Of a stretch of 32,859 bases of DNA, positions 1-32,859 are shown in pieces. This DNA comes from Bacteroidota bacterium (GTDB lineage Bacteria; Bacteroidota; Bacteroidia; Flavobacteriales_D; Sanyastnellaceae), in NCBI GenBank assembly GCA_027619225.1, contig JAQCFW010000021.1:1-32859 (forward strand), read 5' to 3'. The notes under the pieces were generated by a model, which was not told the DNA's origin, made no database searches, and saw only the letters and a program-made list of their open reading frames with translations. A program made the position numbers and the translations under genes. The first letter of the stretch is position 1. The number at the start of each line of letters is the position of its first letter.

Positions 1-1155
1 GTGGCCTAAAGACTCACCTATAATTGCAGGTGCTATACCCGCAAATTTAGCTAAAGAAGCCCAGGTGTGTCTAGTCACATAGGTGGTGAGATTCGCTTCA
101 ATACCACATAGCTTACCAATCTTCTTTAAATCTTTATTGAAATACTTTCTTTTATCTTTAAACTTTGTTCGTTCCTTTTCTAGGTCGTTTCTAAGTTCTT
201 TAGGTAGGATAGGGAAGGCGTGGTTACTTTTTATATGTCCTCTTCCTACTTTATAGAAATCCACAATTTGTTGTGCTTTTTCTGTGAGCTTAACGCTGTA
301 AAGTTTTCCTGTTTTTATTCTTCTATACTCTACACGACCCTCTATAAGGTTCTCAAACTTAAGATAGGCTAGATCGATAAAGTTCATTCCTCGTAAATGG
401 AACATAAAAATAAAATAGTTTAAGCTATGCCATAGCTTTGTTTCAGGTTCTAATTCTAATTCAATAATTTTATTGATTTCCTCTTTACTAATGGCCCTTT
501 TGGTTGTTTTCTCTGACTTTATAGAGTAGTTGTTAAATGCGTAGTTGTTCCTGTTTAAGATTCCATCATTTATAGCTCTATTAACGATAGCCCTAAGTGT
601 TCTTAGGTATACCCCGATAGAGTTCACCTTCATTCCCTTCCCTTTACACTCTGCTTCATAATCCAAAATAAATTTCAGGTTTATTTTGCTAAGTGGTATA
701 TCCTTATAATCTAGGAATTTCTGGAAGGAAGTAAGGGTTTGTTTATAGGAGTCTGCCGTACCTATTCTGTTGGCGATTCTTAGTCGGTCTATTTGTTCTT
801 GGGTGTATTTAAAGAAAAAAGTGCCCCCTTGAATAGTTGTGGGTTCATCTCCAAACAGTTTTTTAGAGATGAGCTCTTTTAGCTCTTGAATGCTTAAGCC
901 TAGTATCTCATTTTGGTTTTCGGCAATTAAAGTCGTGGCATTGGAAAGTGCTTTTCTTATAGATGCATTTACCAATCCAGAATTTGGAAAAGATGAGCGA
1001 ACTTTTTTGTCCTTGTCATTCCACTGGGTCGCTTTAAAAGACCTTCCTAAAGATATGTAAACAGCTTGTTCCAAATGAAACAGTTTTATCTTCAAGGGAA
1101 AGGTTCCATCCTTCTTGGTTCTTCTCTTGTCGAAATACAATTTTACCGCTGCCAT
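1..1155 (-). CDS. Tyrosine recombinase / integrase, C-terminus cut by window edge
   Basis: A site-specific recombinase expected to integrate and excise the left element. The ATG at 1155 has an AGGA five bases upstream, and the frame stays open to base 1 (385 codons). Residues about 1-85 resemble the Bacteroidota arm-DNA-binding domain (KLYFDKRRTKKDG), about 105-205 a SAM-like core-binding domain, and from about 215 the catalytic domain. Arg255 (FHLRGMNFIDL) and Arg362 (YVTRHTWAS) fit the two catalytic arginines, and the final visible residues SLGH fit the conserved histidine motif. The nucleophilic tyrosine should lie about 20 residues further, outside the window. The first histidine of the classical HxxR box is replaced by Tyr (YVTR), which I recall as common in Bacteroidota integrases. 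Its start lies about 170 bases from the attachment site, the usual arrangement. Confidence 0.93.
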   Translation of the reverse strand, partial: MAAVKLYFDKRRTKKDGTFPLKIKLFHLEQAVYISLGRSFKATQWNDKDKKVRSSFPNSGLVNASIRKALSNATTLIAENQNEILGLSIQELKELISKKLFGDEPTTIQGGTFFFKYTQEQIDRLRIANRIGTADSYKQTLTSFQKFLDYKDIPLSKINLKFILDYEAECKGKGMKVNSIGVYLRTLRAIVNRAINDGILNRNNYAFNNYSIKSEKTTKRAISKEEINKIIELELEPETKLWHSLNYFIFMFHLRGMNFIDLAYLKFENLIEGRVEYRRIKTGKLYSVKLTEKAQQIVDFYKVGRGHIKSNHAFPILPKELRNDLEKERTKFKDKRKYFNKDLKKIGKLCGIEANLTTYVTRHTWASLAKFAGIAPAIIGESLGH

Positions 1156-1178
1156 TTATTCCTGCTATTCGTTCATTA

Positions 1179-1186
1179 CAAATGTA
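1179..1186 (-). promoter_or_regulatory. Putative -7 box for the integrase
   Basis: On the minus strand this reads TACATTTG, an exact match to the Bacteroidota -7 consensus TAnnTTTG. It lies 23 bases upstream of the integrase ATG, predicting a leader of roughly 17 bases. No TTG sits at the ideal -33 distance. The 10-bp repeats at 1192-1226 occupy the upstream promoter region, so bound protein there would be expected to affect this promoter. Confidence 0.5.
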
Positions 1187-1191
1187 TAAAA

Positions 1192-1226
1192 ATTTGCACG
1201 GAATTTGCACGGTCAACCGTGCAAAT
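1192..1226. repeat. Three copies of ATTTGCACGG: candidate integrase arm sites or operator
   Basis: Two direct copies of ATTTGCACGG (1192-1201, 1203-1212) are spaced 11 bp apart, about one helical turn. A third, inverted copy CCGTGCAAAT (1217-1226) forms a perfect 10-bp inverted repeat with the second around the loop TCAA. They lie between the integrase start and the attachment site. The integrase has an N-terminal arm-binding domain, so these could be its arm sites. An operator for an autoregulator or excisionase is the alternative. Confidence 0.6.
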
Positions 1227-1248
1227 AATGGTTTCTATTGGGAGGTCA

Positions 1249-1268
1249 TGTTATTTTATAAAATAACA
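1249..1268. repeat. 20-bp perfect palindrome
   Basis: The sequence TGTTATTTTATAAAATAACA is its own reverse complement over 20 bases. It lies between the integrase repeats and the att fragment. A role in excision or integration complexes, or as a repressor site, is possible. A chance palindrome in very AT-rich DNA is less likely at this length but not excluded. Confidence 0.5.
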
Positions 1269-1326
1269 AACCTAGTGATAGCAGGTGTTGTAGCGATAAA
1301 TAGAGTTTAATAAAATTCAAAATCGC

Positions 1327-1372
1327 CTGACTGTTAATCAGAGGGTCCTTGGTTCGAGTCCAAGAGGAGGAG
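1327..1372 (+). other. Attachment site: 3' fragment of tRNA-Asn(GUU)
   Basis: The fragment starts at tRNA position 28. It holds most of the anticodon arm (CTGA, loop CTGTTAA with anticodon GTT, TCAG), a variable loop, a complete T arm (CTTGG-TTCGAGT-CCAAG), the acceptor 3' strand AGGAGGA and discriminator G. No D arm or 5' acceptor strand precedes it, and similarity stops at the base of the anticodon stem. This is what remains when an element recombines in the anticodon loop. It is not a functional tRNA by itself. Confidence 0.85.
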
Positions 1373-1384
1373 CAAAGTGATTGC

Positions 1385-1412
1385 AAGGGCTACATTTCTG
1401 TAGCCCTTTTTT
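1385..1412 (+). terminator. Intrinsic terminator behind the tRNA-Asn fragment
   Basis: AAGGGCTACA, loop TTTC, TGTAGCCCTT gives a perfect 10-bp stem followed directly by a T run (1409-1412, T run begins within the stem end). It starts 13 bases after the tRNA fragment, so it is probably the native terminator of the interrupted tRNA-Asn gene. Confidence 0.85.
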
Positions 1413-1440
1413 GTTCCCCCTACTGTAACACAGTTGTAAC

Positions 1441-1531
1441 ACAAATACAGAATATGGGCTAACATCTCTAAGAAGCCTTCAATACTAACGTTGTCATCTC
1501 CATTGCCATCGTAAGTCCTGTGTGCCCAAAA
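1441..1531 (-). pseudogene. Possible relic of a dockerin/EF-hand-like C-terminus
   Basis: One minus-strand frame reads TYDGNGDDNVSIEGFLEML, which resembles the EF-hand-like tails ending many secreted Bacteroidota proteins, including the nuclease at 21859-23691 (DTNNDGSITVGDLLLVLS). There is no start codon, and the open frame runs on through the terminator, so it is not an intact gene. It may be a leftover of a gene lost when this locus was rearranged. The evidence is one short motif. Confidence 0.25.
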
Positions 1532-1535
1532 TTAA

Positions 1536-2285
1536 TTATAGTAGGTTGACTCTACTAGCTAAAGCATCCTTATATGATCCCCCTATTGGGATTTCTTTAT
1601 CCATACCCTCCATTGTGATATTTGAATGTTTTATGCTCTCTATCGCCTTGAGGTTGATGATATATGATCTATGGACTCTCATAAACACACTATCGCTGAG
1701 CTTGCGCTCTATCTCCTTCATTGTGCTGTGAATTGTATAGCTTTTTTTGCTCGTGTGAATTACAACATAGTCCTTTAGCGCTTCAACAAATAACAAATCA
1801 TCTTTCTTAATCTGCATTAAGCGACTTCTGTTTTTTACAAAAATAAATTCAGCCTCTGAATTGTGCACGGCTAACTTTCTAAGAAAATCGGTTTCTTGCT
1901 TTAGTTCTTTTTCTTTCGCGTGTTTGTGAAGCGCCATCTCAACGGCTGTTTGAATATCTACATCTTTAAAAGGCTTGAGAATATATCCATGTGGCTCAGC
2001 AACTTTTGCTTTAGAGAGGGTGTCCTCATCGGCATAGGCTGTTAAAAAGATCACAGGAACATCAATGTTGCTTTTTATTTCTTGGGCTGCTTCAATTCCG
2101 CTCATATCACCCTTGATCATAATGTCCATAAGGCATATGTCTGGCTCGTGTTTTAGCGCAAGTGAAATCGCATCTGTGCCATTGTCCGTTGTAGCAATAA
2201 TATTATACCCTAACTGAGTAAGACATCTCTCAATATCTTTTCTCACTATAATTTCATCTTCTGTAACTAAAATATTGGTTGCCAT
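1536..2285 (-). CDS. LytTR-family response regulator
   Basis: A 249-residue two-component regulator. The N-terminal receiver domain (about 4-125) has the acidic pair in VTEDE, phosphoacceptor Asp54 in CLMDIM, Thr in FLTAYAD and Lys in ILKPF. A linker of about 20 charged residues leads to a C-terminal LytTR DNA-binding domain (about 140-245), seen in FVEALKDYVVIHT and FMRVHRSYIINLKAI. It starts 7 bases after the stop of the PAS kinase, which is its likely cognate kinase. LytTR regulators bind paired direct repeats upstream of target promoters. The targets are not visible here. Confidence 0.93.
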   Translation of the reverse strand: MATNILVTEDEIIVRKDIERCLTQLGYNIIATTDNGTDAISLALKHEPDICLMDIMIKGDMSGIEAAQEIKSNIDVPVIFLTAYADEDTLSKAKVAEPHGYILKPFKDVDIQTAVEMALHKHAKEKELKQETDFLRKLAVHNSEAEFIFVKNRSRLMQIKKDDLLFVEALKDYVVIHTSKKSYTIHSTMKEIERKLSDSVFMRVHRSYIINLKAIESIKHSNITMEGMDKEIPIGGSYKDALASRVNLL

Positions 2286-2292
2286 ATCTCTA

Positions 2293-5247
2293 TTATTTTA
2301 AACCTTGTGCCTCAAATCTAATTAAAAATGAACTCCCTTCCATTCCCTGCTCTGTGCTTTTTACAACAAGTTCAGCATTTAGCTGTTCTACCAACGCTTG
2401 AATTAGGTACATCCCAAGGGAGTCTCCTTTGTTTAATTCAAAATTTTCCGGGAGTCCCGCTCCGTTGTCGCTCAATTCGATTTCTATTTTATCAGAAACC
2501 TTTGCAACCCTAAGGACAATGATCCCTTCTTTTTTTCCTTTAAACGCATATTTAAGTGCGTTCGAAACCAATTCGTTTACAATTAATCCGCTCGGAATTG
2601 CCTGATCTAGTGTAAGAAATACATCTTCTAAAAGGGTGGTGAGTTTCACATCGCAGTCGGGTGTCGAGTAGCTGTTAATCAAATTCGTGCTCAGCCTTTC
2701 GAGGTATTCAGCAAAACTAATAGAAGAGAAGTCTGTGTGTCTGTAAAGTGATTCATGGATATAGCTCATCGTAGCAATTCTACTTTGGTTTTCATCAAGA
2801 ATCTGTATTAATTTAGGGTCGTCTATAAATGACTTCTGAAGGCTCATTAAGCTGCTTATTACCTGAAGATTGTTCTTAACTCTGTGGTGAACTTCTTTCA
2901 GAAGAATTTCTTTCTCTTTCAGGGCCAAAAGGATTCGCTCTTCAATTGCTTTTCGGTCTGAAATATCATAGGCAATGCAGCTTATTTCGTTTTGCTTAAC
3001 GTCATTTGAAATGGGGTTTAAGAAAATATGATACCATCTAGTTTCATTCTTTGTAAAACTTAGGGGTAACTCAAAATCTTTCGCCTTGCCTTTTAGTGCT
3101 TTTTTGAATAACTTGATTTGGCTGTTGTAGGATTCGTCAATAATGAACTGTGAAATGTGTGAAATAAAGGGCATTCCAAGCTCCGCGTTTCTTTCAAATC
3201 GGTCCTCTATAAGTCTTCTAAAATTGTCATTAAATGACGTGATCTCATCGTCATAATTTAGGGTGAACATGATGAGGTTTTGAGTTGAGTTGAAAATAGA
3301 CTCTAGCTTGGCAGATTGGGTTTTTGCATCACGCTCAAAGTGTTTCATTTCTGTGATGTCCAGGTAAATCCCCCTCATACCAATGGGTTTTCCGTTTTCA
3401 TTATGTTGGGCTGAAGAGCCTCCGATTAGTGATAGCTCTTCGCCTTTTGAATCAAGGAAAACACATTCATTTTGAATACCGTCTAACTTACTAATCCAGT
3501 TTTTTTCTTTTTTAGGGAAGTCTTTAATAACATCCTTAATTGTTGTATTCGTTAGTGATTTTTGTGTGTAGCCTAGTTTCTTGTGAAAGGCTGGGTTTGA
3601 ATATGTGAAGTATCCTTTTGAATCGACAACAAAAATGATATCCGTTGCGTTGTCTAGAATATCTCTGTGTTTTTCCTCACTTTTTTTCAACTCTTCCTCA
3701 GCGATTTTCAAATCCGTTATATCTCTACCAACAGCCATTGCTCCAATGTCTATGCCGCTTGCGTCTTTCATCATCGCAACTGAAATAAACATATTGAAAA
3801 CTTCACCCGAAAGTCTCTTTCCGTCAACCTCTCCAGAAAAATAACTTCTTGTTTGTAAGTCGCTCACAACAGTGTTCATTTCATCCTTATTTGGAATAAG
3901 TATTTTGAAGTCTATTGATTTTTCTTTTCCTGGCTCAACTCCAAACTCCACGGAAAATGCTTGGTTGTATTGCTGGAGATTTCCTTTCATATCAAAAGCT
4001 ACAATCATATCAATAGATGATTCTATAATAGATCTGTTAAATTCTTCTGCTTTAATGAGTCTTTGCTGGGTGATTTTATGTTTTCGGATTTCTTCCTTAA
4101 ACATCGTGTTCGATTCTTCAGCTAAAGTGGCTCTCATTTGCTCCCGCACCAACTGCACTCTGGTGCTTAAGTCCGTAACCGTTATTTGGATGGCTGGAGA
4201 TCTGTCGTGGAGGGATAGGGTCATCCTTAGCCCCACCTCTTTTTCTGTTCCGTCTCTTAAAACCATCACAACCTCTCTGTAGGGTGGCCTCTCCCCTTTT
4301 CTTATTTTTTCTATATCTTCTTTTACAATTATTCTATCATCTTCGTGAAAGAAATCCGTAAAAACCTCATCGTATATATAATCCTCTACCCTTTCGTTTA
4401 GCAATTCTAATCCTCCAGCGTTTGTATATTTTATCCTTTTGTCTAAAATAAGAAATAAACCAATAGGGCTGGACTCAACAAGCATCCTGAAACGCTCTTT
4501 TGTTTGGAGTAGGTCAAATTCTGTTCGTTTGCGATCTGTAATATCATAAACCATGAGAATCTGTTCATCCAGTTTTGAGTTAATGTTCTCTTTTATTTCA
4601 CTTCGAGTCGCTTCGAGATAGATTGATCTTCCTTGCTTGGTTGCTCCGCGAAGCTCACATCGCATCCCCCAGTTTCTCCTTGCAGACAGTCTTTGCCAAT
4701 CCCTTTCGTCTATGAAATCTAGAATTGGAAAACCAATAGGCGCAGAGTCGTGGCCAAACATAACTGCAAATTGTTTGTTTGAATCCTGAATTATCCCATC
4801 AGAAATAAAAACAATTCCCTCCATGGCGAATTGTGATAAAATCCTATATCTCGCCTCACTTTCTTTAATGGCGGAGTCGTATAAAATAATATCTGAAACA
4901 TCTCTCACTTGAAGAACTTCAATTCCTTTTGAAATTTGAGCAATTTTTATTTCACTGTGAAATTCTCCCCCATCTATCCTTTTTGCTAAAACATTAATTT
5001 TTATTACCCTCCCAGAAGCTCGGGCTTTTGTCAATTTACTTAACAACAAACTGTGCTCATCGGGCAGGTAATTAAAAATCCCAGATTTTTCAGAAATGGG
5101 ATCAAATCCTATCCATTTATCTTCCTCACAATTAAAAATCCTTCGCGCGTGTCTATTGCTGTTTATGACTTTACCATTTTTAAGAATAAAACGCGCCTCT
5201 GATGATTTCTCAAATAAAAGACTGTCTATTTTATCTAATTTATCCAC
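2293..5247 (-). CDS. Multi-PAS sensor histidine kinase, HisKA_2 type
   Basis: A 984-residue kinase with no signal peptide or membrane segment, so probably cytosolic. About six PAS-like sensory modules in tandem fill residues 10-770, recognised from recurrent motifs such as VYDITDRKRTE, AVGRDITDLKIAEEEL, YLDITEM and AYDISDRKAIEE. They are followed by a HisKA_2 phosphoacceptor region (EVHHRVKNNLQVISSLMSLQ, His near 787) and an HATPase domain (NELVSNALKYAF, DNGAGLP, GDSLGMYL). HisKA_2 kinases commonly pair with LytTR or receiver-only regulators, and such a gene follows 7 bases downstream. The start is GTG at 5247, four bases after the stop of the MORN gene, suggesting translational coupling. The number of PAS domains and their ligands are uncertain. 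Confidence 0.92.
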   Translation of the reverse strand: MDKLDKIDSLLFEKSSEARFILKNGKVINSNRHARRIFNCEEDKWIGFDPISEKSGIFNYLPDEHSLLLSKLTKARASGRVIKINVLAKRIDGGEFHSEIKIAQISKGIEVLQVRDVSDIILYDSAIKESEARYRILSQFAMEGIVFISDGIIQDSNKQFAVMFGHDSAPIGFPILDFIDERDWQRLSARRNWGMRCELRGATKQGRSIYLEATRSEIKENINSKLDEQILMVYDITDRKRTEFDLLQTKERFRMLVESSPIGLFLILDKRIKYTNAGGLELLNERVEDYIYDEVFTDFFHEDDRIIVKEDIEKIRKGERPPYREVVMVLRDGTEKEVGLRMTLSLHDRSPAIQITVTDLSTRVQLVREQMRATLAEESNTMFKEEIRKHKITQQRLIKAEEFNRSIIESSIDMIVAFDMKGNLQQYNQAFSVEFGVEPGKEKSIDFKILIPNKDEMNTVVSDLQTRSYFSGEVDGKRLSGEVFNMFISVAMMKDASGIDIGAMAVGRDITDLKIAEEELKKSEEKHRDILDNATDIIFVVDSKGYFTYSNPAFHKKLGYTQKSLTNTTIKDVIKDFPKKEKNWISKLDGIQNECVFLDSKGEELSLIGGSSAQHNENGKPIGMRGIYLDITEMKHFERDAKTQSAKLESIFNSTQNLIMFTLNYDDEITSFNDNFRRLIEDRFERNAELGMPFISHISQFIIDESYNSQIKLFKKALKGKAKDFELPLSFTKNETRWYHIFLNPISNDVKQNEISCIAYDISDRKAIEERILLALKEKEILLKEVHHRVKNNLQVISSLMSLQKSFIDDPKLIQILDENQSRIATMSYIHESLYRHTDFSSISFAEYLERLSTNLINSYSTPDCDVKLTTLLEDVFLTLDQAIPSGLIVNELVSNALKYAFKGKKEGIIVLRVAKVSDKIEIELSDNGAGLPENFELNKGDSLGMYLIQALVEQLNAELVVKSTEQGMEGSSFLIRFEAQGLK

Positions 5248-5251
5248 GTGC

Positions 5252-6823
5252 TCAATTTCGTAATGAATCTCTTTTTCTAGCTACTCTTCTGCCATCAACT
5301 TTCCATAATTTACCATAACGGTATATGTATGTGTATTTTAAAATTCCTTCTTCAGTAAAAAACTTCCATTTTCCATTCTCAACACCCCCCTCGAATTTAC
5401 CGATTGATTTTAAAGTTCCATTTGGATACCACTCTTTGTGGGTTCCCTCTTTTGAACCAAATGAATACTCACCCTCAAACATCTTTTGCTTTTCCGAATA
5501 TTGGTAAATCCAATTTCCATCTCTTTCTCCATTCAAATAACTACCCAACTCTTTGTGATCATTTACATGGTAAAACCAGCTATCCACCCTTAATCCATTT
5601 CTATAAATCCCTTTTAAAAGTAGTTTGTTTGAGGAATCATATTCTATAAATTGTCCTTCTTCTATTCCGTTATCATAGGTTTCGAGTCTTATAATAAAAC
5701 CTGATTCATCCATCCACTTCCAAACTCCATCCAATTTTCCTGACCTATAAAAGCCTGTTTGTTCTAACCAGCCATAAATATTAAAATACTTCCATTCACC
5801 CACTTTATTTCCGTTTTCATAGCTTCCTATAGCTTTAACACTTCCATCGTTGTAAAAGAGCTCCCAAACCCCTTGTTCAAGACCTGAGCGGTCAGTTACC
5901 CCACTACAAGTTTTTATTCCATTCTTAAAAATATTTCCATCTACAATATTTCCTTCCTGGTTAAAAATTCTACTAACTCCATTTTTAAGCCCATTTTTAT
6001 AGACTGTTTCTTCTGAAATTTCTCCATTGTTGTGGTAAGATATTAGTACGTCTGATTTGTTAAGTAATTTATTTTCAATTACTTCTACACCAAATTCATA
6101 TCTCACAATATTCTCCAAATCACCCTTCGTATTATAAAATCTAAAAACACCATGTCTTATATTGTTGCGATAGGGTCCCTCTTCACTTACTCTGTTGTTT
6201 TCATGAAAATATTTCCAGATCCCAGTTTTCTCAGAATATTGATTAAACCTGTTAAATTTTTCAATACTTGAAATTAATCCTTTTTTATAGAATTTAAATG
6301 TAATAATTCTTCCATCCAGAGCATACTCTATTGTTTTTCCGTTTTTTAAATTTCCCTCATATTGGACTGAATATTTTATTTCACCTGATTCATAAAATAT
6401 TGTTTGGGTTAATTCTTTGTTGTCTAAAACCCAAACAGTAATGCTTTTACACTTTCCATTTTTAAAATATATAATTTCTTCTCCATTTTTTAAATCGGAC
6501 TCAAATTCAATTTTTCTATCGAGCGTAGAATCCTCATTGTAAAATTCCCAAACTCCAGAAAGTTTATGATCTACCCATTCTCCTGAACTTTTCATATTTC
6601 CAGATGTATAATAAGTTTTCCAAATTCCATTTGGAAAATCGCCCAACAAACAACCTTCACTTGACAATTCACCGGAGGAATAAAAATATTGAGTTTGGAT
6701 ACATTTAATCTCTGATAAAAATTCTTGAGAATTTATTTTAACACTGAAAAGAGAGAAGTACACACACACTGATAATATATATAAATTATTTAAAGAATTA
6801 GTAGTAATAGTAAGCTTGTTCAT
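5252..6823 (-). CDS. Secreted MORN-type (YwqK-like) repeat protein
   Basis: About 523 residues, nearly all tandem repeats of about 22-24 residues of the type YKNGxxxGxWxxFxxxGxL (GIWKTYYTSGNMKSSGEW, GVWELFYNDGSVKAIGSY, GNWIYQYSEKQKMFEGEY). This is the MORN_2 pattern often auto-annotated as YwqK-family antitoxin. I see no toxin partner, so that label should not be taken literally. I chose the ATG at 6823 because it gives a signal-peptide-like N-terminus (MNKLTITT, then a hydrophobic stretch ending near FSVKINSQ). An upstream ATG at 6946 would add 41 residues without a clear signal. It ends four bases before the PAS kinase GTG, so it is probably co-transcribed with the two-component pair and may be exported to the envelope. 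Its function is unknown. Confidence 0.82.
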   Translation of the reverse strand: MNKLTITTNSLNNLYILSVCVYFSLFSVKINSQEFLSEIKCIQTQYFYSSGELSSEGCLLGDFPNGIWKTYYTSGNMKSSGEWVDHKLSGVWEFYNEDSTLDRKIEFESDLKNGEEIIYFKNGKCKSITVWVLDNKELTQTIFYESGEIKYSVQYEGNLKNGKTIEYALDGRIITFKFYKKGLISSIEKFNRFNQYSEKTGIWKYFHENNRVSEEGPYRNNIRHGVFRFYNTKGDLENIVRYEFGVEVIENKLLNKSDVLISYHNNGEISEETVYKNGLKNGVSRIFNQEGNIVDGNIFKNGIKTCSGVTDRSGLEQGVWELFYNDGSVKAIGSYENGNKVGEWKYFNIYGWLEQTGFYRSGKLDGVWKWMDESGFIIRLETYDNGIEEGQFIEYDSSNKLLLKGIYRNGLRVDSWFYHVNDHKELGSYLNGERDGNWIYQYSEKQKMFEGEYSFGSKEGTHKEWYPNGTLKSIGKFEGGVENGKWKFFTEEGILKYTYIYRYGKLWKVDGRRVARKRDSLRN

Positions 6824-7200
6824 ATCAGGCATAACTATTTTACTTTTGTGTTCACTTTTCAATAAACCCATAGATAGCAACCATCTATTAACATGTTTTA
6901 AACAGGCTTGATGATTACAAATTAGATATTTAAATGGTGTTTTCAACGATGTATTATTAAAGTAAAATATTAAAAAGTTTCTTGTAATTTATAGTTTTAT
7001 AGAGTTGATAAAGCGCTAAATTTTGTGTAAAAAGTATGGTAAAGTTTCATGTGAAAAATTAGGAAAACAACCCCCGTAATTTGCTTAGGTATTTCACCTT
7101 TAAAATCCAAACGGTTTTTATCATTTAATACCAACATTTTTTTTAATGCAATGAACAATGCTTGTTAATTAACTTGCGGATTCTAAAAACACCTACTCTC
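6824..7200. other. AT-rich divergent spacer without recognised features
   Basis: This 377-base stretch separates the MORN gene from the rpiB-M28 gene and must hold promoters for both. TAATTTG-like boxes occur on both strands (for example near 7077 on plus) but lack one base of the TAnnTTTG consensus and a -33 TTG at a good distance. No hairpin terminator, RNA gene or supported small gene was seen. Longer ORF starts at 6946 (minus) and 7162 (plus) lie inside it and were not preferred. Confidence 0.5.
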
Positions 7201-9180
7201 ATGAATTTTAGCATTGGATGTGATCACGCAGGACCGGCATATAAAAGCACAATAATAGAACACCTCAAAGAACGTGGTTTTTCAGTAAAGAATTGCGGAA
7301 CGGACAGTACAGAGAGTGTAGATTACCCAGATTTTGCTCATGCTGTTGCAAATGACGTGTCTTTAAAAGATTCAGAACTTGGAATTTTAATATGCGGATC
7401 AGCTAACGGGGTTGCTATGACAGCAAATAAACACAGTGAAGTTAGAGCTGCGATAGCCTGGACTCCAGAAATTGCGCATCTTGCAAAAACACACAACGAC
7501 GCAAACGTAATTTGTATTCCCGCAAGGTTTGTAAGCGAACAAGAGGCGGTTGATATCGTAGATGCATTTCTCGAGTCTAAATTCGAAGGAGGGCGACACG
7601 CAACACGGGTTGGTAAAATTGCATGCGGGCTTTTAACCCTGCTTCTTTGTGTATCATCCGCGTTTTCATCCCTATCCCAAACCTCTGTTGATCAATATGA
7701 ATATGGTCAGATGATGGACTCTACGAAGCTAAGAGCCCATTTAAGTATAATTGCATCTGATGAATTTGAAGGAAGAGAAACAGGAACAAGGGGTGCTGAA
7801 TTAACAGCACTTTATCTTGAAGACTACTATTCTAAACTTGGATTTGAGCCCTATGATGGCAAGTCATACACCCAAGACGTGCCAATGCTTAATTCTCAAA
7901 TCCAAGGAGGGGTAATGAACGTTGCTGGGCAGGAATTAAATATAGTTGATGGTTTTTTACTCTATCCAGGAATAAATGAAACATCAATGAAAGACATCCC
8001 CATGGTTTTTGCGGGTTATGGAATATCAAACAACAACACTTATGATGACTACGCAAAGATTGATGTAAAAGGGAAGTGTGTTGTGGTTTTACAGGGAGAT
8101 GTTAGAAACCCCGATTTAAAAGAAGCAAACAGCTCTACTTCAAAAAGAGAAAAAGCTGAATCTCTTGGCGCTGCGGCCTTTATAATTGTAATGCCCAACT
8201 CCGATTACAACACCTTTAAAGGAAGGATGAAGTTTTATATGATGCGTAAATCAACAATCTTAAACAGAACAAAGGAAGGTGAGGGCGCCAGCATACCCAC
8301 TTTTTTCGTTGGAGAGGATGCTGCGGATGTTTGGTTTGAGGCCTCTAAAAAAATGAAAAAAATAGTAAAAATCAAAAAGAAAGGTGAGAAAAAAGGGGTG
8401 GTGGCAACGGGTGGTTTACCCTGCACCTTCAACTATAATTTAGACATAAACAGAACAGAGTTTAATGGAAAAAACGTCCTTGCGTACCTTCCAGGTACAG
8501 ATAAAGATTTAAAGGATGAGGTTGTTGTAATAACGTCTCATTACGACCACATAGGAATTGTTGACGGGGAGATTAACAATGGCGCAGATGATGACGGATC
8601 GGGCACCGTAACTGTAATGGAGCTTGCTAGAGTTTACATGAACGCCTCTAAAAACGGTGACGGACCCAGAAGGAGTGTTTTATTTATGAACGTGGTGGGT
8701 GAAGAAAAAGGATTGCTTGGATCGGAGTGGTATTCAGATCACCCAATTTTCCCACTTGAAAACACGGTTGCAAATCTGAATATTGATATGATAGGCAGGG
8801 TTGATGAGGCCCACTCAGGGGATGAAAACTACATCTATTTAATAGGTTCAGATAAACTTAGCTCCGAGCTCCATGAGATTTCAGAAACTGCGAACGCATC
8901 GTTTACGAACATTACGCTTGATTACACATTCAACGCCCCAGACGACCCCAACAGATTTTACTACCGCTCAGATCACTACAACTTTGCAAAGCACAACATT
9001 CCTGTAATTTTTTACTTCAGCGGTGTTCACGAAGACTACCACGCTCCTGGAGATGATGTAGAAAAGATCATGTTCACGAAGATGACAAATGTAGGTCGCC
9101 TGGCTTTCCATACAGCTTGGGAATTGCTTAACAGGGATGAAAAAATCGTTGTAGACAAGGTGAACGATTTCAAGGACTAA
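7201..9180 (+). CDS. Fusion: ribose-5-phosphate isomerase B - hydrophobic segment - M28 metallopeptidase
   Basis: One 659-residue frame encodes two enzymes. Residues 1-140 form a complete RpiB: IGCDHAG, VDYPDFA, catalytic-Cys loop ILICGSANGVAMTANK and the terminal GGRHATRVGKI. RpiB interconverts ribulose- and ribose-5-phosphate in the cytosol. A hydrophobic stretch (about 141-155, CGLLTLLLCVSSAF) follows, looking like the signal peptide of a secreted peptidase. The rest is an M28 aminopeptidase: DEFEGRETGT, a PA-like insert (AGYGISNNNTYDDY) and metal ligands His447/Asp449 region (SHYDH), Asp464 region (GADDDG), Glu501/502 (GEEKG), Asp529 (IDMIGR) and His614 (DYHAPGD). I see no in-frame ATG, GTG or TTG between the RpiB end and the hydrophobic stretch. 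The start at 7201 matches other RpiB N-termini, whereas 7162 adds 13 unrelated residues. Its stop interleaves with that of the convergent gene (shared CTAA). Confidence 0.9.
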   Translation: MNFSIGCDHAGPAYKSTIIEHLKERGFSVKNCGTDSTESVDYPDFAHAVANDVSLKDSELGILICGSANGVAMTANKHSEVRAAIAWTPEIAHLAKTHNDANVICIPARFVSEQEAVDIVDAFLESKFEGGRHATRVGKIACGLLTLLLCVSSAFSSLSQTSVDQYEYGQMMDSTKLRAHLSIIASDEFEGRETGTRGAELTALYLEDYYSKLGFEPYDGKSYTQDVPMLNSQIQGGVMNVAGQELNIVDGFLLYPGINETSMKDIPMVFAGYGISNNNTYDDYAKIDVKGKCVVVLQGDVRNPDLKEANSSTSKREKAESLGAAAFIIVMPNSDYNTFKGRMKFYMMRKSTILNRTKEGEGASIPTFFVGEDAADVWFEASKKMKKIVKIKKKGEKKGVVATGGLPCTFNYNLDINRTEFNGKNVLAYLPGTDKDLKDEVVVITSHYDHIGIVDGEINNGADDDGSGTVTVMELARVYMNASKNGDGPRRSVLFMNVVGEEKGLLGSEWYSDHPIFPLENTVANLNIDMIGRVDEAHSGDENYIYLIGSDKLSSELHEISETANASFTNITLDYTFNAPDDPNRFYYRSDHYNFAKHNIPVIFYFSGVHEDYHAPGDDVEKIMFTKMTNVGRLAFHTAWELLNRDEKIVVDKVNDFKD

Positions 9181-10355
9181 TCACTCAAAAAGCCCTCAAT
9201 AGTTTCTCTAAAAAAAACCACCTCCTCTTCGTACGCAGCCCCTGTTGCTGGCCCGCTAAATCCTGAGTGGACAATTGGATCACCTTCGATTGGGATAAAT
9301 GCTGTTGTGGGAAAGGACCTAATCCCTCCAAAAAAAGCAAGGCATGAATCAGCCTCACTCTTACTGGCATCTCCTCCATGTAATATTTCCCAAGAAATCC
9401 CCACGCTCTTTTTAAACTCAGCGATTCTTCTTAAAGCTTCTCCACCCTTAGACCTTTCGAAAGACATAGAAACAACGAGTATTTCAGGATAATCTATGGC
9501 CAGCTCCTTCAACAACCTCGCCTCGTCCATACAGTTGGGGCACCACGTACCCATAACATCCACCACAAGAAGTTTATATCCAGACTTTTTCAATCTTTCT
9601 CTAGACCAAACCTCAATATCTCCACCCGAGTTTACCCCCTCAAACACCACCTTCTCACCCCTACCCCACTCCTGCTTAGAGCTCCATTTAACCTTTTCAT
9701 TTTCTGCCCTCACCCCACTCCACGAAGTGCTGTAATGAATTCCGCTCTTAAACACCCCATCTGTGATTGAATCTCCCCTGATTACACCTTCAAAATAAAA
9801 CAGGTGGACGCCGTCGAAATTTTGAAGTTTAAACTCATTCGTTGTGGTATCTATTTTCCCAGCCTGATATCTATAATCTCCTGTTGATGTCATAAAAGTT
9901 GCCCAGGCGGAATCACCTCTTTGTGTGAGTTTAAACTTTCCTAACGAGGTATCCCAAACGGAGTGAGTTGGCTCACCCATAACAGGAACAGGTTTTTCCA
10001 GAGGGCTCACCTCAAGCTTAACCCGATAATCGTTAGTTCTTAACGAATCCACCCACACGCCATCCCAAACTCCCCCACTCCACTCGCCCGTCCACGATCC
10101 ACCAAAAACAGGTACAGAATAACAACCCTCACCCTGAGATTTCACAAAGATTTCCTCCTCTCCATTTTTAACAACAAGACCCCCATCTATTTTCTCTGTA
10201 AGCACCGTTACGCTTGTTGAATCATCAAGCGTAAATACGGCGGAATAAAAAAGGTGCTCAACCGATTTGTTTTGACCAGTTGAGCACCCAAAGAACATTA
10301 CAGCAGCGATAAATAAAGCTGCGAAAACCGAGAGACCTCCCCTCCGACCCAGCAT
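9177..10355 (-). CDS. TlpA-like thioredoxin-fold lipoprotein
   Basis: A 392-residue exported protein. The N-terminus is a lipoprotein signal (MLGRRGG, hydrophobic core, lipobox VMFFGC), so it is probably lipid-anchored in the envelope. Residues about 30-240 are a beta-rich N-terminal region I do not recognise. About 245-390 form a thioredoxin fold with the redox motif WCPNC (Cys272 and Cys275) and the cis-proline region SFPTTAF. TlpA/ResA-type proteins reduce or exchange periplasmic disulfides. The start at 10355 is supported by the lipobox and by TGATG overlap with the upstream dehydrogenase stop. The open frame extends upstream to 10442 but would bury the signal sequence. Confidence 0.88.
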   Translation of the reverse strand: MLGRRGGLSVFAALFIAAVMFFGCSTGQNKSVEHLFYSAVFTLDDSTSVTVLTEKIDGGLVVKNGEEEIFVKSQGEGCYSVPVFGGSWTGEWSGGVWDGVWVDSLRTNDYRVKLEVSPLEKPVPVMGEPTHSVWDTSLGKFKLTQRGDSAWATFMTSTGDYRYQAGKIDTTTNEFKLQNFDGVHLFYFEGVIRGDSITDGVFKSGIHYSTSWSGVRAENEKVKWSSKQEWGRGEKVVFEGVNSGGDIEVWSRERLKKSGYKLLVVDVMGTWCPNCMDEARLLKELAIDYPEILVVSMSFERSKGGEALRRIAEFKKSVGISWEILHGGDASKSEADSCLAFFGGIRSFPTTAFIPIEGDPIVHSGFSGPATGAAYEEEVVFFRETIEGFLSD

Positions 10356-11884
10356 CAAAGGTCGAATTTTATTCCCTGAGCTAAAGGCAGATCTTCTCCG
10401 TAGTTGATGGTGTTGGTTTGGCGTCTCATGTAGGCCTTCCAAGCATCAGAACCACTCTCACGACCACCACCAGTTTCTTTCTCTCCACCGAAGGCTCCTC
10501 CGATTTCAGCTCCAGAAGTTCCGATATTCACGTTGGCAATTCCACAATCAGATCCGGCTGCAGATAAAAACAACTCAGCTTCACGGAGGTTGTTCGTCAT
10601 GATGGCAGAAGACAGACCCTGAACCACTCCGTTTTGCATCGCAATAGCTTCTTCAACAGTTTCGTATTTCATAATGTAAAGAATTGGCGCGAAAGTCTCG
10701 TGCTGAACGATTTGCATTTCGTTATTTACCTCAGCAATAGCGGGTCTAACATAACAACCACTTTCATAACCCTCTCCCTCAAGAACTCCGCCAGGAACAA
10801 GCACTGTTCCACCCTGCTCCTCAACAGCCTTAAGCGCTGCCAAGTATCCTTCAACAGCAAGCGTATCGATAAGCGGACCTACGTGATTGTTTTCATCGAG
10901 TGGATCTCCGATGCGAACTTGTTTGTAGGCTTGCGTAAGTTGATCTTTTACCTTTTCGTAAATACTAGAATGAACGATAACCCTTCTCGTGCTTGTGCAA
11001 CGCTGTCCACAAGTACCCACTGCTCCAAACACAGCAGCCGGAACGACAACCTTTAGATCAGCATCAGGCGTGATGATAAGAGCGTTGTTTCCACCCAACT
11101 CTAACAACGAGCGGCCCAAACGAGCGGCAACGGCCTGCGCAACAATTTTACCCATACGCGTAGATCCTGTAGCGCTAATAAGCGGAACACGCTTGTCACG
11201 GCTTAACATCTCACCTACTTTATAATCTCCATTTACCACACAAGAGATGCCTTCAGGGACACCGTTGGCTTCAGCCACCTCAACCCAAATATTTTGGCAA
11301 GCAACAGCACAAAGCGGCGCTTTCTCAGAAGGCTTCCAAACACAAACGTCACCCGACACCCACGCAAGCGCAGTATTCCAACACCAGACAGCCACGGGAA
11401 AGTTAAAGGCAGAAATAATTCCAACAATTCCCAGCGGGTGGTATTGCTCGTACATACGGTGATTTCGGCGCTCTGAGTGCATTGTGAGACCGTAAAGCAT
11501 TCGACTTTGGCCCAATGCAAAATCGCAAATATCAATCATCTCTTGAACCTCACCGAGTCCCTCCTGATAACTCTTCCCCATTTCATAGGAAACAAGCGCA
11601 CCCAATGATTTCTTTTTTTCGCGAAGAGCATCACCAAATTGGCGAACCACCTCACCACGCTCTGGTGCACTCCATTTTCCCCACTCGACAAAAGCCTTGC
11701 TTGCTGCATCCATAACAAGCTCATAATCGTCTGATGTAGCTGTAGTTACGCGCGCAATCACTTTTCCGTCAGTCGGTGAAATAGAGTCAATATGTGGGCC
11801 CGAACCTAATGTGCGGCCCCCGATCATAACACCTGCGTTTGTGTCTTTAATACCTAAATCGGTAAGAACTTTTTGAATATCCAT
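10355..11884 (-). CDS. ALDH7-type aldehyde dehydrogenase (probable aminoadipate-semialdehyde dehydrogenase)
   Basis: A 509-residue NAD(P)-dependent aldehyde dehydrogenase of normal family length. It shows the cofactor region (SAFNFPVAVWCWN, WKPSEKAPL, ATGSTRMG), the glutamate motif LELGGNNA and the catalytic cysteine, Cys296, in GTCGQRCTSTRR. The Asn pair in ELGGNNA and the overall sequence are typical of the ALDH7A1/AmaB group, which oxidises aminoadipate semialdehyde in lysine catabolism. The substrate here is inferred from family alone. The following lipoprotein gene overlaps its stop by one base (TGATG), so the two are probably translationally coupled although their functions are not obviously linked. 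Confidence 0.93.
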   Translation of the reverse strand: MDIQKVLTDLGIKDTNAGVMIGGRTLGSGPHIDSISPTDGKVIARVTTATSDDYELVMDAASKAFVEWGKWSAPERGEVVRQFGDALREKKKSLGALVSYEMGKSYQEGLGEVQEMIDICDFALGQSRMLYGLTMHSERRNHRMYEQYHPLGIVGIISAFNFPVAVWCWNTALAWVSGDVCVWKPSEKAPLCAVACQNIWVEVAEANGVPEGISCVVNGDYKVGEMLSRDKRVPLISATGSTRMGKIVAQAVAARLGRSLLELGGNNALIITPDADLKVVVPAAVFGAVGTCGQRCTSTRRVIVHSSIYEKVKDQLTQAYKQVRIGDPLDENNHVGPLIDTLAVEGYLAALKAVEEQGGTVLVPGGVLEGEGYESGCYVRPAIAEVNNEMQIVQHETFAPILYIMKYETVEEAIAMQNGVVQGLSSAIMTNNLREAELFLSAAGSDCGIANVNIGTSGAEIGGAFGGEKETGGGRESGSDAWKAYMRRQTNTINYGEDLPLAQGIKFDL

Positions 11885-11918
11885 CTAATAAGATAATTTT
11901 TTGCTGTTAATTGCGGTG

Positions 11919-11926
11919 CAAAGATA
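11919..11926 (-). promoter_or_regulatory. Putative -7 box for the aldehyde dehydrogenase
   Basis: The minus strand reads TATCTTTG followed by CA, matching the Bacteroidota consensus TAnnTTTG, about 35 bases upstream of the ATG at 11884. No clear -33 TTG is present at the expected distance. It lies in the short divergent gap with the plus-strand cysteine-cluster gene. Confidence 0.5.
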
Positions 11927-11940
11927 CAATTAGAATTCCC

Positions 11941-12459
11941 GTGGATTTAGAAAGACATAAAGAACAGGTGGGTTTAAAGAGAAAAGAGAACACAACTTTT
12001 TTCAAAAAACTCAAAAAGACAAACCCCCAGAAACTAGATGCACTTATTCACCCTCTTCATGAAGAGGTGTTTGCGTGTACAGACTGTTTAAAGTGTGCCA
12101 ATTGCTGTAAAACAACAAGCCCTCTTTTTTCAGAAAGAGATATAAAAAGAATATCTAAGTATTTAAGAATAAGCCCACAACAATTAGAGGATACTTATCT
12201 TAAAAGAGATTCGGACGAGTATTTCGTTTTACAGAACTCACCATGCACATTTTTAGGTGATGACAACTACTGTAGTATTTATAGCGTGCGACCTAAAGCA
12301 TGTCAAGAATTCCCCCACACAAACAGGAGGCGCCAGCACCAAATACTTGACCTTACCCAAAAGAACACCGAAGTGTGTCCCGCTGCGTTTGAAATTGTGG
12401 ATAAGCTGAAAAAGAAGCTTAATCTAAACAAACCAGACAAGTCAGGAAACAAGTACTAG
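11941..12459 (+). CDS. YkgJ-type cysteine-cluster protein
   Basis: A 172-residue soluble protein with the metal-binding cysteine pattern of the YkgJ / zinc- or iron-chelating domain family: CTDCLKCANCCK, then SPCTFLGDDNYCSIYSVRPKAC with the following EFPHT, and a late CPAAFEI. I chose GTG at 11941 (VDLERHKEQV), which matches how I recall homologues beginning. A TTG at 11911 in the same frame would add ten residues. The biochemical role of this family is not well defined. It ends two bases before the stop of convergent mnmG. Confidence 0.85.
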   Translation: MDLERHKEQVGLKRKENTTFFKKLKKTNPQKLDALIHPLHEEVFACTDCLKCANCCKTTSPLFSERDIKRISKYLRISPQQLEDTYLKRDSDEYFVLQNSPCTFLGDDNYCSIYSVRPKACQEFPHTNRRRQHQILDLTQKNTEVCPAAFEIVDKLKKKLNLNKPDKSGNKY

Positions 12460-12460
12460 C

Positions 12461-14329
12461 CTATCGCCCCAAATAGATAAGAAGAACACTCACATCAGAA
12501 GCGCTCACGCCAGAGATATTAGCTGCCTCACCAAGTGTTTTAGGTTTTCGATCGGAGAGTTTCTGCTTTGCTTCAGAGCTAAGTGACGCAAGCTTAGAAT
12601 ACTCTAAATCACTAGGAATTTTCAGCCCCTCAAGCTTTGACATGCGATCTGCCATGACCTGCTCCTTCTCAATGTAACCCTCATACTTAGCCTGTATCTC
12701 AACCTGCTCAATTACATCCTTTTCCATCTCGGAGAGAATTGACAACTCAGGAATTTCTTCTATCATAGACGACAGGTTAATATGCGGTCTTATAAGAATT
12801 TGCTTTGCCTTTACGCGCTGCTTAAGTTCAGAACTATCCATTTTTTTAAGAAAAGCATTTGCACCCTCAGGATTAATTGATGTTTTCTCTAGCGTTTTTC
12901 TAACAGACTTAACCGACACCTGTTTTTTCTCTAATAGCTCAAGCCTTTCGTCTGAAGCCAAACCTATTTTATGTCCCAGCGGAGTGAGGCGCTCATCAGC
13001 ATTATCCTGCCTAAGCAATATTCGGTATTCAGCCCTTGATGTGAACATTCTATAAGGCTCATCAGTACCTTTTGTAACAAGATCATCAATAAGAACGCCA
13101 ATATATGCATCTGAGCGACTAAGAATAATTGGCTCATTGTTCCACGTGGAACGAGCGGCGTTTATGCCAGCCATTAAACCCTGACATGCTGCCTCCTCAT
13201 ATCCAGTAGTGCCATTTATTTGGCCCGCAAAATAGAGGTTATTTACAGTGGTTGTTTCTAAGCTATGCTTCAGCTGAGTAGGAGGGAAGTAGTCATATTC
13301 TACAGCATAACCAGGCCGGAACATTTTTGCATTTTCAAAACCAGGGATTAGTTTTAATGCAGCGTGTTGAACTTCTTCGGGAAGGCTTGTTGAAAACCCA
13401 TTTAAATAAATCTCCACCGTCTTCCTTCCTTCAGGTTCAACAAACAATTGATGGCGGCTTTTGTCTGCAAAGCGATCTATTTTATCTTCAATACTAGGGC
13501 AATACCTTGGCCCAAGACCCCGTATACGACCATTAAACATAGGAGACCTTTCAAAACCACTTCGCAACATATCATGAACTGCTTCGTTTGTGTACGCAAT
13601 ATGGCAAGGCAATTGCTCACTTAAGTCCACGCGCCTTTTTAAAAAAGAAAAATGTGTAGGATCTTCATCACCTGGCTGTAACTCCATCTTTGTGAAATCA
13701 AGACTCCTACCATCAATTCTCGGTGGTGTCCCTGTTTTCATACGGCCACTTTTAAAACCCAAATCGATCAATTGTTCTGTTATTCCTACCGACGCTCGTT
13801 CACCTGCACGCCCCCCTCCAAACTGCTTCTCTCCAATATGCATAAGGCCATTCAAAAACGTACCGTTAGTCAACACAACAGCCTTGGCTCTTATTTCAGA
13901 ACCTAGAGCAGTTCGAACACCCACGCACTTATCACCCTCTACAATAACCCCTGTTACGGAGTCTTGCCAGAAGTCAAGCCCAGGAGTCTTTTCAAGCATT
14001 TCTCTCCAGGTCGAGGCGAAATGGTATCTGTCATTCTGTGTACGAGGGCTCCACATAGCCGGACCTTTAGAACGATTCAGCATTCTAAACTGAATGGCAC
14101 TTTCGTCGCTTACAAGACCGCTGTAGCCACCGAGCGCATCAACCTCTCTGACAATCTGCCCCTTAGCCACACCTCCCATAGCTGGGTTACAGGACATTTG
14201 TCCGATAACACCCATGTTCATGGTCACAAGCAATGTTTTAGCTCCGGTATTTGCCGCTGCCGCTGCCGCTTCATTCCCAGCGTGTCCCGCACCAACAACA
14301 ATTACATCGTAAGAAGTATGAAATTTCAA
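12461..14329 (-). CDS. mnmG: tRNA uridine-34 carboxymethylaminomethyl modification enzyme MnmG
   Basis: A 622-residue FAD-dependent enzyme that, with MnmE, installs the cmnm5 group on U34 of several tRNAs. The N-terminal FAD-binding motif [10 protein letters not shown], the conserved [25 protein letters not shown] region (seen from about residue 43), MKTGTPPR and the [13 protein letters not shown] region are all present, with a C-terminal helical domain of the GidA type ending [10 protein letters not shown]. The start is TTG at 14329, with no nearby in-frame ATG, and follows the ybeY stop by 8 bases. It appears to be the last gene of a four-gene minus-strand operon. A parS-like palindrome lies in its coding sequence at 13139-13152. 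Confidence 0.97.
13139..13152. promoter_or_regulatory. parS-like palindrome inside mnmG
   Basis: GTTCCACGTGGAAC is a perfect 14-bp palindrome. With flanks it reads TGTTCCACGTGGAACG, close to the conserved ParB-binding parS consensus TGTTTCACGTGAAACA, keeping the CACGTG core and the GTT/AAC ends. A second identical core lies 1.2 kb away at 14349. Confidence 0.65.
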
Positions 14330-14337
14330 GTTTAACT

Positions 14338-14766
14338 TTATTTAGAACGTTCCACGTGGAACATCTTTAATGCAACATCTTCAGCGGCCCTCATTGTTGA
14401 TGCCTCCTTTTTTGTTTTGTCCCTAAGACCCAGCAAATGTAATACCCCATGAACCATAACTCTACGAAGCTCTTGCTGTATTAACACACCTTCCTGTTTT
14501 GCACTTTCTTTAACCCGATCATAAGAGATAAATAAATCCCCACCGACAACATCTTTTTCAGTATAATCGAAGGTTATTATATCGGTGTAATAGTTGTGGT
14601 CGAGGTGCTTATTATTTACATCCAACAAGTAGTCGTCAGAGCAAAGAATTACGCTGATGTCGCCCAATTTTTTACCACGGGATGAAATGACACCTGACAG
14701 CCATCTCTTCACTGCCATGCGATTTTTTATTCTACACGAAGAGTCTAAGTCGTTAAAATAGATCAC
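14338..14766 (-). CDS. ybeY: Endoribonuclease YbeY
   Basis: A 142-residue metal-dependent endoribonuclease acting in 16S rRNA 3'-end maturation and ribosome quality control. The family motif is visible as [13 protein letters not shown] with His106 and His110. The third ligand position carries Asp116 (RD) instead of the His of Escherichia coli HGxLHLxGYDH, which I recall as usual in Bacteroidota YbeY. Other conserved parts are [17 protein letters not shown] and [11 protein letters not shown]. The start is GTG at 14764-14766. It lies 18 bases after the RsbW-like gene and 8 bases before mnmG, consistent with one transcript. Its last codons overlap a parS-like palindrome. Confidence 0.93.
14349..14362. 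promoter_or_regulatory. parS-like palindrome at the 3' end of ybeY
   Basis: GTTCCACGTGGAAC again, a perfect 14-bp palindrome, with flanks CGTTCCACGTGGAACA. It encodes the C-terminal residues FHVER of YbeY, where coding constraint is probably weak. Two identical rare palindromes within 1.2 kb argue for a site rather than chance. Confidence 0.68.
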
Positions 14767-14784
14767 AATTTATCAGTTGCGGGT

Positions 14785-15186
14785 TTATCTAAGCACGCCT
14801 GTAAAGACAAGCTCTATGATTCTTCCATCGTCCTCGAATGAGCATTCGTCAGCGAGGTTACGCATGAGAAAGACACCCCTTCCATTGGGACGCTCAAGAT
14901 TTTCAGGGGCGGTAGGGTCGGGGAGATTTTCATAATCAAAACCAGCACCCTCGTCAGTAATTCTGAAAAATAAATCCTTCCCCCTTTTCTCATATTCGAC
15001 AGAAACACGTTTAGTTACATCAAGCTTGTTTCCATGAACGATCGCATTATTCACTCCCTCAGTCATCGCAATTAAAATATCTCCGTAATGCTCCTCAATA
15101 ACATTGTGGTTTTCACACATCTCATCAATGAGGCGCTCGACGACAGCGATATTTTCTGGCTTTGATTGGAAGCTTAGCTCTTGCAT
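14785..15186 (-). CDS. RsbW/SpoIIAB-like ATP-binding protein
   Basis: A 133-residue GHKL-type ATPase domain without other domains. It has the N box EGVNNAIVHGN, the G1 box DEGAGFDYENLPD and the G2 region GRGVFLMRNLAD. Members act as serine kinases/anti-sigma factors or in other partner-switching systems. No STAS-domain antagonist or sigma factor is encoded nearby, so its partner is unknown. It sits between the DUF4175 gene (26-base gap) and ybeY (18-base gap), and I recall this gene order from other Bacteroidota. Confidence 0.88.
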   Translation of the reverse strand: MQELSFQSKPENIAVVERLIDEMCENHNVIEEHYGDILIAMTEGVNNAIVHGNKLDVTKRVSVEYEKRGKDLFFRITDEGAGFDYENLPDPTAPENLERPNGRGVFLMRNLADECSFEDDGRIIELVFTGVLR

Positions 15187-15212
15187 AATTGATGAGATAA
15201 CATTAAAACAAA

Positions 15213-18200
15213 TTACTCGACGTCTAAAGTATTAAAATAATCGTTGACTTTGTCCCTATAATAAGGAACTAAATCAGCGGGGACTGTTCGTAACAATTCT
15301 AACTCATTAGCCTTATTACGTAGATAATCAATCATTTGTGGAGAATCAGGGTGTAAACTTTGATTACCAACCCTTGATTTTCGTTCATTTTTCTCACCTC
15401 TTATCCTGTCCGCTTCTTCCGCATCAAGTAATCTTGATAAAATATCACGCTGTCTTTCAAGCGTGCTGATATCTACATTTCTATTTATGAGGTCACGCTC
15501 TAACTCCTCCATTTCATCCGCAATTTTCCTCATTTCATCCCCCTCACCAGACCCATCTTCATTTAAATCTTTTGCCCTTTGTTTTGCCATTTCGCGCAAA
15601 GCCGCTTGTTGCGCAGCCATCTCCGCAAGCTGTTTACTCATTCCCTGACCTTTTTTTCCAGACTCTCCCTTGTTAGAGTTTTCACCCATCTGCTTTTTCA
15701 TCTGCTCTAGTTTTTCCCCCAAAGCCTTTTGCATTTTTTTCATATCACTGGCTTTTGGAGAGGGTTTGGACCCAGAGCCACCGGGCTTACTGCAATTTCC
15801 TGATCCAGGATTGTTGCACTCCTGTTTATTTTGCATTTGTTTAAGTGCCTCATCGAGAAGCAACGCAAGGTTGTTAAACGATGTCATGACATATTGCTGA
15901 TTGGTCACGATTTCGCTGGTTTTTCTATCAGCAAACCCAACCAAAGCCTTGTCCATGTGATGATTTACAAGACCTATTTCCCGATTTACAGCACTGGCCA
16001 ACTGCCTCACTCTTAGAGACAATTCAAACAAAGAATCAGCGACCATTTTAGATCCATCTTTAAGAAAACGCTGTGTTTGACCATGGGTAACATACCTCGG
16101 ATCCTGTGATTCTGTAGCCCCAAGATTAGCCATAAGCTCCTCTTCATCGAAGGACAGTGTTATAATATTCTCTAACAACGCTCTTAGCGCTTCCATATCC
16201 TCTTCTTCACTCTCTTCTTGAGATTGCATTTGCATGCTTTCTATTTTTTGAGCAAGCTCTTTCATCTTTTCCGCAGCGCTTTTTTGTTTTTCCGCTGCTT
16301 TTTTCTCTTTGCCTTTTTCTAATTCCTCTGTGCTTTCTTTTTGATCTTCAGAAATAGACTTTTCTTCCTCTTCACTATTGAGCATGGGATTGGGATTTTC
16401 AAGATCAGCATTGTCTTTTTCCAACTCCTTAATTTTCTCCTTTAATTGGTCAAAAGACTCATTTAACTGTTCTTGTTCTTTTTTCAACTGCTCACTGGTA
16501 AGCTGTTCTTCCTCAGTCTTTTTTGCTAAATCAGACTGTTTCTCAGCCAATTTTTCCAACCCTTCAACAAGCTCTTCCATTTTAACCTCCCACTCCAGCT
16601 GTTTAAATTGCTCTAAAGCCCGATCTAATTCCTTCTCTAAAGCATCTTGACCGACGTCCATCTTGTCGAGCTGTTTTTGCAATTCATCAGGATTCATGTC
16701 TTCCATAAGCTCCTGCATTTTCTCATAGAGCTCACGTAGCTCTTCAGACATTACATCATTCATGATTTTCTGAAGCTCTTCCTGTTTCTCCATAATCCTT
16801 TCGTTCTGAGGAGAAAACTCATTGAGGCGTTCATTCTTTATTTCGTTGGCTTTTTTAACCTTATCAAGCTCATTTTTTAGTTCTTCCTGTTTTTCAAGCA
16901 ACTCCTCAAGAGCTTTTTTATCCTGCCAATCCATTTCCCGCTCCTCTCTTAACCTCTCTTTAAAAGACTCCATCTCCCTTCTTAACTCCTCAGCCCTTTC
17001 TACAGCGTCTTCAATATTTGAGGCAATTTCATCATCAGAATCATCTCTTTCCGACAACAACTCTTGCTTTGTTGGAGCAGAAAAGATACCAGTTGAGGTT
17101 TTGGCAGACTTTGCGCCATTTACCCCATCATTGTCCCAAACCTCCATCCAATACTCAACGGTTTCCCCAGCGACGAGTTCTAGATCCTGCATATCCCAAA
17201 CGAAAAACAGATTGTCATTTTTTCCGAGAGGCCTTTCAAGGATGGTATAGTCAACATTTTCCGTACCACCCTCTCTAACCGCAAAAGCTAGCTTAGAAAA
17301 CCCATAGTCGTCACCAACACTCCCAGAGAAATATTTTATTTTTCTTGAAATACTATCTTCAGCTTCTTCAACTTTTATAACAGGCCTTCTGTCAGCGATG
17401 ACCCTTATCGAATACCTCATTGAATCCACAGCACCTAGGTCATCGTTTTCTGGAATGAACCAATACGGCAAAGTGCTTAAAGAGCGCCATGATGCTGAAA
17501 AGACATTCCCTGTAATATTTATGGGGGTTACCAACGAATCCCCTATCGTCATTCTTAGACGATCCGCATCTTTTACCCGGCACTCCCAATTTATCGAAGT
17601 CCCCTCGGCAACAATGATATCGCCGTTGTTGTATTGAGTAACCTTCTCAAGACCAGTATATCCAGGGGGGTTAGCAACAAGGGTAAATTCTTTAACAAGT
17701 GGAATAGGCAATGCATAAAGTGTGTAAACAGGCGAGTCCCATCCGTTTGCAGAACACTTAAAATTGGTATTTAACCTGAGCGACATAAATGTGTAGCGGA
17801 ACATATCTCCAACCAGATGCTCCATTCGATATCTGTTCCCACCCTCTTCAAGGAAAACAGTCGAGGGTATAGACGCGCCGACAATCTTTACAATAAAATT
17901 AAACCGCTCACCCTTAGGCGCCTTCAAAGGCACAGAGACAACTTCATATCTGAACGGCGCAGGGGTTTCGAATGAGGTTCTGTGGTTAATAAGCCTGTCA
18001 GTTGACTCAGAAACCACAAGGGGCCTCCAAATAAGAAGAGCAATGAGCACCGCTATAGGCCCGAGCGCGTACTTTAAATAGACAAGATTTTCACGCAAGT
18101 CAATTGCCTTCGTAAATGCGATGGGACTGAGTTCCGATATTTTCTGATCGACACTTGCAATTAATAAATCATTGTTGCCAGAGTGGGAGCCGTGATTCAT

Positions 18201-18548
18201 TTGGTCTGAAAGCTGAAGCGTGTTCAACAGCTTGTCCCTTACTTCGGGAAAGTGATCTCCAACGATGCGGCTTGCATCCTCATGGCTAATAACCCTACCT
18301 AAACGAAAAAGCTTTAACAAGGGAAAAACCACCATAACCAATAGAACACCCGCTACAAGGAGCGTAAATCCCCAGAACAAAACGGTTCGAGTAAGCATCC
18401 CAAACCTCCCTAAAAACTCAATTCCGGTCAGGATTAGAAAACCGACAGTTACAATACCAGCGGCAACGATAGAGCCTCGCAATGCCTGATTTCGGTAATA
18501 CTTTCTGATAAAAGCATCCAGTTTTTCTATGAGAGAGTTGTATATCAT
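15213..18548 (-). CDS. DUF4175 family large membrane protein
   Basis: An 1111-residue protein. Membrane segments lie near residues 23-45, 52-76 and 160-178 (YALGPIAVLIALLIW). A beta-rich extracytoplasmic region follows (about 190-490). A very long charged coiled coil spans about 500-790, full of Glu/Lys/Gln heptads (EELLEKQEELKNELDKVKK), and another Gln/Lys/Met-rich helical region runs 880-1050 after a short Gly/Ser/Pro linker (NPGSGNCSKPGGSGS). This architecture fits DUF4175, whose function I do not know. It is the first gene of the operon with the RsbW-like gene, ybeY and mnmG, and shares a 62-base divergent spacer with the lamin-tail protein gene. Confidence 0.85.
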   Translation of the reverse strand: MIYNSLIEKLDAFIRKYYRNQALRGSIVAAGIVTVGFLILTGIEFLGRFGMLTRTVLFWGFTLLVAGVLLVMVVFPLLKLFRLGRVISHEDASRIVGDHFPEVRDKLLNTLQLSDQMNHGSHSGNNDLLIASVDQKISELSPIAFTKAIDLRENLVYLKYALGPIAVLIALLIWRPLVVSESTDRLINHRTSFETPAPFRYEVVSVPLKAPKGERFNFIVKIVGASIPSTVFLEEGGNRYRMEHLVGDMFRYTFMSLRLNTNFKCSANGWDSPVYTLYALPIPLVKEFTLVANPPGYTGLEKVTQYNNGDIIVAEGTSINWECRVKDADRLRMTIGDSLVTPINITGNVFSASWRSLSTLPYWFIPENDDLGAVDSMRYSIRVIADRRPVIKVEEAEDSISRKIKYFSGSVGDDYGFSKLAFAVREGGTENVDYTILERPLGKNDNLFFVWDMQDLELVAGETVEYWMEVWDNDGVNGAKSAKTSTGIFSAPTKQELLSERDDSDDEIASNIEDAVERAEELRREMESFKERLREEREMDWQDKKALEELLEKQEELKNELDKVKKANEIKNERLNEFSPQNERIMEKQEELQKIMNDVMSEELRELYEKMQELMEDMNPDELQKQLDKMDVGQDALEKELDRALEQFKQLEWEVKMEELVEGLEKLAEKQSDLAKKTEEEQLTSEQLKKEQEQLNESFDQLKEKIKELEKDNADLENPNPMLNSEEEEKSISEDQKESTEELEKGKEKKAAEKQKSAAEKMKELAQKIESMQMQSQEESEEEDMEALRALLENIITLSFDEEELMANLGATESQDPRYVTHGQTQRFLKDGSKMVADSLFELSLRVRQLASAVNREIGLVNHHMDKALVGFADRKTSEIVTNQQYVMTSFNNLALLLDEALKQMQNKQECNNPGSGNCSKPGGSGSKPSPKASDMKKMQKALGEKLEQMKKQMGENSNKGESGKKGQGMSKQLAEMAAQQAALREMAKQRAKDLNEDGSGEGDEMRKIADEMEELERDLINRNVDISTLERQRDILSRLLDAEEADRIRGEKNERKSRVGNQSLHPDSPQMIDYLRNKANELELLRTVPADLVPYYRDKVNDYFNTLDVE

Positions 18549-18559
18549 ATTAAGACCCT

Positions 18560-18575
18560 TAAAGATACGTATCTT
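18560..18575. promoter_or_regulatory. Divergent promoter region with a 14-bp palindrome
   Basis: AAGATACGTATCTT (18562-18575) is a perfect palindrome in the 62-base gap between two divergent genes. On the minus strand it contributes to TATCTTTA (18567-18560), one base from the TAnnTTTG -7 consensus, 12 bases before the DUF4175 ATG. On the plus strand it reads TATCTTAC, a weaker match. It may be overlapping divergent -7 boxes or a repressor site. Confidence 0.45.
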
Positions 18576-18610
18576 ACGCCTCCATTTGTTACTAAACCAG
18601 AATATCAGCT

Positions 18611-21600
18611 ATGCGTTCGATTTATATCTATTTATTTGCTGTAATTACAGCAGGCTCAACATTTTCTACCAATGCTCAAGGTGTTGTAATTAACGAGGTT
18701 GATGTTATTGTAACAGAATCAAACCCTCAGTTTATTGAGCTGTATGGCGAGCCTAATTCGGGACTTGAAGGATATTCTCTTGCATTTGTAAGATCAATAT
18801 GGCTTGGCGGTGGCGCTTATGGCGTTGAGGTTTATTCTGCGATATCTCTTGAGGGAATGCAGCTTGATCCTGACGGATTCCTTACAATTACCGGCGATTT
18901 GGCTGAAAATGTGGGCGCCGTTGCCATTTACGAGGCAGATATTTCAATTTTCACAGTGGGGGAGGAGCCTCCAACGGAAGACATCATTGACGCTTTGGTT
19001 TATGGAAATGTGGGACCATCTCATCCACAGGTGTCAGGAATATTACAAGCTTTAGTTCCTCCCGGAACAGGCCTGTTATATGAAGGCGCTGAGGAAAACC
19101 CCCAAGGACATTCAATAGCGAGACTTCCCGATGGCGGGGAACCCTTTGACCTAAGTTCATATGCGATCCAACCCCCGTCTCAAGGAACAACGAATATTCT
19201 TGCGTGTGCTGGAGGGTTTTTAGAAATCACGAATGCAGCAAATGACACCCTTTGTACTGACCAAGGCCCTGCAATTGCAACATTTAATCACATTACAGAT
19301 GCCCCTACAGCATCCCTAACACTGCTTGTTGTAGACCCAGTTGATGGAATTATTTTATCATCAGCATCAGGATCGGCAATTAATTTTGAAGGCTTGGGAG
19401 ACGGGTTGCTTGATGTAGTTGCCGTTTCTCATAACTCGCCCTTAGATGCAAATTCTATAGAGATGGGAATGCCTCTTTCCGGAGTGACTTCCTCAGGGTG
19501 TTTTTCTTTGAGCGAACTGCAATATGTAATTTTTGTTGAAACATGTGAGTCGCCAGCGTGTGATGGAGGAACGATGCTAGACGCAAGCGGATCAAACGAG
19601 GTATTAGCTTGCCTAACACCTGAAGGTACAATCGTCGCTTTCGGATATTACTCCGAGGCGGTAGAAGACGATTTTTTATTTGCAATCTGCACTGTTGAGG
19701 ATACAATAATCACAACAATTGAGGTTCCGTTTTATGACTTTACGGATCTGGGAGTGAATGATTACCACGTTTGGGGTATCAGCACACAAGGAGAGCTTGA
19801 CCCCGCAACGATAGCGCCTGGAGCTTTTGTAGGTGGCGCAACAGCTTTAGAGTGTGATAGCATTGGAGCCTCAGCCTTGGTTATTTCAATTTTAGAGTGT
19901 GGCGCAGCAGGGCTTTGCGATGACCTTATTATTTCCGAGTATGTAGAGGGGGATAGCCACAATAAGGCAATTGAACTATTCAACCCATCTGACGTTGCAA
20001 TAGACCTTACTCCATATACAATGGAGCTTTACAACAATGGAGCGACTGAGCCGAATCAAGAATTAAATTTAACCGGTTCGATTCCCCAGGGCGGAACCTA
20101 TGTAATCGGAAACTCACAAGCGACACCAGCTCTTCAAAACCTAAGCGACGTAACCTCTCAGCTTACCTGGTTCAACGGAAATGATGCTTTAGTGCTAAGT
20201 AAAAATGGCGAAGCAATAGATATTATGGGTGTTGTAGGACAAGATCCAGGTGATGCATGGACAGTTTCCTCAGGGGGATCGATGTCTGAACACACCCTGG
20301 TGAGAAAACCCAATGTAGGGCACGGAACGACTGACTGGGAAGAATGCCAAACCCAATGGGATTCATACCCTCAAGACACCTTTGACTTTCTGGGCTCACA
20401 TCAGGTTACTTGTGGTGGACTTGGAACAATGTCTGTAGGGTTTGACGCTCCCGAATTGTATGTAAACGAAGGGGGAGGAGTGACAGTCTCTATTTCACCG
20501 ATTTACCCAATTGAAGATGTTGAAGTTGAGTTAAATATTGTAGGTGGAGATGCCATTACAGGAATTGATTTCCCGGATGTGTTCCCACTAAGTTTTAACT
20601 TTGAAATGGGACTTTTAAATTCCCAATCCTTCAACTTTACCGCCATCGATGAAGAGGATCCAGAGCTTCAGGAGGACGTGCTTATTGCATTAAGCATCAT
20701 CTCTGGTGGAGCGATTCTCGGCATAGACACTTTGGTGATTCATATTTTACCTTCAGACTTAGAATATCCAGTTTATGAAATAGATCAGGTCAGAGGAACA
20801 AACCCCCAAGGAGTTCTTGACAGCATAGGTGTGGCGTGCGAGCTTAGAGGGATCGTTCACGGTTGGAATGACTACCCTTCAGGCCTTCAGTTCACGTTAA
20901 TAGACCCTACAAATGGAATAAATGTATTCAGCCCAATCAGTGATTTCGGGTACAATGTTGTTGAAGGAGACAGTGTTCGAGTTAGGGGAGTTATAGATCA
21001 GTATTTAGGTTTAGCCCAAATCAGAATAGACACCCTGCTCTTCGAAGGCTCGGGCTTCCCATCTGACACACCTCAATTGGTATTTGAAATGGACGAGGAG
21101 ACAGAGTCTAGAATTATTACATTAAAGTGTACAGAGCTCGTTGATTTAGACGACTGGACGAATACCACCCCTGGATTTGATGTCCGACTTGCCTTCGGCA
21201 CTCAAGAGATAATAATGAGAATAGATGCCAATACAAATCTATTTGGCACAACTGCGCCTGTTGGAGTTTTCGGAGTCACGGGTATAGGTGGGCAGCGCGA
21301 TCCAAACGCGCCTTTTGTAGATGGATATATGATCACCCCTCGCGGCCAGTTTGACCTAACAGAACCTATAAATGCAGACTTTATAGTTAACTCACCTTGG
21401 GACGGAAATAGCGGACCAGTCGAAGTTTTCAATCTAAGTACTGGAGCCGATAATTACTTGTGGAATATGGGGGATGGAACCACTTACAACGACACAACAC
21501 CAGCACATAGTTATACAGAGGCGGGAACATTTACAATTTACCTAACGGCGTTTAGCGAAAATGGAGACTGTAGCTCTCAAACCTCATTTGAGGTGGTTTC

Positions 21601-21862
21601 TAACTGGGTTAGAGTTGAAGAGTTTTCAGGAATTATATTGAACGCTTTTCCCAACCCAACCTCAGACAAACTTATCATTTCGTCTCAACACAGGGTGTTG
21701 TTCTACAGCATTTCAGACGCCCTAGGACGCGTTGTAAAAAGCGAAGACGAAATTAACAGCAACACATTTGAGGTTGACGCGAGCTCCTTAAACAACGGTG
21801 TTTACTCTATTAGCGTGCAATCTGAAAGCGGGCTAGGTTTGGTGAGGTTTATTAAAAACTAA
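18611..21862 (+). CDS. Secreted lamin-tail / OB-fold / PKD protein with T9SS type A sorting domain
   Basis: A 1083-residue exported protein. Signal peptide at 1-22 (ending STNAQ). First lamin-tail-like domain about 23-170 (GVVINEVDVIV). Two Cys-containing repeat-like segments at about 195-430 (LACAGGFLEIT; VLACLTPEGTI). Second lamin-tail domain about 437-595 (DDLIISEYVEGDSHNKAIELFN). Calx-beta-like region about 606-717. OB-fold-like region about 723-830 (VACELRGIVHG, LQFTLIDPTNGINVF, VRVRGVIDQYLG). PKD domain about 923-995 (WNMGDGTTYNDTTPAHSY). Type A sorting domain about 1010-1083 (NAFPNPTSDKLIIS, VYSISVQS). Type IX secretion would place it on the surface or outside the cell. Lamin-tail plus OB-fold is the accessory set of ExeM-type nucleases, but no nuclease domain is seen in this protein. 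The convergent neighbour supplies one. Domain limits are approximate. Confidence 0.88.
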   Translation: MRSIYIYLFAVITAGSTFSTNAQGVVINEVDVIVTESNPQFIELYGEPNSGLEGYSLAFVRSIWLGGGAYGVEVYSAISLEGMQLDPDGFLTITGDLAENVGAVAIYEADISIFTVGEEPPTEDIIDALVYGNVGPSHPQVSGILQALVPPGTGLLYEGAEENPQGHSIARLPDGGEPFDLSSYAIQPPSQGTTNILACAGGFLEITNAANDTLCTDQGPAIATFNHITDAPTASLTLLVVDPVDGIILSSASGSAINFEGLGDGLLDVVAVSHNSPLDANSIEMGMPLSGVTSSGCFSLSELQYVIFVETCESPACDGGTMLDASGSNEVLACLTPEGTIVAFGYYSEAVEDDFLFAICTVEDTIITTIEVPFYDFTDLGVNDYHVWGISTQGELDPATIAPGAFVGGATALECDSIGASALVISILECGAAGLCDDLIISEYVEGDSHNKAIELFNPSDVAIDLTPYTMELYNNGATEPNQELNLTGSIPQGGTYVIGNSQATPALQNLSDVTSQLTWFNGNDALVLSKNGEAIDIMGVVGQDPGDAWTVSSGGSMSEHTLVRKPNVGHGTTDWEECQTQWDSYPQDTFDFLGSHQVTCGGLGTMSVGFDAPELYVNEGGGVTVSISPIYPIEDVEVELNIVGGDAITGIDFPDVFPLSFNFEMGLLNSQSFNFTAIDEEDPELQEDVLIALSIISGGAILGIDTLVIHILPSDLEYPVYEIDQVRGTNPQGVLDSIGVACELRGIVHGWNDYPSGLQFTLIDPTNGINVFSPISDFGYNVVEGDSVRVRGVIDQYLGLAQIRIDTLLFEGSGFPSDTPQLVFEMDEETESRIITLKCTELVDLDDWTNTTPGFDVRLAFGTQEIIMRIDANTNLFGTTAPVGVFGVTGIGGQRDPNAPFVDGYMITPRGQFDLTEPINADFIVNSPWDGNSGPVEVFNLSTGADNYLWNMGDGTTYNDTTPAHSYTEAGTFTIYLTAFSENGDCSSQTSFEVVSNWVRVEEFSGIILNAFPNPTSDKLIISSQHRVLFYSISDALGRVVKSEDEINSNTFEVDASSLNNGVYSISVQSESGLGLVRFIKN

Positions 21863-23691
21863 GAACAAACCCCGCCAAAAGCAGACAAAACTAACAACAG
21901 ATCTCCTACTGTAATAGACCCGTCGTTGTTCGTGTCGCCACTACAGGTTGCGCCGATTTCGCCACTGTTTAATAAATCCTCGGCGTCACTCAGACCATTT
22001 TCGTTTGTATCGTAATCAAGGGGGTCTGTGATAAATAGCGAAAGTTCAATTCCGTCGGTAAGCCCATCCCCATCAGTATCTTGAATTAATGGGTCTGTGA
22101 GGGTGATAAGGATTTCAATCTCATCTGAAAGGCCGTCAAGATCAGAGTCGGAACATGCATCACCAAGACCGTCGAAGTTGAAGTCTGTTTGGTCTGCATT
22201 TGATAAATCAGGGCAATTGTCAAGGGCATCGAAGATCCCATCCCCATCAGCATCTGTTTGAGAAATCCCACCAACCAAAGCAAGGTCAGCCACGACCATG
22301 AAGTGGTCTGAAGCATCCTCAGCATCATATAATTCAAGGTTATACTGAGCCAAACGAGCGGGCGGGAGGTCAGAGGTTTGGAGAGCATATGCGCGAAGGA
22401 CTTCGACTACAGCGTCAGAAATTACGATGTAATCTAATTTCCCAGGCATATAGGACCCGGAATCATTCCTCCAAGTATAATCCATAGCCCTGTCCGTCAA
22501 GCGAGCTACAATTTGGGTGAGGCCGGAGGAGTCCCAATCGGGAGAAAAATCATCCCCATAGACATTGTTGTTAAAAATATCACCAGTTTCGAGGGTGTTT
22601 ATGGGTCCAGAAAGCCCGACCATATTTAAATCCCCTCCGTAAATAATTGGGGAACCCTCCGGAAGATCTAGCACTCCACCTGGCTCTATAGCATCCCGCA
22701 GAAAAGACATATAATCATCAGCCTGCTCCTGCCTTTGGGCATCTCCGTCACAGCATTTAAGATGGGAACTGGTAAATAAGGTAGGCACACCCCAAACGCT
22801 TTCAGTGTTTATTAAAGCCGGCATTTGTCGATTTATTGTTGGGAAGATGGAGGTGATGGGAAAGCGGCTTGCGATCATTAAATCCCAATCGTCTTTTTCT
22901 ACAAACCAACTCGCGTCACCCTCTAAAGGAAGCCACATATTGAGTAAGTCAGCTACAAATGAAGGGGTGTAATCCTCGACTTCAGAAAACCCAATGATAT
23001 CAGGGTTTGTGGCATCTAAAATTCTGTCGTAAGAATCGTAAACACTCGTGTTGTCCAATTCTCTTTTCACATTCCAAAACGCAACTCTAATTTCCGTATT
23101 TTCCGCCCTTTCTAGAGGAGTAGGAGTGATGGAATAGCTGAAATCAGTAAGGACATGTTCCTCTCCGCCCTGAGGAATACTTGATGAAGTATCCCCCTCA
23201 TACCAAAGAAACTTAAGAGCGCCATTGTTCAGGTTTACGAGGGACCGGTCTATGGCAATTTCAAATTCAAAGGCACTATATACTGGAGCTACATGGACGC
23301 CAACGCTATTTATTCCCGGTCCAGAAGACGTTCCGTTGCTAGAAAACATTGTGACCGATCTCGAAGGAAAATTGATTACCATCTCAGCCCCCAACCCCAA
23401 CCCCAAATAATTGCTCCCTGTAGCGAGGTTGTTGTCGAAGTCAATTACAAGCCTAATAGAATTTGGAAGGGTATTTTCATCTAGAGCAACTTCGTTTGTA
23501 GTCCTGATATAGAAATACACCCAGTCGACATCATGTGTAATTGCGGCCTTATTAATATTTCCAACACCATCGTCAGACCAAGACATCGTTGTGTCCCAAT
23601 CTTCGAAATGATTGTCGAGAGTAATTGTTGTTTGGGCTGAAAAAGAAGAGGCGAAAAGGAAAAATAAAACCGTGTTTAGAATAAATCTCAT
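21859..23691 (-). CDS. Exported EEP-family nuclease/phosphatase with TSP3 repeats
   Basis: A 610-residue protein. Signal peptide 1-19 (FASSFSAQ). Residues 21-190 form a beta-rich domain resembling DOMON/CBM9-type modules (LDNHFEDWD). Residues 200-475 form the endonuclease/exonuclease/phosphatase domain with VAFWNVKREL (Asn207), FSEVED (Glu237), TSSHLKCCDGD, GGDLNM and the terminal DASDHFMVV. About 483-580 hold calcium-binding thrombospondin type 3 repeats (DADGDGIFDALDNCPD, DTDGDGLTD). The tail (DTNNDGSITVGDLLLVLS) is EF-hand/dockerin-like, with no classical T9SS sorting domain. A secreted DNase or phosphatase is expected, with the substrate not proven. It starts 4 bases after the hemW stop and shares CTAA with the stop of the convergent lamin-tail gene. 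Confidence 0.9.
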   Translation of the reverse strand: MRFILNTVLFFLFASSFSAQTTITLDNHFEDWDTTMSWSDDGVGNINKAAITHDVDWVYFYIRTTNEVALDENTLPNSIRLVIDFDNNLATGSNYLGLGLGAEMVINFPSRSVTMFSSNGTSSGPGINSVGVHVAPVYSAFEFEIAIDRSLVNLNNGALKFLWYEGDTSSSIPQGGEEHVLTDFSYSITPTPLERAENTEIRVAFWNVKRELDNTSVYDSYDRILDATNPDIIGFSEVEDYTPSFVADLLNMWLPLEGDASWFVEKDDWDLMIASRFPITSIFPTINRQMPALINTESVWGVPTLFTSSHLKCCDGDAQRQEQADDYMSFLRDAIEPGGVLDLPEGSPIIYGGDLNMVGLSGPINTLETGDIFNNNVYGDDFSPDWDSSGLTQIVARLTDRAMDYTWRNDSGSYMPGKLDYIVISDAVVEVLRAYALQTSDLPPARLAQYNLELYDAEDASDHFMVVADLALVGGISQTDADGDGIFDALDNCPDLSNADQTDFNFDGLGDACSDSDLDGLSDEIEILITLTDPLIQDTDGDGLTDGIELSLFITDPLDYDTNENGLSDAEDLLNSGEIGATCSGDTNNDGSITVGDLLLVLSAFGGVCS

Positions 23692-23695
23692 CTTA

Positions 23696-24850
23696 CTAAG
23701 TTACGAAAAAATCAGACGAGATAGAATCGCCAATAAGCCACATTTTTTCAGGAATACGGAAATATTCCCCAGATTTACAACCCGTTTTTATCAACCCTCC
23801 AGAGCCGGTCCACTTCTTCCAAGCTTCATGGTTAACCACAGCGGGATTTACACCCCACAACCTCTCTAACTCGACGAAACTAACCCCCACGTCCGTCCTT
23901 AATCCAGTCATCAGAGACTCATTACACCTGTCTATTCGGCTGAGTTTTTCAGAAGAGTCCGGAAGCAGACCACGCCCCACTTCAGAAATATATTTAGGGT
24001 TGTTAGAAATCACCACGTACCGAATATTGTCTCGAAAACCGTGTGCCCCAGGTCCCAACCCGACATACGGTTCGCCAGACCAATAACCCGAGTTATGTAA
24101 AGCCCTCCCTTCTTCCCCAATCGCCCAATTCGAAACCTCATAATGAATAAACCCTGCCTTTTTTGCTGCTGAGCAGAGGTATTCGTAATCAGCCTCTATT
24201 TTTTCATCTGGAGCCACTTTCTCAATCCCTTCTGAAACCCTGTGACCCAAGACGGTTTTAGGCTCAACAGTGAGAGCATAGCAGCTGATGTGATTTATAG
24301 GAAGATTCAGAGCCTTGTCAACCGTTTCCCTCCACTCTTTGTCATTTTGTGGCAGACCATAAATCAGGTCTAGGGAGATTTTATTAAACCCCATTTTGTG
24401 AGCGAGCCCAACGGCTTTTACAGCTTCAGTTCCGCTGTGTTTTCTATTCATCCACTCTAATTGAGAGTCTTCAAAAGACTGAACCCCTATACTAAGCCTG
24501 TCAAATCCTGCATCCAACCATCCTTGAAGTGTGCCTTCATTTACATCTTCAGGGTTTACCTCTATCGTGGTCTCTTTAAAAGAAGTCAGATTTTCAGGTA
24601 AAAATTCAGCTTTTATTGCGTCTGTGATTCTTTTAAGATCCTCCGATGGCAAAACAGACGGCGTCCCCCCACCGAAATACAGAGTGTTAAATTCAGGACC
24701 ATCCCAAACCCCACTTTCTTTCCTCAATTGCACTTCTTTCAAAAGTCCAGTGACAAACTCCCCAGTTCTCTGCAACGATGTTGAGAAATGGAAATCACAA
24801 TAGTGACATGCTGTGCGACAAAACGGTATGTGGACGTAGATTCCGGGCAT
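23696..24850 (-). CDS. hemW: Radical SAM protein HemW (HemN-like)
   Basis: A 384-residue radical SAM protein. The N-terminal motif HIPFCRTACHYCDFHF gives the CxxxCxxC cluster ligands Cys11, Cys15 and Cys18, followed by LYFGGGTPSVL, EVNPEDV, RLSIGVQSF and LDLIYGLPQ. The short N-terminus and length fit HemW, a haem-handling protein often misnamed oxygen-independent coproporphyrinogen oxidase. The start is ATG at 24850. Only 38 bases separate it from the divergent biotin carrier gene. The nuclease gene follows after 4 bases and is probably co-transcribed although functionally unrelated. Confidence 0.92.
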   Translation of the reverse strand: MPGIYVHIPFCRTACHYCDFHFSTSLQRTGEFVTGLLKEVQLRKESGVWDGPEFNTLYFGGGTPSVLPSEDLKRITDAIKAEFLPENLTSFKETTIEVNPEDVNEGTLQGWLDAGFDRLSIGVQSFEDSQLEWMNRKHSGTEAVKAVGLAHKMGFNKISLDLIYGLPQNDKEWRETVDKALNLPINHISCYALTVEPKTVLGHRVSEGIEKVAPDEKIEADYEYLCSAAKKAGFIHYEVSNWAIGEEGRALHNSGYWSGEPYVGLGPGAHGFRDNIRYVVISNNPKYISEVGRGLLPDSSEKLSRIDRCNESLMTGLRTDVGVSFVELERLWGVNPAVVNHEAWKKWTGSGGLIKTGCKSGEYFRIPEKMWLIGDSISSDFFVT

Positions 24851-24876
24851 GCACGCAAGGTCGGGGCTAACTGCTT

Positions 24877-24884
24877 TATCTTCG
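24877..24884 (+). promoter_or_regulatory. Possible -7 box for the biotin carrier gene
   Basis: TATCTTCG matches the TAnnTTTG consensus at all but one base. It ends only four bases before the ATG at 24889, so if real the transcript would be leaderless or nearly so. Confidence 0.3.
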
Positions 24885-24888
24885 CATT

Positions 24889-25368
24889 ATGGCTAAGGAA
24901 ATTCGTTTTGAGGATAGAATCATCTCAGTAGATTCTAAAAACCTCCTGCTCGGTGAGTGGACTAGAACATCAGAAGGTTGTTACAACGTATTAATCGACG
25001 GTCAGTCGCTTAATATTGAAGCAATAGAAGGGCCAGATGAAAGCGGTGCTATGACAGTCAAAGTTGGCGGAGTGTTAAGAGAGGTTATCGTTTTTGATGA
25101 GCGCGCCCTACTCTTAGATAAAATGGGAATGAATACAGGTGATTCAGGAGCGGACTCACAGCTTTGTGCACCTATGCCGGGCAAGGTTCTAAGCGTTTTA
25201 GTTGAGGCAGGACAGGATGTTAAGGTGGGCGACTCCCTACTTATTCTAGAAGCCATGAAGATGGAAAATGTCATTAAATCAGCTGTGGACGGCACAATTG
25301 AAGATGTCAATGCTAAAGCCGGATTGGCTGTTGAAAAGGGTGAGTTACTTGTTGCTTTTAAGGGGTAA
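24889..25368 (+). CDS. Biotin carboxyl carrier protein
   Basis: A 159-residue carrier. Residues 80-159 form a biotinyl domain with the biotinylation motif EAMKMEN (Lys124), preceded by CAPMPGKVLSVLVEAGQDVKVGD. The N-terminal 80 residues have the form common to carrier subunits of Bacteroidota acyl-CoA carboxylases (acetyl-/propionyl-CoA type). It would carry carboxybiotin between biotin carboxylase and carboxyltransferase subunits, which are not encoded in this window. It is the first gene of a plus-strand series that ends at the tRNA-Leu gene. Confidence 0.92.
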   Translation: MAKEIRFEDRIISVDSKNLLLGEWTRTSEGCYNVLIDGQSLNIEAIEGPDESGAMTVKVGGVLREVIVFDERALLLDKMGMNTGDSGADSQLCAPMPGKVLSVLVEAGQDVKVGDSLLILEAMKMENVIKSAVDGTIEDVNAKAGLAVEKGELLVAFKG

Positions 25369-25404
25369 ATGATTCCTTAACTTTCGGCTATGCTAAATAC
25401 GCAA

Positions 25405-26400
25405 ATGAAATCGTTGAGGAGTATGTATAAACTATTTTCTGCCGCAATTTTTATTGTGTTTTTACATGGCGGTATTTCAGGCCAAACCTGTGACAACCCC
25501 ACCCCCCTTTGTGGTGACGAGCTCACGCAGACAACAGACTTTTCTCCGTCAAGTTTTATAGGGCAGACCATAGATTCTTGCCTTACGGGGGATCAAGTTA
25601 CAGTGCTGAAATTCCACACCACCTATCTTAATTCAGACGTAGGGGTTGATGTTTCTATTTCTGGATTAGAGTGCTCAGGTGCAGAACTACAGATGATTGT
25701 TGTAGCGTTTTCTTTGCTTGACCCGTGCAACCCTTCCTTGTATACAGCCGTGTCGGAATGTGTTACGACAACACAGGAGGTTACCTTCACAACAGAGTCT
25801 CTCTACACGAATACGGACTATCTTATTTTAATTTCATACACCTTGGGAATTATTGAGCTCCCGTGTGGTTTTAATGTAGAGGTTTCGGGGGAGCCGTTGA
25901 GCATAGCGGCCTGTTGTCCAACGAACATCCAGTTCCTTGAATCTGCCGATTTAGAGGTATTGGGCGGAGATGGTGGGCTGGGATATGTTTGGTCTCCGGA
26001 AGAATATGTTGACGACCCATCTTCATACTCAGTAACGGTAACGCCGCCCTCAACAACGTCATTTGAAGTAACAGGATTCGTGGAGCAATGTGAGTATTCA
26101 GACCAGGTTTTAGTTGTTGTGGGAACCGATGTCGATGTGCCTAACGCCTTCTCTCCTAACGGAGACAGCTTTAACGACACCTGGAAAATCACGGGACTCC
26201 CCTCATACACCAGATCCCTAATTACGCTATATGACAGGTGGGGTCAAGAGGTGCTAAGAAGCATAGGATATCCTTTCCCTTGGGACGGAAAGATGGGAGG
26301 GAAAGATGTTCCGACAGGGACGTATTATTATGTGATAGAGTTAAACGAACCTGGAGTGGATCTCGATCCTATTGTAGGAAATGTAGCGGTAATACGATGA
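25405..26400 (+). CDS. T9SS type B (gliding-motility C-terminal domain) exported protein
   Basis: A 331-residue exported protein. Signal peptide 1-27 (YKLFSAAIFIVFLHGGISG). A Cys-containing beta-rich middle region (CDNPTPLCGDELTQT) spans about 28-240. A C-terminal type B sorting domain occupies about 245-331, with the hallmark VPNAFSPNGDSFNDTWKI, LYDRWGQEV, WDGKMGGKDVPTGTYYYVI. I chose ATG 25405 (MKSLRSMYK); ATGs at 25390 and 25423 are alternatives in the same frame. The stop overlaps the start of the PorP/SprF-like gene (ATGA). Cargo of this type often needs a dedicated SprF-like protein for export, which fits the neighbour. Confidence 0.87.
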   Translation: MKSLRSMYKLFSAAIFIVFLHGGISGQTCDNPTPLCGDELTQTTDFSPSSFIGQTIDSCLTGDQVTVLKFHTTYLNSDVGVDVSISGLECSGAELQMIVVAFSLLDPCNPSLYTAVSECVTTTQEVTFTTESLYTNTDYLILISYTLGIIELPCGFNVEVSGEPLSIAACCPTNIQFLESADLEVLGGDGGLGYVWSPEEYVDDPSSYSVTVTPPSTTSFEVTGFVEQCEYSDQVLVVVGTDVDVPNAFSPNGDSFNDTWKITGLPSYTRSLITLYDRWGQEVLRSIGYPFPWDGKMGGKDVPTGTYYYVIELNEPGVDLDPIVGNVAVIR

Positions 26401-27338
26401 AGAATATTCCAATTTATTTCTTAGCTATCGTCTCTAGCTTTGCTTGTCTTACGGTTGTTACAGCCCAACAAGTGCCCGTTCGCTCGAACTATTTGATGAC
26501 CCCTTTTCAGGACCATGTGGCTTCTGCTGGGAATAAACCTTGCCTGGATATGAGGCTAGGTTTTCGCAATCAATGGGTGGGGTTTGAAGGAGCACCTACG
26601 TATTCTTTTGCAAGTCTTTCAGGTAGAATATCTGAGACAAACAATAGCGTCCACGGAGTGGGGGGTAGGATAGAAACGGATGAGGCCGGCCCTTGGGGTA
26701 CGACCTCCTTTTCTTTAGCCTATGCCTATAAATTGAAGATGACTAATGGGGGTTGGCTTAGCTCAGGGCTGTCTGTGGGGCTTGTGCAGCACAGACTAAA
26801 TATAGGAAGCTTAAACTTTCCTGATTTTGAAGCGGCTTATGACCCTGCGGTTTCATCCTCTTCACAGTTCCTGTTCCCGACGATAGACGCTGGACTTTGG
26901 TATGAAGATGAGCATACTTTTATAGGAATTACAATGATTAACGCTTCCGCATCGGAGCTTTCAGAAATGACACTCAGCTCTCGCACCTCCCGCCACGTAG
27001 TAGCTACCGCAGGTAGTTCTTTCGATTTAGACGGTCGCTTTATGTTCAAGCCCTCAGCACAAATGCGCATGGTATCAGGGCTGCCCGTCTCTTTAGATGT
27101 TACAGCATTGCTTTCCTACGAGAACCAGTTCTCTATAGGCGTAGGGTATAGGAACCAATCCGCCCTTATCGCGCACCTTCAGATTGCTTTAATGGACTAT
27201 ATCACACTCGGATATGCATACGATTTCGGGATATCTGAGATTCGGACTGCTGCAGCTAGTTCACACGAAGTAATCATAGCTCTAAGCGCATGTGATAAAC
27301 GCTCTAAGCGTGCCCAACACTGCTCTGCCTACGATTAA
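26397..27338 (+). CDS. PorP/SprF-family outer-membrane protein
   Basis: A 313-residue protein with a signal peptide (MKNIPIYFLAIVSSFACLTVVTAQ as residues 1-24, cleavage near TAQ) followed by a typical PorP/SprF sequence: YLMTPFQDHVASAGNKPC, then an amphipathic beta-strand pattern compatible with a 14-stranded barrel, and SIGVGYRNQSALIAHLQ, ITLGYAYDFG near the end. The ATG at 26397 overlaps the upstream stop (ATGA), and the longer frame from 26238 only reads through the preceding gene. The family works with type IX secretion and attaches type B cargo to the surface. It probably serves the protein encoded just upstream. Confidence 0.88.
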   Translation: MKNIPIYFLAIVSSFACLTVVTAQQVPVRSNYLMTPFQDHVASAGNKPCLDMRLGFRNQWVGFEGAPTYSFASLSGRISETNNSVHGVGGRIETDEAGPWGTTSFSLAYAYKLKMTNGGWLSSGLSVGLVQHRLNIGSLNFPDFEAAYDPAVSSSSQFLFPTIDAGLWYEDEHTFIGITMINASASELSEMTLSSRTSRHVVATAGSSFDLDGRFMFKPSAQMRMVSGLPVSLDVTALLSYENQFSIGVGYRNQSALIAHLQIALMDYITLGYAYDFGISEIRTAAASSHEVIIALSACDKRSKRAQHCSAYD

Positions 27339-27344
27339 TACGAG

Positions 27345-28835
27345 ATGCAAGCCCGCTCAAAAAAACGATGGAAGAGAATTCTGCTCGCTTCGGCAGCGGT
27401 AATTGTGGGTGCGACCCTTTGGTATGCCAACTCCCTCACCAAGCGTGTGAAAATTGAGGAAAGATCGAAAGTTAAGGTTTGGTCTGAAGCCATTAAACAG
27501 AGGAGCCACCTCGTCGATTACACGGAGAAACTGTTTGTACAGCTCGAGGCTGACGAACGCAAAAAGGCAGACAGGTTAGCCGATGCATATCGGATCATCG
27601 ACAACCCACCCAGGGGTATGGACCTCACCTTTGTCACGGACTATTTGTGGTCGAACTCTACCGTTCCCGTACTTATCTATGACGATTATGGGAGGAAACT
27701 CTACGACATAAATTTAGAATCCGGCTTAACGAATTTCGACAGCTTGCGAGACGAAATGGCGTCTAGCTTCTCGCCCATTCGCTTCGAGGAAGTTGGCCAA
27801 ACTGTTTATTACGATGAGAGCCTTCGACTCAAAGACTTGAAAACGGCGATGGCAGACCTCATTTCCTCCTTCGTGTCTGAGACGATTTTAAACAGCGCCT
27901 CTGTTCCCGTTATTATGACAGATTCGCTCAGTCAGAAGGTGATTCATTCGAAGGGGGTGCCTGTTGAGGAGCTTGAAAACCCAGAATCCCTTCAGGCGAG
28001 ACTTCTTAGAATGTCTAAGTCTAACAATCCTATTAAGGTTTACCTCCCTGGCGAAGGGGCCCGACTCATCTTTTTTGAGGACAGCGTAATCCTCACCTCT
28101 ATGAGGTATTACCCACTCATCCAACTTATTTTAATCGCGGCGTTCTTACTTACGGCCTATTTGGTTTTTAGCAGCTCCAGAAAGGCAGAACAGAACCGTG
28201 TTTGGGTAGGTATGGCGAAGGAAACGGCTCATCAGCTAGGCACTCCTCTAAGTTCATTAATGGCCTGGGTGGGTTTGTTAAAGGAGGCAAAGGAGATTGA
28301 CCAACAGATGCTTGTAGAGATGGAGAAAGATGTTCAGCGCCTCCATGTCGTCACAGACAGATTTAGTAAAATAGGATCTCAACCCAAGCTTACGTCAGGT
28401 GATATCGGACAATCAATTTCACACACCCTGTCTTATATGAGACCTAGGATAAGTAAGAAAGTCGAGATCCACCTTACTGGTATTCAGGAGAACATAGAGA
28501 TAACCGCGTTATTTAACCCCTCTCTATTTAGCTGGGTGCTAGAAAACCTACTCAGAAATGCCGTTGATGCCATGGAGGGCAAGGGAGAGATAAATGTCAA
28601 CGTTATGAACTCGGAAAAAGGGGTTACGATTGACATTTCAGATACTGGAAAGGGAATTTCGAGACAAGATATCAGAAGTGTATTCTCTCCCGGATTTACT
28701 ACAAAAAAGAGGGGGTGGGGGCTGGGCCTTTCGCTTGTAAAACGAATCATAGAAGAATACCACGGAGGGAAAATCTCGGTGTTAAAATCCGAGGTGGGAG
28801 CAGGGACGACATTTAGGATAAATATCTCAGCGTAA
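27345..28835 (+). CDS. Membrane-bound sensor histidine kinase
   Basis: A 496-residue kinase with two membrane segments (about 12-31 and 256-277) enclosing a periplasmic sensor of about 225 residues that I do not recognise. The cytosolic part has the phosphoacceptor box ETAHQLGTPLSSL (His296), N box NLLRNAVDAM, G1 DTGKGIS, F box FSPGFTTKK and G2 GWGLGLSLVKR. A short coiled-coil stretch (KAEQNRVWVGMAK) joins membrane and catalytic core. No response regulator is adjacent, so it is orphan in this window. It lies 6 bases after the PorP/SprF-like gene and 2 bases before the sulfotransferase-like gene, so it is probably co-transcribed with surface-related genes. Confidence 0.93.
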   Translation: MQARSKKRWKRILLASAAVIVGATLWYANSLTKRVKIEERSKVKVWSEAIKQRSHLVDYTEKLFVQLEADERKKADRLADAYRIIDNPPRGMDLTFVTDYLWSNSTVPVLIYDDYGRKLYDINLESGLTNFDSLRDEMASSFSPIRFEEVGQTVYYDESLRLKDLKTAMADLISSFVSETILNSASVPVIMTDSLSQKVIHSKGVPVEELENPESLQARLLRMSKSNNPIKVYLPGEGARLIFFEDSVILTSMRYYPLIQLILIAAFLLTAYLVFSSSRKAEQNRVWVGMAKETAHQLGTPLSSLMAWVGLLKEAKEIDQQMLVEMEKDVQRLHVVTDRFSKIGSQPKLTSGDIGQSISHTLSYMRPRISKKVEIHLTGIQENIEITALFNPSLFSWVLENLLRNAVDAMEGKGEINVNVMNSEKGVTIDISDTGKGISRQDIRSVFSPGFTTKKRGWGLGLSLVKRIIEEYHGGKISVLKSEVGAGTTFRINISA

Positions 28836-28837
28836 AA

Positions 28838-29521
28838 GTGAAAAAAACGATAGCGGTTATAGGAACGGGGCGCTCAGGCACGAATTTTTTCGCAGCTGTA
28901 TTGTCGGAATTGGGAAAAGATGTTCAGCATGAGAAGTTTGGGTCGGATGGCATTGCGTCTTGGTGCCTTGTGGCAGATTGTGACCAGGCCGTTTATGGTC
29001 CCGGAGGGAATACCATCACTTCAGACTTTGCGATAGGCCATCAGCTACGCGACCCCTTAAAAACCATAGGCTCTCTCACCACATTTAACAAGGCAAGTTG
29101 GAGATTCATCACCGCGAACTCCTCTGTTGAAATGCCTCGTAGGATTATGCACAGAGCCATGAGGCATTGGTTGGACTGGAACTTCAGGGCAGGGGAGAAG
29201 GCGAGCTATACTTGGTGGTTAGAGAGTCTCAAAGAGGAACCCCCCGCCATTTTAGAAACCCTTGATTGGGGCGTTTCAAATGAAGAATGGCACTCTGCAT
29301 ACACAAGGGCTCGCCATGGAGAAAACACGGGTTCAGAAAGGTCTTCAAACAGCATATTTAACTCTAAAGTGGGCCCCATCACCCAATGGAGACGGTACAA
29401 GCACACAAATAGGTCTAGCCCAGTGAGCTGGGACGAGCTAAGAGCGATAGACACGGTTTTAGCTGATGAAATCTTCCAATATGCCAGCTCCATGAACCCT
29501 CCCCATTCTTTAACATCGTGA
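28838..29521 (+). CDS. Sulfotransferase-like P-loop protein
   Basis: A 227-residue soluble protein with an N-terminal phosphosulfate-binding-like loop, IGTGRSGTNFFAAVL, the 5'-PSB motif style of sulfotransferases, and later HQLRDPLKTIGSL, which resembles the RDPxxxxxS 3'-PB region (3'-phosphoadenylylsulfate contact). The start is GTG at 28838. The stop overlaps the glycosyltransferase start by 4 bases (GTGA), indicating translational coupling. The acceptor is unknown, perhaps a surface glycan given the neighbour. Confidence 0.75.
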   Translation: MKKTIAVIGTGRSGTNFFAAVLSELGKDVQHEKFGSDGIASWCLVADCDQAVYGPGGNTITSDFAIGHQLRDPLKTIGSLTTFNKASWRFITANSSVEMPRRIMHRAMRHWLDWNFRAGEKASYTWWLESLKEEPPAILETLDWGVSNEEWHSAYTRARHGENTGSERSSNSIFNSKVGPITQWRRYKHTNRSSPVSWDELRAIDTVLADEIFQYASSMNPPHSLTS

Positions 29522-30411
29522 AGGTATCGCTTTTAAGAAAAATCCTCCCAGACTTCTTGCGAGTTCCGGCCGTAATTTTCCTACGAAAAACTGGCATCTC
29601 CACGTGGTTCCAAAATCAACTTTACGCCCGTGAAGCGTCCTCTATAAAGAAAGGTTTTCACCCCACTCTTTCCCCCGACTCTGCCTCTAAGATGAAGGTT
29701 CTCATCGTGTGCGCTCACTTCAACCACCCTGAATTTCTTCCAGGATGTGTTTCAAGTATTTTATCCCAAACCCATACAAATTGGCATCTCTTAATCGTAG
29801 ATGACACCTCCACCGACCTCGCCTCAACTTCTGCTCTGCGAGATCAATCCAAGCGCGATCCCAGAATAGAATGTATCAAGCTAAATGAAAACTCAGGTGC
29901 CTATACGGCTCGCAACACCGGAGTTTATGCATCTCAGAATATAGACTGGACACACGTGACTTTTATCGATCCAGACGATGTGGCTCACCCCACTTGGCTT
30001 CAGCACTCTCTAGACGTTCTCGCCGGTAGAGAGGGCTCCATCCGACCATACATCAGGCGCTTCGACATCGCGCTAAAGAGACCCCTACAAGCATATTTCG
30101 GTCACTGCCCCACACTTCATTCCCGCTTCGCCTGGGACCGCGCGGGTGGTTTTTTATCTCTCCGTAGATCCGGGGACTCCGAGCTTACCCTAAGACTCTC
30201 ACACCTTTCAAAAGATGGACTTACTGTAAATGTAAAGAGCTTTGAAGAGTCGATCATGTGTAGACACATCCCCGGAAGCGCTACCCACCAAGACCTCACA
30301 GCACGCAAGTTGATGCTCGAAAAAAGAGACGACGAATTAAAAGGAATGAACATCTCGGAAATGAAAATCACCTCTCCGACAATTACTACCTTTAAAAAGT
30401 GTAGCGAATAG
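29518..30411 (+). CDS. Family 2 glycosyltransferase
   Basis: A 297-residue GT-A-fold enzyme. After about 55 basic N-terminal residues comes KVLIVCAHFNHPEFLPGCVSS, the nucleotide-binding aspartates of LLIVDDTSTD, NENSGAYTARNTG and a DxD-like FIDPDDVAHPTW, followed by SRFAWDRAGGF. It has no membrane segment. The start is GTG at 29518, overlapping the preceding gene. An internal ATG at the KVLIVC segment (29692) is a shorter alternative. It is likely to add sugar to an envelope or secreted molecule; donor and acceptor are unknown. Confidence 0.88.
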   Translation: MKVSLLRKILPDFLRVPAVIFLRKTGISTWFQNQLYAREASSIKKGFHPTLSPDSASKMKVLIVCAHFNHPEFLPGCVSSILSQTHTNWHLLIVDDTSTDLASTSALRDQSKRDPRIECIKLNENSGAYTARNTGVYASQNIDWTHVTFIDPDDVAHPTWLQHSLDVLAGREGSIRPYIRRFDIALKRPLQAYFGHCPTLHSRFAWDRAGGFLSLRRSGDSELTLRLSHLSKDGLTVNVKSFEESIMCRHIPGSATHQDLTARKLMLEKRDDELKGMNISEMKITSPTITTFKKCSE

Positions 30412-30423
30412 CCTACACTACAT

Positions 30424-30431
30424 TACTTTTG
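30424..30431 (+). promoter_or_regulatory. Putative -7 box for tRNA-Leu
   Basis: TACTTTTG is an exact TAnnTTTG match that ends 12 bases before the mature tRNA 5' end, giving a transcription start a few bases upstream of the tRNA. No obvious -33 TTG was seen. Confidence 0.55.
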
Positions 30432-30443
30432 TCGTCCCCATTT

Positions 30444-30525
30444 GCCCGAATGGCGGAACTGGTAGACGCGCACGACTCAAACTCGTGTTCCGCAAGGAGT
30501 GTGGGTTCGATTCCCACTTCGGGTA
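30444..30525 (+). tRNA. tRNA-Leu(CAA)
   Basis: Complete cloverleaf: acceptor GCCCGAA pairs with TTCGGGT, D arm GCGG-AACTGGTAGAC-GCGC type, anticodon arm CACGA-CTCAAAC-TCGTG with anticodon CAA, long class II variable arm (TTCCGCAAGGAG), T arm GTGGG-TTCGATT-CCCAC, discriminator A. CCA is not encoded (ACAT follows). It sits at the boundary of the right-hand element, and its 3' part overlaps the recombinase coding sequence on the other strand by 49 bases. Confidence 0.97.
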
Positions 30526-32063
30526 CATAACGGGAGATAACCGAAAGGTTGTCTCTCGTTTTTGTTTTTAACGACCTCTAAAGCATTGATGCTGCGAGTA
30601 ATAAGCTCAAGTCCTCTGTTCAAGATTGGGGTTCGATAATTCTCTCCATCAAATACAAGTTTTTTGTTGAATATCGAACTCAGGAGTTTTTGCTTCGTGT
30701 TTACGGTTGCCTTCGCGAAGAACTCTCCAAGGTTTTTAAGTATGTGAATACCAAAGCTGATAAATTCTAAAGAATCTTTCTCATAGTCGTTCAATTGATT
30801 TTTGTCTATGATGAGTTGACTTATCTTATTCTTTAAGTCTGCGTTCTTTGAATTAAACATATCATTTGTGATAGCACCCTCTAATAATTTATCTAACAGC
30901 ACTTCTTTTTTGTCTTCGAGTTTTTTGATGTTTATATCGATTGATTTCATCATGGATTTATTGGACTTATCTGATGTGTCAAATTTATCTTTGAGCATTA
31001 ACTCAAAGAGGTGACACACGTCTTTATTTGGACTATAATCCGCCAACAAGTCTTCAACGGATGTATGTGCCAAATCAGCTCTATAACGCTCTTTACAGCC
31101 GTTTTTAGAGTTTCCGTGATAGTAGTAATGCTTCTTACCAGTTTTGCTCGTAGATCCGCTGCCAGTGAGGTTTTCCCCACAACAATTACATGAGAGAAAA
31201 CCTCTCAATGGTAATGCGTTATTTTGTTTATTTGGTTTGTGTTTGATGCGTTTACGATTGCCAAGTTCTACCTGAACTTTTTCATATGTTTCAACACTCA
31301 CAAGAGGTTCATGAAGTGCAGTAACTATTTGCTCTGGCTCATTTTTGTATGCGCTTACACGAATTCTACCTGAGTACACAATTTGGTTAAGTATTCGGCT
31401 TATGTTGCTGCTACTCAAATTTAGAGGCTTGAATTTCGGTAGTTTACGAATTTGACTTTGAGAGTAGATCCCTAAAGCAAAATCATTAAATAGTTCTGTT
31501 ATCAATCCTGCGATTTCTTTGTCCGGTTTCATCAGAACCTTACCGCTTTCATCACGCCCCTTCACATACCCCTTAGGTTGGCTTAAAACCCATCTACCAT
31601 CTTTCATATTGCTTCTCGTCCCTTCAATAGTTCTTGAGCTTCTGATGCGGTTATCTACCTCTGGCAACCCCATATGAATCAAAGACATGATATGCTGATT
31701 TGGGTCGTCGTGATTAACCCATTGAGTTGAGCAATTCACTTCCACACCCATACCATTCAATTGATGTATCATATTTAATCCAAGTCTCGAATTTCGCGAA
31801 AACCTATCCCATTTATAGATTAATAATAGGTTGATTTTATTTTTTCTCTCAGCAACATATTTAAGCAGATTACTAAATCCAGGTCTGCCAAAATCCTTGG
31901 CAGAATAATCATCATCAAAATCTTCAATTATATCAATACAGTTCTTTTTACAAAACTCACTAAGCATTTCTTCTTGTGTTGACAGACTGTTGCCACGATC
32001 TTTCTGTTCACTTGTACTAACCCTTCGATATAGCACAGCTCTTTTGCCCGATAAATTATTCAT
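30477..32063 (-). CDS. Large serine recombinase (site-specific integrase)
   Basis: A 528-residue recombinase. The N-terminal resolvase/invertase domain has the nucleophile Ser16 in YRRVSTSEQ and the arginine-bearing IYKWDRFSRN. The recombinase DNA-binding domain follows (about 160-270, QPKGYVKGRDESGK). A zinc ribbon (FLSCNCCGENLTGSG to NGCKERY, about 290-330) and a coiled-coil stretch (about 365-430) complete a large serine integrase. The start is ATG at 32063. The last roughly 25 residues (PLCTRSGNRTHTPCGTRV) are encoded by the reverse complement of a terminator and tRNA-Leu, and the TGA stop lies in the tRNA anticodon loop. This tail is therefore probably a product of the integration site rather than a conserved domain. 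Confidence 0.92.
   Translation of the reverse strand: MNNLSGKRAVLYRRVSTSEQKDRGNSLSTQEEMLSEFCKKNCIDIIEDFDDDYSAKDFGRPGFSNLLKYVAERKNKINLLLIYKWDRFSRNSRLGLNMIHQLNGMGVEVNCSTQWVNHDDPNQHIMSLIHMGLPEVDNRIRSSRTIEGTRSNMKDGRWVLSQPKGYVKGRDESGKVLMKPDKEIAGLITELFNDFALGIYSQSQIRKLPKFKPLNLSSSNISRILNQIVYSGRIRVSAYKNEPEQIVTALHEPLVSVETYEKVQVELGNRKRIKHKPNKQNNALPLRGFLSCNCCGENLTGSGSTSKTGKKHYYYHGNSKNGCKERYRADLAHTSVEDLLADYSPNKDVCHLFELMLKDKFDTSDKSNKSMMKSIDINIKKLEDKKEVLLDKLLEGAITNDMFNSKNADLKNKISQLIIDKNQLNDYEKDSLEFISFGIHILKNLGEFFAKATVNTKQKLLSSIFNKKLVFDGENYRTPILNRGLELITRSINALEVVKNKNERQPFGYLPLCTRSGNRTHTPCGTRV
30531..30569 (+). terminator. Intrinsic terminator behind tRNA-Leu
   Basis: CGGGAGATAACC, loop GAAA, GGTTGTCTCTCG forms a 12-bp stem (two G-T pairs) followed by TTTTTGTTTTT. 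It begins five bases after the tRNA. It lies within the 3' coding end of the convergent recombinase, so it either came with the host tRNA or belongs to the element's att region. Confidence 0.85.
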
Positions 32064-32187
32064 GATGGTTGGATTTAGATTCGTAAATAATATCTACTAA
32101 TTTGGTTAGGAAGGCTTTTATTTCCTTGGCCTCTTCTTGGGTATAATTGTTTTTTAGAGCACTTTCAATTTCTTTATTTCTTTTCAA
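32056..32187 (-). CDS. Possible small gene upstream of the serine recombinase
   Basis: A 43-residue frame starting at TTG (32187) reads MKRNKEIESALKNNY, then TQEEAKEIKAFLTKLVDIIYES and ends by overlapping the recombinase ATG by 8 bases. The sequence is a plausible helical, charged protein, and the overlap suggests coupling. There is no ATG in frame, and the open frame extends upstream only to about 32230. I do not recognise the family. It could be a small regulator or simply a leader. Confidence 0.4.
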   Translation of the reverse strand: MKRNKEIESALKNNYTQEEAKEIKAFLTKLVDIIYESKSNHHE

Positions 32188-32250
32188 ATTTAATTCCCAT
32201 GTGCTTATCGTCCGTTCGTCGGTGCTGAAAGCGGGAGATCAATTGTCCGG

Positions 32251-32850
32251 TTATTCCGGTATGTTCTTTAGTTTAATAGACACTTCATTTTTAAAATGAA
32301 CAGGTTTCCCCTGACGAGTACTGATTGTAATTGTTTGATAACCATTTCTTACGATGTGATTGGCAAATTCTTCTATTGCGTTAATTGACTTCTTATTAAT
32401 AAGGATTACTCTGTCCACTTCACCGTTATTCTTCATTATTCTCAATTCTTCGGTCGATTTATCTCGTATCAGTCCAAGTATTTTTTTCTCATCCTTTGAA
32501 ACAATGGACACTTCATTAAACCATTTTTTCTCACTCCACTCTTGAATTAGCTGACTGTATGCTTGAGATAATGAAAGAACTATATGAGGCTTCTTCATTT
32601 CTGATTCGAATTCTGGATGGTTCTTTGTGAGAGTATCATGTTTGTCAAAAACATATGGTAGGCAAAAGCCATCAGCACTTACGATATAGCTTACATCTCG
32701 TCTGAAAACAATCGTAGACAACACCATCACCTCAAAAATATCAATTCTCTCTTTTTCCAGTTCTTTCAGAAAAGAGGGGTCCTTCATCCGTGCTTTATAT
32801 TCTTCAAGCTTACCACTCTCTTTGGCTAGTTGTTCAACAATTAAATTCAT
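32251..32850 (-). CDS. Unrecognised protein of the right-hand element
   Basis: A 199-residue soluble, charged protein with no signal peptide or membrane segment. I do not recognise it. Features are an N-terminal helical part (LAKESGKLEEYKARMKD), a central hydrophobic strand region (SYIVSADGFCLPYVF), then alternating strands and helices (VDRVILINKKSINAIEEFANHI, YQTITIST). The ATG at 32850 is used, but the frame stays open (Asp-Glu-Tyr) to the window end, so the true start may be further upstream. It is on the same strand as the recombinase, about 60 bases before the possible small gene. Confidence 0.7.
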   Translation of the reverse strand: MNLIVEQLAKESGKLEEYKARMKDPSFLKELEKERIDIFEVMVLSTIVFRRDVSYIVSADGFCLPYVFDKHDTLTKNHPEFESEMKKPHIVLSLSQAYSQLIQEWSEKKWFNEVSIVSKDEKKILGLIRDKSTEELRIMKNNGEVDRVILINKKSINAIEEFANHIVRNGYQTITISTRQGKPVHFKNEVSIKLKNIPE

Positions 32851-32859
32851 ATATTCATC

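Follow-up and report, generated by a model that had tools for sequence, protein, structure and literature searches.

A single bacterial gene that yields two proteins through an internal signal sequence is known from FbcH of Bradyrhizobium japonicum, where cytochrome b and cytochrome c1 are made as one precursor that is split by signal peptidase (our literature search returned no paper on FbcH). The gene described here, which joins ribose-5-phosphate isomerase B (RpiB) to an M28 metallopeptidase, resembles FbcH in being one bacterial gene for two putative proteins with an internal signal between them. However, FbcH begins with an integral membrane protein that belongs to one complex with its second part, whereas RpiB-M28 begins with a soluble-type metabolic enzyme that has no known functional tie to the exported peptidase. 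GCPII/PSMA and the transferrin receptor are type II membrane proteins whose cytosolic tail is short and holds no enzyme. They share with RpiB-M28 a cytosolic N-terminus, a hydrophobic segment and an M28 fold with a PA insert, a likeness that draws on fold matches of a weak model and on their known topology, but they are human proteins and distant relatives only. FecR of E. coli is likewise a single-pass protein, with a cytoplasmic N-terminal fragment that arises by sequential processing and is made by RseP as the last step (PMC8144685); FecR is a transcription regulator, whereas the cytosolic part of RpiB-M28 is an enzyme whose release we infer. Other Bacteroidota carry a pair of separate rpiB and M28 genes, which is like the fusion in the kinds of genes and their order. 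In the family studied here, the separate M28 peptidase bears a signal peptide of its own, which ends with a small residue and Q in 40 of 41 loci. Unlike in the fusion, a stop closes the first gene of this pair and the second gene begins at its own start codon, and the RpiB lacks a hydrophobic extension.

By the window we mean the whole stretch of DNA that was analysed, 32,859 nucleotides long. A first-pass annotation had claimed that an RpiB runs here in frame through a signal-peptide-like hydrophobic stretch into an M28 peptidase with a PA-like insert. This claim is confirmed by one open reading frame of 659 amino acids that has Pfam matches to RpiB, PA and M28, all above their cut-offs, and by the hydropathy and charge counts at the joint. 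The features are as follows.

7201-9180, + strand: whole fused gene including the stop codon; single open reading frame, ATG at 7201, stop at 9178-9180, 659 aa.
7201-7620, + strand: RpiB domain, residues 1-140, with C-terminal GGRHATRVGKI (PF02502, NF004051).
7606-7620, + strand: R136-V-G-K-I, the end of RpiB, which doubles as basic n-region of the internal signal (invariant residues; RpiB ends of separate relatives).
7621-7677, + strand: hydrophobic and c-region of the putative internal signal, ACGLLTLLLCVSSAFSSLS, with zero charged residues (hydropathy and charge counts, 44 fused copies).
7675-7680, + strand: predicted signal peptidase site S159/Q160, with nearby alternatives possible ([AGST]Q in 44/44 fused copies).
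7711-7713, + strand: M171, the first in-frame ATG past the GGRH motif, too late for a peptidase with signal.
8020-8328, + strand: PA domain within the peptidase part, residues 274-376 (PF02225, 25.5 bits, cut-off 23.9).
8473-9111, + strand: M28 metallopeptidase catalytic domain, residues 425-637 (PF04389, 128.1 bits, cut-off 21.3).

The start of the gene was placed in the ORF list at a TTG (7162), but the fused relatives start at the M of MNxSIGCDHAG, and 7201 is therefore the likely start. The RpiB part matches LacAB_rpiB (PF02502) over residues 5-140 (178.6 bits, cut-off 24.7, whole-protein E = 8e-53) and passes the NF004051 cut-off (170.3 vs 135). Both the RpiB and the PA-containing M28 metallopeptidase are complete. 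The TIGR01120 equivalog (cut-off 138.65) is narrowly missed by the whole protein (136.9) and passed by the RpiB domain alone (140.4). For the other half, the whole-protein E-values in Pfam are 4.6e-37 (Peptidase_M28) and 1.4e-5 (PA). In an alignment of 14 fused proteins, C65, H98, R132 and R136 of RpiB are invariant; we take the first two to be the catalytic Cys and His and the two arginines to bind phosphate. The numbering of the fused RpiB is offset by one from that of E. coli RpiB, such that H98 aligns with E. coli H99, and an E. coli RpiB H99N entry is present among the fold-search matches. The same alignment holds H447, D464, E501, E502, D529 and H614 of M28 invariant, which are presumably the zinc ligands and the catalytic Glu. 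Among solved structures, the best sequence matches of the M28 part are leucine aminopeptidases. The AlphaFold model (mean pLDDT 67.7) holds little information on the joint and serves as a fold check only; a fold search with this weak model returned an aminopeptidase first, then the transferrin receptor/GCPII group, with RpiB structures lower. Each half is an ordinary member of its family.

The same architecture in related genomes, which the annotation had proposed to look for, was surveyed in 60 genomes of the neighbourhood and then in 114 genomes of the family, and the joint was read in frame in 43 of the latter (44 copies). The fused genomes fall into six genera (9 in g1, 10 in g3, 19 in g5, 2 in g10, 1 in g14 and 2 in g11), the first five of which are fused in every genome where RpiB was found, while in g11 two genomes are fused. 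A full match is absent from nine genomes that belong to fused genera (5 g1, 3 g5, 1 g3). None of the nine has any RpiB match, and a partial match in one genome (G112) lies near a contig end; hence they look like assembly gaps, which fits better than re-splitting. Among 80 loci chosen for their match to the query, 10 are fused, 65 separate and 5 unclassified (L053, L062, L076, L089, L093). The motif used for this classing missed these five and L037, which proved fused on inspection. All ten fused loci come from metagenome-assembled genomes, of which eight are labelled Flavobacteriales, one Crocinitomicaceae and one 'bacterium'. The 80 loci and the 114 genomes share some records, and the two fusion counts therefore overlap. 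A second fused copy in G002 (L150, G002:C23:5500-8600) groups with g5 in the tree and is probably a stray contig.

Beyond the family, no fusion with both parts in one open frame was found in 399 genomes of the order (family included), and none among 395 genomes of the phylum, at limits of 1e-130 and 1e-110, strict enough that a distant fusion could have escaped. Of 691 matching plasmid records none held 80% of the query in one place, and all 22 matches on viral contigs were limited to the RpiB part. No paper on an RpiB-M28 fusion was found in the open-licence literature, a scope from which the absence of any paper cannot be concluded.

Since neighbouring genera have separate genes, one might suspect a sequencing or assembly error that deleted a stop codon or shifted the frame. 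This was rejected, being refuted for practical purposes by the same joint in 43 of the 114 family genomes, by ten fused loci of several accession prefixes and by purifying selection, and the RpiB-free genomes of the fused genera fit gaps; the chance of such an error is negligible. The annotation had also held that the fusion would be refuted if its close relatives had the two genes apart, with a start codon between them. Such genes do occur in other genera of the family, but as a refutation they fail, because the window's genus is fused throughout wherever RpiB was found, as are four other genera. The separate neighbouring genes show instead the origin of the fusion.

Both domains are under purifying selection, with a dN/dS pooled over 17 close pairs of 0.059 for RpiB and 0.061 for M28. 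Over the same pairs the ratio is 0.22 for the 17 codons after KI and 0.19 for the remaining linker. Some sequences enter more than one pair, the linker offers only short stretches, and not every single value was computable. The fusion is real and old.

In the other genera of the family, all 41 loci classed as separate for the tree carry rpiB and M28 as neighbouring genes, and in 22 of these the peptidase ATG lies over the rpiB stop as an ATGA overlap. In other families of the order (G037-G059), the place table gives the two matches side by side in at least 12 of 23 genomes. An rpiB gene also adjoins an M28 peptidase gene in records of Sphingobacteriaceae, Chitinophagaceae and Saprospiraceae (L042-L111, loci selected by query match). 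In three loci, L016 (G019), L163 (G077) and L164 (G086), rpiB and M28 are separate genes that share one reading frame, and the matched stretch holds a single stop codon. As suggested by these relatives, the ancestral state would be two neighbouring genes, often with the ATGA overlap, and a small indel at their boundary may have brought both into one frame.

A quick tree of RpiB and M28 with the joint left out (90 rows, 613 columns) needs two changes between the fused and separate states; L044 was dropped from it, and the count becomes three if L171, which has no RpiB on its stretch, is given a state of its own. A single origin of the fusion was rejected, because uniting all 44 copies in one clade makes the best tree 50 log units worse (AU p = 0.0008), in a test where G026 has a long branch and the group was defined after seeing the tree. 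One gain followed by one re-split in g11 would also amount to two changes. However, all 12 separate g11 loci with both genes keep the ATGA overlap, nine of them as TCA-TGA like g13, g2 and g6, and two independent fusions are therefore favoured as more likely than one gain and an exact re-split.

It is quite possible that the fusion originated as a neutral accident without benefit, tolerated because Sec can handle a signal inside a chain and signal peptidase brings back two separate products, and we would put this somewhat below an even chance. The joint evolves faster than either domain, and such a fusion could result from a single simple indel where two genes overlap, but an accident sits less well with a fusion that seems to have arisen twice and that shows no re-splitting in five fused genera. 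This estimate concerns why the fusion exists; it is compatible with the explanation preferred below and is not to be added to the odds of the other readings.

The joint itself has the look of an export signal. In many of the family's separate RpiB proteins the C-terminus is RVxKIACS, followed by the stop, and most fused proteins run from RVxKIAC directly into the hydrophobic region of the peptidase; hence the basic tail of RpiB stands in for the charged start of the peptidase. The alignment shows that this tail has replaced the start and n-region of the peptidase signal peptide. In the window protein, the GGRHATRVGK end of RpiB leads directly into IACGLLTLLLCVSSAFSSLSQ, and R132, H133, R136, V137, K139 and I140 are invariant in the 14 aligned fused proteins. 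The hydrophobic core is kept in all 44 copies, 42 of which are free of charge over the 15 positions that follow KI, and the median hydropathy of the best 10 residues is 2.68 in the 44 fused copies vs 2.73 in 41 separate signal peptides. The charge before the segment is 2.5 in the fused proteins vs 1 in the separate ones, and the residue that precedes Q lies 18 vs 16 residues from the last basic one. A small residue followed by Q ([AGST]Q) occurs in 44/44 fused and 40/41 separate copies, as counted without a random control. When A/G/S/C/T is allowed at -1 and A/G/S/C/T/V/I/L at -3, 35 of the 44 fused copies pass before the first Q; by eye, eight of the nine failing copies have a later fitting Q, and L142 has none. 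No lipoprotein lipobox was seen by eye. Judged by hydropathy, charge and motif, the internal segment appears to have the n-, h- and c-regions of a cleavable signal.

The annotation had left the segment as either an anchor or a cleavage signal. The small residue and Q kept in every fused copy, about 18 residues past the last basic residue much as in the separate relatives, lean toward a cleavable signal peptide rather than a permanent anchor. In the anchored alternative, the chain would stay uncut as a type II membrane protein whose RpiB is cytosolic and whose M28 is fixed on the periplasmic side, and hence with active sites on either side of the membrane. A cytosolic N-terminal domain followed by a single hydrophobic segment is the usual type II shape, the fold matches of the weak model include the type II proteins GCPII/PSMA and the transferrin receptor, and the spacing two residues longer than in the separate relatives would allow an uncleaved anchor. 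Since the hydrophobic core is short and an anchor has no need of the conserved small residue-Q (the count again without random control), we consider this unlikely, though the most that can be said against it is perhaps four to one.

A different possibility is that the fusion is accompanied by a secreted peptidase started separately near the end of RpiB, from GTG, ATG, TTG or a rare ATT or ATA. Coupled starting would be the older state, given the ATGA overlap in 22 of the 41 separate family loci, and a GTG falls at the V of RVxKI in 19 of 44 fused copies. Some ATG, GTG or TTG occurs within the first 17 codons from GGRH in 35 of the 44 copies, where a separately started peptidase is thus possible. 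However, no stop codon is left at this place of the fused gene from which ribosomes might re-initiate, and a conserved internal start codon was rejected, because the positions vary and nine copies, the window included, have none of the three codons in this interval. In the window there is none in frame between the GGRH motif and M171, which follows the hydrophobic segment, so the earlier claim that no ATG, GTG or TTG separates the two parts in frame holds. One open frame without internal stop or usable start was found in the window and in eight other copies of the 44. Taken together, a second, internally started product seems improbable.

Ribose-5-phosphate isomerase works on sugar phosphates of the cytosol. 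The window genome is 97.3% complete, which leaves room for a missed gene. Its sole RpiB match is the fused one, and no match to RpiA was found in the ten genomes searched (nine fused, one separate). Eight of the nine fused genomes have a single RpiB match, while G011 (6% contamination given) has a second, more distant one that is not joined to M28. As the sole ribose-5-phosphate isomerase found in the window genome, with a cytosolic substrate, the fused RpiB should stay in the cytosol and the segment should lie N-in/C-out; the same fact lends indirect support to isomerase activity of the RpiB part.

The preferred explanation, to which we assign a probability of roughly 0.6, is a natural fusion gene serving two compartments, formed from neighbouring genes, with an internal signal, release of the peptidase by signal peptidase, and RpiB tethered or later freed. 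RpiB would fold in the cytosol while leaving the ribosome; the signal would emerge next and be inserted N-in/C-out by the Sec system, with the peptidase translocated to the periplasm. Signal peptidase I could then cut between the small residue and the Q, which would set the peptidase free in the periplasm and leave RpiB at the inner membrane with a hydrophobic tail. Cutting of the chain in two is likely on this evidence. A site-2 protease might finally cut the tail inside the membrane and free RpiB, which is the least certain step. The window genome has matches to both an S26 signal peptidase and an M50 site-2 protease. In E. coli, RseP clears away the remnants of signal peptides, and the proteins it cuts are generally single-pass with N-in/C-out topology (PMC10470546). 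The cut fusion would resemble such an RseP substrate with RpiB as its cytosolic part.

A stronger version, which we hold only tentatively and regard as rather doubtful, is a cellular polyprotein in which an indispensable RpiB is made only together with export of the peptidase, and signal peptidase and site-2 protease yield cytosolic RpiB and periplasmic peptidase. If so, the cell would obtain a pentose-phosphate enzyme in a fixed one-to-one ratio with export, and RpiB would spend at least some of its life attached to the membrane.

The conserved fusion of a cytosolic with an exported enzyme is real and has probably evolved twice. A fusion between enzymes of different compartments is unexpected, and by the usual domain-fusion logic such joints point to a shared function. 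RpiB-M28 apparently arose from the lost boundary of neighbouring or overlapping genes, with the basic tail of an enzyme becoming part of an export signal, and it warns against inferring function from fusions. It also suggests that a signal peptide can still work when a folded cytosolic enzyme lies ahead of it, and offers a test case for internal signals, signal peptidase and site-2 protease in Bacteroidota.

Several other genes of the window were noted. The ORF adjoining the fusion (9177-10442, - strand) has a thioredoxin-like WCPNC motif by eye and no Pfam match; its TTG start overlaps an aldehyde dehydrogenase ORF, and the real start is therefore probably further in. A tyrosine integrase with arm-binding and SAM-like domains (1-1155, - strand) runs off the left end of the window. 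At the other end, a serine recombinase ORF (30477-32063, - strand) has Resolvase and Recombinase matches, with the zinc ribbon just below the cut-off. It ends within a tRNA-Leu (caa) gene on the opposite strand (30444-30526, + strand), and looks like a tRNA-integrated element.
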